This document shows, piece by piece, positions 1 through 64,000 of a DNA stretch of 64,000 nt. The translations under genes were made by a program, and so were the position numbers. Under the pieces are notes generated by a model, which searched no databases, was not told the DNA's origin, and saw only the letters and a list, made by a program, of their open reading frames with translations. Every line of letters starts with the position of its first letter. The first letter of the stretch is position 1. This stretch comes from Bacteroidia bacterium (GTDB taxonomy: Bacteria; Bacteroidota; Bacteroidia; DATLTG01), in NCBI GenBank assembly GCA_039924845.1, contig JBDTAC010000074.1:1-64000 (forward strand), given 5' to 3'.

Positions 1-211
1 GCATACCAAGAATTACAGCATCTAACTCATTCGTAATTTTAGAAACATTCCAGCCATTTTCTTTGGGCAATAAATTGTATTTCGCGAGCCGCGATTTGGA
101 AGGTTCAAAAATTTCATCGTCCGAACCACTTATCAAAAAACCTTTCTTGTGCATCGCAATTGCCAAGTTGTGCATGGCACTTCCACCGATTGCAATAAAA
201 TGTACGCGCAT
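1..211 (-). CDS. mpl: UDP-N-acetylmuramate:tripeptide ligase Mpl, partial (N-terminus)
   Basis: The first 70 codons of a Mur ligase; the rest lies beyond the left edge. The protein starts MRVHFIAIGGSAMHNLA, a Rossmann-type GG(S/A)AMHNLA loop, followed by GSDDEIFEPSKSRL. In the Mur ligase family this form is typical of Mpl, which attaches recycled L-Ala-gamma-D-Glu-mDap to UDP-MurNAc in peptidoglycan recycling; MurC usually has a different sequence here. The catalytic ATP-binding part is not visible. It precedes murB in the transcription of other wall genes only loosely, since murB ends 32 bp upstream of this start on the same strand. Mpl versus MurC is a family-level judgement. Confidence 0.82.
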   Translation of the reverse strand, partial: MRVHFIAIGGSAMHNLAIAMHKKGFLISGSDDEIFEPSKSRLAKYNLLPKENGWNVSKITNELDAVILGM

Positions 212-224
212 ATTTTAGAGGGTT

Positions 225-240
225 GAAAAATTATTTTTTC
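225..240 (-). repeat. Dispersed AT palindrome, intergenic mpl/murB
   Basis: Exact core AAAAATTATTTTT flanked by G and C, in the short gap between murB and mpl. Convention for this repeat family in the annotation: strand + means the top strand reads AAAAAATAATTTTT, strand - means it reads AAAAATTATTTTTT. Confidence 0.85.
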
Positions 241-243
241 GAA

Positions 244-1254
244 TCAAATGATATTCACTTCTCGTTCTAATTGTACCCCAAATTTTTCTTTTACCGATTG
301 TAAAATTTTTTCTGACAAGTCGAAAATTTCCTTTCCAGTTGCATTTCCATAATTTACCAACACCAATGCTTGATCTTTGTGAATGCCCGCATCTCCATAC
401 GTTTTGCCTTTCCAACCACATTGTTCAATCAGCCAACCGGCAGCTAATTTTATTTCCTGTTCCGAATTTTTATACCCAACTATTTCTGAAAAATTATTTT
501 TCAGCGCATTGAATTTCTCAACATTCACCACTGGATTTTTAAAAAAACTTCCGGCATTACCAATCTTATTTGGATCGGGCAATTTGCTGCTGCGAATAGT
601 ACAAACCGCTTTACTTATCACACCAATTGTCAGTTCTGAAACATTCATTGTTTCCAATTCCTTTTTGATAGCTCCGTATTCGATATTAAATTTTGGTTTT
701 TTATTTAAACGAAAAGTAACGGACGTAATCAAGTATTGATTTTTTAATTCGCGTTTAAAAACACTTTCTCTGTATCCAAAACGACAATCTTTATTTGAGA
801 ATGTATGAATTTTTTTTTCGTGAATGTGCAAGGCTTCTAATTCATAAAAAACATCTTTTAATTCTGCGCCGTAAGCACCGATATTTTGCATCGGACCTGC
901 TCCCACATTTCCAGGAATCAAAGATAAATTTTCTATACCTGCGTAATTTTTTTCAATACAGTACATCACAAACTGATGCCAAACAAGGCCTGCGCCTGAT
1001 TTTACGTAATAGTAATCCGTATCTTCTTTTATCAATTCAATGCCTTTGATATTATTTTTCAGAACAAGCCCAGAGAAATTTTTAGTGAAAAGCAAATTGC
1101 TTCCGCCACCGATTATCAAAAGCGGATTTTTTTTTGCGATTGGATTATCAAGGATTTCGAGTGTTTCTTCAACAGAATTTATTTCTGAAAAATAATTCGC
1201 GAAAGCATTTATGCCAAACGTATTAAAATTTTTAAGCGAATAATTTTCTTTCAT
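244..1254 (-). CDS. murB: UDP-N-acetylenolpyruvoylglucosamine reductase MurB
   Basis: FAD-dependent reduction of UDP-GlcNAc-enolpyruvate to UDP-MurNAc, the second committed step of cytoplasmic peptidoglycan precursor synthesis. The 336 residues match the longer type I (E. coli-like) MurB. Visible FAD-binding motifs are LIIGGGSNLLF near residue 47 and LSLIPGNVGAGPMQNIGAYG near residue 109. The active-site serine motif GNAGSFFKNP is near residue 231, and AGWLIEQCGWKG is typical of the C-terminal substrate domain. It lies upstream of mpl on the same strand, so two wall genes sit together. A copy of the dispersed AT repeat at 488-502 is read in frame as KNNFSE between the FAD-binding and C-terminal domains. 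Confidence 0.96.
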   Translation of the reverse strand: MKENYSLKNFNTFGINAFANYFSEINSVEETLEILDNPIAKKNPLLIIGGGSNLLFTKNFSGLVLKNNIKGIELIKEDTDYYYVKSGAGLVWHQFVMYCIEKNYAGIENLSLIPGNVGAGPMQNIGAYGAELKDVFYELEALHIHEKKIHTFSNKDCRFGYRESVFKRELKNQYLITSVTFRLNKKPKFNIEYGAIKKELETMNVSELTIGVISKAVCTIRSSKLPDPNKIGNAGSFFKNPVVNVEKFNALKNNFSEIVGYKNSEQEIKLAAGWLIEQCGWKGKTYGDAGIHKDQALVLVNYGNATGKEIFDLSEKILQSVKEKFGVQLEREVNII

Positions 1255-1319
1255 TTCCGATTACAAAGTACAACACAAAGTAATAAGGAAATAATGGAAG
1301 GAGCAAGTTTTTTTCGTTT

Positions 1320-1336
1320 GAAAAATTATTTTTTTG
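1320..1336 (-). repeat. Dispersed AT palindrome downstream of the histidine kinase
   Basis: Exact core in the gap between the histidine kinase stop (1342) and the murB start (1254). It is flanked by CGTTTG on the left and GAACG on the right, so the inverted repeat extends beyond the core with a one-base mismatch. Confidence 0.85.
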
Positions 1337-1341
1337 AACGC

Positions 1342-2382
1342 TTATTTTTCCTTCTTCAAAGTGAAAGAAAAAAGCGATCCGATACCTTCCGTGCTGTCCA
1401 CAGAAATGGTTTGTCCATGCGCTTCTAAAATATGTTTCACAATCGCAAGACCAAGTCCGGTGCCGCCTTGCTCGCGTGAACGACTTTTATCTACACGGTA
1501 AAAACGCTCAAATAAACGTGGCAAATGTTTATCAGGAATACCAATTCCGTTGTCTGAAATTTCGGTTGTTATCTGATTTTCGTGTTCATAAAAACGAACA
1601 TTTGTTTCACCATTTTCTTTTCCATATTTGATGGAATTGACGATGAGATTGGTAAACACTTGACGAATTCGGAATTTATCGGCGTTCACAAACAAAGGTT
1701 TTGTTTCTTTTAATCGCAACGAAATATGTTTGGTGCTCGCTTGCATTTCTTCTGCTTCCAATACATCTTTTACTAATTCCACAATGTCGAAACGTTCCGG
1801 GTCGAGCTGTAAATCGCCTGTTTCAAGTTGAGAAATGGCTTCCAAATCTTCCACAATACGAATCATCCGTTCCACGCTTCTTTCTGTTTTTGAAAGAAAA
1901 GAACGATTAGTTTCTGGCTCGTTCATCGCTCCGTCAAGCAACGTAGAAACATAGCCCTGTATGTTGAAAATAGGCGTTTTCAGCTCGTGCGAAACATTTC
2001 CTAAAAACTCTTTTCGGTACAATTCCAATTTGTGCAATTGTTCCATTTCTACTTTTCGTTCGTTTACCCAATCCAATACTTCGGCGTGTAAATTTTCTAA
2101 TAATTCTTGCGGACAATATATGTCATCCTTCGGAAAATCTTTTTTTCGAACACTCTGAATCGTTTGGTAAATACCACTTACATTTTGATGAATGTGTTTT
2201 CTGAAAAAGAAAAGAGAAAGGAAAAAGGATGCAAAAAAAGAAATAAATACCACAAAATAAATCGTATAATTCGATTCTTGTTGTGGAAAAATAAAGTAAA
2301 AAATAAATAGCAAAAGTCCCGTAATGAAAGCAACACAAAGCGAAGTAAGTAAAGAAATTTTTTTTAGACTTCTGTTTTTCAT
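1342..2382 (-). CDS. Two-component sensor histidine kinase, PhoR-like
   Basis: Membrane sensor kinase of 346 residues. Two hydrophobic segments at about 10-32 and 40-60 are separated by only a few residues, so there is almost no extracytoplasmic domain. A HisKA domain follows with the phospho-accepting His132 in FLGNVSHELKTP, then a HATPase domain with the N box (TNLIVNSIKYG), G1 (DNGIGIP) and G2 (GTGLGLAIVK). It is transcribed 23 bp after the response regulator at 2406-3092, its presumed partner. The architecture resembles the PhoR-like kinases common in Bacteroidota. The signal is unknown; a sensor with this short a loop more likely reads membrane state or a partner protein than an extracellular ligand. 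Confidence 0.9.
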   Translation of the reverse strand: MKNRSLKKISLLTSLCVAFITGLLLFIFYFIFPQQESNYTIYFVVFISFFASFFLSLFFFRKHIHQNVSGIYQTIQSVRKKDFPKDDIYCPQELLENLHAEVLDWVNERKVEMEQLHKLELYRKEFLGNVSHELKTPIFNIQGYVSTLLDGAMNEPETNRSFLSKTERSVERMIRIVEDLEAISQLETGDLQLDPERFDIVELVKDVLEAEEMQASTKHISLRLKETKPLFVNADKFRIRQVFTNLIVNSIKYGKENGETNVRFYEHENQITTEISDNGIGIPDKHLPRLFERFYRVDKSRSREQGGTGLGLAIVKHILEAHGQTISVDSTEGIGSLFSFTLKKEK

Positions 2383-2405
2383 ACTAATTTTTACGGTGAA
2401 AAAAA

Positions 2406-3092
2406 TTAAAATTCAAATTTATATCCGATTCCTTTTACGGTACGAATGTAATTTTCGCCCAATTTTTCGCGCAATTTTCGGATGTGTACATCAATCGTCC
2501 GATCGCCCACCACTACATCGTTTCCCCACACTTTAGAAAGAATATTTTCGCGCGTAAAAACTTTTCCTGGTTTGGAAGCAAGCAAGGCTAATAATTCAAA
2601 TTCTTTTTTCGGAAAAAAGATTTCTTCGCCTTCTTTTACCACCAAATATTTTTCGCGATCAATAATAATTCCGTTTAATTCGATGAGGTGATTATTCGGT
2701 TCTGTTTCTGAATTTCTGCGTAAAAGTGCTTTCACGCGACTCATTAAAACTCTTGGTTTAATTGGTTTTGTGATGTAATCATCTGCGCCTACATCAAAAC
2801 CTGCAATCTGAGAATAGTCTTCGTTTCGAGCGGTTAAAAAAGCAACGACAGTATTTTTCAGCGCATCATTTTTTCGTATTTCAATACAGGTTTCGATGCC
2901 ATCCATATTGGGCATCATCACGTCTAAAATAATTAAGTGCGGAAATTCTTTTTTCGCAATTGTCAAAGCATCTTTTCCGTTGCCTGCGGTATAAACGGAA
3001 TAGCCTTCTTTTTTAAGATTGTAGCCGACAAATTCCAAAATATCTGGCTCGTCATCTACCAACAAAATTTTGTAATCACTGTTTGCTGACAT
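2406..3092 (-). CDS. Response regulator, OmpR/PhoB family
   Basis: Cytoplasmic DNA-binding response regulator of 228 residues. The receiver domain spans about 8-120 with acidic pair Asp13/Asp14, phospho-acceptor Asp57 (LIILDVMMP) and the conserved Lys109 (YITKP). The C-terminal winged helix contains the typical GDRTIDVHIRKLREKLG recognition region and ends YIRTVKGIGYKFEF. It is the first gene of an operon with the kinase at 1342-2382. PhoB-type regulation of phosphate uptake is possible by family resemblance, but no pst or phoU genes are nearby, so the regulon is not assigned. Confidence 0.93.
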   Translation of the reverse strand: MSANSDYKILLVDDEPDILEFVGYNLKKEGYSVYTAGNGKDALTIAKKEFPHLIILDVMMPNMDGIETCIEIRKNDALKNTVVAFLTARNEDYSQIAGFDVGADDYITKPIKPRVLMSRVKALLRRNSETEPNNHLIELNGIIIDREKYLVVKEGEEIFFPKKEFELLALLASKPGKVFTRENILSKVWGNDVVVGDRTIDVHIRKLREKLGENYIRTVKGIGYKFEF

Positions 3093-3173
3093 TCAGTTTA
3101 TTTTTGTGTAAAGATAATTTTATTTTGGAGGCTACAGATTAAGCGAATGTTATCAGAACATTAATTTACTGTT

Positions 3174-3908
3174 TCAAAAAATAATTTTTTGAATGTCTTC
3201 TGGTGTGTCAATCGCAATGGATTCAAGCTCTGTAACAGCTGCTTTAATTTTATATCCATTTTCTATCCAACGCAATTGTTCCAACGATTCGGCTATTTCC
3301 AAAGACGATTCTTCGAGTTGAGAAAGCTCCTTCAAAATAGTTGCTTTGTAGGCATAAATGCCGATGTGCTTGTAGTAAAAATAATTTTTCAGCCAATCTT
3401 CTTGAGGCTTTCCGCGATAAAACGGAATAGCAGCGCGACTAAAATAAACAGCTTCGTTGAGTTTATTTAAAATCACTTTTGGTGTATTTTGATTTTGTAA
3501 TTCTTCAATAGTTTTGATGCGTTTTACGAGCGTTGCAATTTGCGTATTTTCATTTTTAAAGCAACTCGCTACCAAATCAATTTGTTCGAGATGAATAAAT
3601 GGTTCGTCGCCCTGAATATTAATGATAACAGCATTTTCCGAGAGATCTAATTTATCTGAAACTTCCGCACAACGATCTGTTCCGCTACGATTTTTTTCGC
3701 TCGTCATTACCACTTCTCCGCCAAAATTTTTCACACAATTTTCGATGCGTTTATCATCCGTTGCAACAATAACTTTCGAAAGCGATTTCGCTTTTTTGGC
3801 TTGTTCAAAAACCAATTGAATCATCGGTTTTCCGTTAATAATCGCCAAAGGTTTTGCAGGAAAACGTGTAGAGGCAAAACGTGCAGGAATGATTCCGATA
3901 AATTCCAT
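3174..3908 (-). CDS. kdsB: 3-deoxy-manno-octulosonate cytidylyltransferase
   Basis: Activates Kdo as CMP-Kdo for lipid A-core synthesis in the cytoplasm. I chose the ATG at 3908, giving 244 residues, the usual family length. A longer reading to 4022 adds 38 low-complexity residues, partly encoded by a dispersed AT repeat. The N-terminus FIGIIPARFASTRFPAKPL is the nucleotide-binding signature, and IINIQGDEPFI carries the conserved QGDEP motif. Repeat copies fall at 3376-3390 (read as KNYFYY), at the last codons 3175-3191 (protein ends QKIIF) and just upstream of the start. No Shine-Dalgarno sequence is visible. Confidence 0.95.
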   Translation of the reverse strand: MEFIGIIPARFASTRFPAKPLAIINGKPMIQLVFEQAKKAKSLSKVIVATDDKRIENCVKNFGGEVVMTSEKNRSGTDRCAEVSDKLDLSENAVIINIQGDEPFIHLEQIDLVASCFKNENTQIATLVKRIKTIEELQNQNTPKVILNKLNEAVYFSRAAIPFYRGKPQEDWLKNYFYYKHIGIYAYKATILKELSQLEESSLEIAESLEQLRWIENGYKIKAAVTELESIAIDTPEDIQKIIF

Positions 3909-3910
3909 TT

Positions 3911-3927
3911 GAAAAATTATTTTTTTG
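3911..3927 (-). repeat. Dispersed AT palindrome abutting the kdsB start codon
   Basis: Exact core ending 2 bp upstream of the kdsB ATG. It occupies the position where a ribosome binding site would normally lie. Confidence 0.85.
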
Positions 3928-4070
3928 AAGCTAAAGATATTGAATTTTTGGTTCTTTTTTTTTGATGAAAAATGATTTAACTTTGGTTTATTGAAATTGA
4001 TATACAAATATGAGTTAAACAAAACGCTGTGTTAGACGAAAGATGCCATATTAAAAAGAAAAGATAAATT

Positions 4071-4319
4071 ATGAAAAAAGATTTGTATCAGCTTATAATA
4101 GTATTAGGAATCGGCGGATTAGCTGTATTTATTATGCAGTTTAGTTTAGATATTGGAATCGTTGTACTTGGAATTTCCGCCTACTTTACAGTCTTTGTTT
4201 TTAAGTGGGACAGTGTGTATGCGCGTGCGTGGGGTATTATCGTTTTTATTATGGCGTTATTTATACTTATTTCTTGGATATGGACATACATTTTACAACC
4301 ATTAATTGCTTGGTTATAG
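4071..4319 (+). CDS. Small hydrophobic membrane protein, unknown function
   Basis: An 82-residue protein I do not recognise. It starts MKKDLYQLII and consists almost entirely of hydrophobic segments at roughly 6-24, 26-45 and 52-78, so it should be a three-helix inner-membrane protein. It is the only plus-strand gene in a minus-strand region and faces the heptose adenylyltransferase gene convergently. An A-rich stretch (TTAAAAAGAAAAGATAAATT) precedes the ATG, as is common in this phylum. A real small gene is likely because of its codon use and hydrophobic periodicity, but there is no functional evidence. Confidence 0.55.
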   Translation: MKKDLYQLIIVLGIGGLAVFIMQFSLDIGIVVLGISAYFTVFVFKWDSVYARAWGIIVFIMALFILISWIWTYILQPLIAWL

Positions 4320-4356
4320 CCAACAGCACAAATCAAAAAAACAGAAGCAGTTTCCT

Positions 4357-4890
4357 TTAAAAACTTTTTATTTTTTTCTCGATAGCGGAAGTAGAAAAAC
4401 CTTCCAGAAAAGAAATTGTTTTTACAATGCCTTTATTTTTGCGAATAATATCGGAACCAATAATGTATTTTTTATTTTTCGGATCGGTTTCGTTGGCATC
4501 GTAATCCGCGCCTTTTACCAATACATCTGGCAAAATTTGTTGGATGAGATGTTGCGGAGTGGCTTCGTCAAACAGAATAACAGCACTTACAAAATGTAGG
4601 GAAGCGATTATCATGGCGCGCGAATGTTCGTCTTGTATCGGTCTGCTATTGCCCTTTTCGAGCATTTTTACGGAGCTGTCGGAATTTATGGCAACAATTA
4701 ATTCGTCGCCCAAATCGGCAGCTTTCGCGAGATAATCAATGTGCCCGAGATGTAAAATATCGAAACAACCGTTCGTGAAAATTATTTTTTTGCTTTTCAT
4801 CCGCCATATAGCGAGCGTGCGTTGCAAAACATCAATGGGAAAAATTTTTTTCTGAACGATGTCAAGTACCGATTGTGGCGTTGTTTCCAT
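4357..4890 (-). CDS. rfaE2: D-glycero-beta-D-manno-heptose 1-phosphate adenylyltransferase (RfaE2-type)
   Basis: A 177-residue nucleotidyltransferase of the cytidylyltransferase-like HxGH superfamily: IFTNGCFDILHLGHIDYL near residue 37 carries the HLGH nucleotide-binding motif, and the later VAINSD and RPIQDEHSR segments are typical of the ADP-heptose branch. It matches the adenylyltransferase half of E. coli HldE, here a stand-alone enzyme making ADP-heptose for LPS core. The start overlaps the stop of the upstream membrane protein by 29 bp, suggesting translational coupling. The KKIIF peptide at the nucleotide-binding strand is encoded by a variant of the dispersed AT repeat at 4777-4791. 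Confidence 0.88.
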   Translation of the reverse strand: METTPQSVLDIVQKKIFPIDVLQRTLAIWRMKSKKIIFTNGCFDILHLGHIDYLAKAADLGDELIVAINSDSSVKMLEKGNSRPIQDEHSRAMIIASLHFVSAVILFDEATPQHLIQQILPDVLVKGADYDANETDPKNKKYIIGSDIIRKNKGIVKTISFLEGFSTSAIEKKIKSF

Positions 4891-5893
4891 TTTTGCGTTT
4901 GTTTAAAACTGCCAGTAAAATTAAGGAAAGTAATCCGAAAAAAAGAATGGTACCAAATTGCGAAAGCCAAGTGAGCCAACCCAAAGTGTAACCAATATTT
5001 GCATTCACTCCATATAAAAGCAATACTTGTTTCATCGCAAACGGATACGCGCCAATGCCGCCAGGCGTAAGCATTACCATAAATGTACCGAAAATAAATA
5101 CGGTGAGAATATCAGGAACAGTAAGATTGGTGGTTTGATCCAAACTGAAAAAGCAAACGTGCAACATCAAATAATACAATATCCAAATGAAGAAAGAATA
5201 GAACCAAAACAAAAATGGTTTCTTGATATTACGGATGGATTTTAAGCCTCCAGAAAAACCTTTCAGTATGTTTTTTACTTTATCGAAAAATGCGCCTTTG
5301 AATTTTTTTCGGAAAACAAAAATGCCAATTATCAAAGCAAAAAAAACTACTCCGATAAAAACAAAAAAAAGTATTTTCCCACTCGAAAAATGATTTGTTT
5401 CCGCACTGATAATAGGAAAAATAGATGTTTGCATGTATCCGTAAATAGTTTTGAATTGTAAAATAAACATTGCGATAATAAATAAAAAAAATACCAACAC
5501 GTCTATAATCCGTTCTACAATTACTGTTCCGAACGATTCGGCAAAAGGAATATTTTCATAGCGACTTAAAATTCCGCAGCGCGTAGCTTCTCCGATTCTA
5601 GTCATGGCGTAATTGGCAAGATAACCCACCATTACAGCAAAAAAAGTATTTGATAATTTTGGGTGATGTCCGAGCGGCTCGAGCAACATTTTCCATCGAA
5701 TGGCGCGAATCACATGGCTTATTAAACCGATGAAAACAGAAAGTATAATCCAGCCGTAACGCACATTGTGCAAGGCGTTGGTGATATCAGAAATATCTTT
5801 TGAAGAAAGTTTTGAAACAGAAATCCAAATTAAAAAAATGCCAAGCGATAAAAATAGCAACACTTTTACGATGGACAGCAGTTTTTGCTTCAA
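4862..5893 (-). CDS. Flippase-like integral membrane protein (LPG synthase TM family)
   Basis: A 343-residue protein with about eight membrane helices beginning directly at the N-terminus (LLSIVKVLLFLSLGIFLIWI). It contains the family signature region GYLANYAMTRIGEATRCGIL (residues about 90-110), where an Arg-Gly/Glu-rich loop lies between helices, and a later LTPGGIGAYPFAM motif. It belongs to the lysylphosphatidylglycerol synthase transmembrane (UPF0104, flippase-like) family, but has no aminoacyl-transferase domain, so LPG synthesis should not be inferred. It starts 3 bp after panD and overlaps rfaE2, so it lies in the panC-panD-rfaE2 transcription unit; the substrate is probably a lipid or lipid-linked molecule. 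Confidence 0.8.
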   Translation of the reverse strand: MKQKLLSIVKVLLFLSLGIFLIWISVSKLSSKDISDITNALHNVRYGWIILSVFIGLISHVIRAIRWKMLLEPLGHHPKLSNTFFAVMVGYLANYAMTRIGEATRCGILSRYENIPFAESFGTVIVERIIDVLVFFLFIIAMFILQFKTIYGYMQTSIFPIISAETNHFSSGKILFFVFIGVVFFALIIGIFVFRKKFKGAFFDKVKNILKGFSGGLKSIRNIKKPFLFWFYSFFIWILYYLMLHVCFFSLDQTTNLTVPDILTVFIFGTFMVMLTPGGIGAYPFAMKQVLLLYGVNANIGYTLGWLTWLSQFGTILFFGLLSLILLAVLNKRKNGNNATIGT

Positions 5894-5896
5894 CGT

Positions 5897-6250
5897 TTAT
5901 TTTTTTAGTGCGTTTGTTTTCGAATCTGGGAAAACTACAGCCGGCTTGTGTTTTTTAGCCATTTCGAAATCCATTTCGGCATACGAAAGAATAATTACTT
6001 CGTGCCCTACTTTTACTTTTAATGCTGCCGGACCGTTTAAACAAATAGTTCCTGAGCCTCGTTTTCCTTTTATCACATACGTCACAAAACGCTCGCCGTT
6101 GTTGTAATCCAGCACATGTACTTGTTCGTTTTCAATGAGGTTTACAGCGTCCATCAAATCCTCGTCAATGGTTACGCTTCCGATATAATCCAGCTCCGCT
6201 TGCGTTATACGTACGCGGTGAATTTTCGATTTTAAAACATTTATTTGCAT
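5897..6250 (-). CDS. panD: Aspartate 1-decarboxylase proenzyme
   Basis: Makes beta-alanine from L-aspartate for pantothenate synthesis. The 117 residues match the small pyruvoyl enzyme. The self-cleavage site is the Gly24-Ser25 bond in DYIGSVTID, where Ser25 becomes the pyruvoyl group. The conserved [18 protein letters not shown] and [10 protein letters not shown] segments follow. It starts 13 bp after the panC stop, so the two pantothenate genes form an operon. Confidence 0.97.
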
Positions 6251-6263
6251 AGCGGCTGCAAAA

Positions 6264-7148
6264 CTAAGGAAATAAAATAATATTATCTATAAGTCGGATG
6301 CTGCCCAATTGTACCGCGATGCACAACACAACGCTTTTGTTATTTTCATAATTATCAATGGCAATAAGCGTTTCGGCATCACAAATTTCGGCGTATTCCA
6401 ATCGAAAAAAGTCACTTCCGAAAAATTTTTTTTCGAGCACGTTTTTTAAATCAGTTACGGAATAGTTTCGAAAATTATTTTTTGCGAACAACAACGTTTC
6501 ATAAATAAACGACGCTATTTTTCGCTCATCCGCCGAAAGGCGTACATTGCGTGAACTCATTGCCAATCCATCGTTTTCGCGCATAATGGAACACGAAATA
6601 ATTTGAATCGGCAATTGTAATTCGCGCACCATTTTTTTGATAATTGCCAATTGCTGAAAATCTTTTTCGCCGAAATAGGCTTTTTGCGGATTCACAATTT
6701 CGAACAATCTGCTTACCACATTAACAACGCCGCTAAAATGCCCCGGTCGCTGCTTTCCTTCCATAACTGTATCTATATTTCCGAAATTAATTTTTGATGC
6801 TTTTTGCGGAAAAGTAAAAAAATCCATCGTCGAAAAATTATTTTTTTCAGGATAGATTTCTGCCGTTTCCGGAATAAATAAAATAGCACAATTGGCTTGC
6901 TCTAAAAGCTTTTTATCGGCATCCAGCGTACGCGGGTAATTTTTTAAATCAGATGCTTCATTAAACTGCGTAGGATTTACGAAAATACTGCAAACCACCA
7001 CGTCGTTTTCTTGCTTCGCTTTTTCAATTAAAGAAATATGTCCGGCATGCAGCGCACCCATCGTAGGCACAAAACCAATGCTTTTCGTGTTTTTTCGAAA
7101 AAAATCAAGGTGCTTTTGTAACTCTTTTATGGAAGAAAAAACATTCAT
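6264..7148 (-). CDS. panC: Pantothenate synthetase
   Basis: ATP-dependent condensation of pantoate with beta-alanine. The 294 residues match the family. The HxGH nucleotidyltransferase motif appears in [16 protein letters not shown] near residue 27, and the second conserved block is [17 protein letters not shown] near residue 160, followed by MSSRN. Two copies of the dispersed AT repeat are read in frame here: 6832-6848 as EKNNFS, and a variant near 6470-6483 as AKNNF. It heads the minus-strand pan operon and is divergent from the starch-synthase-like gene at 7312. Confidence 0.97.
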
Positions 7149-7245
7149 CGGAGAATTTGAATATCTATAAACGATTGACAGTTAGTATTTTAATTCTATT
7201 TTATCGTGCATACTTTTATCCGAGCGGGCAAAGCTAAACGAAAAC

Positions 7246-7276
7246 TTGAATCTTTGCTAAAAAATGTTTACTTTTG
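7246..7276 (+). promoter_or_regulatory. Bacteroidota-type promoter for the starch-synthase-like gene
   Basis: TTG at 7246-7248 and TACTTTTG at 7269-7276 are separated by 20 bp, fitting the -33/-7 pattern TTG-N19-21-TAnnTTTG. The ATG is 36 bp downstream. Confidence 0.55.
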
Positions 7277-7311
7277 TATGTTTTTATAAAATCTCACCTA
7301 AATAATACCTC

Positions 7312-8142
7312 ATGAAAAAGAAGACAAGGATTTTATTTGTTTCGCAAGAAATTACGCCTTATTTGGATGAAAGTCCGATGGGACTTATCGGTCGCCATCT
7401 TCCACAAGGAATTCAGGAAAGAGGAAAAGAGATTCGCACATTTATGCCCCGTTACGGTTGCGTAAATGAACGCAGAAACCAATTGCATGAGGTGATTCGC
7501 CTTTCGGGAATGAATCTCATCATCAGTGAAAATGATCATCCATTAATCATCAAAGTTGCTTCTATTCAGGCGGCAAGGATGCAAGTTTATTTTATAGATA
7601 ACCACGATTATTTCGAACGAAAGTTTACGCATTCCGACAAAAAAGGAAAGTTTTTTGAGGACAATGATGAGCGTTCCATTTTTTATTGTCGCGGCGTTAT
7701 TGAAACTGTTAAAAAATTAGGTTGGGCGCCAGATGTGGTGCATTGCCAAGGTTGGATGACTAGTTTAATGCCTTTGTATTTGAAAAAAGCATTCAGCGAT
7801 AATCCTTTGTTTGCCAACACAAAAATTATTTATTCGATTTACGATGATGAATTTACAGACAGTTTGCACAAAGATTTTTCTAAAAAATTAACCTTGGAAG
7901 GAATCGGTAAAAAAGAATTGGATTTATACAAAGATCCAAATTTTGTGAACATTACAAAATCTGCTATTAATCACTCGGATGGCGTTATAAAAGGCAGTGA
8001 AAAATTAAATCCTGAAATAGAAAAACATCTTAAAAAAAGTGGTAAACCCATACTCAATTATCAATCCATGGAAGAATACATTGATGCTTATTCGGATTTT
8101 TACGATGCAGTGTTGGAAGAAGAAGCAGTATTGGCAGATTGA
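7312..8142 (+). CDS. Starch/glycogen synthase N-terminal-domain protein (truncated GT5)
   Basis: A 276-residue protein related to the N-terminal Rossmann domain of GT5 glycogen synthases: ILFVSQEITPY at the start, YFIDNHDYFER and DVVHCQGWMTSLMPLYLKK are recognisable family blocks. Full-length enzymes have about 470 residues and a second GT-B domain, which is absent here. The canonical KTGGL loop for ADP-glucose is replaced by DESPMGLIGRHLP, without the lysine. Catalysis of glucan synthesis is therefore doubtful, although databases often name such proteins glycogen/starch synthase. It is divergent from panC and followed after 10 bp by DUF4270 and then glmS, an order I recognise from other Bacteroidota. 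Confidence 0.75.
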   Translation: MKKKTRILFVSQEITPYLDESPMGLIGRHLPQGIQERGKEIRTFMPRYGCVNERRNQLHEVIRLSGMNLIISENDHPLIIKVASIQAARMQVYFIDNHDYFERKFTHSDKKGKFFEDNDERSIFYCRGVIETVKKLGWAPDVVHCQGWMTSLMPLYLKKAFSDNPLFANTKIIYSIYDDEFTDSLHKDFSKKLTLEGIGKKELDLYKDPNFVNITKSAINHSDGVIKGSEKLNPEIEKHLKKSGKPILNYQSMEEYIDAYSDFYDAVLEEEAVLAD

Positions 8143-8152
8143 TAATTTATTT

Positions 8153-9514
8153 ATGACTGAGAATAAACAAAAACAATTCATTTTGCGGGCGCGTTTGTCC
8201 GCGAAATTTTTTTTAGGGTGCATTTGTTTCGCAATATTGGGAATAACTTCTTGTACCGAATCTGGAGTAATTGGAGTAAACGTCCAACCGAAATCCGATT
8301 TATTGAATGTGGCGTATAAAGATACAACCACCTTGATTGCTTATTCTGTGCGAGAGGATTCTATTCCAACCAGCAATACTTCTTTTAATTTACTGGGTAG
8401 CTACAATGATCCTGTTTTTGGATATTCGTCTGCCTCTATTTACACACAAGTGCTATTACCAAATGGCTTAGCAAATGTGAATTTAGGTCCTACTGGACAA
8501 ATACTCGATTCTGCTGTTTTAGTCTTACCTTATGGCTTGTATTACTACGGAAATTTGGATCCTCAAACTGTACAAGTATATCAAGTAACACAAGATTTTT
8601 ACAACGATAGTACTTATTACTCTTCTCGTAATTTAGCCACAGGAGCTTTGATTGGCAGCCAACTTGTGTTTCCTCAACCAACAATTGGAAGCATCGTAAA
8701 TGGAGTGAGTCAAGAGCCGCAACTTCGTATTCGTTTGAATACAGCTTTTTTCGAATCGACTTTTTTGAGGAGTCCAGATTCTAATTTAGTGAGTAACGCC
8801 GCCTTCGTTAATTATTTTAAAGGAATATACATTACCCCTGCTAATGGTCATCAATACCAACACCAAGGAGCTATTTTGACGTTTAATTTATTAGACCCTA
8901 TTTGCGGAATTCAGTTGTATTATCGGAATCCAAAAACACCTCCATACTTGAGTGCCAATACAATTACATTCTCTATTAATGGCAGTTCTGCGCGTTTCGG
9001 ACATTTTTACCACAATTATCGCGGAACATCTGTTTTAGCGCAATACTCAGACACCACTTTGGGAACCAATAATGTCTATGTGCAATCCATCGCGGGAGTA
9101 AAAACGGAAATTAAAATTCCACACTTACAAAATTGGACAGACTCTGGAAAAATAGTTGTCAATAAAGCCGAATTTGACATCAGCGTTAATGCTGCTTATG
9201 CAGACAATAGCTATCTAGCTCCTACACAAATGTATTTAGTTGCTATTGATTCCATGGGTAAAGAGGAAATACTCCCAGATCAAAATGTAAGTTCCAATTA
9301 TTTCGGTGGAGTTTATAATACTGCCAATTCCACCTACACATTCGATATTGCCCGCTACGTACAACAAGTGTTAAATGGGCATTTGAAAAACAGAGGACTT
9401 TATTTAGTTGCCGGAGGAAGTGCTGTAAATGCCAACCGTGTTGTTCTTTATGGAGGTTCAAAAACAAATCCGGGAAAAATGCGATTGCGATTAACCTATA
9501 CAAAATTATATTGA
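8153..9514 (+). CDS. DUF4270 family lipoprotein
   Basis: A 453-residue predicted lipoprotein. I chose the ATG at 8153, 10 bp after the previous stop; a longer reading overlaps the upstream gene in another frame. The N-terminus has a basic stretch, a hydrophobic core (FFLGCICFAILGI) and a lipobox ITSC, placing the lipidated Cys near residue 33. The remainder is beta-rich and ends GKMRLRLTYTKLY, consistent with DUF4270 proteins. The function is not established. glmS starts 1 bp after the stop, so translation is probably coupled. Confidence 0.8.
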   Translation: MTENKQKQFILRARLSAKFFLGCICFAILGITSCTESGVIGVNVQPKSDLLNVAYKDTTTLIAYSVREDSIPTSNTSFNLLGSYNDPVFGYSSASIYTQVLLPNGLANVNLGPTGQILDSAVLVLPYGLYYYGNLDPQTVQVYQVTQDFYNDSTYYSSRNLATGALIGSQLVFPQPTIGSIVNGVSQEPQLRIRLNTAFFESTFLRSPDSNLVSNAAFVNYFKGIYITPANGHQYQHQGAILTFNLLDPICGIQLYYRNPKTPPYLSANTITFSINGSSARFGHFYHNYRGTSVLAQYSDTTLGTNNVYVQSIAGVKTEIKIPHLQNWTDSGKIVVNKAEFDISVNAAYADNSYLAPTQMYLVAIDSMGKEEILPDQNVSSNYFGGVYNTANSTYTFDIARYVQQVLNGHLKNRGLYLVAGGSAVNANRVVLYGGSKTNPGKMRLRLTYTKLY

Positions 9515-9515
9515 A

Positions 9516-11360
9516 ATGTGTGGAATTGTTGCTTACATCGGTCAAAAAGAAGCGTATCCCATTTTAATAAAAGGCTTACACCGCCTTGAATACAGAGGAT
9601 ACGACAGCGCAGGAGTTGCCTTATTGAATAAAAAAGGCGAACTAAATGTTTACAAATGCAAAGGAAAAGTTGCCGAGCTCGAAAAATTTATTTCCGGAAA
9701 GGATAAAGAAGGAATTATCGGTATTGGGCATACGCGTTGGGCTACACACGGCGAACCAAATGACGTGAATGCACATCCGCACCATTCCGAATCAAAAGAG
9801 TTGGTTATTATTCACAACGGAATTATTGAAAATTACGCACCACTGCGCGCGGAATTGAAAAAAAGAGGACATCATTTTTTGAGTGATACCGATACGGAAG
9901 TATTGATCCATCTCATCGAAGATGTGCAACAAAATTTAAAAACAGATTTAACAGAAGCCGTAAGAATCGCGCTGAATCAAGTAATTGGCGCTTACGCGAT
10001 TGTTGTTTTATCAAAAAATAATCCGAACGAATTAATTGCTGCAAAAAAAGGCAGCCCATTGGTTATCGGAATTGGAGAAGATGAATTTTTTCTTGCTTCG
10101 GATGCCACACCCATTGTGGAATATACAAAAAACGTAGTGTATTTGGAAGACGAAGAAATCGCCATCATCACAAGAGGACAAAAACTCAAGTTAAAAACGA
10201 TTAAGAACAAAGAAAAAATTCCTTACATCCAAGAATTGGAAATGAAATTGGAAACGCTGGAAAAAGGCGGCTTTGATCATTTCATGCTGAAAGAAATTTA
10301 CGAACAACCACGTTCCATACACGATAGCATGCGCGGCAGACTGAGCGCCGAGAAGGGAACGGTTATTTTAGGCGGAATTATTGATTACGAAAAAAAATTT
10401 TTGAACGCTAAACGAATTATTTTCGTGGCATGCGGAACCTCTTGGCACGCAGGACTTGTAGGCGAATATCTTTTTGAAGATTTAGCACGCATTCCGGTGG
10501 AAGTAGAATACGCCTCTGAGTTTAGATATCGGAATCCGATTATTTATGAAAGCGATGTAATCATCGCCATTTCACAATCCGGTGAAACTGCTGATACATT
10601 GGCAGCCATCACATTGGCAAAATCAAAAGGCGCTACTATTATTGGCGTTTGTAATGTGGTTGGTTCTTCTATTGCACGCGCTACAGACGGCGGATCATAT
10701 ACACATGCTGGTCCAGAAATTGGCGTTGCATCCACCAAAGCATTTACCGCACAAGTTACCGTTCTTACCTTGATGGCTTTGCGAATCGCTCATTTAAAAG
10801 GAACTATTTCCGAATCAAAATTCCGACAATTATTAAACGAATTAGAAGCAATTCCTGAAAAAGTAAAAAAGGTTTTATTACTGAATGACAAAATAAAATT
10901 CATTGCTGACAATTATAAAAAAGCACGCAATTTCCTTTATTTAGGCAGAGGATATAGTTTTCCAGTTGCCTTGGAAGGTGCGTTAAAATTAAAAGAAATT
11001 TCGTACATCCATGCCGAAGGTTATCCTGCAGCAGAAATGAAACACGGTCCAATTGCCTTGATTGACGAGGAAATGCCGGTAGTGGTAATTGCTACAAAAG
11101 GTTCGTCTTATGAAAAAGTGGTGAGCAATATTCAGGAAGTAAAAGCGCGCAAAGGAAAAATTATTGCCGTGATTACCGAAGGCGATACTGTGGTGAAAGA
11201 AATGGCGGATTATGTTATTGAAATTCCGGAAACAGACGAAATTTTGGTGCCACTTATTTCTGTTATTCCTTTGCAATTACTTTCGTACCACATCGCTGTA
11301 ATGCGCGGTTGTAATGTAGATCAGCCACGAAATTTGGCAAAATCAGTAACGGTAGAATAA
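9516..11360 (+). CDS. glmS: Glutamine-fructose-6-phosphate aminotransferase (isomerizing)
   Basis: Makes glucosamine-6-phosphate from fructose-6-phosphate and glutamine, entry to UDP-GlcNAc for wall and LPS. It has 614 residues, the usual length. After Met removal, Cys2 (MCGIVAYIG) is the glutaminase nucleophile; GYDSAGVALL and HTRWATHG follow. Two SIS domains carry the sugar-binding motifs SQSGETADTLAA, ASTKAFTAQVTVL and the C-terminal NLAKSVTVE. The start is fixed by the catalytic Cys at position 2. No glmS riboswitch is expected, as it lies 1 bp after the DUF4270 stop. Confidence 0.98.
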   Translation: MCGIVAYIGQKEAYPILIKGLHRLEYRGYDSAGVALLNKKGELNVYKCKGKVAELEKFISGKDKEGIIGIGHTRWATHGEPNDVNAHPHHSESKELVIIHNGIIENYAPLRAELKKRGHHFLSDTDTEVLIHLIEDVQQNLKTDLTEAVRIALNQVIGAYAIVVLSKNNPNELIAAKKGSPLVIGIGEDEFFLASDATPIVEYTKNVVYLEDEEIAIITRGQKLKLKTIKNKEKIPYIQELEMKLETLEKGGFDHFMLKEIYEQPRSIHDSMRGRLSAEKGTVILGGIIDYEKKFLNAKRIIFVACGTSWHAGLVGEYLFEDLARIPVEVEYASEFRYRNPIIYESDVIIAISQSGETADTLAAITLAKSKGATIIGVCNVVGSSIARATDGGSYTHAGPEIGVASTKAFTAQVTVLTLMALRIAHLKGTISESKFRQLLNELEAIPEKVKKVLLLNDKIKFIADNYKKARNFLYLGRGYSFPVALEGALKLKEISYIHAEGYPAAEMKHGPIALIDEEMPVVVIATKGSSYEKVVSNIQEVKARKGKIIAVITEGDTVVKEMADYVIEIPETDEILVPLISVIPLQLLSYHIAVMRGCNVDQPRNLAKSVTVE

Positions 11361-11413
11361 ATTTATTTTCCACTTTTTATTTTCTCTTTCGAGAAACTTT
11401 TTTTCAAAAATCA

Positions 11414-11977
11414 ATGTCTAAGAAAAAAATAGTTTTAGCGATAACAGGTGCGAGCGGTTCGATTTACGCAAAAGTATTACTCGAAAAATTATCCGCTTTA
11501 AGCGCGCAAATAGAAACGGTTGGCGTGATAATGAGCGACAATGCCAAAGAAGTTTGGAAACACGAACTCCAAAATAATGACTTCGAAAAAATAATTTTTC
11601 AGACCTACGAAAAAAATAATTTTTACGCGCCCTTTGCATCTGGTTCTGCGCGTTACGATACGATGATTATTTGTCCGTGTTCGATGGGAACTTTGGCGCG
11701 TATTGCTTCCGGAATTTCAAACGATTTAACTACGCGTTCGGCAGACGTAATTTTAAAAGAGCGCAGAAAATTAATTTTGGTAACGCGCGACACTCCGCTG
11801 AATTTGATTCACATCAACAATATGAAAACGATTACCGAAGCAGGCGGAATTATTTGTCCAGCAAGTCCTTCCTTTTACAGCAATCCGAAAACATTGGACG
11901 AATTAGCTGCCACTGTTATTGATCGCGTACTCGACCTTTGCGGATTAGAACAAAAAACTTTTCGCTGGAAAGAATAA
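11414..11977 (+). CDS. ubiX: Flavin prenyltransferase UbiX
   Basis: A 187-residue flavoprotein that prenylates FMN to make the cofactor of UbiD-type decarboxylases. The FMN-binding start VLAITGASGSIYAKVLLEKL and the C-terminal VTRDTPLNLIHINNM and CPASPSFY blocks are all present. No ubiD is visible nearby. It begins 53 bp after glmS. Two copies of the dispersed AT repeat sit 9 bp apart inside the gene, at 11585-11600 (read as EKIIFQ) and 11609-11625 (EKNNFYA), in a variable surface region, each in a different reading frame. Confidence 0.95.
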   Translation: MSKKKIVLAITGASGSIYAKVLLEKLSALSAQIETVGVIMSDNAKEVWKHELQNNDFEKIIFQTYEKNNFYAPFASGSARYDTMIICPCSMGTLARIASGISNDLTTRSADVILKERRKLILVTRDTPLNLIHINNMKTITEAGGIICPASPSFYSNPKTLDELAATVIDRVLDLCGLEQKTFRWKE

Positions 11978-12002
11978 ATTATATCGAAGAAAAAAAGTTT
12001 TT

Positions 12003-12068
12003 CAAAAAAATAATTTTTCGAAGATGAATTTTGGAAGAAGATTTTATCGTTCAAAAAAATAATTTTTC
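12003..12068 (+). repeat. Two dispersed AT palindromes between convergent genes
   Basis: Two exact-core copies at 12003-12019 and 12052-12068, about 50 bp apart, fill the gap between ubiX and the convergent propeller/SpoIIE gene. The first has outer TTC/GAA complementarity, and the second has outer CGTT/AACG complementarity. A role in bidirectional termination is possible but there is no GC-rich stem. Confidence 0.85.
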
Positions 12069-12074
12069 AAACGA

Positions 12075-15000
12075 TTATACTCTAAATCCTATAATCAGCA
12101 TATCATCCACTTGTTCTAAGTTTCCTCTCCATTGTTCTATTGTTTTGGAAAGAATGTTTTTTTGTTCGTCCATCGACAAATTGCTTATTTCGGTGATAAT
12201 TTCTTTAAATCTATTCACTTTGAATTTCTTGCCTTCTGGTCCGCCGAATTGATCGGCATAACCGTCCGAAAACAAATAAATCATGTCTCCTTTTTCAATT
12301 GCCATGGTGTGGTTCGAGAATTTTTGTTCGAGTTCGTGGTAACTTCCAATAGCAATATTATCTCCTTTTATTTCTTGCACATTTTTATTTCTAACTAAAT
12401 ACATTGGATTATAAGCGCCTGCAAACTGAATTTCTTTTTTCTCAAATTGAATGGAGCAAAGCGCTAAATCCATACCATCTCGGAGTTTATTTGTTTCGGA
12501 AGTTTGCTTAAAGGCTTCGCTTATTCCTTTGTTTAAACGATCTAAAATTTTTGCTGGTTCTGTTCCTTCTGCATCCACCGATTGCTTCAATAAGTTGTAT
12601 CCTACGATGCTCATAAATGCGCCTGGAACACCGTGCCCAGTACAATCCACAGCGGCAATTAAAATACGATCCGATTTTTTATCTATCCAATAAAAATCTC
12701 CACTCACAATGTCTTTCGGTTTATACAACACAAACGAATTCGGGAGATACGCTTTTATCAGCCTTTCCGGAGGCAAAATCGCTTCTTGAATTCGTTTTGC
12801 ATAGCGAATACTGTCCGTAATATCTTTGTTTTTTTCGGCGAGTTCTTCGTTTTTAACTGCTAATTCGATGGTGCGTTCGGCTACTTTTTGTTGCAATTCT
12901 TTTTGAGATTTTTTAAGATTTCGAGTTCTCATTTTATCAAATCCATAAATCGCAAATACAATTAAAATGAGCATCAGAATATAAAAAATAGCGGTTTGCC
13001 AAAAAGGCGGCGCTACAAAAAAGGAATACGTTGCTGGCTTGCTGTCCCACAAACCATCGTTATTACACGCACGCACCATGAATGTGTAATTTCCGGGAGG
13101 AATATTGGAATACGTTGCCTCGTTCAGTACGGTAAATCCGGGCGACCAATCTTTATCAAATCCTTCTAATTTATACTGATACAACACTTTTTGCGGACAA
13201 GTCAAACTAATACCCACAAACTGAAACGTAAGATGATTTTGATTGTAGGCAAATTTCGCATTCGTAGGAAAAGTGGTGTCCTTCATAAAAATTTTTAATC
13301 CGCTGATAACCGTATTCGGCTCCACCGTATTGGGTTTATCTTCTGAAAGATTAAATTTTAAGGCACCCATAATAGTTCCGAACCACAAATTGTGATTGGC
13401 ATCCATACAAACGGCATTCGGATTATTTTCAACACCTAAAAATCCTTCGTCTTTTCCGTAATGGAATACCTGATTGGTTTTGCTGTCTATTTTATCTATT
13501 TCGCGACTGTTTCCTATCCAAATATTATTTTCTTTGTCTGCAATTACGGAGTACGGAGAATCGCTGCTTAAGCCGTTACTTGTGTTAAAATTGGTAAATG
13601 TTTTTCCGTCGTATTTATACAAACCGCCGCCATACGCGCCAAACCAAAGGTTGTGATTTTGATCTTCCGTAATACACAAAATAAAACGATGTGTAATTCC
13701 GGTGGATTCATCAAAGGTTTTAAAGCTCGTTCCGTCGTACATCGAAAGATATCCGCCCAAAGCGCCAAACCATAAATCGCCTTTGCTGTCTTTAAAAATG
13801 CGATAAATATTATCACCGCCCAAGCCGTCGGCGGCAGAATAATTGCGAAACGAATTAGTTTGCGGATCAAATTTGGACGCGCCTTCCTTCGTGCCAAACC
13901 ACATATTTCCCTTGTTGTCTTCGTTAATTGCATACACCACATTTCCAGCTAAACCGTCGTCTTTGGTATACGTTTTAAATTTCTTTTTTCCGAAAGGTAA
14001 TTCACATACGCCGCCAAATCCGGTACCAAACCATAAATTGTGTGCGTTGTCTTCGTACATCGAAAGTACCACATTGCTTGACAATCCATCTTCTGCGGTA
14101 TAATTCACAATTTTATGTTCTTCTTGTTCGTTCACCGACGATTTCGAAAAAATAATTTTTGAAACGCCATTATTCGTGCCCAACCAAATATTCCCTTCGT
14201 GATCACACAAAACCGACCACACCAAATTATTTACCAATCCATCTTGCTCATCGTACAATTGAAAACGCTCACCGCGATATTGATTTAATCCGAGATCCGT
14301 TCCAATCCACACATTTCCTTCTTTATCTTGAAACACCACTTTCGCATTGAAATAACTCAAGCCTTGTTTCGTACTGTACGTTTTAAAAATAGCTTTTGAA
14401 ATGGCTTCTTCTCTGTCGGACGATGCGTAAGGAATCACTTTCGTAACGCCGCCGCCAGTAGTTCCAATCCAAACGGAATGATCGCGATCTTCACAAATAC
14501 TTTCAATGAAATCCGACTCTAAATTATTTTGAGAATTGATAGAAGGAATTTTTTTATCCAATGCCTTTTCGGGATATTTTGCTGAAAAACCATCGGGGAT
14601 TTGCAGCACAGAAACGCCTGCGTCAGCCGTTCCTACCCACATTTCATTTTTATTAACCAATGTCAAAGCCGTGATGTGATTACTCGAAAGTCCTTTGTCG
14701 GTGTTGAGTTGCGAAAAAGAAGCGGAAGAACTCAAATCAAATTTCGGGTCGTAAATCGTGATCCCATTATCCGTTGCCATCCAAATATTTCCTTTATTAT
14801 CTTTACAAAGCGCATACACATTATCGCTCGCTAAACCGTCTTTTTTAGAAAGCGAAATCATGGTGTTGGATGCTGGGTCGTGAATAAAAATTCCTGCACC
14901 TTCTGTAGCAATCCAAAATTTTCCATTTCCATCTTCTAAAATCGAGGTAATTGTTTTAAAGCGCGTGTATTGATCGAGGTTTAAATCCACAATTTTTTTC

Positions 15001-15338
15001 GTCTCCGCATTGTATCTCGATACACTTCCCGCCCAATGCCCAAACCAAATATTTCCGTTTTTATCTTTGTAAGAAGTAGTTACCCAATCTTCCGCCAAAC
15101 CATCTTTTTTAGAATAGGTTTTAAACGTTCTTCCATTGTATTTGGTCAAGCCAGAAAGTGTTCCAATCCAAAGATTTCCTTCGTTGTCCTGAACAATCGA
15201 TTGCACCTGCGATTGCGGCAAACCCTGTTCTACTCCATAATGAATAAAACTGGTTGTTTGTGCCTCTATTTTTTCGGATAAAAATAGCACAAAACTCCAG
15301 AGAAAAAGGAGCGAAAAAAATATTTTTTTGATTACCAT
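12075..15338 (-). CDS. Beta-propeller sensor with Y_Y_Y domain and SpoIIE-type phosphatase
   Basis: A 1087-residue predicted membrane signalling protein. A signal peptide (residues 1-26) is followed by about a dozen propeller blades with the Reg_prop pattern GNLWIGT..GL.KYNG..F..Y...DGL (about 30-690). A Y_Y_Y domain contains YQYKLEGFDKDWSPG and ends near PPGNYTFMVRACN, then a membrane helix (about 773-795), a coiled coil, and a C-terminal PP2C/SpoIIE phosphatase with VSGDFYWIDK, DCTGHGVPGAFMS and a final DDMLIIGFRV. Known hybrid propeller sensors carry histidine kinases; here the output is a Ser/Thr phosphatase, so the target is likely an anti-sigma antagonist or similar protein. It starts inside the stop region of the upstream coiled-coil gene (7-bp overlap). 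Confidence 0.87.
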   Translation of the reverse strand: MVIKKIFFSLLFLWSFVLFLSEKIEAQTTSFIHYGVEQGLPQSQVQSIVQDNEGNLWIGTLSGLTKYNGRTFKTYSKKDGLAEDWVTTSYKDKNGNIWFGHWAGSVSRYNAETKKIVDLNLDQYTRFKTITSILEDGNGKFWIATEGAGIFIHDPASNTMISLSKKDGLASDNVYALCKDNKGNIWMATDNGITIYDPKFDLSSSASFSQLNTDKGLSSNHITALTLVNKNEMWVGTADAGVSVLQIPDGFSAKYPEKALDKKIPSINSQNNLESDFIESICEDRDHSVWIGTTGGGVTKVIPYASSDREEAISKAIFKTYSTKQGLSYFNAKVVFQDKEGNVWIGTDLGLNQYRGERFQLYDEQDGLVNNLVWSVLCDHEGNIWLGTNNGVSKIIFSKSSVNEQEEHKIVNYTAEDGLSSNVVLSMYEDNAHNLWFGTGFGGVCELPFGKKKFKTYTKDDGLAGNVVYAINEDNKGNMWFGTKEGASKFDPQTNSFRNYSAADGLGGDNIYRIFKDSKGDLWFGALGGYLSMYDGTSFKTFDESTGITHRFILCITEDQNHNLWFGAYGGGLYKYDGKTFTNFNTSNGLSSDSPYSVIADKENNIWIGNSREIDKIDSKTNQVFHYGKDEGFLGVENNPNAVCMDANHNLWFGTIMGALKFNLSEDKPNTVEPNTVISGLKIFMKDTTFPTNAKFAYNQNHLTFQFVGISLTCPQKVLYQYKLEGFDKDWSPGFTVLNEATYSNIPPGNYTFMVRACNNDGLWDSKPATYSFFVAPPFWQTAIFYILMLILIVFAIYGFDKMRTRNLKKSQKELQQKVAERTIELAVKNEELAEKNKDITDSIRYAKRIQEAILPPERLIKAYLPNSFVLYKPKDIVSGDFYWIDKKSDRILIAAVDCTGHGVPGAFMSIVGYNLLKQSVDAEGTEPAKILDRLNKGISEAFKQTSETNKLRDGMDLALCSIQFEKKEIQFAGAYNPMYLVRNKNVQEIKGDNIAIGSYHELEQKFSNHTMAIEKGDMIYLFSDGYADQFGGPEGKKFKVNRFKEIITEISNLSMDEQKNILSKTIEQWRGNLEQVDDMLIIGFRV
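15313..15330. repeat. Palindromic AT repeat in a signal-peptide start
   Basis: The fully symmetrical variant A7-T-A-T7, flanked by G on both sides of the top strand, lies in codons 3-9 of the propeller gene, where it encodes KKIFF. Confidence 0.7.
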
Positions 15339-16660
15339 GCGGACGTATATTTTGAAGTTTCTTGGATGTATCTTGTTACATTAATTTCGACATTGTCTTT
15401 GTAATAATATTCGCTTCCCCAAACGTAGGATTCTCTGCGGTAAGAAATTATTTTTTTGCCGAGTGTAACCGTAATTGTTTTTACATTTTTGAGAAACCCT
15501 GGAACTTCCATCACCGCAACGCTTGGCGCTTCTTCCATTTGATACGAATGAATGTCTGGCACTTTTTTCTGCTCGTTTATTTTGATGGAGCGTTTCGCAA
15601 ATGCCGCCGCCTGAATCAAGCCTTTTATTTCTTGCTCTTGTACTTGCTCATTGATAATAGTTTCTTTTTGTTTTTTTTCTTCCTGCTTATGCAATCCGTT
15701 TGATTTTGATTTTAATTCCGCTTCTCTTCGCAAGGTTTCAATGACAGAATTACTTTCGGCAACGGCTTTCATTTTTTCGTATTTTTTTTCTTTCTCGATG
15801 CGTTCATTTTCGGCAACGGCTTTCAATAAATCATTTTCGTATTTCGAACGAATACCTGCATTTTTTTTCGCTAATTCTGCTTTTGCTTCTTTTTCTTTTT
15901 CTAATTTGATTGCGTCTGTTTCCATGCTTTCCGAAGGATTTTTATCGCTCTCTTTTGTCTTTAAGTCCGTTTCTTCGCTTGATTTTAATTTCGCTAATTC
16001 AGCCGCATCTTTTTGCGCACGTTGTTGTGCCGCCAATTGCTTTGCGGCGTCCGATTTTGATTTGTCATCGGCGGCTTTTTGCGCTGCCAATTTATCTTGT
16101 TCTGCTTTTTCTTTTGCCCGCTTTTCCGCCAATGCTTTGGCTTCCGCATCGTGATCTATCAACAATCCGTTTGCAAATTGTTTCAGATAATCTTCGTCAT
16201 CCATAAACGTATTTTTGCCATCAAAAATCACTTTTGTAAAAGGATTTTTGTATTTCGAAACATTTACATCCGCATTTCCTGCTTCGAAAAAAGGGACTTC
16301 AATTTCGTATATCGGAAAAATATTTTCTTTGTCTGTTGGGATAGTTGCCATCACCAGCAAACTCATGTTTACTGCGCCTTCGGCAGAAAAAGTAATTTTA
16401 TAATTCGCACCGAAATCCAGAAAAAATTTGAATTTTCCATTTTTCCCGGTGGTAAGTTGCGTTTGTTTTTCGGTATTTTTGTACAACGTTACCACTGCGC
16501 CAGAAAGCGGCTTGTTGTTCTTCAAACATTTTCCGTCAAACTCCAAATAGCCCACTACTTTATGTTGCGCCGAAACAACAATCGCACTTCCGAAAAGCAC
16601 GAACAGCAACAAAAGCAAGCGCTTAAAAAGTGTTTCGAAAAAATATTTTTTCAAGGGCAT
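15332..16660 (-). CDS. Secreted coiled-coil protein with carboxypeptidase-regulatory-like domain
   Basis: A 442-residue exported protein of unknown function. Residues 1-31 form a signal peptide ending VVSAQ. Residues about 35-125 resemble a carboxypeptidase-regulatory-like beta-sandwich (YLEFDGKCLKNNKPLSGA and TTGKNGKFKFFLDFGANYKI). Residues about 170-345 are a highly charged Ala/Lys/Glu coiled coil, and a short C-terminal domain ends QETSKYTSAW. It overlaps the propeller/SpoIIE gene by 7 bp, so the two proteins are probably made in fixed ratio and may interact in the periplasm. Its signal-peptide coding region shares a 60-bp match with 18011-18072. Confidence 0.7.
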   Translation of the reverse strand: MPLKKYFFETLFKRLLLLLFVLFGSAIVVSAQHKVVGYLEFDGKCLKNNKPLSGAVVTLYKNTEKQTQLTTGKNGKFKFFLDFGANYKITFSAEGAVNMSLLVMATIPTDKENIFPIYEIEVPFFEAGNADVNVSKYKNPFTKVIFDGKNTFMDDEDYLKQFANGLLIDHDAEAKALAEKRAKEKAEQDKLAAQKAADDKSKSDAAKQLAAQQRAQKDAAELAKLKSSEETDLKTKESDKNPSESMETDAIKLEKEKEAKAELAKKNAGIRSKYENDLLKAVAENERIEKEKKYEKMKAVAESNSVIETLRREAELKSKSNGLHKQEEKKQKETIINEQVQEQEIKGLIQAAAFAKRSIKINEQKKVPDIHSYQMEEAPSVAVMEVPGFLKNVKTITVTLGKKIISYRRESYVWGSEYYYKDNVEINVTRYIQETSKYTSAW

Positions 16661-16745
16661 AAAATAGTTTCTCGATTATTGCGCCTAAAATTTAGCAACG
16701 AAAGATAAACTTTTTTCGGAAGATAAAAAACTTGAGTTAATTATA

Positions 16746-17927
16746 TTAAAGTGAGTACTTGAAAATAGTGCCAAAACTATTTAGTCCGCCAGCATTAGTC
16801 ATTCCATACAATACGTTGTTTGAAAGAACCAAGGAACCATGTGGAAACGCGCCCGGAGAAGCAGTAGTACTGAAATTGACCAAATTGGTAAACCCAGTAC
16901 CTCCCGTACTTATAGAAAAAACATCTCCTCCAGCAGCTGTTCCGCCATCGGTTGTCATACCATACAGGGTGCTTCCGTTAATTATAAAAGTGCCATAAGG
17001 CGTAGAGCCATTTATTCCTGTAAAATCGAATGAGTCGGTAAAGCCTGTGCCAGTGGTGCTTACAGCATATACATTACCAAGGCTATTGGCTCCTCCCGCA
17101 TTAGTCATTCCATACAATGTAGTTCCTGATAGAATTACTGAACCGTCGGGGTTGGCACCATTGGTTCCAGTAAAAGTAACCAATTTAGTAAAAATTTTGC
17201 TGCTAATAGTGTATGAGAATACAGTTCCGTCGTTGGCAGATCCGCCGCCCAAATAAGCGGTTCCGTATAATACGCCATTGGCAAGTGCTAATGTGCAATA
17301 TGGCTCCATGCCAGTTGTTCCGCTATTAAAGTCATATAGGTCGGTATAAACATTTCCAGTAAGGTTGAAGGAAAAAATATTTCCGAGTCCATTTGCTCCT
17401 CCAGTCGGCGTTGTTGCATAGAGGGTGTTTCCGGAAACGGTTAAACCGCCTTGAGGATGAACACCGTCGTTTGCAGTGCTTCCAAAAGCGTGAAGTATAC
17501 TAATTGCACCTCCGCTGGTGCTTATGGAAAATATAACGCCAGCGCCATTAGCGCCACCCTGTGGTGTCATGCCATACAGGGTGCTGCCAATAATTATTAA
17601 ATCACTGCTAGGTCCACTGCCATCTGCTGTGCCTCCTGCGAAATCATGTAAATCAGTATATCCTGTTCCGTTAGTTTGAATAGAGAAAATGTTTCCAAGT
17701 CCATTTGTTCCGCCAGCTGATGTCATTCCGTATAAGATGGTACCCGAGAGAATTAATGAGCCGTAGGGATTTTGTCCGGTTGTTGAAGTAAAGTTGAAAA
17801 GATTTGTAAATGTTCCTCCACTTGGTGTAACTGGCGTAGATGGTGTGGATGTTGAAGTAGGGGTATCTGATTTTTTACACGAAGTAATTACTACGATTGA
17901 TAGAAGGATAAGACTTAGTTTTTTCAT
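16746..17927 (-). CDS. GloVer-type tandem-repeat lipoprotein
   Basis: A 393-residue lipoprotein: residues 1-16 form a signal peptide with lipobox ITSC (Cys near 17), then a Thr/Ser/Pro linker and about ten repeats of some 35 residues following LYGMT..GG.N..G.IFS...TGT..T.L..F. These match the choice-of-anchor GloVer-repeat proteins. The repeats are predicted beta-strands, probably a propeller or solenoid on the cell surface. The substrate is unknown. The gene lies alone between the coiled-coil gene and recJ, and is flanked by two copies of a degenerate 60-bp duplication (16594-16655 and 18011-18072), so it may have been inserted into this place. Confidence 0.75.
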   Translation of the reverse strand: MKKLSLILLSIVVITSCKKSDTPTSTSTPSTPVTPSGGTFTNLFNFTSTTGQNPYGSLILSGTILYGMTSAGGTNGLGNIFSIQTNGTGYTDLHDFAGGTADGSGPSSDLIIIGSTLYGMTPQGGANGAGVIFSISTSGGAISILHAFGSTANDGVHPQGGLTVSGNTLYATTPTGGANGLGNIFSFNLTGNVYTDLYDFNSGTTGMEPYCTLALANGVLYGTAYLGGGSANDGTVFSYTISSKIFTKLVTFTGTNGANPDGSVILSGTTLYGMTNAGGANSLGNVYAVSTTGTGFTDSFDFTGINGSTPYGTFIINGSTLYGMTTDGGTAAGGDVFSISTGGTGFTNLVNFSTTASPGAFPHGSLVLSNNVLYGMTNAGGLNSFGTIFKYSL

Positions 17928-18010
17928 CTCTTAGGTTTGGAATTAGGTGCGATTTTTTAGCTGCAAACAAAAGTATCAAAAAAATGTTACGTTGGCATAT
18001 AATTTTGGAG

Positions 18011-18072
18011 AAAGCACGAACAACAGCAAAAGAAAGCGTATCAAAAGTGACTTCGAAAAAATAATTTTTCAA
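18011..18072. repeat. Degenerate duplication of the coiled-coil gene's signal-peptide region
   Basis: Matches 16594-16655 over about 62 bp. In the first 39 bp, excluding the AT repeat, 33 positions agree, and there is a single 1-bp offset later. The match includes AAAGCACGAACA and AAGTG. No complete gene is attached to this copy, which lies between the GloVer gene and recJ. Confidence 0.6.
18055..18070 (+). repeat. Dispersed AT palindrome upstream of recJ stop
   Basis: Exact core, flanked by CTTCG and CAAAG. It sits within the 18011-18072 duplication; in the other copy (16637-16652) the core is the symmetrical variant. Confidence 0.8.
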
Positions 18073-18095
18073 AGCTCCTTTTATAAGAAGGTTTT

Positions 18096-19805
18096 TTATT
18101 CTGATTTTCGGATATCCTTTAATACCAATTGCAACGAAACGTTTCCGTTCCATTCATTTTCCTCAATAGAATAACAAATATCAAACGATTTTTTTTCTGA
18201 AACGTGTTGATAATATTGCCCCATATTAAATCCAATCGCCGAAAAATTATTTTTTGGAGCGCTTGAATTTCCAATCATTATTTTCAAATGATTTACGCCT
18301 ACAATACTTGGATTTCCGACACTTATAACATTTTTTGAGATAAAAATCGGCGTCATATTTTGCGGACCAAATGGTGCAAATTGTTTTAGCAATCGAAAAA
18401 ATTTCGGCGTAATATCTTCAAATTTTAATTCAGCGTCAATTTCAATTTCTGGCGTTAGCAAACGTTCTTCAATCGTTTCAGAAACAATTTTTTCAAATCG
18501 TTCCATAAAAATTTTCACATTTTCCAATTTCATTGTCAAGCCTGCCGCATATTTATGTCCGCCAAATTGTTCGAGTAAATCGCCGCATTTTTCAATCGCG
18601 TAATACACATCAAAATCTTTTACCGATCGCGCGGAGCCTGTTGCCATTCCTGACGATTCCGTTAAAATAATCGTAGGGCGATAATATTTTTCTATCAAGC
18701 GCGAAGCCACAATTCCGATAACGCCTTTGTGCCATTCGGGATAAAAAAGTACGGTTGTTTTCCTGTCCACCATTTCCGCATCTTCTTCAATCATATCAAT
18801 GGCTTGCTGCGTAATTATGGTGTCGATATTTTTACGTTCCGAATTGGTGATGTTGATGTTTCTACCCGAATCCAATGCGTTTTCTTCTTTCTCCGAAATC
18901 AATAATTCAACGGCTTTTTTTCCGCTTTCCATGCGGCCAGCAGCGTTAATGCGCGGGCTAATTACAAACACAATATCCGTAACGGAAAGTTCTTTTTTGA
19001 GATTATTTAATTGTAAAATTGCTTTTATTCCTGGTCGCGGCGCGGTATTCAACTGTTTCAATCCAAAATGTGCAAGAATTCTATTTTCGCCTACAATTGG
19101 TACAATATCCGCAGCAATACTAATCGCAACCAAATCCAAATAAGCGTTTAATTCACTCGTCGAAAAATTATTTTTTTGAGTGTAAGCTTGCACTAATTTG
19201 AATCCAATTCCGCAACCGGAAAGTTCATCAAAAGGATACGTGCAATCTGCGCGTTTAGGATCGAGCACCGCAACAGCATTGGGAATCTCATCTCCTGGAC
19301 GATGGTGATCGCAAATAATAAAATCGATGTTTTTTTCGTTTGCGTACTTTATTTTTTCATTCGCTTTGATGCCGCAATCCAACGCAATGACGAGCGAAAA
19401 ATTATTTTTTTGAGCAAAATCAATCGCCGCAAAAGAAATTCCGTAACCTTCCGAATAACGATCTGGAATGTAATAATCTATTTGAGAAAATATTTTTTTG
19501 AAAAACGCATAAACCAATGCTACAGCGGTTGTCCCGTCTACATCATAATCTCCGTAAATTAAAATTTTTTCCTTTTTTGCAAGTGCTTTTTCAATTCGCA
19601 GAATGGCTTTGTCCATGTCTTTCATCAAAAAAGGATCGTGTAAAAAACTCAATTGCGGACGAAAATAAAATTTTGCTTCGTCGTAATTGTGTACGCCGCG
19701 TTGCACCAATAAATTCGCTGTTATTGAATCTATTTTGAGTTCTTCCGCCAGATTTTCCACCAACGTTTTATCTCCCGCTTTTTTGATTTCCCAACGTTTT
19801 TCCAT
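18096..19805 (-). CDS. recJ: Single-stranded-DNA-specific exonuclease RecJ
   Basis: 5'-3' ssDNA exonuclease of recombination and mismatch repair; 569 residues from the ATG at 19805 (another in-frame start lies two codons earlier). DHH-family motifs are visible: LIYGDYDVDGTTAVAL (motif I), ALDCGI, ICDHHRPG (motif III) and the DHHA1 motif GGHKYAAGL near residue 412. Three exact copies of the dispersed AT repeat are read in frame, at 18241-18256 (PKNNFSA), 19162-19178 (QKNNFST) and 19396-19412 (QKNNFSL), all in loop regions. It follows the DAHP synthase gene by 19 bp on the same strand. Confidence 0.97.
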   Translation of the reverse strand: MEKRWEIKKAGDKTLVENLAEELKIDSITANLLVQRGVHNYDEAKFYFRPQLSFLHDPFLMKDMDKAILRIEKALAKKEKILIYGDYDVDGTTAVALVYAFFKKIFSQIDYYIPDRYSEGYGISFAAIDFAQKNNFSLVIALDCGIKANEKIKYANEKNIDFIICDHHRPGDEIPNAVAVLDPKRADCTYPFDELSGCGIGFKLVQAYTQKNNFSTSELNAYLDLVAISIAADIVPIVGENRILAHFGLKQLNTAPRPGIKAILQLNNLKKELSVTDIVFVISPRINAAGRMESGKKAVELLISEKEENALDSGRNINITNSERKNIDTIITQQAIDMIEEDAEMVDRKTTVLFYPEWHKGVIGIVASRLIEKYYRPTIILTESSGMATGSARSVKDFDVYYAIEKCGDLLEQFGGHKYAAGLTMKLENVKIFMERFEKIVSETIEERLLTPEIEIDAELKFEDITPKFFRLLKQFAPFGPQNMTPIFISKNVISVGNPSIVGVNHLKIMIGNSSAPKNNFSAIGFNMGQYYQHVSEKKSFDICYSIEENEWNGNVSLQLVLKDIRKSE

Positions 19806-19824
19806 CCTCAAAAAAATATTTTTT

Positions 19825-20937
19825 TCAATCTCGTTTTACGGAATTTTTTTTCACAATTTGAATTTGCTTTTGAATGGATTCTTTATGTATCGCTTCTAAT
19901 ATTTCTTTGATAAAATCTTCGCTTAAACCCAATGTTTCAGCCATTTTTAATTGCCTGTTTAAAATGCTTTCCCATCTTTTTATTTGAAGAACAGTTACGT
20001 TATTATCGCGTTTGTATTCCCCAATTTCTTCCGCAATTTCCATCCTTTTTGCAAGCGATTGAAACAATTCATCGTCGATCTCATCCATCAAAACACGCAG
20101 TTGTTCTAACCTATTTTTAAATTCTTTATTGTGTGAATTTGGATTTTTTACAATTAAGCCCTTCATTAATGCTGCGAGTTCGTCGGGCGTAATTTGTTGC
20201 TGCGCATCGCTCAAAGCCTTGTCGGGATGGATGTGCGACTCAATCATCAAGCCTGCCATATCCATATCAAGCGCTTTTTGAGCAACGGATGCTAGCAAAT
20301 TCCTTTTCCCACAAATGTGGCTGGGATCGCAGATAATGGGCAGTTCCGGAAAAAAAAGTTTTAGCTCAATCGGAATTTGCCATTGCGGATCATTTCGATA
20401 TTTTGTTTTTTTGAACGCAGAAAAACCTCTGTGAATAGCAATTAGCTTGGTAATTCCTGCTTGGTTAATTCTTTCCAAAGCGCCCATCCATAACTGAACA
20501 TCTGGATTAACGGGGTTTTTCACCATCACCGGAATATCAACATCTTTTAATGCATCGGCTATTTCTTGCACAGAGAAAGGATTTGCGGTCGTGCGCGCTC
20601 CAATCCAAAGTACATCAACGCCGCCTTCCAAAGCTTCGTGAACGTGATGCGCATTCGCCACTTCCACGGCAGTGAGCAAACCCGTTTCTGCTTTCACTTT
20701 TTTTAACCATTGTAATGCGATGGATCCCGCTCCTTCAAAGGAATTTGGGCGTGTGCGCGGCTTCCAAATTCCAGCGCGAAAAATACTTACTGCCGTTTTT
20801 TTTTTCAATTCCAGTGCCGTTTCCAACACTTGTTTTTCGGTTTCGGCACCACAGGGACCGCTTATTAATAAAGGATTTCCGGCATTTGGCAGCCAATCGC
20901 GCAAGGCGCTTATTTTTAATGTAGGATGTTGGTTCAT
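19825..20937 (-). CDS. DAHP synthase/chorismate mutase fusion
   Basis: A 370-residue bifunctional shikimate-pathway enzyme. Residues about 1-260 are a type I beta DAHP synthase (LLISGPCGAETEKQV, FRAGIWKPRTRPNSFEG, IGARTTANPFSVQ, DPSHICGKR), which condenses PEP with erythrose-4-phosphate. Residues about 275-360 are an AroQ-type chorismate mutase (LRVLMDEIDDELFQSLAKRM). The order is the one usual in Bacteroidota, where the mutase domain may serve as the aromatic-feedback sensor. The start overlaps the upstream Sco1-like stop by 4 bp (ATGA). Confidence 0.94.
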   Translation of the reverse strand: MNQHPTLKISALRDWLPNAGNPLLISGPCGAETEKQVLETALELKKKTAVSIFRAGIWKPRTRPNSFEGAGSIALQWLKKVKAETGLLTAVEVANAHHVHEALEGGVDVLWIGARTTANPFSVQEIADALKDVDIPVMVKNPVNPDVQLWMGALERINQAGITKLIAIHRGFSAFKKTKYRNDPQWQIPIELKLFFPELPIICDPSHICGKRNLLASVAQKALDMDMAGLMIESHIHPDKALSDAQQQITPDELAALMKGLIVKNPNSHNKEFKNRLEQLRVLMDEIDDELFQSLAKRMEIAEEIGEYKRDNNVTVLQIKRWESILNRQLKMAETLGLSEDFIKEILEAIHKESIQKQIQIVKKNSVKRD

Positions 20938-21608
20938 TTTTTTTGCGCGTACGCCTGCAAAAGCAAATCGATGTCCACCATCATTCGGTTAATATCCGTA
21001 GAATCCGTGCCATCGTACAATCCGCGAATGTGTTTTTCTTTGTCCACCAACGAAAATTCTTTCGGATGTAAAAAATCATCCGCGCCGCCATCACCTTGCG
21101 AAACAGAAGCAAAATAAGACGTGCGCGCCAAATCATAAATTTCCTTTTTATCGCCAGTAACCAAATGCCATTGGTTCGGATCCGCATCGTGCAACTTCGC
21201 GTAAGCCGCTAAAGCAGGCACAGAATCGCCGACAGGATTGACGGAATACGAAATAAATTTTACGTATGAATTGTTTTTATATTTTTTGAAAACGCGTTCC
21301 ATTTGAGAAGACATCTGCAAACATTGACCTTGGCAAGTGGTGAAGAAAAAATCAGCGACGTAAATTTTATTATCAAAATCCTTTTGAGAAATCTTTTTTC
21401 CGCTTTGGTCAATCACATTAAAATCGCCTACGCGATGATAAACCGTATCGCGCTTGTATTGCCCATTTACGAGTGCAGAATCTACTTCTTTTGGGCCGTA
21501 ATACGGCAAATAATGCATGGGTTTTGGGTGCGCGGAAATAAAATAGCCGATGCCAAGCGCCACAATTGCAGAAAAAACAAGGATGATATTGGTGGTTGAT
21601 TTTTTCAT
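20934..21608 (-). CDS. SCO1/SenC family copper chaperone-like protein
   Basis: A 224-residue thioredoxin-fold membrane-anchored protein. I chose the ATG at 21608 (MKKSTTNIILVFSAIVALGI), which gives a clean N-terminal anchor; a longer form adds eight residues. The copper motif is FFTTCQGQC (CxxxC), and the distal His ligand is probably in DFLHPKEFSLVD. SCO1 proteins deliver copper to cytochrome oxidase CuA or act as redox proteins. No oxidase genes are nearby, and it is translationally coupled to the DAHP synthase gene, so its target is unassigned. Confidence 0.87.
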   Translation of the reverse strand: MKKSTTNIILVFSAIVALGIGYFISAHPKPMHYLPYYGPKEVDSALVNGQYKRDTVYHRVGDFNVIDQSGKKISQKDFDNKIYVADFFFTTCQGQCLQMSSQMERVFKKYKNNSYVKFISYSVNPVGDSVPALAAYAKLHDADPNQWHLVTGDKKEIYDLARTSYFASVSQGDGGADDFLHPKEFSLVDKEKHIRGLYDGTDSTDINRMMVDIDLLLQAYAQKK

Positions 21609-21668
21609 GACGAGAAATTTTTTTCGCGACAAAATTACTCAAAGAACAGAAGGAAAGCTATTTATTCC

Positions 21669-21690
21669 GTCGAAAAATTAATTTTTCGAC
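21669..21690. repeat. Perfect 22-bp AT palindrome
   Basis: Two arms GTCGAAAAATT and AATTTTTCGAC meet without a spacer. It belongs to the dispersed AT repeat family but is fully symmetrical. It sits between the DUF4442 and Sco1 genes. Confidence 0.85.
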
Positions 21691-21718
21691 ACTGTTTTTT
21701 GAACTCAAAAATTGGTCT

Positions 21719-21735
21719 CAAAAAAATAATTTTTC
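21719..21735 (+). repeat. Dispersed AT palindrome downstream of the DUF4442 gene
   Basis: Exact core with C on both sides, 28 bp after the perfect palindrome at 21669-21690, and just downstream of the DUF4442 stop at 21751. Confidence 0.85.
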
Positions 21736-21750
21736 AAACGCATTTTTGGT

Positions 21751-22230
21751 CTATTTATTTTTTGCTTTTAACGACCAAGTAAAAAAGAATTCTGCGACTG
21801 TATCGCCTGCTTCATCCACGCCAACTGATTTTACATCAATTGTTATTCCACTTTCATTTTGCTTTGCTTGTTGAATGGCTTCCGAAATTAATTTGCCATC
21901 CGAACACGTAAAAGAAATTTTTCCAACTGCTTTTTTAAAAAATGAAGATTGATTTTTTGTTACCAACATCGAAATTTTTGGAGATGAATTATAAATGCCG
22001 TTCATTACCAATAATCCCGTACTTATTTCTGCCGCCATCGCCAAACAGGCAAAGTAAATAGAACGAAAAGGATTTTGTGTGAGCCACGAAAACTGAATGC
22101 TTAAAATTGTTTTTTCTGCCGAAAATTCTTTTACCCGAATGCCCGCTAAATAAGCCATTGGCAAGGATTTTAGCAAATACATGCGAAATAGAAAATTATT
22201 TTTTACAACTTTTCGAAATTTCAAATTCAA
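21751..22230 (-). CDS. DUF4442 hot-dog-fold protein (thioesterase-like)
   Basis: A 159-residue protein matching the DUF4442 branch of the hot-dog superfamily (YLAGIRVKEFSAEKTILSI, NPFRSIYFACLAMAAE), related to PaaI acyl-CoA thioesterases. The catalytic Asp/Glu of true PaaI enzymes cannot be assigned with confidence. It stands alone between the Sco1-like gene and gldH on the minus strand. Near the start, a variant AT repeat at about 22191-22204 is read as KNNFLF. Substrate unknown. Confidence 0.78.
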   Translation of the reverse strand: MNLKFRKVVKNNFLFRMYLLKSLPMAYLAGIRVKEFSAEKTILSIQFSWLTQNPFRSIYFACLAMAAEISTGLLVMNGIYNSSPKISMLVTKNQSSFFKKAVGKISFTCSDGKLISEAIQQAKQNESGITIDVKSVGVDEAGDTVAEFFFTWSLKAKNK

Positions 22231-22281
22231 TCGATTTTAAATTATTTTTGCAGTAAAAATCAGCTTCAAAAAAATAATTTT

Positions 22282-22761
22282 CTATCTCGTTTTTTCAATT
22301 CGCAAACCAACATCCATAATTTCAGGAAGTTGTTCGGCGCGCATCGCTTGTTGGTACTCAAAAATATAATTTCCAGTATGCGGAAAACGCACATTTTTTT
22401 TGAAGAGAATTTGATTGTCCCAAATATCGCCTAAGCCGCTACCCAACCATTTTCCATTTTGATCGGCAAGTGTACATTCCAAGGTATCCGTTGCTTTTCC
22501 TCCGTCTGGGAAACGAGTGGTGATAAACAAAAAAATATTTCGGTAAGGATAATTATCTGTATTGCGAATATTCACATAAAAATTAGTAGGAGTAACGGTA
22601 TCTGTAATGTTTACTTGAAATTTCAACACGTTTTTTGCGTCCCAAGTATCGTCCGGAATTTTTTGATTTTGTTCGAACACTCGATTTTTATCGCAAGAAG
22701 AAAATGTGATTAAAATCAATCCTAAAAAAAAAGCCGTCCGAAAAAATATTTTTTTCGTCAT
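22282..22761 (-). CDS. gldH: Gliding motility lipoprotein GldH
   Basis: A 159-residue lipoprotein with a short signal peptide (MTKKIFFRTAFFLGLILI) and lipobox ITFSSC. The body contains VLKFQVNITDTVTP and FYVNIRNTDNYPYRNIFLF, blocks characteristic of GldH, which is needed for gliding and T9SS function in Flavobacterium-like organisms. Gliding itself is not implied; gldH occurs in non-gliding members that have T9SS. It overlaps ricT by 4 bp in the order holB-ricT-gldH. The start codons are encoded through a variant AT repeat at 22740-22756. Confidence 0.92.
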   Translation of the reverse strand: MTKKIFFRTAFFLGLILITFSSCDKNRVFEQNQKIPDDTWDAKNVLKFQVNITDTVTPTNFYVNIRNTDNYPYRNIFLFITTRFPDGGKATDTLECTLADQNGKWLGSGLGDIWDNQILFKKNVRFPHTGNYIFEYQQAMRAEQLPEIMDVGLRIEKTR

Positions 22762-23930
22762 GGTTTTGGAGCCGTTTTTACAAAAGGTTTTTTGCGTTTT
22801 TTGTTTTTGTGTTTTTTTCGTTTTTGATCAAAGCGCGTCAAACTGTCTTGTCCAACCACATTTTCATAATCCAGTTTTTTCTCCACAACAACAGGTGCTT
22901 GCTCTTTCACAAATTCTGCCGGAAATTTTCCACCTTTGTTCATTTCAATAATTTCGTTTACTCGCGTTACTTCAATCGGAATAAATTTATCCGGCTCGGA
23001 AGTATACGAATACCAAATGATTCGACGAAAAATATCTGTTTTCTGATGAAATGCTTTTCCTTTTTCGGATTCAATTTTGAGAGAAGTGTCCGGAAAATCT
23101 TTCAGCGCATCCAAATAACTATCTAATTCATAATTGAGACAACATTTTAATTTTCCACATTGTCCAGCAAGTTTTAAAGGATTCAGCGAAAGCTGCTGAT
23201 AACGCGCCGCACCGGTAGTAACCGAACGAAAATCGGTAAGCCAAGTAGAGCAACACAATTCGCGCCCACAAGATCCAATTCCACCTAAACGACTCGCTTC
23301 TTGTCTGGCGCCAATCTGACGCATTTCAATTCGCACTTTAAATTCATCCGCCATTAATTTTATCAATTCCCTGAAATCAACGCGTTCATCGGCTGTGTAG
23401 TAAAAAATAGCTTTTGTTTTATCGCCTTGATATTCTACATCGCTAATCTTCATGTGCAATTTTAAGCGAACAGCAATGGTGCGCGCACGGTGCATTGTAG
23501 TGTCTTCCAAAGCTTGTGCTTCTTTCCATTTATCAATATCTACCGATTTTGCTTTGCGATATATTTTTTTGATTTCAGGAGAAGTGTCAGAAACATTTTT
23601 TTTATTCATTTGCAAACGAACTAATTCTCCGGTAAGAGAAATAATTCCAATATCGTGTCCGGGGGAAGCCTCAACAGCTACCACATCTCCAACGGCAAGT
23701 GGTAAATCGTTCACATTGCGACAAAATTCTTTTCGACTATTTTTAAAACGGATTTCTACACAATCATTTTTGGGCTGACCTTTCGGTAATTCCATGTTGG
23801 CAAGCCAATCAAAAACGTTGAGTTTATTACAACCACCTGTTCCGCAAGAGCCGTTATTGTTGCAACCCGCAGGCACTCCGCTGGTAGCAGTACTACATCC
23901 TCTTCCGGTTGAACAACCTCCGCATCCCAT
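22758..23930 (-). CDS. ricT: RicT-like PSP1 domain protein
   Basis: A 390-residue protein. Its N-terminal 35 residues are very rich in Cys/Gly (CGGCSTGRGC..NNGSCGTGGCN), suitable for an Fe-S cluster. The PSP1 domain spans about 60-290 with the conserved GRELCCSTWLTDFRSV and LAGQCGKLKCCLNYELDSYL blocks. RicT is one subunit of the RicAFT iron-sulfur complex that affects RNA maturation in Firmicutes; in Bacteroidota it is usually found without RicA/F. The C-terminal tail is basic (KKHKNKKRKKPF). It lies between holB and gldH, an order repeated in this phylum. Confidence 0.87.
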   Translation of the reverse strand: MGCGGCSTGRGCSTATSGVPAGCNNNGSCGTGGCNKLNVFDWLANMELPKGQPKNDCVEIRFKNSRKEFCRNVNDLPLAVGDVVAVEASPGHDIGIISLTGELVRLQMNKKNVSDTSPEIKKIYRKAKSVDIDKWKEAQALEDTTMHRARTIAVRLKLHMKISDVEYQGDKTKAIFYYTADERVDFRELIKLMADEFKVRIEMRQIGARQEASRLGGIGSCGRELCCSTWLTDFRSVTTGAARYQQLSLNPLKLAGQCGKLKCCLNYELDSYLDALKDFPDTSLKIESEKGKAFHQKTDIFRRIIWYSYTSEPDKFIPIEVTRVNEIIEMNKGGKFPAEFVKEQAPVVVEKKLDYENVVGQDSLTRFDQKRKKHKNKKRKKPFVKTAPKP

Positions 23931-23965
23931 GATTTTATGTGTTAGAAAATTATTTTTTAAAAGCC

Positions 23966-23994
23966 CAAAGTTATGATTTTTTTATGTTGAGCAA
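23966..23994 (-). promoter_or_regulatory. Bacteroidota-type promoter for ricT-gldH
   Basis: On the minus strand, TTG at 23994-23992 and TAACTTTG at 23973-23966 are 18 bp apart, close to the -33/-7 pattern. It overlaps the end of holB, and the ricT ATG is 35 bp downstream. Confidence 0.5.
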
Positions 23995-25098
23995 TTCATT
24001 GATTTTAAAAGCCAAATCGGTGAATAATAATTTGGGATTTGCGTTTCGTTCCAATTGCAAACAGGCGCTGTTTATTTCATCAATAAATTTCTCCAAATTA
24101 TTTTCATGAATGAAGGGCGAAAAGTTTTTTACGAACGCCAATTCTTCATTTTCTGTTCGCATTAATTCTGTTCCCGTATAACTGTACATCATGCATTCCC
24201 GTAGTAAATGCAACACGTAATGTAAAAAATTCTTTTGTTCTTCTCTTCCCAACGCCGCCATTTGATTGTTCCATTCCACCACTTTTACACCGTTAAATTT
24301 CAAGCACATGCGCATCCATTCGCGGAAGAGTGAAAAATTATTTTCGTTGCTGCTTCCTTCGCGTAAAAACTTTAATGCGGAATTGTAATTTCCATCGGCT
24401 AATAAAGCGATTCGGACGGCTTCTGGACGTTCTAAATGCTCGTCTTTTTGAAGTGCGTTACAAATTTCGTCTGTCGAAAGGCGTTTTATTTTTATCAATT
24501 GCGTGCGCGAAATAATGGTGCGCAATAAATTTTCTTCGTTCTCGCAAACTAGTAAAAACAAAGTGTTTTCAGTAGGCTCTTCTAATATTTTCAATAATTT
24601 ATTGGCAGCAGAAACATTCATTTTTTCTGCCATCCAAATCAACATTATTTTGTACGAAGATTCATAACTGGTTAAACTTAATTTTTCTAAAATAGAGGCA
24701 CTTTCGTCACTGCCAATCATTACTTGTTTATTTTCAGCATCCAACTGTTCTATCCACTGAAAAAGGCTCATGTATGGATTTTCTAAAAATAAATTTCGCC
24801 ATTTTTCCACTAAACTTTCGCTCGTTTTTACTTCTTTAGAAGTAGCGATGGGATACACTAAATGCAAATCGGGATGTGCCATTTTACTGTATTTGACGCA
24901 AGAATTACATTGTCCGCAAGAATCGTTTTCTTGTTTATCCGTACACGAAATAAATTGTGCATACGCCAATGCCAAAGGCAAATTCCCGCTGCCTTCCGGA
25001 CCTAAAAAAAGTTGGGCATGACTGACACGATTGTTTTTATACGATTGAATTAAACGTGTTTTTACATCTTCCTGACCAATGACGTCTTTGAATTGCAT
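23971..25098 (-). CDS. holB: DNA polymerase III delta' subunit
   Basis: A 375-residue AAA+ clamp-loader subunit. The first domain holds FLGPEGSGNLPLALAYAQF, where the Walker A loop has Asn-Leu in place of Lys-Thr, so ATP binding is unlikely, in line with delta' subunits that lack ATPase activity. A four-Cys zinc motif (CTDK..DSCGQCNSC) follows, then LLKILEEPTENTLFLLVC, the sensor-1/SRC region with IISRTQLIKI. A core AT repeat is read as ENNFSLF at 24332-24345. It is followed after 40 bp by ricT. Confidence 0.9.
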   Translation of the reverse strand: MQFKDVIGQEDVKTRLIQSYKNNRVSHAQLFLGPEGSGNLPLALAYAQFISCTDKQENDSCGQCNSCVKYSKMAHPDLHLVYPIATSKEVKTSESLVEKWRNLFLENPYMSLFQWIEQLDAENKQVMIGSDESASILEKLSLTSYESSYKIMLIWMAEKMNVSAANKLLKILEEPTENTLFLLVCENEENLLRTIISRTQLIKIKRLSTDEICNALQKDEHLERPEAVRIALLADGNYNSALKFLREGSSNENNFSLFREWMRMCLKFNGVKVVEWNNQMAALGREEQKNFLHYVLHLLRECMMYSYTGTELMRTENEELAFVKNFSPFIHENNLEKFIDEINSACLQLERNANPKLLFTDLAFKINELLNIKKS

Positions 25099-25141
25099 CT
25101 CCTTTTATTTTGAAAAACAAAGATAATCGCTTCGGCGGATT

Positions 25142-25157
25142 GAAAAATTATTTTTTC
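25142..25157 (-). repeat. Dispersed AT palindrome upstream of holB
   Basis: Exact core flanked by G and C, 44 bp upstream of the holB start. Confidence 0.85.
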
Positions 25158-25192
25158 GAGTATCAAAAAAGTATCGCAAAAATTTGTGCAAT

Positions 25193-25232
25193 AAAAAGGG
25201 GTTCAAAAAAATATCTTTTTGAACCCCTTTTT
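25193..25232 (-). terminator. Terminator-like hairpin containing an AT repeat variant
   Basis: A 17-bp perfect inverted repeat (AAAAAGGGGTTCAAAAA and its complement) surrounds a 6-base loop, with U-tracts on both strands. It lies just downstream of the T9SS PKD protein gene (stop at 25271 on the minus strand), so it is a likely Rho-independent terminator. Its loop and inner stem are a variant of the dispersed AT repeat. Confidence 0.6.
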
Positions 25233-25270
25233 CGAATCAAAATTTCGTCTCAGAAAATTATTTTTTCAGC

Positions 25271-27025
25271 TTATTTACTGATAACAATTTTAGAATTATA
25301 CACTTTATTAGCAGTTATTACGCGTACAAAATATGTTCCGTTAGAAATATTTTTCAGGTTAATATCCTTAACAATTGCGCCGTTGCCAGATGAAATAGTA
25401 GTTTGATAAACAACTTCTCCAAGTAAATTACTTATTTGAACTTCCGCATTACCAGTATGTTCTATGCCATTGAGTGAGAGTCGAAACAATCCATCGCTTG
25501 GATCTGGATATAATTTAAAAATTGTATTTTCTCCAGCAACAGTAGGAATACCAGAAGTAACATTGATGACTTCACTAAAAGTGGTCAGGTCATACTTTGG
25601 AGCACTGGATTGTTCATTTTTATGATTTATTCGCGGATAGCTGGTAAACCATAATGATAGCGTTACGGTGTGTAATCCAGGATATAAGTAACCGTGTGTG
25701 TATGTTGTCAAATTTACACCTGTATCACTTGCAGTAGAATCACCTGGATTCCATGCATAAGTTGTTAAATTATTGGTGCCAGTTGATGTACTTACAAAAG
25801 TATAGATGTAAGAAGTGTCATTCCACTGTGTATTCCCGACAACAAAACTGGCATGCAAAGAATCTACATTCGAAACATTTACCATTTCCATAATAGAATC
25901 CACACAAAAAGCAGTTCCTGTGTCTCTCACAATTAACCAAGCAGGAAAAGTGCCATTGGCGCCGTATGTATGAGCAAAATGGGGTCCAGCAAGAGAATCA
26001 ACGGTTGAACTTGGACTTGTTCTCCAATAATATTGTGTTCCAGAATTTGTACCAGTAGATGTATTGATGAATTGAACTTGTCCTGTTGTGGTATCATTAA
26101 CCGTAGTAAAGCCGGCGCTTAACGTACAAGGAAAGGCAGATACGTTGCTAATTGTAATGGTATGACTAATTGTATCCGAACAACTCATAGAATCGTTTGC
26201 TTCCACCATTAATACAACTTTGTAATTACCATTGGCGATAAATGCATGATTGTAATTAATATTTGATGTGGAGTCCGAATTTCCATCGCCAAAATTCCAA
26301 TGAGCATTTGGAGTTCCTGATATACTGGTAGATGTATTTGTAAATGTAACATTGCCGTTAAGACCAATGCTGTATGTGAAATTAGCATGTAAATGACACA
26401 CGTTGCTATCGGCTGTAGATACATACAAGTAGTTCGTAATAGAATCTAAACAAAATGAAGTACCTGTATCTCGCAAAGAAAGTGTAGCATTATATCCACC
26501 TGCATAAATGTAAGTATGCGTAAATATATTAGTTCCTAAAACGGTCGGACTTCCATCTCCAGGATTCCAATAATATTGCGTTCCTGAATTTGTTCCTGTA
26601 GATGAACTGGTAAAGTTAGCCATTCCACTTGCGTTTACGGTATCTGTAAAACTGGCGCTTAACATACAAGGAGCGGTAACATTGCTGATTGTAATTGCAA
26701 TTCTCGCGGTATCGCTGCAAGTGCTGCTATCAGCGCTAAGAATAAGCGAAACGGTATAAGTGCCGTTAGCTGTATAACTGTGCGCATAGGTTGTGTCGCC
26801 ATATACAATCGGATTTCCATCTCCCGGATTCCATTGATAGCTTGGGGAAGCAGGAAGATTAGTACTCGTACTTTTAAATGTTACGTATCCGTTAGGTCCC
26901 AACGTGTAGGTAAAATTTGCTGTTCCAGTACAAGCTCGCGTTGAACTTACGTTGAGAATAATGGCAGCAAACAATAAAATGGATAACCATTTTTTGCTTT
27001 TCTCTTTTTGAGTATATTTTTCCAT
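25271..27025 (-). CDS. T9SS-exported protein with PKD repeats
   Basis: A 584-residue secreted protein. A signal peptide (about 1-31, ending STRACTG) is followed by five or six PKD/Ig-like repeats of some 85-90 residues, recognisable as YQWNPGDGNPIVYGDTTYAHSY, YYWNPGDGSPTV and HWNFGDGNSDS (residues about 35-480). The C-terminus (from about 495, YPDPSDGLFRLSL..GTYFVRVITANKVYNSKIVISK) is a type A T9SS sorting domain. It should therefore be exported by T9SS and be attached to, or released from, the surface. PKD modules suggest adhesion. No partner is obvious. Confidence 0.87.
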   Translation of the reverse strand: MEKYTQKEKSKKWLSILLFAAIILNVSSTRACTGTANFTYTLGPNGYVTFKSTSTNLPASPSYQWNPGDGNPIVYGDTTYAHSYTANGTYTVSLILSADSSTCSDTARIAITISNVTAPCMLSASFTDTVNASGMANFTSSSTGTNSGTQYYWNPGDGSPTVLGTNIFTHTYIYAGGYNATLSLRDTGTSFCLDSITNYLYVSTADSNVCHLHANFTYSIGLNGNVTFTNTSTSISGTPNAHWNFGDGNSDSTSNINYNHAFIANGNYKVVLMVEANDSMSCSDTISHTITISNVSAFPCTLSAGFTTVNDTTTGQVQFINTSTGTNSGTQYYWRTSPSSTVDSLAGPHFAHTYGANGTFPAWLIVRDTGTAFCVDSIMEMVNVSNVDSLHASFVVGNTQWNDTSYIYTFVSTSTGTNNLTTYAWNPGDSTASDTGVNLTTYTHGYLYPGLHTVTLSLWFTSYPRINHKNEQSSAPKYDLTTFSEVINVTSGIPTVAGENTIFKLYPDPSDGLFRLSLNGIEHTGNAEVQISNLLGEVVYQTTISSGNGAIVKDINLKNISNGTYFVRVITANKVYNSKIVISK

Positions 27026-27084
27026 CTGATTTTATTTACAGTTTTTCTATGTGGTATCCAAAGGTAATATAAAAGCAATACGTT

Positions 27085-27100
27085 CAAAAATTATTTTTTC
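27085..27100 (-). repeat. Dispersed AT palindrome left of the tandem array
   Basis: Exact core with C on both sides and outer CGTT/AACG, the same outer pair as at 12052. Confidence 0.85.
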
Positions 27101-27207
27101 AAACGCATTTTATTGGAAGCTCCAATCATAGATATCTACATTTTTGTCCTTGTAGTCAGTATTCGCTTTACGCGGATAAATAAAGAAGGCTTCTGTATCG
27201 TATTGAT

Positions 27208-27447
27208 ATTCAGCTGTGCATGAGACAAGTTCATCTGAACGTATGACATGTTCAGCTGTGCGTGAGGCATGTTCACCTGAACGTATGACATGTTCAGCTG
27301 TGCGTGAGGCATGTTCATCTAAATGTATGACATGTTCAGCTGTGCATGAGGCAAGTTCACCTGAACGTATGACATGTTTAGCTGTGCGTGAGGCATGTTC
27401 ACCTAAATGTATGACATGTTCAGCTGTGCGTGAGGCATGTTCAGCTC
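27208..27447. repeat. 42-bp tandem repeat (two diverged 21-bp halves), about 5.7 copies
   Basis: The unit joins two 21-bp half-units, of the forms GTTCAGCTGTGCGTGAGGCAT and GTTCACCTGAACGTATGACAT, which agree at most positions (GTTCA-CTG--CGT---G-CAT). Copies differ at several bases, so it is an older, diverging minisatellite. There is no spacer, which excludes a CRISPR array. Confidence 0.92.
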
Positions 27448-27460
27448 CTTTTTCATTGCT

Positions 27461-27476
27461 GAAAAATTATTTTTTG
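27461..27476 (-). repeat. Dispersed AT palindrome right of the tandem array
   Basis: Exact core with G on both sides, 14 bp after the end of the array. Confidence 0.85.
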
Positions 27477-27527
27477 AAACTGGTTTTTTAAATCGAAAAA
27501 GAATTTCTCTGAGGAACATTTGGAACA

Positions 27528-27776
27528 CTACCGAAACGGTATATGAAACCACCAGTCATAAAAAAAGCTAATGCTTAAACATAAAAATAGAAGTGCTATC
27601 GCAAAACCTATCACCCAATGACAAAGGATGCCGAATATACCTGATGGATTTTTTCTTCCCATAGGAGATTGAATAATATAATAGGCGGTACCAATAGCTC
27701 CTATAAGGCAGCCAGCACCCCAAGTAAAACCCGATAGGGGTATTTCTATTTCTAATAAAATCATAATTGTCGTCAT
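27528..27776 (-). CDS. Small membrane protein, unknown function
   Basis: An 82-residue protein starting MTTIMILLEIEIPLSGF with hydrophobic segments at about 14-34 and 52-74, the second ending in an aromatic stretch (SISFFYDWWFHI). It is a predicted two-helix membrane protein. I do not recognise the family. It is isolated between the tandem array and mnmG. Confidence 0.5.
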   Translation of the reverse strand: MTTIMILLEIEIPLSGFTWGAGCLIGAIGTAYYIIQSPMGRKNPSGIFGILCHWVIGFAIALLFLCLSISFFYDWWFHIPFR

Positions 27777-27973
27777 TTAGAAGTAAGTGGTTTTATTTAA
27801 ATATCCGCTTTGTGTTTCCCTCGTAGGCACGAAGCTGAAGCATTGGTTTTGTGCTTCGTTACAGATTAAACTTGTAAGCTTTGTATCCAAAAAAGGCTTT
27901 TTCTTTATCAACCAAAGATGCGATTTTTTTATCTTCATAAAATTATTTTTTCGAAGACCTTATTCTTAATCCA

Positions 27974-28000
27974 TTGATTTTAGCCTTTTTCCTATCTTTG
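27974..28000 (+). promoter_or_regulatory. Candidate promoter for mnmG
   Basis: A perfect -7 box, TATCTTTG at 27993-28000, has a TTG at 27974-27976 only 16 bp upstream, shorter than usual. The mnmG ATG is 7 bp downstream, so a transcript from here would be nearly leaderless. Confidence 0.35.
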
Positions 28001-28007
28001 CACGCAA

Positions 28008-29870
28008 ATGTTTAAAAAATACGATGTTATAGTTGTTGGTGCCGGTCATGCTGGTTGCGAAGCTGCCGCTGCTGCTGCCAATATGGGATCTTCTGTTTTG
28101 CTTATCACGATGAATATGCAAACAATAGCCCAAATGAGTTGTAATCCTGCAATGGGCGGTATTGCAAAAGGACAAATTGTACGAGAAATTGATGCTTTGG
28201 GTGGATATTCCGGAATTGTAACTGATAAAACGGCTATTCAATTTCGAATGTTGAATCGCTCGAAAGGTCCTGCCATGTGGAGTCCTCGCGCACAAAGTGA
28301 CCGTTTACGCTTCGCGGAAGAATGGCGTTTAATGCTCGAAAGCACTCCTAATGTTGATTTCTGGCAAGATATGGTGAAGGGATTGCTTGTCAAAAACAAC
28401 AAAATAGAAGGTGTTGTAACAGGCATGGGTGTTGAAATCTTCGCGAAAAGCGTAGTACTTACCAATGGTACTTTTTTAAATGGAATTATTCATATCGGAG
28501 AAAAACAATTTGGAGGAGGAAGAACGGGAGAAAAAGCCGCGACAGGAATTACGGAGCAATTAGTATCGTTGGGTTTTGAAAGCGGTAGAATGAAAACTGG
28601 TACACCTCCCAGAATTGATGGAAGATCTCTTGATTATTCGAAAATGGAAGAACAAGCCGGAGATGAAAATCCTGCTAAATTCTCTTATACAGATACAAAA
28701 GCACTTACTAAACAAAAAAGTTGCTACATTACTTATACCAACGAGGAAGTACATGAGATTTTAAGAACAGGATTTGAGAAATCTCCTATGTTTCAAGGGC
28801 GCATAAAAGGTTTAGGTCCGCGTTATTGTCCAAGTATCGAAGATAAAATAACTCGTTTCGCAGAACGTACACGCCATCAAATATTTGTAGAGCCCGAAGG
28901 TTGGAATACGATTGAAATTTATGTGAACGGATTTTCTACTTCCTTGCCAGAGGATGTTCAATATAAGGCACTTAAAAAGATTCAGGGTTTTGAAAACGTT
29001 AAAATGTTCCGACCGGGATATGCCATCGAATACGATTATTTTCCACCTCAACAACTTTCGCTTACACTGGAAACAAAATTAATTGAAAATTTATTTTTCG
29101 CAGGACAAATTAACGGAACAACTGGTTACGAAGAAGCTGCTTGTCAAGGTTTAATGGCAGGCATTAACGCACATTTAAAAGTCGCTGAAAAAGATTCTTT
29201 TATTTTACAACGTTCCGAAGCATATATCGGTGTATTGATTGATGATTTAGTAACGAAAGGAACGGACGAACCTTATCGGATGTTTACTTCACGTGCAGAA
29301 TACAGAATTTTATTGCGCCAAGATAATGCTGATATTCGACTAACTCCTAAATCACACGAATTAGGTTTAGCAGATGATAAACGTTTGGAAAAAGTAAAAA
29401 TTAAGCTAAAACAAACGCAAGAAATCATACATTATTTTAAACAAGAAAGTATCGATCCGTCTGAAATAAATCCTGTTTTAGAAACGATTGGCTCTTCTCC
29501 AATTACTCAAAAAGTAAAAATGTTTGGTGTTTTAACGCGACCAAATATTCAACTTTCTGACTTCGCGATTCATTCTGAAAAGGTTAAAGATTTTATTTCT
29601 AAATACGATTTGGACAGTTTGGAACAAGCCGAAATTTTAATGAAATACGAAGGATATATTTCGAGAGAAAATGAAATGGCGGAGAAACTAACTCGCTTGG
29701 AAAATTTAATTTTACACGATGACTTTGATTACAAACAACTCACTTCTTTATCATTAGAAGCTCGAGAAAAGCTTTCAAAAATTAAACCAAAAACAATCGG
29801 ACAAGCATCTCGAATTAGCGGAATAAACCCTTCGGATATTTCTGTTTTAATGGTTTATTTAGGAAGATAA
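28008..29870 (+). CDS. mnmG: tRNA uridine 5-carboxymethylaminomethyl modification enzyme MnmG (GidA)
   Basis: FAD-dependent enzyme that, with MnmE, installs the cmnm5 group on wobble U34 of tRNA. The 620 residues match the family. The FAD site VIVVGAGHAGCEAAAAAA is at the N-terminus; CNPAMGGIAKGQIVREIDALGG and the C-terminal ASRISGINPSDISVLMVYL are conserved family segments. A GidA-type gene is often near oriC, and here it is followed within 7 bp by a parS-like site. mnmE is not in the window. Confidence 0.98.
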   Translation: MFKKYDVIVVGAGHAGCEAAAAAANMGSSVLLITMNMQTIAQMSCNPAMGGIAKGQIVREIDALGGYSGIVTDKTAIQFRMLNRSKGPAMWSPRAQSDRLRFAEEWRLMLESTPNVDFWQDMVKGLLVKNNKIEGVVTGMGVEIFAKSVVLTNGTFLNGIIHIGEKQFGGGRTGEKAATGITEQLVSLGFESGRMKTGTPPRIDGRSLDYSKMEEQAGDENPAKFSYTDTKALTKQKSCYITYTNEEVHEILRTGFEKSPMFQGRIKGLGPRYCPSIEDKITRFAERTRHQIFVEPEGWNTIEIYVNGFSTSLPEDVQYKALKKIQGFENVKMFRPGYAIEYDYFPPQQLSLTLETKLIENLFFAGQINGTTGYEEAACQGLMAGINAHLKVAEKDSFILQRSEAYIGVLIDDLVTKGTDEPYRMFTSRAEYRILLRQDNADIRLTPKSHELGLADDKRLEKVKIKLKQTQEIIHYFKQESIDPSEINPVLETIGSSPITQKVKMFGVLTRPNIQLSDFAIHSEKVKDFISKYDLDSLEQAEILMKYEGYISRENEMAEKLTRLENLILHDDFDYKQLTSLSLEAREKLSKIKPKTIGQASRISGINPSDISVLMVYLGR

Positions 29871-29876
29871 AAACAT

Positions 29877-29892
29877 TGTTCCACGTGAAACA
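29877..29892. other. parS-like centromere site 1
   Basis: TGTTCCACGTGAAACA differs from the ParB consensus TGTTTCACGTGAAACA by one base. It lies between mnmG and the methyltransferase gene. Confidence 0.8.
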
Positions 29893-29915
29893 CTCATCCA
29901 ATTCTTATTGATTTT

Positions 29916-30806
29916 ATGGAAACTTTAACTCATTGTCCGGCTTGCGAATCAGATTCATTTACGCCATTTTTATCTTGCAAAGACAATACTGTTTCACGTG
30001 AAACATTCCAAATTGTCGCTTGCGCCAAATGCGGCTTTAAGTTCACAAACCCCCGTCCAGAAGAAGCAAATTTGGGCGATTATTATAAATCTGAAGACTA
30101 TATTTCGCATTCCAATTCCTCCAAAGGATTCATTAATTCCATCTATCAATTTGTCCGAAAATACACCTTAATTAAAAAACTACAGTTGGTAGAAAGATTA
30201 AATCGCGGGAACAAAAAGAACATTTTGGACATCGGTTGTGGAACTGGAGAATTTTTAAATATCTGCAAAAAAGCGAAATGGAATACCTTCGGAATTGAAC
30301 CCGGAAGTGATGCTCGGAAATACGCTTCCGAAAATTATTTTTTGAACGTAAAAGAAGAAGCAGAACTAAAAGATTTCTCCAATAATCAATTCGAAATAAT
30401 TACCATGTGGCATGTTTTGGAACACGTTTCAAAACTAAACGAACGTATTTTAGAACTCAAAAGATTACTCAAAAAAGACGGAACTTTACTAATTGCCGTT
30501 CCGAATTGTTCTTCCTTAGACGCAAAAATTTACAAGCAATTTTGGGCAGCTTACGATTTGCCGAGACACCTTTATCATTTCACGCCAAAAGACATTGAAT
30601 TTATTTTTGCCAAGCACGAAATGAAAGTAACGCAAGTTTTGCCAATGCGCTTGGATTCATTTTACGTTTCTATGTTAAGTGAAAAATACAAGCGTGGAAA
30701 TTCCAATTTTATATTGGGATGTTGGAATGGATTTCGTTCCAATATAAACGCCATTAAATCTGGAAAAGAATTTTCGAGCCAAATTTATATCATCAAAAAT
30801 AAATAG
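29916..30806 (+). CDS. SAM-dependent methyltransferase with N-terminal zinc ribbon
   Basis: A 296-residue class I methyltransferase. An N-terminal zinc ribbon uses two Cys pairs (CPACESD and CAKCGFKF). The SAM motif I is ILDIGCGTGEFL near residue 104, motif II/III follows as ITMWHVLEHVSKL. The substrate is unknown; the zinc ribbon family often acts on sugars, lipids or small molecules. It starts 45 bp after mnmG. A perfect parS-like site (29990-30005) is embedded in codons for TVSRET, and a variant AT repeat around 30331 is read as ENYF. Confidence 0.82.
   Translation: METLTHCPACESDSFTPFLSCKDNTVSRETFQIVACAKCGFKFTNPRPEEANLGDYYKSEDYISHSNSSKGFINSIYQFVRKYTLIKKLQLVERLNRGNKKNILDIGCGTGEFLNICKKAKWNTFGIEPGSDARKYASENYFLNVKEEAELKDFSNNQFEIITMWHVLEHVSKLNERILELKRLLKKDGTLLIAVPNCSSLDAKIYKQFWAAYDLPRHLYHFTPKDIEFIFAKHEMKVTQVLPMRLDSFYVSMLSEKYKRGNSNFILGCWNGFRSNINAIKSGKEFSSQIYIIKNK
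29990..30005. other. parS-like centromere site 2, inside a coding region
   Basis: Exact TGTTTCACGTGAAACA, 98 bp from site 1. It encodes part of NTVSRET in the methyltransferase N-terminus, between the two zinc-binding Cys pairs. Confidence 0.85.
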
Positions 30807-30822
30807 ATCAATTTTCTCTTTT

Positions 30823-30838
30823 GAAAAATTATTTTTTC
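30823..30838 (-). repeat. Dispersed AT palindrome downstream of the methyltransferase
   Basis: Exact core in the sequence TTTTG-core-CGAAG, just after the methyltransferase stop. Confidence 0.85.
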
Positions 30839-31016
30839 GAAGCAATTCATTTCTCCTCTAAAAATCTCCGAAAAACGAAGAAAAATCAAAAATAAAGCCT
30901 TCTAATATCAAAAACATTTATTTTGGAGCATTGCTTCGCAATTTTAACGAACCTCTCGGAAATCGCATAGAAACACAGGTTGTTCCACGCGTCAATAAAA
31001 TCAATACTTTTACACT

Positions 31017-31032
31017 AAAAAAATAATTTTTC
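31017..31032 (+). repeat. Dispersed AT palindrome, intergenic
   Basis: Exact core followed by CGGG, in the middle of the gene-free stretch. Confidence 0.8.
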
Positions 31033-31114
31033 GGGATATAAAAACACTTTCGAACTTGATTTTCGTCTTCGATTGATTTTTGTTTTTACTTTTAGCCATT
31101 CAATTTCTCTTTCT

Positions 31115-31129
31115 AAAAAATAATTTTTC
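31115..31129 (+). repeat. Dispersed AT palindrome abutting a start codon
   Basis: Exact core ending 2 bp before the ATG of the trans-sulfuration gene, in the place of a ribosome binding site. Confidence 0.85.
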
Positions 31130-31131
31130 AA

Positions 31132-32289
31132 ATGGATATATCCTACATCATCAATCAATTGGGCGAAGAGCGCGACAATTATTTCAATGCGGTAACGCCT
31201 CCTATTATGCAAAGCACTAATTTTTGCGCGAAAAGCGTTCAAGATTTGCGAAAAGTTTTATTAAATGAATACGAAACGCCTTTCTACACACGCGGCTATA
31301 ACCCGACTGTAGGAATTTTGCGAAAGAAAATTGCGGCATTGGAAGGTGCAGAAGATGCACTCGTTTTTGGAAGCGGAACTGCTGCAATGGCGGCTGCAAT
31401 TATGTCCGTGGCGAAAGCCGGAGATCATGTAGTTTGCGTAAAAAAACCGTATAGTTGGACGAATGCTTTATTGAATAATTACCTTGTAAAATATGGCGTT
31501 TCCACCACAATGGTAGATGGAACCGAAACCAAAAATTTTGAAAATGCCATTCGTGAAAATACCAAATTAATTTATTTGGAAAGCCCGAATTCATTGACTT
31601 TTGAGCTCCAAGACATTGAAGCAATATCAAAAATCGCGAAGCAAAAGAACATTACTACGATTCTGGACAACAGTTATTCATCGCCGTTACAGCAAAGTCC
31701 TATAAAAATGGGCATTGATTTAGTCATCCATTCTGCCAGTAAATATTTAAACGGACACAGCGATGTGGTTGCTGGCGTGGTTTGCGGCTCGTCCGAAAGA
31801 ATAAAAAAAATGTTTGGAGAAGAGTTTATGAATATCGGAGGAATTATTTCTCCGCACGATGCATGGTTGATGATTCGCGGATTAAGGACGCTGGAAATCC
31901 GCGTCAACAGGACTTCTGAAAGTACAGCGCAAGTAGTAGAATTTTTAGAAAATCATCCGAAAATTGAAAAAATATTTTATCCTTTTTCGAAAAATAATCC
32001 GCAATTAGCACTCGCTAAAAAACAGATGAAAAAGGCGACTGGCTTATTTTCTGTTCAAATTAAAACAAAAAATAGTTCTGACATTGATACTTTCTGCGAC
32101 AGCTTAAAACATTTTTTAATGGCAACTTCTTGGGGCGGTTACGAATCGTTGGTTTTTCCTATTTGTGCGATGCCTAAAGCAAAAGCTGGCGAATTACCTT
32201 TTAATTTAGTACGCATTTATATCGGTTTGGAAGATCCTAATTTATTGATTTCCGATTTAAAACAAGCACTGGAAAAAGTAAAAGGCTAA
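31132..32289 (+). CDS. PLP-dependent trans-sulfuration enzyme (Cys/Met metabolism family)
   Basis: A 385-residue fold-type I PLP enzyme of the cystathionine gamma-synthase/gamma-lyase/methionine gamma-lyase family. YTRGYNPTVGILRKKIAALEGAEDA marks the N-terminus, with the family GSGTAAMAAAI motif after it. The PLP lysine lies in IHSASKYLNGHSDVVAG near residue 206, and FNLVRIYIGLEDPNLLISDL is the C-terminal substrate domain. Synthase versus lyase activity cannot be separated without structure. No other methionine genes are nearby. Its start is immediately preceded by a dispersed AT repeat. Confidence 0.88.
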   Translation: MDISYIINQLGEERDNYFNAVTPPIMQSTNFCAKSVQDLRKVLLNEYETPFYTRGYNPTVGILRKKIAALEGAEDALVFGSGTAAMAAAIMSVAKAGDHVVCVKKPYSWTNALLNNYLVKYGVSTTMVDGTETKNFENAIRENTKLIYLESPNSLTFELQDIEAISKIAKQKNITTILDNSYSSPLQQSPIKMGIDLVIHSASKYLNGHSDVVAGVVCGSSERIKKMFGEEFMNIGGIISPHDAWLMIRGLRTLEIRVNRTSESTAQVVEFLENHPKIEKIFYPFSKNNPQLALAKKQMKKATGLFSVQIKTKNSSDIDTFCDSLKHFLMATSWGGYESLVFPICAMPKAKAGELPFNLVRIYIGLEDPNLLISDLKQALEKVKG

Positions 32290-32331
32290 ACAATTTTTAT
32301 ATCTTTGATTTGAAAAAGTAATTTTTCAGAC

Positions 32332-32571
32332 ATGAAAAAATATTTTTTTGCAATCTGTTTTGTCTCTTTGTTTTGCTTTAACAGCGAAGCTCAAAACGCT
32401 GTTTCAAAAAATAATTTTTCGGATAGCTTAAAAATAAAAACCGCCGTTGTACATTCTGTAAATTTGGATCTTTCAGACATTTTATATTCTGTTCCGGGGA
32501 CTTTAGATTTTTTTGAAAATCCAGACGAAACAATTATTGATGCTGACGATTACAAACATCTTCCAAAATAA
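32332..32571 (+). CDS. Small predicted secreted protein, unknown function
   Basis: A 79-residue protein with an N-terminal signal peptide (MKKYFFAICFVSLFCFNSEAQ) and a short acidic remainder ending DADDYKHLPK. Two AT repeats shape it: the signal-peptide N-region (32334-32350) encodes KKYFF, and 32405-32420 encodes SKNNFS. It could be a genuine small exported protein or a chance open frame between repeats. A variant repeat lies 4 bp before the ATG. Confidence 0.45.
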   Translation: MKKYFFAICFVSLFCFNSEAQNAVSKNNFSDSLKIKTAVVHSVNLDLSDILYSVPGTLDFFENPDETIIDADDYKHLPK

Positions 32572-32589
32572 TTTTTCGATTTTTTTCGC

Positions 32590-32613
32590 GTTCAAAAAAT
32601 TAATTTTTTGAAC
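32590..32613. repeat. Perfect 24-bp AT palindrome
   Basis: Arms GTTCAAAAAATT and AATTTTTTGAAC meet without a spacer, between the small secreted protein and the transporter gene. Confidence 0.85.
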
Positions 32614-32659
32614 ATTATTTTTCCAAACATTCGTATAAATTAATCTTTTTACAAATACA

Positions 32660-33763
32660 ATGAACGAATCTTCCAGATTTCCAACTTACCTAAGAATAGT
32701 AATATCTATCATCGGTATCTATTTTTTATTCGCTATTTTAATAGCCGGACAAAGCATTATTGTGCCAATAATTTATGCAAGTCTGTTTGCGATTCTGTTA
32801 AATCCCATTGTCAGGCTGTTTACACGTATTGGATTAAATAGGGTGCTTTCAATTATAATCACTTTAATATTGGCGCTTTTCTCAATTGCGATGCTTTTTA
32901 TTTTCCTGTCTTCTCAGGCAAGCCATTTCAGCGAATCACTGCCTCTTGTTATTGATAAATTTTATAAATTATTAGATCAATCTGTAAACGATTTTTCAGG
33001 ATATTTTAATATCAGCGCGGGGTCTATTATGGATTGGTTAGCAAAAACAAGAGGGGAAGAACTGAGCAAATTCAGCTCCGGCATAAGTTCAGCCATTTCG
33101 AGTATGGAAAGTACTCTGTTTGTATTGCTGATTATTCCTATTTATATTTTCATGATATTATTTTACAAACCATTGTTGATGGAATTTTTGCAGAAATTAG
33201 CCGGAAAGCTTCACAAGCAACAGGTGGACGAGTTTCTTTCGAGCACAAAATCGCTGATTCAAAGTTATTTAATCGGATTGCTTATTGAAGCTGCTATTGT
33301 AGCTACCATGTATTCGGCTGGACTTTTAATTATAGGAATAGAATATGCAATACTATTGGGGATTATCGGAGCGCTACTGAATATTATTCCATATATCGGT
33401 GGAGTTCTGGCTGTTACTTTATATATGCTCATTGATTTCACAACCAAAGATTCAGCATCTGGTGTGCTTTGGATTGCAATGCTTTTTGTGTTCGTTCATG
33501 TAATTGATAACAGCTATATTATTCCTAAGGTAGTTGCCGCCAAGGTAAAAATTAATGCGCTTGTAGCAATAACCGCAGTACTTACTGGAGGAGCAATTTG
33601 GGGAGTACCCGGTATGTTTCTTGCAATCCCGCTTACTGGAGTTATTAAGCTTGTTTTTGACCGTATTGAAATAGTAAAACCTTTTGGATTTTTATTGGGA
33701 GATACCATGCCTGATATTATACGTTTTAAAATTAAAAAGAGGAAGAAAAAAATTAATAAGTAA
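32660..33763 (+). CDS. AI-2E family transporter
   Basis: A 367-residue polytopic membrane protein with about seven to eight helices. The N-terminal pair of helices (LRIVISIIGIYFLFAILIAG), the long amphipathic region, and the C-terminal block YIGGVLAVTLYMLI..ALVAITAVLTGGAIWGVPGMFLAIPL are the signature of the AI-2E (YdiK/PerM) family. Despite the name, members function in diverse small-molecule export or ion exchange, so autoinducer transport is not implied. The basic C-terminus ends KIKKRKKKINK. It stands alone between the small secreted protein and the hemerythrin gene. Confidence 0.87.
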   Translation: MNESSRFPTYLRIVISIIGIYFLFAILIAGQSIIVPIIYASLFAILLNPIVRLFTRIGLNRVLSIIITLILALFSIAMLFIFLSSQASHFSESLPLVIDKFYKLLDQSVNDFSGYFNISAGSIMDWLAKTRGEELSKFSSGISSAISSMESTLFVLLIIPIYIFMILFYKPLLMEFLQKLAGKLHKQQVDEFLSSTKSLIQSYLIGLLIEAAIVATMYSAGLLIIGIEYAILLGIIGALLNIIPYIGGVLAVTLYMLIDFTTKDSASGVLWIAMLFVFVHVIDNSYIIPKVVAAKVKINALVAITAVLTGGAIWGVPGMFLAIPLTGVIKLVFDRIEIVKPFGFLLGDTMPDIIRFKIKKRKKKINK

Positions 33764-33849
33764 ACTGACTATAAATATTTTTCATCAATTATTTGACGGG
33801 CACAAAAAATAAACAACATTAGTAATTTGAATTTAGCACTTCAAAATCT

Positions 33850-34365
33850 ATGAACAAACCCTTGCATCAATTTTTTACAGAAGACCATCACCGCATTGAT
33901 CAATTATTGCATAAGGCAACTGAGCAAGCGGACGAAATCGAAATGAATTATTATCATCAATTCAGAACCCGATTATTGCGTCACATTAAAATGGAAGAAA
34001 AAACTCTTTTTCCTGCAGCAAAAAAAGCAAATCTTGAATTGATGCAGCAACTTATTCCAAGGTATCGCCTCGATCATGGAGCAATAACTGCCTTAATGGT
34101 GCCTCCGCCTACTTCGTCTCTGATAAAAGTGATAAGGCATCTTTTAGAAAAACACGATTTGGCTGAAGAGGAGCCCGGAGGATTGTACGATGTGTGTGAA
34201 GCGTTGACGCACGGAGAAACAAAGGAGCTTTTAATCCAACTGGCAAATACCGAAGAAGTGCCTGTTCATCCGTCTAATCCAGCGCCCATTGCAATAGAAT
34301 CGGCACGGCGAGCATTGGCGAGAGCCGGTTATGATTTTGATGAAATTAGCAGAAACTCTAATTAA
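33850..34365 (+). CDS. Hemerythrin-like domain protein
   Basis: A 171-residue cytoplasmic protein with the four-helix bundle iron site: HQFFTEDHHRIDQLLHKA (His residues near 6 and 13-14), HIKMEEKTLFPAAKKA and RLDHGAITALM and LLEKHDLAEEEPGGLYD supply the conserved His/Glu ligands. Such proteins bind a di-iron center and O2 or NO. It is convergent with, and 59 bp from, the tandem DUF2249 gene, a pairing I associate with nitric oxide and redox stress functions, so a joint role is plausible. Confidence 0.82.
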   Translation: MNKPLHQFFTEDHHRIDQLLHKATEQADEIEMNYYHQFRTRLLRHIKMEEKTLFPAAKKANLELMQQLIPRYRLDHGAITALMVPPPTSSLIKVIRHLLEKHDLAEEEPGGLYDVCEALTHGETKELLIQLANTEEVPVHPSNPAPIAIESARRALARAGYDFDEISRNSN

Positions 34366-34423
34366 TTATCCAAGATAAAATCCTAAAAATGAAAAAGGGA
34401 ACTATTTTTTGTTCTCTAAAAAA

Positions 34424-35176
34424 TCATGCTTTTGTTTTGATGACTCTCACTTTCCATTCTTCAGGACCTTTTTCTAAATATTCCCACTTAAAAGGTTCTT
34501 TGCTTTCTGCTTCCATTTGATAATAAAGCGGTTTGGGATCATGATCGTTGATAAATTCAAAGGCTTCACCAGACGTTATATCAGCAAAGGCTTTATAAAA
34601 CATTTCATGCCGTTCTGTTGGCGGAAAAGATCGTAAATCAAATTCGTTCACCACCGAAAAACCATCATCTTCTAAATCGCTTTTCACTTTTTTAGTGATG
34701 TGAACAACGAATTCATTGGGTTCTTGCTTTTTATAAATCCAAGAATGTTGTCCATCAAACTTTCTTACAAAAATACCGTGAATTTCTATTGGATCTTCCG
34801 CAGCAATAATTTCCATGGTATTGCCTTGTTCCATCATCCCGTAACGGTGAAATACGATTTGTTTCCACTCTTTTTCATCTGCTTTCCGAAGATCGAGCAA
34901 GGTAGAAATATCCGTAAATTCTCTGCCCTGAGAATCCTCAGTTCGTGTAACTTTTACCTTCCATTCTCTACCCGCACGATTGAGATATTCCCAACCAACC
35001 ACATCTCCATAAATGGAACGAAACTCGTAATAGAGCGGGATAGGATCATGATCATTTATAAAGATAAAACTTCCATCAACGGGTAATTCCTTGAAGAGTT
35101 GTATTAATTTTTTATGTCTTTCTATAGGGATAAACACGCGCATATCCAGCTCTTCTGTGTGTATTTTATTTTTCAT
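34424..35176 (-). CDS. Tandem DUF2249 protein
   Basis: A 250-residue protein with two related DUF2249 halves: each contains ER-HxxxxxxF.., FINDHDPxPLYY and a C-terminal EWKVRV(T/I)(R/K)T. The first half spans about 8-115 and the second about 158-250; 34424-34800 and 34940-35100 roughly correspond. DUF2249 often occurs next to hemerythrin and denitrification genes; the HDP-type motif is a conserved putative binding site. It is convergent with the hemerythrin gene. Confidence 0.8.
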   Translation of the reverse strand: MKNKIHTEELDMRVFIPIERHKKLIQLFKELPVDGSFIFINDHDPIPLYYEFRSIYGDVVGWEYLNRAGREWKVKVTRTEDSQGREFTDISTLLDLRKADEKEWKQIVFHRYGMMEQGNTMEIIAAEDPIEIHGIFVRKFDGQHSWIYKKQEPNEFVVHITKKVKSDLEDDGFSVVNEFDLRSFPPTERHEMFYKAFADITSGEAFEFINDHDPKPLYYQMEAESKEPFKWEYLEKGPEEWKVRVIKTKA

Positions 35177-35310
35177 GATATTTTTATTTTAAGATATAAA
35201 GGTCTTTTTATCTTATTTTAGGACAATATTACGGATTTAAATGGAAATTTTATTATTAATGGAAAATTGCATTTCCCGATCCTGCGCTTATTGCAACAAA
35301 GCTCCTCTTG

Positions 35311-35326
35311 AAAAAATAATTTTTGA
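35311..35326 (+). repeat. Dispersed AT palindrome downstream of the LutB-like gene
   Basis: Exact core, in the sequence CTTG-core-GAAG, just after the lutB-like stop (35349 on the minus strand) and upstream of the DUF2249 gene. Confidence 0.85.
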
Positions 35327-35348
35327 AGACCTAAATTTCAAAAATAAC

Positions 35349-36728
35349 TCACGAAATTTTCATTCGTTCTCGCCAAATTTGATTGAAGGATTTTGCGGCA
35401 ACTTGTGGTAAATCGCGCCTTTCGCCCCAGGATTTTTTGAAGAATTGTTTCAACATAAAATTCTTCACTTTCGCGCCGCCTTTTTCCATTTTCGCACGTT
35501 TTAACATCGCGCCTTTCCAAAAAAACCACATCCAATTCTCTGCTTTCGTAGTGTTACCAGTCTTTATAGAATCTCTGCGATTGTACAAAAGCATTTTATG
35601 AATGTCAATATTTACCGGACAACTTTGCGTGCATTTTCCGCAAAGCGAAGAAGCAAAACTCAAGTGTTTATATCCGTCCATTCCTTTTAAATGCGGCGTA
35701 ATAACGGAGCCAATCGGTCCGCCGTACGTTGTATCGTAAGCGTGTCCTCCAATATTTTGAAAAACAGGACATACATTTTGGCAAGCGCCGCAACGAATGC
35801 AGGAAAGTGCCGCACGCCTGTCTTGCTCCGCCAATAAATTCGATCTGCCATTGTCCAATAAAATCACATACATTTCTTCTGGACCATCTGTTTCGCCCGT
35901 TTGGCGCGGTCCGCTGACAATCGAATTATACGCCGTCAAATTTTGTCCTGTTCCGTAAGTTGCCAATAAAGACCAAAATAAATCCAAATCGTTCATCGAC
36001 GGAATCATTTTTTCGATGCCTGCAATCACAATGTGAATTTTTGGACAAGAAACGGAAAGCCCAATGTTCCCTTCATTTTCCGTGAGTGCTACAGAGCCAG
36101 TATCTGCAATTAAAAAATTAGCACCGCTGATTCCGACTTGCGCAGAAAAATAGTTGGAGCGCAAGGAATTTCGAATAAAAAAAACCATGTCTTCCGCGGA
36201 ACTTTCCGGATGAACACCTTTTTTTTCGTTCAATAATTTATTGATTTGGGCTTTACTTTTATGAATGGATGGATTAACTAAATGATACGACGTTTCTTCG
36301 GCAACTTGCTGAATGTATTGTCCCACATCGGTTTCCAGCGCTTCAATTTGATTTTCATGCAAAAATTTATTCAATTCAATTTCTTCCGTAAGCATTGATT
36401 TTGCTTTTACTACGGTTTTTGCGTCGTGCTTTTTTAGAATTTGTAAAATTTCCTGAAGTGCTTCTTTGTCATCTTGCGCCCAAATTATTTTCCCGCCTTT
36501 TTTGGTAAAATTGGTTTCAAAATCTACCAAATATTTATCCAATTCTTCGATGGTTTTGTTTTTCAGATTAGCGGCTCTTTTCTTTGCTAAATCTAAATTT
36601 TCGTATTGTAAAACGGCTTCAGAAAAATAATTTTCGTACTGCGAAAAACTTTTTTTGAGAATGGATTTCTGTTCCACATCAAAAACTTGTTTTTCGGCAT
36701 TCTCTAAAAATTTCTCTACACGTTCCAT
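35349..36728 (-). CDS. LutB-like iron-sulfur protein (LUD domain)
   Basis: A 459-residue protein with an LUD domain (about 60-290) and two C-terminal 4Fe-4S motifs: CIRCGACQNVCPVFQ near residue 310 and CGKCTQSCPVNID near residue 361. This matches LutB/YkgF of the L-lactate oxidation complex LutABC. lutA and lutC are not adjacent, so a different electron-transfer role is possible. It is 10 bp downstream of rpiB on the same strand. An AT repeat variant around 36633 is read as ENYFSE. Confidence 0.85.
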   Translation of the reverse strand: MERVEKFLENAEKQVFDVEQKSILKKSFSQYENYFSEAVLQYENLDLAKKRAANLKNKTIEELDKYLVDFETNFTKKGGKIIWAQDDKEALQEILQILKKHDAKTVVKAKSMLTEEIELNKFLHENQIEALETDVGQYIQQVAEETSYHLVNPSIHKSKAQINKLLNEKKGVHPESSAEDMVFFIRNSLRSNYFSAQVGISGANFLIADTGSVALTENEGNIGLSVSCPKIHIVIAGIEKMIPSMNDLDLFWSLLATYGTGQNLTAYNSIVSGPRQTGETDGPEEMYVILLDNGRSNLLAEQDRRAALSCIRCGACQNVCPVFQNIGGHAYDTTYGGPIGSVITPHLKGMDGYKHLSFASSLCGKCTQSCPVNIDIHKMLLYNRRDSIKTGNTTKAENWMWFFWKGAMLKRAKMEKGGAKVKNFMLKQFFKKSWGERRDLPQVAAKSFNQIWRERMKIS

Positions 36729-36738
36729 CTAAAAAAAA

Positions 36739-37179
36739 TTATTTAAGATCTATCTTTTCTACTCTTCCACAATGTCTTCCGCCTTCAAATGCTGTTTTAA
36801 AAAAAACATCTACACATTTAAAAGCCTCATCATCACTAATAAATCTGGCGGGTAAAACAATTATATTCGCGTCGTTGTGTTGTCGCGCGAGTTGAGCAAT
36901 TTCTTCTTTCCAACACAAAGCGGCTCTAATTCCGGCGTGTTTATTCGCTGTCATATTAATTCCATTTCCGCTTCCGCAGATTAAAATGCCTCCGGAAATT
37001 TTTTTTTCGGCAACTTCTTTTGCAACTAAATGTCCGTAATCCGAGTAATCGGCGCGTTCTTCAGAATGTGTTCCGAAATCTTTTATTTCAAAATTTTGTT
37101 TTGAAAGATGTAACTTTATTTTTTCTTTTAATGCAAAACCAGCATGGTCGGAACCGATTGCCAAAAATTTTTTTTCCAT
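36739..37179 (-). CDS. rpiB: Ribose 5-phosphate isomerase B
   Basis: A 146-residue RpiB/LacAB enzyme interconverting ribulose-5-P and ribose-5-P. The start is the ATG at 37179; a longer open frame reaches into the candidate origin but lacks family similarity. Motifs are AIGSDHAGFALKEKI at the N-terminus, DFGTHSEERADYSDYGHLVA and ILICGSGNGINMTANKHAGIRA, the last with the substrate-binding Cys and GSG loop. It forms a putative operon with the LutB-like gene. Confidence 0.95.
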   Translation of the reverse strand: MEKKFLAIGSDHAGFALKEKIKLHLSKQNFEIKDFGTHSEERADYSDYGHLVAKEVAEKKISGGILICGSGNGINMTANKHAGIRAALCWKEEIAQLARQHNDANIIVLPARFISDDEAFKCVDVFFKTAFEGGRHCGRVEKIDLK

Positions 37180-37616
37180 GGTACAATAATACCGAGAAAT
37201 CCTAAACCGTTCTTTATCAACACAAAAATATATAAACAAGTTTTGTGTTGATAATTTTAAAAAATCGTTATTAAATTTTTTTTTTTTCTGAACAATTATT
37301 GAATTCTTATTTCTCTTATCAAATTAAAACTAATTGGAAAATATTTAAACTTTATTTTACATCATTTTAATAACAAGTTTTTAGTAATTTTATACTGTCA
37401 AAAGTGGTTTCTTTTACCAACAAATAAGTTATTACTTGATTGTTTATAAAAGTGAATTATTTTAAAAATCAGTACTTTATCTATTTCTAAAAAGTAAAAT
37501 ATTGTTCTTAACTTTTAATAAATCATAAATACTATCAAAACAAAATTATTTTATAAACCATTTCAACACGCTATTATTACTACTATAATTATTAAAAAAT
37601 AAAATATAAATATATT
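37180..37616. other. Candidate replication origin: AT-rich gap with inverted DnaA-box-like pair
   Basis: 437 bp without genes between divergent rpiB and nadA. At 37214-37227 and 37241-37254 lie exact inverted arms TTATCAACACAAAA and TTTTGTGTTGATAA; their outer nine bases TTATCAACA match the DnaA box TTATCCACA with one change. To the right, about 360 bp of strongly AT-rich sequence could be a duplex unwinding region. The two parS-like sites are about 7 kb away. Promoters for both flanking genes must also lie here, so the repeat could instead be an operator. Confidence 0.45.
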
Positions 37617-38600
37617 ATGTTGTTAAAACCTAAAAAGTTTTTTTCAGAAAGCGATATTGATTTATCCTTAGATTTGTTCGAGGAAATAAACAAACTGAAA
37701 AAAGAAAAAAATGCCGTTATACTTGCCCATTACTACCAAGAAGCCGATATACAGGACATTGCTGATTTTATTGGAGATAGTTTGGCTTTGGCGCAACAAG
37801 CTGTAAAAACGCAAGCCGACATAATTGTTTTTGCAGGAGTTCATTTTATGGCGGAAACGGCAAAAATAATTAATCCGAAAAAGAAAGTTTTATTGCCGGA
37901 TTTGAAAGCAGGATGTTCGCTCGCAGATTCTTGTCCACCCGAAAAATTTTATAAATTTAAAGAAGAACACCCTGATCATTTAGTGATTTCTTACATCAAT
38001 TGTACTGCCGAAATAAAGGCAATGACGGATATTATTTGTACATCCAGCAACGCTGAAAAAATTGTAAATTCATTACCAAAAAATCAAAAAATTATTTTTG
38101 CGCCTGATAAAAATCTCGGAAAGTATATCATTAAAAAAACGGGTAGAGATATGGTTTTGTGGAATGGATCGTGCATGGTTCACGAAATATTTTCTGCAAA
38201 AAAACTAATTCAGTTAAAAGAAAATTTTCCGGAAGCAAAAATTATTGCGCATCCAGAATGTGAAGAAATAGTGCTTCAATATGCTGATTTTATTGGTTCT
38301 ACATCCGCTTTATTAAATTATACGAAAAACGAAAAATCAAATACATTTATCGTAGTAACGGAATCGGGAATTATTCATCAGATGGCAAAAAATTCTCCAG
38401 AAAAAATATTTATTCCAGCGCCACCAGATAATAATTGCGCATGTAATGATTGTCCGCACATGAAATTAAATACACTCGAAAAATTATATTTATGCATGTT
38501 AAATGAAAGTCCAGAAATAAAATTGAGCGAAGAAATTTTAGCGAAATCAAAAAAACCAATTGATAAAATGCTCGAATTATCTGCTAAATTTGCTTTATAA
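37617..38600 (+). CDS. nadA: Quinolinate synthase
   Basis: A 327-residue 4Fe-4S enzyme making quinolinate from iminoaspartate and DHAP in NAD synthesis. Family motifs are [50 protein letters not shown] and the C-terminal [18 protein letters not shown], whose Cys residues bind the cluster. The length matches the NadA form without an extra C-terminal part. It is 17 bp to the right of the AT-rich region, and its stop (TAA) overlaps the following open frame by one base. nadB is not in the window. Confidence 0.96.
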
Positions 38601-38605
38601 TGTTT

Positions 38606-38620
38606 GAAAAATTATTTTTT
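38606..38620 (-). repeat. Dispersed AT palindrome between two possible starts
   Basis: Exact core in the 20 bp between an ATG overlapping the nadA stop (38600) and the preferred ATG at 38621. If the first is used, it encodes EKLFF. Confidence 0.85.
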
Positions 38621-40183
38621 ATGAATGTCTTTTTAAGAAAGAAAATTTTATTTTTAGGACTATTTTGTTTGATTTTTTCGAGTGCATTTTCGCAAGATGA
38701 AAAACAAGTACAAAATGGATATCAAAAATATTATTACGCCAATGGAGCTATTTCCAGCGAAGGAACTATATTGGACGGAAAACCCGATGGATATTGGAAA
38801 ACATTTTATCAAAACGGGCAAATAAAATCACAAGGAAATCGTAAAAATTTTCTGTTGGACAGCACATGGCAATTTTACAACGATAAAGGATTGTTGCAAC
38901 TCGAATACAATTATTCGAAAGGAAAAAAGAACGGATTTAAAAATACGTACGTGACAGACAGCACAAAATCGGTTTTATCGGCACGAGAAAATTATGTGAA
39001 TGACGTAAAACAAGGTGAAAGTTACACGTATTACAAAGACGGAAAGGTGCATGAAAAAATTAATTTTTTGGATGGTGCTGAAAGCGGAATGTCTTACGAA
39101 TTTGCGGAAGATTCAACTATTATCTCTTTAGTAGAATACAAAGCAGGATTTATAAAAAGTAGAGAAAAAATAAATCGTAGAGATAAAAATAATTTGAAAG
39201 ATGGAGTTTGGAAAACCTTTTATGCCAACGGAAATACGAAAACAGAGGGCACTTATTTAGAAGGTAAAAAAAATGGATTTTTTAAAGAATATTCGCAAGA
39301 TGGAAGTTTGGAAAACACAACGGAATATATAGACGATGCGGAACAACACAATGTGCCGGAACTGACAAAATTAGACGAAAGAACGGTTTATTACAAAGAT
39401 GGAAAAGTAGAAGAAACAGGAGGCTACAAAAGTAATTTGCCGGAAGGAATCCACACATTTTATGGAGAAGACGGAAAAATAATCGTATCCAAAATATACA
39501 AAGATGGTATTTTAATGGGAGAAGGAATTTGTAACGAAAACGGATTTAAACAAGGCGACTGGAAAGAATATTACGAAGATCAAAAAATAAAATCAACAGG
39601 AAAATATGTAAACGATATGCGCGAGGGAAGCTGGATTTTTTATTATGAAAATGGAAAAATTATGGAGCAAGGGAAATACGATAAAAAAGGAAAAGAAGAA
39701 GGCGATTGGAAATGGTTTTACAATACCGGAAATATATTGCGAGATGAAAACTATTTGAACGGCTTGGAAGACGGGCCAATGGTGGAATACGACGACAGCA
39801 ACAAAGTAATTACCAAAGGCGAATTTATCGAAGGAAACAAAGAAGGTGCTTGGTTTTATCAGTTAGGCGATTATCGTGAAGAGGGAAATTATAAAGCCGG
39901 AAATAGAGACGGAATCTGGAAATATTATTACAACGAGAATGGAAAATTGCGTTTCGAAGGTAATTTTGTAGATGGAAATCCGGATGGAAAACACACATAT
40001 TATTATCACAATGGAAAAGTAAAAGAAGAAGGAAAATACGTGATGGGAAATAAAGAAGGAGAATGGAAATATTATTCGGACGACGGACAAGTTTACTTGA
40101 CCATCCTTTACAAAAATGGAGTGGAAATAAAATTTGATGGCGTAAAAGTAAAACCAACTCAACAAGATGCCGAAAACGAATAA
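38621..40183 (+). CDS. Exported YwqK/MORN-like repeat protein
   Basis: About 520 residues. I prefer ATG 38621 because it gives a clean signal peptide (MNVFLRKKILFLGLFCLIF). The rest contains about 17 repeats of 20-25 residues following G.W..YY.NGK....G.Y..G...G, the YwqK/MORN-variant pattern (GYWKTFYQNGQIKSQGN, GEWKYYSDDGQVYLTILYKNG). Such repeats bind lipids or proteins or serve as a scaffold; the toxin-antitoxin label attached to some YwqK relatives is not supported here. Its last 17 bp overlap the kinase gene, suggesting co-translation. A joint role in sensing or envelope state is inference. Confidence 0.82.
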   Translation: MNVFLRKKILFLGLFCLIFSSAFSQDEKQVQNGYQKYYYANGAISSEGTILDGKPDGYWKTFYQNGQIKSQGNRKNFLLDSTWQFYNDKGLLQLEYNYSKGKKNGFKNTYVTDSTKSVLSARENYVNDVKQGESYTYYKDGKVHEKINFLDGAESGMSYEFAEDSTIISLVEYKAGFIKSREKINRRDKNNLKDGVWKTFYANGNTKTEGTYLEGKKNGFFKEYSQDGSLENTTEYIDDAEQHNVPELTKLDERTVYYKDGKVEETGGYKSNLPEGIHTFYGEDGKIIVSKIYKDGILMGEGICNENGFKQGDWKEYYEDQKIKSTGKYVNDMREGSWIFYYENGKIMEQGKYDKKGKEEGDWKWFYNTGNILRDENYLNGLEDGPMVEYDDSNKVITKGEFIEGNKEGAWFYQLGDYREEGNYKAGNRDGIWKYYYNENGKLRFEGNFVDGNPDGKHTYYYHNGKVKEEGKYVMGNKEGEWKYYSDDGQVYLTILYKNGVEIKFDGVKVKPTQQDAENE

Positions 40184-43100
40184 GAAAAAAATTTCGCAAC
40201 CTACACCAAAAAATAAAATTTTCGGTGGAGGATCCTTTGTGGAAGATAATTTGTTTGACAAATTGGCGGAAGCCTCTTTCGATGGCGTTGTTGTTCACAG
40301 AAAAGGAATTATTTTAGCAACGAATCCAATGCTGAAAAAATTATTTGGCTACAAAACAAGTCCGATTGGAAAATCAATAATAGCGTACGTTACTACTGAA
40401 TCGAAAAAAATTGTTTTTGAAAAAGTAAAACAGGACAGCGAAGATAAATACGAAGCTGAAATGTTGAGGGAAAACGGCACAACATTTAATGCCGAATTGA
40501 TAGGAAGGAAAATAATTTATGAAGGAAGACAGGCTCGAGTAACGGCAATTAGAGATATTACAAGTCAAAAAAAATACGAACAAGCACTTAAAAAAAGCGA
40601 AGAAGAATACCGACTTTTATTCAAAGTAAGTCCAGTGCCTATGTTTGTGTATTCCAGAAACACACACAAAATACTGCAAGTGAACGATGCGGCGATAAAA
40701 AAATACGGTTATTCGGAAAAAGAATTTTTATCAAAAACAATCAAAGACATTCGTCCGAAAGAGGAAGCAAAAAAATTAGTTGAGCACGAAAAAAAGAATC
40801 AAAAAGACACCTCAAATGTTAGGTATCACGGACTGTGGAAACACCTAAAAAAGGACGGAAAAATAATTGATGTTGAAATCAGTACTACTTCGATTTATAT
40901 GAATGGAGAAGTTTGTGATTTAACGACTATAAATGATGTTACAGAAACAATCCGAACCAAAAATTTATTGATTGAATCTGAAAAAAATTTTTCGCAAGTA
41001 CTCGAAAAAATAGATGAATTTGTTTATTATTTTGAGTACGATGAAAAAGGACTTCCACAACCAAAATATGTAGGGAGCCAATCTGAAAAATTAATGGGAC
41101 TTACGGTAAAAGAGTATTTAAAATCGGGCTATAAATTATTAGAGGATTGCCATCCGGAAGATGTGGCGCGCATGTTGGCGGCATCAAAAAAAATAAAAAA
41201 AGAAAAGGAGCCGCAGGTAGAAAGGTATCGCTATAAATTAAAATCGTGGAAAGAATACAAATGGATTGAAGAGCGTATTTTCCCGCAAGTAGATGCGAAA
41301 GGAAAACACATCGGCAATTTTGGGATAATGCGAGATGTAACAGAGCAAGCAAAAGCATCTCAAGAAATAGTGCGCGAAAAAGACAAATTAAAACATTATT
41401 TGGATGTTGCTGGCATATTATTGGTGGCTTTAGATGCGAATCAGAACGTGTTGTTGGTCAATCAGAAAGGCTGCGAAGTACTTGGTTATAAAGAAGAAGA
41501 AATTATCGGAAAAAATTGGTACGAACATTTTGTTCCGAAAGTAGAATCAAAAAAGAGGAAAAATAATTTTTTGAAACGTTTTGCAACGGACTCAACTATT
41601 TTCCAAGTTGAAAACGAAATTCTCACAAAAAGCGGTAAGAAAAGAAGGATAGCCTGGAAAGATTCGATTCTTTTTGATGACGACAAAAAGCCAATTGCGA
41701 TGATTTCTTCGGGCGAAGATATTACAGAGAAAAGATTAGCGGAAATCGCTTTGCGTGAAAGCGAATCTCGGTTCAAGCTGCTTTCAAAAGCCACCAATGA
41801 AGGGATCGCTATTATTGATAATGATGGTGTTATTATTGACTCAAACGACCAATACGCCCACATGTATGGGATGAAGGCGGCTTCGGAAATAATCGGCATA
41901 AGTTGCCTGTCTTTAATTGCTCCAGAAAGTAAAAATATTGTCAAAGAAAGAATTGCAAATAATATTTCTGGTCTATACAGGTGTTGGTGTTTAAAAGTAG
42001 ATGGTACAAAATTTTTGATGGAAGTGCATTCGCGAAAAATCCCGTATAATGGATTGGAAGTGCGCATGTCGGCAGTAACAGACGTTACCGAAAGCCAGAA
42101 ATACGAAAATGAGTTGAAGCAAAGTAGAGCAAATTATAAGAGCTTAGTAGACTATTCGCCCGATGGCGTTTTTATTCATGTGGATGGAAAAGTAAAATTT
42201 GCCAATCCAAGTGCACTTCGAATAATAGAAGCAGATAACTTTGAGCAGGTAAGTGAGCAGCTTGTTTTAAAATTTTTATTGCCAGAATATCATACCCTTG
42301 CCATTGATCGAATAAAACAAACGAAAAAAGGACAACTGATGCCTTTTTATGAAGTAAAAGCAACTACGTTAAAAGGGAATAAAATAGAATTAGAAATTAA
42401 GGCGATGCCCATTAAATACAATGGAGAAAATGCCATACAAGTGGTAGTACACGATACTACAATTGAAAAAAACTTTTTAAAAGAACAATTGCGGGCGCAG
42501 GTGGCAGAAGAGCAAAAAGAAAAATTAGAAAGGGAAATAGCTGTACGAAAAAAAATACAGCAAGAACTACAAAAAAGCGAAGAAAAATACCGCGCTATTT
42601 ACGACCAAGCGCATATTGGAATTGCACGTACCGACTTGAAAGGAAAATTTTTGCAAGTGAATCATTATCTCTCGGGAATGCTTGGCTTTACTCAGGAAGA
42701 ATTTGTTGGAAAAAGTGTTCTCGAATATACACATCCAGAAGATGTGCAAAAAACAAAAGAATCATTTACAGAAAAAATTTCCGGAAAAACGGATAAAACA
42801 AGACTCGAAAAAAGATACATTCATAAAAGCGGAAAAAATGTTTTTGTTGAAGTTACCGGATCTGCGATAAAAGATATCGATGGTTCACCGATGTATTTTT
42901 TGAGTGTGATTGAAGATGTAACGGAAAAGCGCGAAAATGAAAAAGAATTGATCACAAAATCTGCAAAAATAAATGCTATTTTTCAAAACTCTTCTCATTT
43001 AATTTATACTGTTAGCAGAGACGGGATTTTAACTTCGTACAACGATAATTATCGCCAAATTACCGAGTTTGCTTATGGCGGAAGCCCGAAAGTGGGTTCG

Positions 43101-43982
43101 CGCTTATTTATTTCATCCTCGAAGGAAAAAAGTATTTCGAAACAATTTTTAGATCAAGCGACGCTATCGCATCAAATCGCGTTGAGCGGTATTTCGCAAC
43201 AATACGAACAGAAAGTTGTAGGACAAGACGGACAAGTTAAATGGTTTGAGATCTCGCTCGATCCGATTGTTTTACCAGACGGAAAAATTGAAGAGGTTTC
43301 GTATATCGCACACGACATAACGGAAAAAAAGGAAAACGAAATACAAATCGGACATTCTTTGCAAGAGAAAGAAGTGTTGTTAAAAGAAGTGCATCACCGT
43401 GTAAAAAACAATTTGCAAGTGATTTCCAGCATTCTCAATTTGCAATCTTCTTCTGCGAAAGATCCCGCTATTTTAGATCTTTTAAAAGAGAGCCAGAATC
43501 GAATAAAATCGATGGCGTATATTCATGAAAACCTATATCGTACCAACGATTTTGCAAATATTAAATTTTCGGAATATTTGATTACGTTGGCCGAAAATTT
43601 AGTGTATTCTTATGCCACGAATAGATGTCCGATAGAATTGAATCTCGAGATAGAAAATATTTTTATTAATTTAGACCTCGCAATACCTTGCGGATTGATT
43701 GTAAATGAATTGATGACTAACGCATTGAAATACGCATTTAAAGATCGGGCAAGCGGAAAAATAACCATTGAATTGAAGGAAAAAAACGAAAGAATAACGT
43801 TGTCAGTCATTGATAATGGGGTCGGTTTTCCGAAAGCAGTGGATTATAAAAACACCGAATCGTTGGGTTTGCAATTGGTGGTTACATTAACAGAACAGTT
43901 GAGCGGCACTATAACGCAGGAAGTCAATAATGGCACACGTTTCAGTATAGAGTTCAATCAAAAAACCAAAAAAAATGGGTAA
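40167..43982 (+). CDS. Multi-PAS sensor histidine kinase
   Basis: A 1271-residue kinase without clear membrane helices, so it is probably cytoplasmic. I count eight PAS domains (roughly residues 25-130, 145-265, 275-395, 400-520, 525-645, 650-770, 805-925, 935-1050). The histidine kinase core has the HisKA_2 type motif HHRVKNNLQVISSILNLQ near residue 1070, an N box in CGLIVNELMTNALKYAF, and G boxes around DNGVGFPKAV. It overlaps the MORN-like gene by 17 bp and the LytTR regulator by 8 bp, so the three genes are coupled. Several PAS copies with different ligands or partners may integrate signals. An exact AT repeat at 41558-41573 is read as RKNNF. Confidence 0.9.
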   Translation: MPKTNKKKISQPTPKNKIFGGGSFVEDNLFDKLAEASFDGVVVHRKGIILATNPMLKKLFGYKTSPIGKSIIAYVTTESKKIVFEKVKQDSEDKYEAEMLRENGTTFNAELIGRKIIYEGRQARVTAIRDITSQKKYEQALKKSEEEYRLLFKVSPVPMFVYSRNTHKILQVNDAAIKKYGYSEKEFLSKTIKDIRPKEEAKKLVEHEKKNQKDTSNVRYHGLWKHLKKDGKIIDVEISTTSIYMNGEVCDLTTINDVTETIRTKNLLIESEKNFSQVLEKIDEFVYYFEYDEKGLPQPKYVGSQSEKLMGLTVKEYLKSGYKLLEDCHPEDVARMLAASKKIKKEKEPQVERYRYKLKSWKEYKWIEERIFPQVDAKGKHIGNFGIMRDVTEQAKASQEIVREKDKLKHYLDVAGILLVALDANQNVLLVNQKGCEVLGYKEEEIIGKNWYEHFVPKVESKKRKNNFLKRFATDSTIFQVENEILTKSGKKRRIAWKDSILFDDDKKPIAMISSGEDITEKRLAEIALRESESRFKLLSKATNEGIAIIDNDGVIIDSNDQYAHMYGMKAASEIIGISCLSLIAPESKNIVKERIANNISGLYRCWCLKVDGTKFLMEVHSRKIPYNGLEVRMSAVTDVTESQKYENELKQSRANYKSLVDYSPDGVFIHVDGKVKFANPSALRIIEADNFEQVSEQLVLKFLLPEYHTLAIDRIKQTKKGQLMPFYEVKATTLKGNKIELEIKAMPIKYNGENAIQVVVHDTTIEKNFLKEQLRAQVAEEQKEKLEREIAVRKKIQQELQKSEEKYRAIYDQAHIGIARTDLKGKFLQVNHYLSGMLGFTQEEFVGKSVLEYTHPEDVQKTKESFTEKISGKTDKTRLEKRYIHKSGKNVFVEVTGSAIKDIDGSPMYFLSVIEDVTEKRENEKELITKSAKINAIFQNSSHLIYTVSRDGILTSYNDNYRQITEFAYGGSPKVGSRLFISSSKEKSISKQFLDQATLSHQIALSGISQQYEQKVVGQDGQVKWFEISLDPIVLPDGKIEEVSYIAHDITEKKENEIQIGHSLQEKEVLLKEVHHRVKNNLQVISSILNLQSSSAKDPAILDLLKESQNRIKSMAYIHENLYRTNDFANIKFSEYLITLAENLVYSYATNRCPIELNLEIENIFINLDLAIPCGLIVNELMTNALKYAFKDRASGKITIELKEKNERITLSVIDNGVGFPKAVDYKNTESLGLQLVVTLTEQLSGTITQEVNNGTRFSIEFNQKTKKNG

Positions 43983-44727
43983 AACAAACATTTTTATCGT
44001 TGAGGACGAAAGCATTGTTGCAAAAGACCTTCAACAAAGTTTAAAAAAATTGGGTTATAATGTAGTTGGAATTGCTGCTTCTGGAGAGGACGCCATTAAA
44101 CAAGTGGAAGAAAAAATGCCCGATTTGGTTTTCATGGACATTATGTTGAAAGGTGAAATGAGCGGAATTGACGCGGCAAATCACATTCGTGCCACTTCCA
44201 ATATTCCCGTGATCTTTTTAACGGCTTATGCCGACGAAAGCACGCTCAGTAAAGCAAAAATTTCTGAACCTTACGGATATATCATCAAGCCCTTCAAAGA
44301 AATTGATTTATATACCTCCATTGAGCTGGCTTTGTATCGTAACGAAAAAATAAAAGACGTTAAAAAAGAACGCGATTTTTTGTATTCCATCGTCGAAAAT
44401 AAAGATACACAAGATGTTATTTTTGTGAAATCAAATTCGCGTTTAATAAAGCTTCGTACGGAAGAAGTTTATTATATTGAAGCCTTGAAAGATTACGTGG
44501 TTATCAACACTTCCAACAACCGTTACACTATTCATTCTACGATGAAAGATATCGAAAAAAAATTCTCTCCATCCGAATTTATTCGCGTACACCGCTCGTT
44601 TATTGTGCGAATCGATAAAATTGTTGCCATCGATCATTACAATGTGATTATGGAAGACAACAAAAAGGAAATTCCTGTCGGCGGCTCCTACAAAGAAGAA
44701 TTAGCAAAACGATTGAATTTAATTTAG
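43975..44727 (+). CDS. LytTR-family response regulator
   Basis: A 250-residue response regulator. The receiver domain (about 4-120) has Glu-Asp acidic residues in FIVEDESIVAK, phospho-acceptor Asp in DLVFMDIMLKG near residue 55 and Lys in YIIKPFKEIDLY. The LytTR DNA-binding domain (about 145-250) contains VYYIEALKDYVVI and FIRVHRSFIVRIDKI. It overlaps the kinase by 8 bp, so it is almost certainly its partner. Targets are unknown. Confidence 0.93.
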   Translation: MGKTNIFIVEDESIVAKDLQQSLKKLGYNVVGIAASGEDAIKQVEEKMPDLVFMDIMLKGEMSGIDAANHIRATSNIPVIFLTAYADESTLSKAKISEPYGYIIKPFKEIDLYTSIELALYRNEKIKDVKKERDFLYSIVENKDTQDVIFVKSNSRLIKLRTEEVYYIEALKDYVVINTSNNRYTIHSTMKDIEKKFSPSEFIRVHRSFIVRIDKIVAIDHYNVIMEDNKKEIPVGGSYKEELAKRLNLI

Positions 44728-44744
44728 AGAAGTGGGCTTTTAGC

Positions 44745-45995
44745 TTAATTTGGCGACGCGTCATAAATCCATTCTGAAGGATCCATGCGGGTTTGACCTT
44801 TCCAAATTTCGAGATGCAATTCCGTTTTTGAATCGCTGTCATCGTAAATAACAGTACCGATACTTTGTTTTGTTTTCACGTTATCGCCTGTTTTTACAAA
44901 CACGTCTTTCAAATTCGCGTACACGCTCAGATATTCTCCATGGCGAATAATGATAAATTGCCCGGCAGCCGGAATATCACCCACTGCCGTTACTTCTCCA
45001 TCAAAAACAGCGCGTGCCAAGGCTCCTTTATTGGTAGCAATATCAATACCGTTATTCGAAATGGTAACGCCTTTTAACAACGGATGCGGATGTACGCCGT
45101 AGGTACTCACAATAATTCCTTTTACCACAGGCCAAGGCAATTTTCCTTTATTACTCGCAAATGAATTCGACAATTTTTGCGCTTCTGGCGTTAATACCAA
45201 TCCTTTGGGAGAAGGCTTGTTGTTTTTTTTCGCCTTCGCTCTTTCTCTTTCAATTTCATCTTCAATAATTTTTTGAATTGCCTTTTGCAATTTTTCTGCG
45301 TCTTCTTGTTTTTTCGACAAATCTTTTTTCAACTGTTTTTCTTTTTGTTCTAACTCTCCAAACACTTGTTCTTGCTCGGTTTTTTCACCAGTTAAATTTT
45401 GTTTTTCAGAAATCTGGTTGGATAATAAATCTTTCTTATCAGATTTTTTTTGTTGTAATTGTTGCACTTTGTCATTTAATTCTTGCTCGGTTTGTTCAAT
45501 CATTAAAGCCTGTTTGTGGCGATATTCGCTGTATTGCTGTAAATATTTTAATCGCATGTAAGCTTGATTAAAATCTTTCGAAGCAAAAACGTACATCATT
45601 CGGCTATATGCATCTTGGTTTTTCCAAGCGAAATAGATCATTTTCGCATATTCTTCTTTGAGCTGTTGGAGTGATACGGTAAGGGTTTGTATCGAATCTT
45701 TATTACTCCCGATTTGATTTTCCAATAAATCAATTTCATTGTTAATCGTTTCAATTAATTCTTCGCGTGTGCTTATTTTTTTATTGAGAGAAACCAATTG
45801 ATATAAGGAAATGCGCTTATTATTTTTTGTCTCACTCAACAATTGATTGGTATATGCAATTTCTTTCAGTAAGCTTTTCTTTTTATTTTCTAAATCTTTT
45901 TTCTTCGATTTCTGCGCGAAAGCCTTGTCTGCATGTATAAACAAGCAGGCCATAAAAAAAATTAAATACCGTATGTTAATTTTTCTTGTAATCAA
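44745..45995 (-). CDS. EnvC/NlpD-like murein hydrolase activator with degenerate LytM domain
   Basis: A 416-residue exported protein: signal peptide (about 1-27, ending DKAFAQ), a long coiled coil (about 28-255), and a C-terminal LytM (M23) domain (about 295-405). Key metal ligands are missing: NNGIDIAT has Asn where active enzymes have His before G.DIA, and TELHLEIW has only one His of HxH. YANL replaces YAHL. It therefore probably activates amidases, as E. coli EnvC does, rather than cutting peptidoglycan. It is the last gene of the flippase-dut-nucleotidyltransferase-TPR-DUF4292 cluster. Confidence 0.85.
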   Translation of the reverse strand: MITRKINIRYLIFFMACLFIHADKAFAQKSKKKDLENKKKSLLKEIAYTNQLLSETKNNKRISLYQLVSLNKKISTREELIETINNEIDLLENQIGSNKDSIQTLTVSLQQLKEEYAKMIYFAWKNQDAYSRMMYVFASKDFNQAYMRLKYLQQYSEYRHKQALMIEQTEQELNDKVQQLQQKKSDKKDLLSNQISEKQNLTGEKTEQEQVFGELEQKEKQLKKDLSKKQEDAEKLQKAIQKIIEDEIERERAKAKKNNKPSPKGLVLTPEAQKLSNSFASNKGKLPWPVVKGIIVSTYGVHPHPLLKGVTISNNGIDIATNKGALARAVFDGEVTAVGDIPAAGQFIIIRHGEYLSVYANLKDVFVKTGDNVKTKQSIGTVIYDDSDSKTELHLEIWKGQTRMDPSEWIYDASPN

Positions 45996-46842
45996 TTTCT
46001 TCGTATTTCTGAGGAATGGAAAAAGGTACGTTCATTGTCTTTTCATTTGTATTTATCCTCGAATAATCGAGTAAAATAGAAATGTGCTTTTCGGCTTTAA
46101 TATCGAAATTCGCTTTGCGCGGAAACAGCAACGAATCTTGTTTTTCAAAGTCGCTGAATTTGGCATCAAACGTTCGGTTTTTATCAAAATCTTTGATTAC
46201 GATACGCGTAATTTTATACAGAACAGGATCTAAAAAAATAATTTCTACAGGGTCTTTTAACTCTTTGTTTTTTTCCAACACTTTTCTTACTTTTCTCTTT
46301 CGAATGGTGCTCAAAATGTAATTTCCAGATTTGGAAACGGAAGATTTTAATTTCGTTTCGTCTTCGTAAAAAGCCACACTATTGCCCACCATCATAGATT
46401 GTAACATTTCAAAATCCAATTCGGTTTGCAACAAACTATCCACGTAACTGTAATTGCCTTTAAAATACGTATGGTGAATTCGATCCATAAATTTAATGGA
46501 ATCTTTCGTGATGATTACGCGCGCTACTTCGATGCCAAGAGCAGGCGAAATAGACATCCAAATTACGCTGTCTTTTTTCGAGCGCATGGATACATTAAAC
46601 GAATTGCTGCTGCTGTCAATCGCCACATCCACACCTATTTTTGCGGAAAGCCAATTGTAATTGAATTCATTTTTTTGAAGATTGGAAAGCAACAATTTTG
46701 CTGATTCGTGCTGCAAGGAAATTTTTTTTTCGGTAACAGGTTTCGTCGTTTTACAAGAACTAACAAACAGGATTATCCCCGCTACAGATATACCTTTCCG
46801 AACGTTTGAAAAAATATTTTTTTGAACTGATTTTTTACTCAT
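45976..46842 (-). CDS. DUF4292 family lipoprotein
   Basis: From the ATG at 46842, 288 residues. The signal peptide ends in a lipobox VSSC followed by KTTKP. The body (LLSNLQKNEFNYNWLSAKIGVDVAI, LPRKANFDIKA.., MNVPFSIPQKYE) fits DUF4292, which resembles outer-membrane lipoprotein carrier LolA-like folds. The function is unproven. It overlaps the EnvC gene by 20 bp and the TPR gene by 8 bp, so the three are translationally linked. A symmetrical AT repeat variant at 46808-46824 is read as QKNIFS. Confidence 0.85.
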   Translation of the reverse strand: MSKKSVQKNIFSNVRKGISVAGIILFVSSCKTTKPVTEKKISLQHESAKLLLSNLQKNEFNYNWLSAKIGVDVAIDSSSNSFNVSMRSKKDSVIWMSISPALGIEVARVIITKDSIKFMDRIHHTYFKGNYSYVDSLLQTELDFEMLQSMMVGNSVAFYEDETKLKSSVSKSGNYILSTIRKRKVRKVLEKNKELKDPVEIIFLDPVLYKITRIVIKDFDKNRTFDAKFSDFEKQDSLLFPRKANFDIKAEKHISILLDYSRINTNEKTMNVPFSIPQKYEEIDYKKN

Positions 46843-48622
46843 ACAATTTTTTATCGGCAATTTTTTTATCTAAAAACTCAGAGCCTTTTCCGTGCTTTTT
46901 TGCTTCCGACCAATACTTTAATGCACCTTCTGTATCGCCTGTTTTAAAAAGAATATCTCCGTAATGTTCTAAAATAACCGTGTTATTATTTCCTCCATCG
47001 CTAATCGCTTTTTCTGCCCATTTTTTTGCATTTACATAATCTCCTGCTTTGTAAAAAATCCACGCGTACGTATCCTGAAAAGAGCTATTCGCGCTGTCTA
47101 AAAGATTCGCGCGTTTTGCCATTTCTTCTGCTTTCGGAAGGTTTTTTCCTTGTAATGAAAGATAATAACTGTAATTGTTTAACACGAAACCGTTGGTAGA
47201 ATCGGCATCCAGCGATTTATCAAATGCATCAAAACACGTTTGATATTTTTTTAATTTGAATGCTTCATCTCCAATATTGGAATAAAATTGCGCCGTCATT
47301 CCTTTATCATCTGACAATACAGAATACTCCACGCCTTGTTGCAAAATAGAAAGTGCCGCGCTATCGTTATGCGCTTGAATTTCTGCGATTCCATTTAATA
47401 AATACGGCAAAGGCTGGCTCGGAAACAAATCAATTGTTTGATTGCTTTCCTTCAACAAAGCCGGATAATCAGGTAATTCTGAATCAATAATAATTACTTG
47501 ATTCCACAGCACAAATTTGCTACTGTCTATCTGAATAGCTTTTCGATAGGCACTGCGCGCGTCTTTTTTACTGCCATCACGATACAAAAAATCGCCATAC
47601 ATCGAATATGCTTTTGCTTCTGAAGGATGCACTCTTACAAGTATTTCGCACAAAGTCATTGCTTGTTTTTTATATTCAGGATGTGTGTCGGAAAGTGTAT
47701 AATAGGAAAGTAAAATTTTCACTTTGGTATCAATATCTAAATTCGGATTTTCGAACGCTTGTTTTAATTCGTCATACGATTTGTCATCTTGATTCGCACC
47801 ACGATAATAATCTGCCAAAGACAAATGCGCGAAAGCATTTTGCGGATCAATTTTTAAAATTTGTTGATACATATCGAAGGCTTTTTCTTTCTGTCCTTCT
47901 TCCAAATAAATATTTCCGAGCAAGCCATAATAGCGGCTTTCATTGGGATACGCATTAATTAATTTTTTCAATTCTTTTTCTGCATCCGAAAGATGATTTT
48001 GTTTTTCATAAATTTTTACTTTTTCGAGCGAAGTGGTTTCTTGAACACCTTTCATTGCTTCAATGCGATCGTACGTTTTAATCGCGTCATTGGGCTTGTT
48101 TGCTAACATTTGCGCATCCGCCAAAGCGAGATAAAAATCTTCTCGCGTCGGAAAATTTTTCACCATTTGCTGATATAAATTTACCAAATCATTATATTGT
48201 TTCTTATCGCTCAAGCAATCTCCGTAAAGTAATTGATACCAAGGGTTTTTAGGATTTCCCAATGCTGCAGGTTTCGCATACATCATCGCTTTGTCCACAT
48301 CTTTTTGAAAATGATAAATACCCGCAATCTCGTAGTCTGCCGCATAATTAGAAGGATCTAAACTCAAACATTTGGAAAAAAGCGTAATCGCCATGTCGTA
48401 ATTTCCCAACATTTTTTCTTTGCATGCATTGTAATAATAATACATGATATCTACTTTTGAGTCGTCCGATTTTTTGCTCGAAACATTCGTAGTTGTTGAT
48501 GATTTTGCATTGTGATGAAAAACAGAACACGCATTTAGCACGAAAAAAATCATGCTCAAAAAAATAATTTTTCGAAGGCTCGAAAATTTATTTTCTAAAT
48601 ACGTGATGCGAATTTTTTTCAT
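46835..48622 (-). CDS. TPR-repeat lipoprotein
   Basis: A 595-residue protein: an N-terminal signal peptide with lipobox LNAC (near residue 32), then at least 12 tetratricopeptide repeats over about 55-580 (examples FSKCLSLDPSNYAADYEIAG, YGLLGNIYLEEGQKEKAF and EKAISDGGNNNTVILEHYGD). It should be a scaffold on the periplasmic face of a membrane. It precedes the DUF4292 and EnvC genes in an order conserved in Bacteroidota, so it is likely part of an envelope assembly complex. The N-region is encoded through an exact AT repeat (48557-48573; KIIF). Confidence 0.86.
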   Translation of the reverse strand: MKKIRITYLENKFSSLRKIIFLSMIFFVLNACSVFHHNAKSSTTTNVSSKKSDDSKVDIMYYYYNACKEKMLGNYDMAITLFSKCLSLDPSNYAADYEIAGIYHFQKDVDKAMMYAKPAALGNPKNPWYQLLYGDCLSDKKQYNDLVNLYQQMVKNFPTREDFYLALADAQMLANKPNDAIKTYDRIEAMKGVQETTSLEKVKIYEKQNHLSDAEKELKKLINAYPNESRYYGLLGNIYLEEGQKEKAFDMYQQILKIDPQNAFAHLSLADYYRGANQDDKSYDELKQAFENPNLDIDTKVKILLSYYTLSDTHPEYKKQAMTLCEILVRVHPSEAKAYSMYGDFLYRDGSKKDARSAYRKAIQIDSSKFVLWNQVIIIDSELPDYPALLKESNQTIDLFPSQPLPYLLNGIAEIQAHNDSAALSILQQGVEYSVLSDDKGMTAQFYSNIGDEAFKLKKYQTCFDAFDKSLDADSTNGFVLNNYSYYLSLQGKNLPKAEEMAKRANLLDSANSSFQDTYAWIFYKAGDYVNAKKWAEKAISDGGNNNTVILEHYGDILFKTGDTEGALKYWSEAKKHGKGSEFLDKKIADKKLYE

Positions 48623-48623
48623 T

Positions 48624-48640
48624 TAAAAAAAATATTTTTT
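48624..48640. repeat. Palindromic AT repeat between TPR and nucleotidyltransferase genes
   Basis: Symmetrical variant A8-T-A-T6 in the 17-bp gap between the two genes. The stop region of the nucleotidyltransferase gene begins right after it. Confidence 0.7.
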
Positions 48641-49644
48641 CAATGATGTGTACTGTAATCTCCGATACTCGCATTGCTTGTCTTTCCAGTATATTCCGTA
48701 AAATTTCCAAACATCGAATTGGTAATTTCTGCATCCTTTATTTTACAATTTGTTTGCAGAATACTATTTTTAATTTTCGAATTTTCGATGATGGAATTCT
48801 CTCCAATAGAAGCGTGTGGACCAATTATGGAATCTATAATTTTTACATTTTTTCCGATAAAGCAAGGTTCGATAATTTGTACATTTTTCGATTCTGCATG
48901 AAGCATTCGCGCATTCACATTGCCTTTTGTATATTCCAACACACGTTGATTGGTGTAAACCGTCGCATCTTTATTTCCACAATCCAACCATTCTGTCACT
49001 TTTCCGGGAGCGAATTTTGTGCCTTTCGCTTTCATGTTTTCCAAGGCATTCGTCAATTGGTATTCTCCTTTTTCTTTGATGTTATTATCAATCAAATATT
49101 CTAATTCTTTTCTCAAATACGCACCATCTTGAAAATAATAAATTCCAATAATAGCAAGGTCAGAAACAAATGTTTGCGGCTTTTCCACAAAATCCGTAAT
49201 CACATTTTGAGCATTTACTTTTACCACTCCAAAAGCGCGCGGATCTTCAATTTTTTGAACCCAAATAATTCCTTCGTTTGATGAATCCATTTTAAAATCA
49301 GCCTTAAAAAGCGTGTCGGCAAAGGCAATGGTAACTTTCCCGGTTAAACAATTTTTTGCACATAAAATAGCATGCGCAGTACCGAGCGGTTCATCTTGAT
49401 AAAAAATAGAACCTTTAGCGCCTAAACTTTCCGCTACTTTCAATAAATTATTTTCTGCTTCTTTTCCAAAACGACCGATAACAAAGGCGATTTCGTCTAC
49501 TTTTTCATCGCATACTTTTGTGATGTCTTCTACGATATGCTGCACCATTGGTTTTCCTGCAATCGGAATCAATGGTTTTGGCGTGGTCAGTGTATGCGGG
49601 CGCATCCGTTTTCCCATTCCCGCCATAGGAATAATTATCTTCAT
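48640..49644 (-). CDS. Sugar-1-phosphate nucleotidyltransferase with left-handed beta-helix
   Basis: A 334-residue enzyme, ATG at 49644 chosen because it places the signature MKIIIPMAGMGKRMRPHTL at the N-terminus; a longer frame adds 21 residues containing a repeat-encoded KKIFF. The NTP-transferase domain (1-240) has PKPLIPIAGKPM and the LbH region (about 250-334) has hexapeptide-like PHASIGENSIIENSKI. It is the likely maker of a nucleotide sugar for LPS or polysaccharide. The exact sugar is not determined. It is in the flippase-dut cluster. Confidence 0.85.
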   Translation of the reverse strand: MKIIIPMAGMGKRMRPHTLTTPKPLIPIAGKPMVQHIVEDITKVCDEKVDEIAFVIGRFGKEAENNLLKVAESLGAKGSIFYQDEPLGTAHAILCAKNCLTGKVTIAFADTLFKADFKMDSSNEGIIWVQKIEDPRAFGVVKVNAQNVITDFVEKPQTFVSDLAIIGIYYFQDGAYLRKELEYLIDNNIKEKGEYQLTNALENMKAKGTKFAPGKVTEWLDCGNKDATVYTNQRVLEYTKGNVNARMLHAESKNVQIIEPCFIGKNVKIIDSIIGPHASIGENSIIENSKIKNSILQTNCKIKDAEITNSMFGNFTEYTGKTSNASIGDYSTHH

Positions 49645-49670
49645 AATTCGCTTTTCAAATTTATCGTTTA

Positions 49671-49686
49671 GAAAAAATATTTTTTT
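49671..49686. repeat. Palindromic AT repeat downstream of dut
   Basis: Symmetrical variant A6-T-A-T7 in the gap between dut (stop at 49685) and the nucleotidyltransferase gene. Confidence 0.7.
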
Positions 49687-50119
49687 ACTTTGTTCCTGTA
49701 TGCCCAAATCCGCCAGCTCCTCGCTCTGTTTCGAGTAATTCTTTTACTTCTAACCATTCCGCTTGTTCGTGTTTTGCAATCACCATTTGTGCAATGCGCT
49801 CACCATCGTTTATCGTAAATTTTTCGGAAGATAAATTCACCAATAATACTTTTAATTCGCCGCGATAATCTGCATCAATTGTTCCCGGGCTGTTTAAAAC
49901 TGTAATTCCATTTTTAAATGCTAAGCCGCTGCGCGGACGGATTTGGGCTTCTGTTCCTTTTGGTAATTCGATGAATAATCCGGTGGGAATTAAGATTCTT
50001 TCCAAGGGCTTTAATTCAACCGGTTGTTCTAGATTAGCACGCAAATCAACACCCGCAGATAATTCTGTAGCGTAATTGGGCAAAGGATGTTTCGATTTAT
50101 TGATAATTTTCACGTTCAT
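49685..50119 (-). CDS. dut: dUTP diphosphatase
   Basis: A 144-residue trimeric dUTPase, the usual length. I chose the ATG at 50119; a longer frame has an extra 16 residues encoded by an AT repeat. All five motifs are visible: [46 protein letters not shown] and the C-terminal [10 protein letters not shown]. It hydrolyses dUTP to dUMP and keeps uracil out of DNA. It sits 10 bp after the flippase-like gene. Confidence 0.97.
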
Positions 50120-50129
50120 AAAATCAGTT

Positions 50130-51608
50130 TCAAAAAATATTTTTTCGAGTCCATTTTGGTTTCTCAAAAACGTAGACTGTCGCGATAAAAATCAACAATA
50201 AAAAATTATTTTCGAGCAATTTTAAAAAAGCTGAATTTGCATTCAAATGCAAACTCAAAAAGTACAAAGCTACGGATAAACCGAGGTATCCTAAAAACCT
50301 TTTTAAATCATAATTAACAGGGTAATGTTTATTTCCGACAAAATACGAAACAACCATCATGGATGCGTAGCAAATAAGCGTTGCCCAAGCCGAAGCGAGG
50401 TATCCATATTTCGGAATCCACATAAAATTAATGAATAAGGTAATGGCGGCGCCGAATAAAGTGAGGTATGCTCCGTAATGCGTTTTGTGCGTGAGTTTGT
50501 ACCAAATAGATAGATTGAAAAAAACACCCAAACATAAATTAGCGAGCAACAAAATAGGAACGACAAATAAACCGACCCGAAAACTTTTTCCGATAAAATA
50601 CTGAATCCAGGAGAGATTGAGCAAGGTTCCCAGAAATATTGCGCAACAAATAATTACAAAATAATTCATGATGTTGGCATACAAATCTTTGGCATTTTCC
50701 TCTTTTGCTTGCGAGAAAAAAAACGGCTCTGCCGCATAACGAAAGGTTTGTGTGAAAATGGTAAGTATGATGGAAATTTTATAACACGCGCCATAAATCC
50801 CGATTTGCGCTTCTCCGATATTGGAAGGAAGTAAATATTTTAAAATAATCCGGTCGAACGTTTCATTGATCATGCCCGCCAAACCGGCTATCAATAAAGG
50901 CGAGGCGTAAACCATCATCCTTTTCCAAAGCACTTTGTCAAATTGAAATCCTGTTTTTAAAATTCCGGGAATCAATAATAAAAGTGTAGCCACGCTGGCA
51001 AAAAGTCCGGCAATAAATGCATATCCAATACCAATATTCGGATCGTAAAATGAATTCACAAAAAGGTAAAAAATAGATTCCGGATTCTTATATACCTTGC
51101 TACAAAAGGCGATAAAGAAAAAATTAAATCCGATGTTGATGGCAATATTTGCAATTTTCATCCATGCAAATGTTTTGGCTTTGTGTTGTTCGCGCAGTTT
51201 CGCAAAAGCGATGGATGTAATCGAATCAAAACCTAAAATAAAAGCAAACCAAACAATGTATTCGGGGTGTTTCGGATAACGAATTAAATCTGCAATGTTT
51301 TGCCTAAAAAAACAAAGTAAAAAAATAAATGCGAAAGACGAAATTAAGAGTGAAACAATGGCTGTTCCGTAAACTTTTTCTTTGTTCGGTTCGTTGCGAC
51401 AAAAATTAAAAAGAGCCGTTTCCATGCCGTACGTTAGCACGATCATCAAAAAAGACGAGTAGGCGTACATCTCGGTCATAGTACCGTAATCGTGCGTAGT
51501 AAACGTGTAAGTGTAAAGCGGAACAAGGAGGTAATTCAGCAAACGTCCAACGATGGTTGGAAGTCCGTAAATAGCAGTTTCTCCGGCAAGTTTTTTAAGT
51601 GGATTCAA
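50130..51608 (-). CDS. Polysaccharide flippase-like (Wzx/MATE superfamily) protein
   Basis: A 492-residue protein with 12-14 predicted membrane helices, starting [20 protein letters not shown], and with the pattern of polysaccharide biosynthesis flippases ([14 protein letters not shown] near the middle). It is likely to move lipid-linked sugar repeat units or LPS precursors. The start of dut overlaps nothing but lies 10 bp after the stop, and the cluster flippase-dut-nucleotidyltransferase-TPR-DUF4292-EnvC is conserved in Bacteroidota. The C-terminal KNIF is encoded by the AT repeat variant at 50131-50146. Confidence 0.85.
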
Positions 51609-51655
51609 CGATTGTTTTCAAGTTTTTTTCAGGTAAAAAATAGGTGTCTGAAAAA

Positions 51656-52435
51656 TTATTTTCCTGTAAAATTAGCTTTTCTTTTTTCTAAAAATGCGCT
51701 CGTACCTTCTTTAAAATCTTCTGTACCAAAACATTTTCCGAACTCATTTATTTCTGTTTGAAAACCATCTGTTCCATTTTCGAAATAAGCATTTATCGCA
51801 TTGATAACACCTGTAATTGCTTTCGGTGATTTGCTTTCTATCTTCTCGATAATTTCAATACACTTCGGAATAAGTTGTTCAACCGTTGTTACATGATTTA
51901 CCAAACCCAATTGTAGTGCTTGTTCCGCAGTAATCATATCTGCAGTAGCATGCAATTCAAACGCTTTTGCTTTTCCGATAAGCTGCACCAAACGCTGCGT
52001 TCCACCGTAACCAGCAATCAATCCGAGGTTTACTTCCGGCTGTCCGAATTTTGCATTTTCGCTTGCAACGCGCAAATGACAAGCCATTGCGAGTTCGCAA
52101 CCTCCGCCTAAAGCAAATCCGTTTACGGCAGAGATAACTGGTTTCGGAGAAGTTTCAATACTTCTAAAAACATCATGTCCGGCTTGTGCTAAGGCTTTTC
52201 CTTGTTCAACAGAAAGTCCGACAAATTCAGAAATATCAGCGCCAGCAACAAATGATTTTGCACCAGAACCAGTAATAATAATAGCCTTTACCAGATTATC
52301 GGCAATCGCATTTTTGATTGCTTCGCCAATTTCTTGCACTGTTTTTTTATTGAGGGCATTTAATTTATCTGGACGATTAATCGTAATCGTAAAAATACCG
52401 TTTTCTGTTTTCGTTAAAAGATTTTCGAAGCTCAT
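51656..52435 (-). CDS. Enoyl-CoA hydratase/isomerase family (crotonase) protein
   Basis: A 259-residue crotonase-fold enzyme. The oxyanion-hole motifs are GSGAKSFVAGADISEF and NGFALGGGCELAMACHLRVA, and the catalytic Glu is likely in FGQPEVNLGLIAGYGGTQRL. The reaction on a CoA thioester is a hydration or isomerisation. It is 9 bp downstream of the B12-binding protein gene, so they may work together on methylmalonyl- or related acyl-CoA metabolism; this is inference. The C-terminus RKANFTGK overlaps the edge of an AT repeat (51650-51663). Confidence 0.9.
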   Translation of the reverse strand: MSFENLLTKTENGIFTITINRPDKLNALNKKTVQEIGEAIKNAIADNLVKAIIITGSGAKSFVAGADISEFVGLSVEQGKALAQAGHDVFRSIETSPKPVISAVNGFALGGGCELAMACHLRVASENAKFGQPEVNLGLIAGYGGTQRLVQLIGKAKAFELHATADMITAEQALQLGLVNHVTTVEQLIPKCIEIIEKIESKSPKAITGVINAINAYFENGTDGFQTEINEFGKCFGTEDFKEGTSAFLEKRKANFTGK

Positions 52436-52444
52436 ATTTTTGAT

Positions 52445-52852
52445 TTAGAAATTTCTATTTTTTTCCACCCATTCGGTGATGTAAGCAATAATTCCTTTGG
52501 TATCTGTTCCCGGCGGAAACAGTCGCCCAACGCCTTGTCCGTTTAATTTTTTCATATCCGCATCCGGAATAATTCCGCCGCCGGTGAGTAACACATCGTC
52601 CATCTTTTTTTCCTTCATCAACTTTATGATTTTAGGAAAAACAGTGTTGTGTGCTCCTGACAAAATACTAATTCCGATGGCATCCGCATCTTCCTGTAAA
52701 GCAGCATTTACAACCATTTCAGGCGTTTGGCGCAAACCTGTATAAATTACTTCCATTCCAGCATCGCGCAAAAAGGAAGCAATTATTTTCGCTCCGCGAT
52801 CGTGTCCGTCAAGCCCTACTTTGGCTACTAAAACTCGTATAGGTCGCTTCAT
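52445..52852 (-). CDS. Stand-alone cobalamin-binding domain (methylmalonyl-CoA mutase C-terminal type)
   Basis: A 135-residue B12-binding domain. The DGHDRG motif in [14 protein letters not shown] supplies the His that coordinates cobalt, and [14 protein letters not shown] and [11 protein letters not shown] complete the typical mutase fold. It resembles the small subunit of methylmalonyl-CoA mutase-like enzymes, whose catalytic large subunit would be encoded elsewhere. It lies immediately upstream of the crotonase gene. Alternatives are a B12-dependent mutase of another acyl-CoA. Confidence 0.9.
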
Positions 52853-52930
52853 AATTTATTTTTTGAATAGCACAAAAATAGAATTTATTTACAGACGGAA
52901 GCGAATGAAAGGAATTGAAATTGATGTTTT

Positions 52931-52988
52931 GAAAAAATATTTTTAATTTTTGAATGATAAAAAACACGTTCGAAAAATTATTTTTTTG
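52931..52988 (-). repeat. AT palindrome pair downstream of the SpmAB-like gene
   Basis: A symmetrical variant (52931-52944) and an exact core (52972-52988) lie about 40 bp apart between the SpmAB-like gene and the B12-binding protein gene. Confidence 0.8.
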
Positions 52989-53009
52989 AAGACTTTTTTT
53001 AACGAAATT

Positions 53010-54245
53010 TTATTTGTGAAAAAACAAATACGCTATAAAAATGGCGGCAATGGCTCCAGCCAAATCGGTCATTAAACCAAAGGGAACTGCGTAACGTGTT
53101 TTTTTAATATCAACAGAACCAAAATAAAGAGCAACAATATAAAGAGTAGTATCCGCAGAGCCTTGAAAAACACAGGATAATCGTCCCGGAAAAGAATCGA
53201 CTCCGTAGGTGTGCATCGTCTCTACCATCACAGCCTGCGCACCGCTTCCGCTAAGTGGTTTCATAAAAGCAGTGGGCAATGCAGGAACAAAATCAGTATT
53301 AAAACCCATTGCGGCAAACAAATGCCCAGTTCCTGAAATAATTATATCCATTGCTCCCGAAGCTCTGAAAACGCCAATTGCCACCAACATCGCGACCAAA
53401 TACGGAATAACTTTTATGGTAGTTGTAAAACCTTCTTTTGCTCCTTCTACAAAAGTTTCATAGACACTTATTTTTCGAAAAAAAGCGACCGAAAAAAAAG
53501 AAACAATAATCGAGAATAAAATAAAAGCGCTGACAATGTTCGAAATACGAGAAATATCTGCTTGCGACAGTGATGTAAAATAATAGATAACTCCTCCAAT
53601 ACAAGCACTAATTCCGAGAATCCAAGAGAGAATTACTTTATCGAATAAATTTATTTTTTGTTTGATACTCACCAAAATCATTCCGGTAAGTGTCGCAAAA
53701 TAAGTGGCAATTAAAATGGGAATAAATATATCGGCAGGATTGGCGGCACCAAGCTGAACGCGGAATGCCATAATGGATACAGGAATTAATGTTAATCCGG
53801 CAGTATTCAATACCAAAAACATAATTTGAGCATTGGAAGCAGTATCTTTATTAGGATTTAATTCTTGTAAGCTCTGCATTGCCTTTAATCCGAGTGGTGT
53901 TGAGGCATTCCCAAGTCCTAACATATTGGCAGAAAGATTCATTAATATACTTCCGATGGCGGGATGATTTTTCGGAATTTCTGGAAACAAGCGATTAAAA
54001 AACGGTCCAACAATGCGCGAAATAAAATTAATAGCTCCTGCTTTTTCGCCCACCTTCATAATGCCCATCCAAAGCGACATAGCACCCGTTAAGCCTAATG
54101 AAATATCAAAAGCTGTTTTAGCAGAGTCAAATGTGCTGTTCAACATATTCGGAAATGCGGAAGCATCACCAAAAACAATTAAACGCACCAAACCTACAAT
54201 GAAAGCGATGATAAAAAAGGCAACCCAAATATAATTCAGAATCAT
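53010..54245 (-). CDS. SpmA/SpmB fused nucleoside-recognition-domain membrane protein
   Basis: A 411-residue polytopic membrane protein containing two nucleoside-recognition (Gate-type) halves. The first (about 1-190) includes MLGLGNASTPLGLKAMQSLQ, the SpmA-like signature; the second (about 200-411) includes YLVAMLVAIGVFRASGAMD and KPLSGSGAQAVMVETMHTYG, the SpmB-like signature. In Bacillus SpmA and SpmB affect spore dehydration; in Bacteroidota such fusions act in an unassigned transport role, not sporulation. No related genes are adjacent. Confidence 0.85.
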   Translation of the reverse strand: MILNYIWVAFFIIAFIVGLVRLIVFGDASAFPNMLNSTFDSAKTAFDISLGLTGAMSLWMGIMKVGEKAGAINFISRIVGPFFNRLFPEIPKNHPAIGSILMNLSANMLGLGNASTPLGLKAMQSLQELNPNKDTASNAQIMFLVLNTAGLTLIPVSIMAFRVQLGAANPADIFIPILIATYFATLTGMILVSIKQKINLFDKVILSWILGISACIGGVIYYFTSLSQADISRISNIVSAFILFSIIVSFFSVAFFRKISVYETFVEGAKEGFTTTIKVIPYLVAMLVAIGVFRASGAMDIIISGTGHLFAAMGFNTDFVPALPTAFMKPLSGSGAQAVMVETMHTYGVDSFPGRLSCVFQGSADTTLYIVALYFGSVDIKKTRYAVPFGLMTDLAGAIAAIFIAYLFFHK

Positions 54246-54316
54246 CGAAAATGCTTATTTGAAAAAATATCTTTTTCAAATGTAAAAATATTTTTTGGAA
54301 GTCTTTTTTAGTCCAA

Positions 54317-54358
54317 TTTTTCTCTTCTCGAAAAATTAATTTTTCGAGAAGAGAAAAA
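54317..54358. repeat. Perfect 42-bp palindrome in a divergent promoter region
   Basis: A 21-bp arm reading TTTTTCTCTTCTCGAAAAAT then T, followed directly by its exact complement, centered at 54337/54338. It is the largest member of the AT repeat family. It lies between the divergent SpmAB-like (start 54245) and BNR/PKD (start 54442) genes, with no gene ending into it. Confidence 0.9.
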
Positions 54359-54441
54359 CGTCTCAAAATATTTTTCACCTGAAAATTAGGAAATCTCTTC
54401 TTTTTATATCAAATTTGATGTTCTCTAACATAATTCATACG

Positions 54442-57400
54442 ATGAAAAATAAAATTACTTTATCCGTAACTGCATCTTTATTGATTGGGAGTGCCTTGAT
54501 GGCACAACAAAATAACTGGGTTCAGAAAATGCATGATCCTTCCGTTAATTTTTATGAAACCCAAAAGGCATTTTCGAATTGGAATATGCAAGAATCGGAA
54601 AAAACAGCTAATAAGTCTGCTTCCAAATCAAAAATGTTGAAAGAGCAAAACGATGGCGAAGGAGCAGAAGGAGAAAATGAGAGACCAGGTTACGAAGTTT
54701 ATAAAACATGGGAATATTTTATGGCTCCAAGGGTTTATCCTTCTGGAGATATTACCTTGCCTTCCACCAACATGGAACGATTTAAAGAATATTTATCTCA
54801 CCGAAGTGCCAAAAAAACACCTGCTGCTTTTGCAAGTTCTTGGACATTTTTAGGACCTACTCAAGAACCCGCTAATGGCGGTGTTGGGAGAGTGAATGTA
54901 GTGCGTTTTGATCCTACTAACACAAGTATTATATACATTGGTGCTCCTGTGGGTGGTTTGTGGAAATCAACAGACGCTGGGAGTACCTGGACTGAAGTAA
55001 ACACGGATCAATTATCTGTCATCGGAGTATCCGATGTCGCTATTGACCCAAGCAATAACCAAATATTATATCTTGCTACTGGAGATGGCGATGCAAGCGA
55101 TACGTACAGCGCAGGAGTTTTAAAATCAACTGATGGTGGAGCTACTTGGAATACAACTGGATTGAATTGGCCCGTAAGCAATGGATATACTATTAATCGA
55201 TTGTTGATCAATCCGAGTAATCCAAGTATTATTTATGCAGGAGGAAGTAAAGGTATTTATCGAAGTTCAAACGGAGGAGGAAGCTGGACACAAGTTACCG
55301 CCACTCCTGTAAAATCAATGGAATTTCAACCAGGAAATCCAACGATCATTTACGGCTGCGACAAGTCATTTGTTCGTTCGACCAATAACGGACTCACATT
55401 TACGGGGATTACATCTGGCTTGCCTTCCTCTGGTGCTGTGGTTCGAATGTCTTTGGCAGTATCTCCCGCTAATGCTAATTATGTATATGTGGTAGCTGCT
55501 GATATTACGAATAATGGGTTTTACGGAATGTATCGCTCTACTAATGGCGGTACTACTTTTACGACACAAGATGCAAATTCAACGCCTAATTTACTCGGCT
55601 TTAATTATGATGGAAGCGACATGGGAGGGCAAGGATGGTATACCCTTTCAATCGCGGTATCGCCAACAAATGCGAATGAAGTAGCAGTAGGAGGCGTAAA
55701 TATTTGGCAATCTACAGATGGTGGGGTAAATTGGAATTTGAATGCTGATTGGACAGGAACCGGCGCTCCTTACGTTCATGCAGATATTCACAATCTCAAC
55801 TTTCTGAATGGCACAACGCTTTTTACAGGTTGTGATGGAGGCGTATTTCAAACTCCAGATGATGGAAACACATGGAATGATATTGGTAATAATTTGCAAA
55901 TAGGAGAAATGTACGGACTTGGAATGTCTGCTACTAATGCTGGAACTATTATCAGTGGCTGGCAAGATAATGGGACGAATTTTTTAAGCGGAGGCTCTTG
56001 GGGAGAAACCTTGGGAGGAGATGGAATGAAATGTTTTATTGATTGGTCCAATGACAACAACATGTTTGGAGAACAATACAACGGAAGTTTAAATAAAACA
56101 ACCAATGGTGGTGCTTCTTGGCAAGGATTAAACATCCCTACCAGCGAAACAGGGGCTTGGGTTACGCCTTGGTGGCAAGATCCAAACACATCTAATACGA
56201 TTTATGTGGGATATGTCAATATGTGGAAATCTACGAACTTAGGGAACAGTTGGTCGCAAATGGGTACAGTTCCAGGAAGCGACAATGTGGTACAATTTGC
56301 CATTGCCCCTTCTAATTCGCAAGTGTTATACGTTGTGAAACAATCCGGAGTTTACAAAACAATCAACGGTGGAACAAGCTGGACAACTATTACATTAGGC
56401 TTACCTGCAGGAGCAGCAGCAATGACGTATGTTTCTATTTCTCCAACCAGCGCAAACAAAGCATGGGTAACTTTTTCAGGATATTCAGCTGGAAATAAAG
56501 TTTTCATGACAAATGATGGCGGAGCTACTTGGACCAATCTTTCCAATGGATTGCCTAATTTACCTGTAAACTGTGTGGTCTATCAAAACGGATCTCCTGA
56601 TGGTGTTTATGTAGGAACCGATGTTGGTGTTTATTACAAAGACAGCACTCTTGCTTCTTTTCAGCCTTATTTTACAGGCTTGCCAAATGTAAAAGTGGAT
56701 CAATTAGCCATTTATTATCCAACTTCTAAACTCAGAGCAGCCACATACGGAAGAGGAATTTGGGAAAATAATTTATACAATCCTTTAGCCTTACCAACGG
56801 CTGCTTTTACACAAAGTGCCACAACAAGTTGTGCAGGAAACACGGTTAATTTTACAGATCAATCATCTCCAAATCCTACTTCATGGACTTGGCAATTTTC
56901 AGGAGGAACACCTCCAACATCGCTTCTGCAAAATCCTTCGGTGGTATATAATACCGCTGGAACATACAATGTTTTTTTGAAAGTATCCAATAGCAATGGC
57001 GCTGATTCTATCACAAAAAACAGTGTTATTACAATTAATCCAGATCCTGCCGTGCCAAGTATCACACAAGCTGGAAATATCCTTACTTGTACAAGTACAG
57101 GTTTAAGTTATCAATGGTATTATAATGGTCACATTTTAAACGGCGCAGTAAATCAAACCTATACGTTTACAACAAATGGTCATTATACAGTTATTGTTAC
57201 CAATCCTTTCGGATGCTCGGCTACATCACCTGCCGATACCGTTATTGATGCCGGAATACAAGAAAACATTACTCAAAATTCATTCTCCGTTTTCCCAAAT
57301 CCGAATAACGGAAATTTTACGCTTCACTTTACAGTGAATAAAATGAGTGATTATACAATTGAAATTCACAACGTTGTAGGACAAATTGTTTACAAAGAAA

Positions 57401-57525
57401 ATCTTGGAAATTTTCTCGGAACGTATTCCAAACAAATTAATTTAGCAGGTTTCGGAAAAGGCATTTACATGCTTTCGCTTCGTAATTCAAATAATCAGGG
57501 CGCTAAAAAGATAATTGTCTATTGA
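54442..57525 (+). CDS. T9SS-exported BNR/sortilin-like and PKD-domain protein
   Basis: About 1027 residues from the ATG at 54442, which gives a signal peptide MKNKITLSVTASLLIGSALMAQ; a TTG and an ATG lie 27 and 24 bp earlier. Residues about 140-780 hold many BNR/VPS10-like repeats of the form W(K/R)STDGG.(T/S)W..., such as GGLWKSTDAGSTW. A PKD-like domain (SCAGNTVNFTDQSSPNPTSW) follows at about 800-880, and an Ig-like region. The end VFPNPNNGNFTLHF..GKGIYMLSLRNSNNQGAKKIIVY is a type A T9SS sorting domain. It is likely a surface-exposed or secreted adhesin or sialidase-like enzyme. No catalytic residues for sialidase are evident. Confidence 0.87.
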   Translation: MKNKITLSVTASLLIGSALMAQQNNWVQKMHDPSVNFYETQKAFSNWNMQESEKTANKSASKSKMLKEQNDGEGAEGENERPGYEVYKTWEYFMAPRVYPSGDITLPSTNMERFKEYLSHRSAKKTPAAFASSWTFLGPTQEPANGGVGRVNVVRFDPTNTSIIYIGAPVGGLWKSTDAGSTWTEVNTDQLSVIGVSDVAIDPSNNQILYLATGDGDASDTYSAGVLKSTDGGATWNTTGLNWPVSNGYTINRLLINPSNPSIIYAGGSKGIYRSSNGGGSWTQVTATPVKSMEFQPGNPTIIYGCDKSFVRSTNNGLTFTGITSGLPSSGAVVRMSLAVSPANANYVYVVAADITNNGFYGMYRSTNGGTTFTTQDANSTPNLLGFNYDGSDMGGQGWYTLSIAVSPTNANEVAVGGVNIWQSTDGGVNWNLNADWTGTGAPYVHADIHNLNFLNGTTLFTGCDGGVFQTPDDGNTWNDIGNNLQIGEMYGLGMSATNAGTIISGWQDNGTNFLSGGSWGETLGGDGMKCFIDWSNDNNMFGEQYNGSLNKTTNGGASWQGLNIPTSETGAWVTPWWQDPNTSNTIYVGYVNMWKSTNLGNSWSQMGTVPGSDNVVQFAIAPSNSQVLYVVKQSGVYKTINGGTSWTTITLGLPAGAAAMTYVSISPTSANKAWVTFSGYSAGNKVFMTNDGGATWTNLSNGLPNLPVNCVVYQNGSPDGVYVGTDVGVYYKDSTLASFQPYFTGLPNVKVDQLAIYYPTSKLRAATYGRGIWENNLYNPLALPTAAFTQSATTSCAGNTVNFTDQSSPNPTSWTWQFSGGTPPTSLLQNPSVVYNTAGTYNVFLKVSNSNGADSITKNSVITINPDPAVPSITQAGNILTCTSTGLSYQWYYNGHILNGAVNQTYTFTTNGHYTVIVTNPFGCSATSPADTVIDAGIQENITQNSFSVFPNPNNGNFTLHFTVNKMSDYTIEIHNVVGQIVYKENLGNFLGTYSKQINLAGFGKGIYMLSLRNSNNQGAKKIIVY

Positions 57526-57548
57526 TACATTTCCTTCATTTTGTCAGA

Positions 57549-57578
57549 AATCCCGCACCTAAAAATGCGGGATTTTTT
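57549..57578 (+). terminator. Rho-independent terminator after the BNR/PKD gene
   Basis: Perfect 9-bp stem AATCCCGCA/TGCGGGATT with an 8-base loop and a T6 tract directly following, 21 bp after the stop codon. Confidence 0.9.
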
Positions 57579-57585
57579 ATGCTCC

Positions 57586-57602
57586 GAAAAATTATTTTTT
57601 TA
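57586..57602 (-). repeat. Dispersed AT palindrome after the terminator
   Basis: Exact core in CTCCG-core-AAACG, between the terminator and the hydroxylase-like gene. Confidence 0.85.
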
Positions 57603-57682
57603 AACGTGCTTTTTGGAAGGAAATAAAATCGCGTTTTATACTAAATTTGACACATTCTATTTTCACTTTTCGAGTAAGCTGT

Positions 57683-58426
57683 ATGGATAAAATTTTTTAC
57701 CCGTTTTTCGACGGAATTTCTGAAAATGACAAAACATTTTACGATGTGTCGGATTTTCCTTGGGTGAAAGACGTAGAAGCTTCATGGCACATTATAAAAA
57801 ACGAGGTATTGGCATACATGCAAGATCCTCAAAATTTACATCCTTATTTTGCCAATGATTTGATGAATGCGCCCGAAAAATGGAAAACATTTGGTTTGTA
57901 TGCTTGGGGAATTTGTGTGTCGAAAAAAAATTGTGCCGCTTGTCCGGAAACACTAAAAATTTTACGAAAAATTCCAAATATTATTTCTGTTGGCGTAAGT
58001 GTAATGGAGCCACATGCAGAAATAAAGCCCCATTTTGGAGATACGAACGCAATTATGCGTTGCCATTTGGGATTGGTTGTTCCGACTTCCTTGCCCGATA
58101 TTGGATTTCATGTAGGATACGAGGATAGAAGTTGGGAAGAGGGAAAATTATTGATGTTTAACGATGCTGCCTATCACCGCGCTTGGAACAATACTTCTGA
58201 GCGAAGAGTAATTATTTTATTTGACGTTATGCGACCAGAATTTGCAGCTAAAAAGCGCGCTGTTTGTGCCAACGTTTTAGGTATTTTATCCTGGCAATTT
58301 ATCACATTAAAAATTCGTATTTTACGAATGCTTCCAAAAATAATTCAAAAACCTTTTTGGTGGATGTTGAGCAAATTGATTTTGTTTTATTTCTCTTTGT
58401 TGAAACGCTCTTCCACTTTGCTCTAA
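57683..58426 (+). CDS. Aspartyl/asparaginyl beta-hydroxylase-like protein
   Basis: About 247 residues from the ATG at 57683. The 2-oxoglutarate/Fe(II) core contains EPHAEIKPHFGDTNAIMRCH, in which the HxD-like metal ligand may lie in HFGDTN, LGLVVPTSL, and a distal His in FNDAAYHRAWNNTSERRVII with the 2-oxoglutarate Arg. It matches the Asp_Arg_Hydrox family, whose bacterial members include LpxO-like lipid A hydroxylases. The C-terminal region (LRMLPKIIQKPFWWMLSKLI) is hydrophobic, hinting at membrane association. The substrate is not assigned. Confidence 0.82.
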   Translation: MDKIFYPFFDGISENDKTFYDVSDFPWVKDVEASWHIIKNEVLAYMQDPQNLHPYFANDLMNAPEKWKTFGLYAWGICVSKKNCAACPETLKILRKIPNIISVGVSVMEPHAEIKPHFGDTNAIMRCHLGLVVPTSLPDIGFHVGYEDRSWEEGKLLMFNDAAYHRAWNNTSERRVIILFDVMRPEFAAKKRAVCANVLGILSWQFITLKIRILRMLPKIIQKPFWWMLSKLILFYFSLLKRSSTLL

Positions 58427-58453
58427 TGCAATGAGAAGCATTTTTTACAGTCC

Positions 58454-58469
58454 GAAAAAATAATTTTTC
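58454..58469 (+). repeat. Dispersed AT palindrome between convergent genes
   Basis: Exact core flanked by TCCG and CAAGC, between the hydroxylase-like gene and the alpha/beta hydrolase (stop 58468), partly overlapping the latter's stop. Confidence 0.85.
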
Positions 58470-59244
58470 AAGCAGTAAAAAATGCTATTAACACATCGTA
58501 TGATTGTTGCGGTTGATCCGCATGAATCCAATGTCCTGCACCAGAAATTGTTTTAATTTCAACGTCGAAAAAATATTTTTTCACAAGCTCAAAATCACTC
58601 TCCGAAATGTAATGTGATTTTTCGCCGCGAATAAAAAGTGTCGATAAATTTTCCAAAGGTTTTTTCGGCAAAGGAGTTTCCATTCCCACTTCATTTATAT
58701 TTTTCGCAATCACATTCAAATTAAAACGCCAAGCTAATTTATCAGGCGCATCTTCACGCCAATAAAGGTTTTTTAATAAAAATTGTTTCGTGGAAACATC
58801 GGAAATAAATTTCGAAATAATTTCTTCGGCTTGCTTGCGCGAAGTCATTTTTTCTAAATCAACGGCTTGTAATGCGTCTAAAATTTGTTGGTGATGCACC
58901 GCATAAAATTTCGGTGAAATATCAATCACCACTAATTTTTTTACTTTGTCAGGATGTTGCAAAGCAAAATACATCGCTGCTTTTCCGCCCATAGAATGCC
59001 CAATTACAATGGGATTTTGGATTTTTTCATCGTTTATTAATTCCAATAAATCAGCACTCATTACTTCGTAATTCCAAATTTCACTTTGCGGAGAATGTCC
59101 GTGATTGCGTAAATCCACCAAATACACTTCGTAATTTTCTGCCAATTTTTTTCCCAACGTTTGCCAATTATCCGATGCTCCGAAAAGTCCGTGAAGAATA
59201 ATAATTGGTTGTCCTTGACCATATTTTCTGAAAAATAATTTCAT
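58468..59244 (-). CDS. Alpha/beta hydrolase (YbfF-type esterase)
   Basis: A 258-residue alpha/beta hydrolase. The nucleophile elbow is VIGHSMGGKAAMYFAL (Ser near residue 93), the oxyanion hole is near ILHGLFGASDNW, and the catalytic His is in GAGHWIHADQP. The closest family known to me is the YbfF/esterase group; the substrate is unknown. The gene lies 9 bp after pdxJ on the same strand and the DNA just upstream of its ATG is AT-rich and resembles the repeat. Confidence 0.85.
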   Translation of the reverse strand: MKLFFRKYGQGQPIIILHGLFGASDNWQTLGKKLAENYEVYLVDLRNHGHSPQSEIWNYEVMSADLLELINDEKIQNPIVIGHSMGGKAAMYFALQHPDKVKKLVVIDISPKFYAVHHQQILDALQAVDLEKMTSRKQAEEIISKFISDVSTKQFLLKNLYWREDAPDKLAWRFNLNVIAKNINEVGMETPLPKKPLENLSTLFIRGEKSHYISESDFELVKKYFFDVEIKTISGAGHWIHADQPQQSYDVLIAFFTA

Positions 59245-59253
59245 CTGAAAAAT

Positions 59254-59967
59254 TTATTTTAAAAGTCGCAAATAAAGCGGAATCGTATTTTCCAATCCGA
59301 AATACAAAGCGTCTGCAATCAGCGCATGACCGATGGAAACTTCCGCTAAATGCGGAATGTTTTGTGCGAAATATTTTAAATTTTCCAAGCTCAAATCGTG
59401 TCCGGCATTTATTCCGAGTTTTAATTGATGTGCTAATTTTGCCGCATCTGCGTAGGGTCTTACGGCTTTTTTCTTGTCCGAAAAATAATTTTTAGCGTAT
59501 GCTTCTGTGTACAATTCTATTCTGTCAGCCAATGTTTCAGGCACCTTTTCCAAATTTTTCAAATCTGTATCGACAAAAATAGAAGTGCGAATTTTATTTT
59601 TTTTCAGTTCTCCAATAATTTCTTTCAGAAAAATTTTATTTTTTTGAATGTTCCAACCTGCGTTAGATGTAATGGCTTCGGGCGGATCCGGCACCAAGGT
59701 TACTTGCGCGGGTTTTATTTTCAACACCAATTCCATAAATTTTTTGGTAGGATACCCTTCAATATTAAATTCCGTTTTCAACAAAGGTTTCAATGCCAAA
59801 GCGTCGCTGTAACGGATGTGGCGCTCGTCTGGACGTGGATGCACCGTAATTCCTTCCGCACCAAAACGTTCGCAGTCTACCGCCGCTTTTAATACATCCG
59901 GAATGTTTCCTCCGCGCGCATTGCGAAGCGTAGCAATTTTATTTATGTTTACACTCAGTTTTGTCAT
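59254..59967 (-). CDS. pdxJ: Pyridoxine 5'-phosphate synthase
   Basis: A 237-residue TIM barrel that condenses 1-deoxyxylulose-5-P with 3-amino-2-oxopropyl phosphate in vitamin B6 synthesis. The start is the ATG at 59967. Motifs include [50 protein letters not shown] and [35 protein letters not shown] repeat copy at 59480-59493 is read as AKNYFSD. The pdxJ-CBS-nadK grouping is recurrent in this phylum; the CBS gene is divergent here. Confidence 0.96.
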
Positions 59968-60001
59968 CTTGCGAAGAATTTTATGCAAAGCTAAAAAATC
60001 A

Positions 60002-60009
60002 TAACTTTG
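60002..60009 (+). promoter_or_regulatory. Candidate -7 box for the CBS-OMP genes
   Basis: TAACTTTG fits TAnnTTTG, 64 bp upstream of the CBS gene start; no matching -33 TTG is clear. Confidence 0.3.
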
Positions 60010-60045
60010 TATGATGTGTTTTTGCTGATAATTAAAAGGGAAAGC

Positions 60046-60062
60046 GAAAAATTAATTTTTTG
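60046..60062. repeat. AT palindrome upstream of the CBS gene
   Basis: Variant with AAAAATTAATTTTTT core, flanked by GCG and GAAG, 11 bp before the CBS gene start. Confidence 0.75.
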
Positions 60063-60073
60063 AAGACAATAAA

Positions 60074-60736
60074 ATGCTGGCGAAAGATCTCATAACGGAC
60101 GAAGTTCCTCCTTTAAAATTAACAGATACTGGTCTGAAAGCCTTGGGCTGGATGGACGAGTTAAAAGTATCGCATTTGCCGATTATCAATAAAAACGAAT
60201 TAATTGGTTTGATTTCCGAAACCGATATTTTGGATTTAAACGCTCCTGATGAGCAATTTGGGAAACAAAAATTATCGCTGATTCGTCCGTTTGTGTACGG
60301 ACATTTGCATATTTACGATGTAATTAAAACAATCGCAATGATGCACGTTTCCTTAATTCCCGTGCTGGATACGGACGAGCATTACCTCGGACTCATTACG
60401 CAAAAAAAATTAATACAAAGCGTTGCGGAAATTACCGATGCTGGCGAACCCGGAGGAATTGTAGTGCTGGAGCTGAATGTAAACGATTATTCGATGACGC
60501 ACATTGCGCAAATGGTGGAAGGAAACAACGCAAAAATTTTGAGTAGTTACGTTACCACACACAAAGATTCCACGAAATTAGACCTAACCTTAAAAATTAA
60601 TAAACAAGATTTATCGGCGATTTTACAAACGTTTACGCGATATAATTATAGAATAAAAGCATCTTTTCATCAAAGCGGATTGTTGGAAGACACGAAAGAT
60701 CGCTTCGATTCATTTATGAATTATATCAACATATAA
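60074..60736 (+). CDS. CBS-pair domain protein
   Basis: A 220-residue protein with two N-terminal CBS motifs (about 5-60 and 72-130; SHLPIINKNELIGLISETDIL and VSLIPVLDTDEHYLGLIT), which generally bind adenosine nucleotides, and a C-terminal ACT-like region (about 140-220: GIVVLELNVNDYSMTHIAQ). It probably senses energy state or another ligand. It lies 15 bp before the OMP gene and in the neighbourhood of pdxJ and nadK, as in related genomes. Confidence 0.85.
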   Translation: MLAKDLITDEVPPLKLTDTGLKALGWMDELKVSHLPIINKNELIGLISETDILDLNAPDEQFGKQKLSLIRPFVYGHLHIYDVIKTIAMMHVSLIPVLDTDEHYLGLITQKKLIQSVAEITDAGEPGGIVVLELNVNDYSMTHIAQMVEGNNAKILSSYVTTHKDSTKLDLTLKINKQDLSAILQTFTRYNYRIKASFHQSGLLEDTKDRFDSFMNYINI

Positions 60737-60751
60737 TTCCCTGTTTATGCG

Positions 60752-62209
60752 ATGTTGCTGAATTTTATTTTTCTTTTTTCTTTCTTTTTTTCTTCTTTTT
60801 TTTCGACTCATTCGACTGAAAAAAAAATTTTCGCAGTGCCTTTTTCTTCGATAGATTCTTCCAAGAATAATTTTTCGGACGTGCAAAAGTACGTCGTAAT
60901 AAATGCGATTTATATTGTTGGAAATAAAGTAACAAAACGATCTGTCGTAACGCGCGAACTCAATTTTTCTGAAGGCGATACGCTCTCCGAGAAAATAATT
61001 TTTCAAACACTAAATAATGCGAAAGAAAATTTATTGAATACGTCGCTTTTTAATTTTGTAACGATTGATACATCTCGCGAAAGCGAAAACAAAATCGACA
61101 TCACTATAACTTTAGCGGAACGCTGGTACACTTGGCCAGAGCCGATTTTGAGCGTAGATGCAACTAATTTTAATACCTGGTGGCTCACCAAAGATTTATC
61201 CAAAATAAATTACGGGATAAATTTATTGCGTTATAATTTTCTCGGATTAAATCAAACTATCGGCATTCGAATTCAGGATGGTTACGATCAACAATTGGGC
61301 ATTTTTTATTCCATTCCGTACATCAATAAAAAGCAAAATAGTGGACTCGGTTTCGCCGTGGTATATGCGCGAAATCACGAAATTGATTATGCCACAAAAA
61401 ATAATGTGCTCGAATATTACAACGATTTAAACGGTTATGCGCGCACCAATTTGTACGAACGTATCAATTATTCGAATCGGCAAGGAATTTACAATCGTTA
61501 TTTTGCGGAGTTGCGTTACAACAAATGTTCGATTGCAGATAGCTTGCAAACATTGGCAACTAATTATTTTAGTGAGAACACTTCGAGCATGAATTTTTTT
61601 TCCGCGTACGCTGCTTTTACGTGTGATCACCGCGATTCTAAACCGTATCCGCTCAAAGGATATTATTTGGGAATCGGCATTACAAAATTAGGTTTGGGTA
61701 TTTTACAAAACACTAATTTAGATGTACTTTTTGTGGAAGCATCCGCTAGAAAATATTGGAAATTGAGTAATCGTTTTTATTTTGCATCGGAATTGAAAGG
61801 AAAAATTTCGGACAACAATGCGCAACCGTATTATGTGGAACGCGCGCTTGGATACAACGATTACGTAAGAGGATATGAATATTATGTAATTAACGGACAA
61901 AATTTTGGATTGATGAAAAATGAATTGCGTTATGAAATTATCAAACCGAGGGTTCAAAAAATTAAATTTTTGAAGTGGGAAAAATTCAATAAACCGTATT
62001 ACGCATTGTACGCAAGTATTTTTTCGGACATTGCGTATGTGCAAGACAATGAAAATTTTTTATACAATAATTTAGCAAATTCTTGGATTTACGGAAGCGG
62101 CGTCGGGCTTGATTTAACAACGTATTACGACGGTGTTTTTCGAATCGAATATTCAGTAAACAGACAAATGCAAAGCGGATTCTTTCTGCATTTTACAGCA
62201 CCTTTATAA
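60752..62209 (+). CDS. POTRA-containing outer-membrane beta-barrel protein (BamA/TamA superfamily)
   Basis: A 485-residue protein. Residues 1-20 form a signal peptide. One POTRA-like domain (about 47-115; INAIYIVGNKVTKRSVVTREL and NLLNTSLFNFVTID) is followed by a beta-barrel (about 130-485) ending with an aromatic residue segment, GFFLHFTAPL. It resembles Omp85/TamA-type proteins but has only one POTRA, shorter than BamA. It could serve in LPS, lipoprotein or surface protein handling. AT repeats are read in frame at 60856-60870 (SKNNFSD) and 60991-61004 (EKIIFQ). Confidence 0.75.
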   Translation: MLLNFIFLFSFFFSSFFSTHSTEKKIFAVPFSSIDSSKNNFSDVQKYVVINAIYIVGNKVTKRSVVTRELNFSEGDTLSEKIIFQTLNNAKENLLNTSLFNFVTIDTSRESENKIDITITLAERWYTWPEPILSVDATNFNTWWLTKDLSKINYGINLLRYNFLGLNQTIGIRIQDGYDQQLGIFYSIPYINKKQNSGLGFAVVYARNHEIDYATKNNVLEYYNDLNGYARTNLYERINYSNRQGIYNRYFAELRYNKCSIADSLQTLATNYFSENTSSMNFFSAYAAFTCDHRDSKPYPLKGYYLGIGITKLGLGILQNTNLDVLFVEASARKYWKLSNRFYFASELKGKISDNNAQPYYVERALGYNDYVRGYEYYVINGQNFGLMKNELRYEIIKPRVQKIKFLKWEKFNKPYYALYASIFSDIAYVQDNENFLYNNLANSWIYGSGVGLDLTTYYDGVFRIEYSVNRQMQSGFFLHFTAPL

Positions 62210-62266
62210 AGCTTCAAAAAAATAACTTTTTGAAACCAATTTTTAATTAAAAATTTATTTAATGAA

Positions 62267-62368
62267 GGCATCTGATTTCGGGAAGTTCCGATCGAATGCG
62301 AGGAAATCGCCCGACGAATAGGCTTCAGGAAGCTAAAATAAAATGAGAAAGCAAAGCCTTGAATTTTT
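62267..62368 (+). repeat. Interspersed 100-bp repeat, copy 1
   Basis: Shares blocks with 63505-63640: GGCATCTGATTTCG, GCGAGGAAATC, CCCGACGAATAG, TTCAGGAA, CTAAAATAAAATGAGAAA and CAAAGCCTTGAATTTTT. It lies upstream of nadK, with a poly-T/poly-A hairpin of TTTCTTTTTT type right after it. Confidence 0.85.
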
Positions 62369-62407
62369 GTTTCTTTTTTTTCAAGAAAAAAGAAAGAAGA
62401 AAAAAAA

Positions 62408-62415
62408 TATCTTTG
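62408..62415 (+). promoter_or_regulatory. Candidate -7 box upstream of nadK
   Basis: TATCTTTG matches TAnnTTTG exactly, 38 bp before the ATG. The expected -33 region is T-rich without a TTG. Confidence 0.35.
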
Positions 62416-62432
62416 ATATAATTTATTACGTT

Positions 62433-62449
62433 CAAAAAAATAATTTTTC
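62433..62449 (+). repeat. Dispersed AT palindrome abutting the nadK start
   Basis: Exact core with C on both sides, ending 3 bp before the nadK ATG. Confidence 0.85.
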
Positions 62450-62452
62450 AAA

Positions 62453-63331
62453 ATGAAAATAGCCATTTACGGACGATCCTCCAAACAAAATCTTTCTGAA
62501 AAAGTAAATGATTTATTGCAAACCTTGCAACAACATCAGGCGGAAATCATTGTGTTTGAACCTTTTCTGCACTTTCTTCAAAAAAATAATTTTTTGAAAG
62601 TAAAAACGGAAACCTTTAAAACCCACGCCGACATTGCGCACAGCGTAGATTATTTATTGAGCATTGGCGGTGACGGAACACTTTTGGAAACGATTGCATT
62701 TGTAAAAAATTCTGGAATTCCCATTTTGGGAATTAATACAGGCAGGCTGGGATTCCTTGCCAATGTGGCGAAAGAAGAAATTAAATCTGCTATCGAAGCG
62801 CTTTACAACAAACAATTTACATTGGATAAACGCGCGCTTTTGCGCTTGGAAACAGAATCGAATTTATTTGGCGACATGAATTATGCGCTGAACGAATTTA
62901 CAGTGTTGAAAAAAGATTCTTCCGCAATGATGACCATTCATTCGTACATCGACGATGAATTTTTAAATTCCTATTGGGCGGATGGATTAATTGTTTCTAC
63001 GCCCACCGGTTCTACCGCGTATTCATTGAGTTGTGGCGGCCCGATTGTTATGCCCGATTCTGAAAATTTTATTATTACGCCCATTGCGCCACACAATTTG
63101 AACGTTCGTCCAGTAATTCTTCCGGATACGCACAGCTTGAAATTGCGCGTGGAAGGCCGAAGTCCGCATTACCTTGTTTCGTTGGATTCGCGCACTGCCG
63201 TGATTGATGCCTCGATTGAAATGACCTTGAAAAAAGAAAATTTCAAATTAAATTTAATCAAATTCAATCATCAAAATTTTCTGAATACGATTCGTACCAA
63301 ACTGATGTGGGGAATTGATAGTAGAAATTAA
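62453..63331 (+). CDS. nadK: NAD kinase
   Basis: A 292-residue ATP-NAD kinase that makes NADP. The signature GGDGTLLETI is near residue 74, NTGRLGFLANV follows, and the NAD/substrate block STPTGSTAYSLSCGGPIV is near residue 181. The C-terminal LRVEGRSPHYLVSLDSR is typical. An exact AT repeat at 62579-62596 is read in frame as QKNNFLKV. It stands after the OMP gene and is flanked by both copies of the 100-bp interspersed repeat. Confidence 0.97.
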   Translation: MKIAIYGRSSKQNLSEKVNDLLQTLQQHQAEIIVFEPFLHFLQKNNFLKVKTETFKTHADIAHSVDYLLSIGGDGTLLETIAFVKNSGIPILGINTGRLGFLANVAKEEIKSAIEALYNKQFTLDKRALLRLETESNLFGDMNYALNEFTVLKKDSSAMMTIHSYIDDEFLNSYWADGLIVSTPTGSTAYSLSCGGPIVMPDSENFIITPIAPHNLNVRPVILPDTHSLKLRVEGRSPHYLVSLDSRTAVIDASIEMTLKKENFKLNLIKFNHQNFLNTIRTKLMWGIDSRN

Positions 63332-63336
63332 AGTTT

Positions 63337-63352
63337 GAAAAATAATTTTTTC
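63337..63352 (+). repeat. Dispersed AT palindrome downstream of nadK
   Basis: Exact core in the sequence TTTG-core-CAAGC, just after the nadK stop. Confidence 0.85.
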
Positions 63353-63472
63353 AAGCTGGTTTCATTTTCTTAATTTCTTTTTTCTTGATAAAAAAGAAAC
63401 AAAAAATCAAGAAAGCATAATTCCTCACGCACAAGCTTATTAACATCGTATGCTTTCTCTGCCTGCGCACTT

Positions 63473-63489
63473 CAAAAAAATAATTTTTC
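63473..63489 (+). repeat. Dispersed AT palindrome, intergenic
   Basis: Exact core with C on both sides, 16 bp before copy 2 of the 100-bp repeat. A corresponding AT repeat variant (62215-62232) precedes copy 1. Confidence 0.85.
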
Positions 63490-63504
63490 AACCCCCTTTT
63501 TAAC

Positions 63505-63640
63505 GGCATCTGATTTCGAATAAAATTTTAGTGAAATGAAATCGTGATGAATTCGGGATTTCCGAGCCTGCGAGGAAATCACCCGACGAATAGATTTCAG
63601 GAAACTAAAATAAAATGAGAAATCAAAGCCTTGAATTTTT
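63505..63640 (+). repeat. Interspersed 100-bp repeat, copy 2 (with 34-bp insertion)
   Basis: Matches 62267-62368 except for about 34 bp of extra sequence after GGCATCTGATTTCG and several substitutions. It lies between nadK and the STM3941-like gene. Confidence 0.85.
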
Positions 63641-63665
63641 CTTTGTTTGAAGACAAATCTTGATG

Positions 63666-64000
63666 TTAAGGTTTATGTTTTTTAAGTTCCGTTTCTAAAA
63701 GACTTTTCAAATCCGCATATTTATATTTGAGTGCGATGGCAGAAATAGAAATTACCGTTCCGTAAGAATTGTAATTTAATTGCATTACCTTTTTTCTAAA
63801 CCTATTTTGTTGGTTATCAATATAATTTTGTGGATTTTTAACAATTATATTTAAGAATTTTTGGTTCGATACTTTTGGTTCTCTAATTTCATTAATATCT
63901 GCCCAAGGAATAAAGCCCGCACTTACTCCACTTGCGTTGTCTAAAATCCCTTCTGGAGAAATTATAAGTCCAGGGGAATTATCTCCCAATTTTTTTACAA
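63666..64000 (-). CDS. STM3941-like protein, partial
   Basis: A C-terminal fragment of at least 111 residues; the frame stays open to the right edge, so the N-terminus is outside the window (an apparent TTG start at 63989 is probably internal). The conserved region GLIISPEGILDNASGVSAGFIPWADINEI matches the STM3941 family, with a beta-rich PH-like fold. Its function is unknown. It ends in KSLLETELKKHKP and is convergent with nadK. Confidence 0.6.
   Translation of the reverse strand, partial: VKKLGDNSPGLIISPEGILDNASGVSAGFIPWADINEIREPKVSNQKFLNIIVKNPQNYIDNQQNRFRKKVMQLNYNSYGTVISISAIALKYKYADLKSLLETELKKHKP

Follow-up and report, generated by a model that had tools for sequence, protein, structure and literature searches.

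Locating the replication origins of Bacteroidota is difficult, since these origins are situated away from dnaA and carry DnaA boxes that can deviate from the E. coli consensus; in Bacteroidetes, oriC is commonly far from dnaA (PMC4755523). The question raised here was whether the intergenic region between rpiB and nadA (positions 37180-37616) in the window, i.e., the whole 64,000-nucleotide stretch of DNA analysed, is such an origin, as an earlier note had tentatively proposed. The contig to which the window belongs measures 76.5 kb and is one of 101 unordered contigs that make up a 2.66-Mb draft genome; the relatives retrieved for comparison were all genomes of the same class. The proposal gained support from the sequence elements of the region, from the conserved position together with mnmG and parS sites that are unique in the genome, from the conserved box positions and spacing, from a box-plus-trio module adjoining nadA, and from the skew switches of relatives. 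We conclude that the rpiB-nadA intergenic region is very probably the chromosomal oriC of this Bacteroidota bacterium.

Sequence elements between rpiB and nadA

The divergent flanks were confirmed, as both rpiB (ribose-5-phosphate isomerase B; 36739-37179, minus strand, start codon read from the sequence) and nadA (quinolinate synthase; 37617-38600, plus strand) scored above curated cut-offs. The named best matches of NadA were from Bacteroidota, and a leftward rpiB pointing away from a rightward nadA recurred in many relatives. The 3' side of nadA (window positions 38600-44727) is occupied by a single rightward gene run, which encodes a protein with MORN repeats, a histidine kinase of 1271 aa with multiple PAS domains, and a LytTR response regulator.

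An exact 14-bp inverted repeat (37214-37254), unique in the genome, was present as previously reported, with arms at 37214-37227 and 37241-37254 separated by 13 nt. It contains two putative DnaA boxes, TTATCAACA on the plus strand (37214-37222) and the same word on the minus strand (TGTTGATAA on the plus strand; 37246-37254). The claim that these were the only two box-like sequences was an undercount, since further ones were found at conserved positions: ATATAAACA (37230-37238, plus strand), which falls inside the loop of the inverted repeat, TGTTTATAA (37441-37449; putative box TTATAAACA on the minus strand), and the abutting TTATAAACC and ATTTCAACA (37551-37568). Exact matches to TTATNMACA within the intergenic region numbered only three, all of them inside 240 bp; the whole 76.5-kb contig has 8. 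When the region was subjected to 3000 dinucleotide shuffles, 0.5% of them contained a 14-bp inverted repeat, 0.03% an inverted TTATNMACA pair, and likewise 0.03% three or more TTATNMACA boxes (P 0.0003). The intergenic region thus holds a cluster of DnaA boxes, one of the features expected of an oriC; at the genome density of this motif (373 in 2.66 Mb) an occasional cluster of this kind may occur by chance somewhere. The stray TTATCAACA inside recJ at 18205, mentioned in the earlier note, was indeed there, but it was not alone, as a second single copy was found at 44501.

Inverted TTATNMACA pairs of such type occurred only four times in the whole 2.66 Mb. Another of them, TTATCAACA-6-TGTTGATAA (G000:C98:14989-15012), lies directly upstream of a tiny gene for a histone H1-like, Lys/Ala-rich protein (MAKKVVKKAAAPKKK...) and could be a DnaA-regulated or DnaA-titrating site. 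Two more pairs were also intergenic (L222, G000:C28:46596-46637; L223, G000:C89:49736-49755), one of them between divergent genes with signal-peptide-like starts.

The extremely AT-rich stretch of about 360 bp described after the inverted repeat was also recovered. The proposed unwinding zone (37256-37616) has 84% A+T (15.8% GC over 361 bp). Positions 37253-37612, likewise at 15.8% GC, form the 360-bp stretch with the highest AT content in the window; the next stretch of this length has 25.8% GC. AT-rich DNA suited to an unwinding element therefore adjoins the boxes.

A module overlooked by the earlier note spans 37551-37595, next to nadA. It consists, on the plus strand, of two abutting putative boxes, TTATAAACC (37551-37559) and ATTTCAACA (37560-37568; usually RTACTAACA in relatives), a short G/C spacer, CGC (37569-37571), and a run of DnaA-trio-like repeats, TAT TAT TAC TAC TAT AAT TAT TAA (37572-37595). 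This layout recalls the basal unwinding system (BUS), which was defined in the oriC of Bacillus subtilis (PMC6669920) and has been predicted in most bacterial origins by searching for a DnaA box, with at most 2 mismatches, within 16 bp of three or more NAN trios (PMC8287927). Here a spacer of 3 bp separates the box from eight NAN trios. Although TTATAAACC has 1 mismatch to TTATAAACA and ATTTCAACA has 2 mismatches to TTATCAACA, both show 3 mismatches to the strict TTATCCACA, above the limit of PMC8287927 unless a species-specific box is used. The trios mostly end in T or C (TAT/TAC), whereas the consensus has G or A, as in the TAG/TAA trios of three relatives (L004, L006, and L106). The module gave a P value of 0.0005 in shuffles and was the only plus-strand match in the window, with one minus-strand match at 41812, values to be read bearing in mind that AT-rich DNA readily yields trio repeats.

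Conservation of boxes and spacing in relatives

For 19 rpiB/nadA loci, 75 other Bacteroidota loci and 15 control loci (cyanobacteria and one Ignavibacterium), all TTATNNACA words within 600 bp upstream of nadA were counted. TTATNMACA was over-represented 5- to 7-fold upstream of nadA in Bacteroidota (42 vs. 8.0 expected in the rpiB/nadA loci and 131 vs. 19.5 in the other loci), whereas in the 15 controls it was not above chance (1 vs. 1.3 expected). Nearly all over-represented TTATNNACA forms had A or C at position six. The most frequent forms in the rpiB/nadA group were TTATTAACA (12 occurrences) and TTATCAACA (10), against about 1.2 and 0.3 expected, respectively, while TTATCCACA was the top form in the other Bacteroidota (34 vs. 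0.4 expected). These word counts indicated that TTATCAACA is a normal box of the group; the single mismatch that had been regarded as a weakness is hence no sign of degraded boxes, TTATCAACA and TTATTAACA being the usual forms. The canonical TTATCCACA was absent from the window, and close direct pairs of TTATNCACA were absent from the genome. The densest array among relatives was found in L009 (G038:C128), with sixteen boxes (at most 1 mismatch) in about 320 bp upstream of nadA.

Inverted box pairs were scanned at every gap from 0 to 30 in the 19 rpiB/nadA loci. A 9-7-9 pair scoring at least 16 of 18 positions was present in 12 of the 19 (vs. 0.26% of shuffles), about 380-500 bp upstream of nadA, and no other gap exceeded 5 of the 19. 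In the window the conserved pair is formed by ATATAAACA (37230) as left half and TGTTGATAA (37246) as right half, the latter being also the right half of the 14-bp repeat, plus one outer box that most relatives do not have; the 14-bp repeat arises because this extra TTATCAACA at 37214 precedes the 9-7-9 pair by 16 bp. The TGTTTATAA at 37441 aligned with a reverse box that relatives carry about 200 bp before nadA.

The layout proximal to nadA was also maintained in relatives, where a pair of abutting 9-mers is followed by a short G/C spacer and a trinucleotide run; thus, TTTTGAACC ATACTAACA CGC TAGTAATAGTAATAG in L004 aligns with TTATAAACC ATTTCAACA CGC TATTATTACTACTAT in the window. The motif YYAACA[CG] occurred in the last 200 bp before nadA in all 19 rpiB/nadA loci (2.3 expected), and the complete combination of box, G/C spacer and four trios in 7 of the 19 (0.03 in shuffles) and in 8 of the 75 other Bacteroidota loci (0.00 in shuffles).

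Gene order, GC skew and other readings of the locus

The parS pair said to lie about 7 kb away was verified as two perfect sites, TGTTCCACGTGAAACA (29877-29892) and TGTTTCACGTGAAACA (29990-30005), about 7.2 kb from the region, and no further parS with up to 1 mismatch was found in the 2.66 Mb; parS sites are therefore near the candidate origin. Beside them lies mnmG (gidA; 28008-29870, plus strand), an origin-linked gene whose proximity to nadA and parS is conserved in the class. In many Bacteroidota mnmG occurred with parS within about 10 kb of nadA, and this arrangement was conserved across the class.

The skew switch of relatives with near-complete chromosomes was placed with 20-kb samples, and finer breakpoints were obtained from third codon positions corrected for gene strand. 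At sampling resolution, the switch from negative to positive GC skew fell in the interval containing nadA in G034, G056, and CP079103, i.e., at the site homologous to the one studied here, with dnaA at 410 kb, 1.0 Mb, and about 0.8 Mb from nadA, respectively. The third-codon breakpoint of CP079103 was at 5616 kb (nadA start at 5617.5 kb) and that of G039 at 11-12 kb (nadA start at 11.4 kb, box cluster at 11.56 kb), although in G039 another breakpoint, nearly equal to the first, falls at 34-35 kb and only 10 kb separate dnaA from nadA. The breakpoint of G034 (1341 kb) was about 10 kb off nadA (1330.5 kb), with no strong box cluster there.

The inverted pair and the nadA-proximal motif might instead be operators or promoter elements of nadA or rpiB, involved in NAD or sugar regulation, a possibility already raised in the earlier note. 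It is true that the promoters on either side of the region are divergent and that the distance between the motifs and nadA is constant; nevertheless, a conserved operator fits less well, as the boxes were not above chance upstream of cyanobacterial nadA, the motifs belong to the DnaA-box family, and the skew of relatives switches at the nadA locus. In addition, among long Bacteroidota loci, at least one box was present in 26 of the 29 that have parS or mnmG no more than about 10 kb away, but in only 4 of the 15 lacking them at this distance, a split that was chosen after a weak result with parS only (P 0.048) and in which the box-less loci also have higher GC content. This distribution favoured an origin over a nadA operator, and we consider the operator explanation improbable.

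Alternatively, the origin could be elsewhere, next to dnaA, which is on a different contig (C73) from the window, or at another site near mnmG and parS. The skew of the draft genome itself is noisy: the raw cumulative minimum on the contig of the window was at 38.0 kb, while the strand-corrected third-codon test, noisy here, gave no origin-like switch on this contig, its best change being 4.7 with the wrong sign. Five other contigs of the genome displayed third-codon changes of 12.7-30, of either sign, and therefore the skew of this genome neither supports nor refutes the proposed oriC. For the same reason, the origin-like third-codon signal near dnaA, at 50 kb of C73, which was weak (permutation P 0.036), does not count as evidence that replication starts at that site, since equal or larger changes occurred on those five contigs; this candidate was not accepted, the calibration indicating that the test is uninformative in this genome. 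Moreover, no TTATNMACA box flanks dnaA, C73 lacks parS, its strand-corrected skew averages +0.074 ± 0.014, as expected within one arm, and three relatives have their skew switch far away from dnaA. An origin away from the rpiB-nadA region thus appears even less probable than an operator.

The reading of the inverted repeat as an RNA hairpin or transcription terminator, with the AT-rich DNA as an ordinary long spacer, is the least credible: the arms could pair in a transcript and, of the four inverted pairs in the genome, one is just upstream of a small basic protein gene, but the region is upstream of both rpiB and nadA, and two relatives (L019 and L068) keep only the 9-bp boxes and not the longer stem. 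Searches for an RNA element returned no Rfam and no tRNA match.

Proposed initiation mechanism and relation to known origins

Under the preferred reading of the region as oriC, DnaA probably binds here, melts the DNA and initiates replication. The organism's own DnaA has a complete ATPase domain and an intact domain IV that aligns with a solved DNA-binding domain structure (1j1v). This protein, encoded on another contig, would bind the upstream boxes (37214, 37230, and 37246), the intermediate box (37441) and the abutting boxes adjoining nadA (37551-37568). A DnaA-ATP filament would nucleate on the abutting boxes and extend rightward over the trio-like repeats (37572-37595) towards nadA, stretching one strand and melting the AT-rich DNA so that helicase could be loaded. 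The distal upstream boxes may deliver further DnaA by looping, and ParB would act at the two parS sites, 7 kb away, to segregate the newly formed origins.

The arrangement resembles the BUS of B. subtilis (PMC6669920, PMC8287927) in its two adjacent DnaA boxes, short G/C spacer and trinucleotide repeats with a central A, as well as in having distal boxes able to act by looping. It differs in that the boxes are weaker (1-3 mismatches), the trios read TAT/TAC more often than the consensus 3'-GAT-5', and the region is not beside dnaA. The origin of Prevotella intermedia OMA14 and the DoriC entries treated in PMC4755523 likewise have their DnaA boxes where the skew switches, and far away from dnaA; in contrast, the available text of that article does not name nadA or rpiB as neighbours, and the boxes in the group of the window are mainly TTATYAACA rather than the E. 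coli consensus.

The locus of Chitinophaga sp. CP079103 is similar in its position upstream of nadA, near mnmG and parS, in its several boxes, and in a skew breakpoint within about 2 kb of nadA, but its boxes are mostly the canonical TTATCCACA, with other spacings, and there is no rpiB beside nadA. In the same replicon (Chitinophaga sp. E66), five TTATNMACA, mostly GTGGATAA on the plus strand, are clustered at 5625.6-5626.1 kb, about 8 kb past nadA; this cluster was rejected as an origin, as it appears to sit in coding sequence, and could be a DnaA-titration array. In this complete genome, dnaA (108782-109266) is split into two overlapping parts that are read in different frames, one of them containing a stop, which points to a frameshift or a sequencing error.

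More tentatively, Bacteroidota might share an undescribed nadA-linked type of oriC, with a shifted box (TTATYAACA), an inverted box pair of fixed 9-7-9 spacing located about 400 bp upstream, and an unwinding module whose end comes within tens of bases of nadA, a generalization that we regard as doubtful. No paper describing such a type in Bacteroidota was found in a search that did not extend to DoriC or subscription journals. If it were true, origin melting and transcription of a gene for NAD synthesis could influence each other.

An origin is in itself an expected object, and the value of the finding resides in its conserved address and layout across the group. With the rpiB-nadA-mnmG-parS synteny, the TTATYAACA boxes, the 9-7-9 pair and the box-plus-trio module as a guide, oriC can be located in draft and metagenome-assembled genomes, which is of use for read-depth estimates of growth rate and for the design of minireplicons; these conserved markers also open the trio-unwinding model to testing in a phylum that has been little studied.
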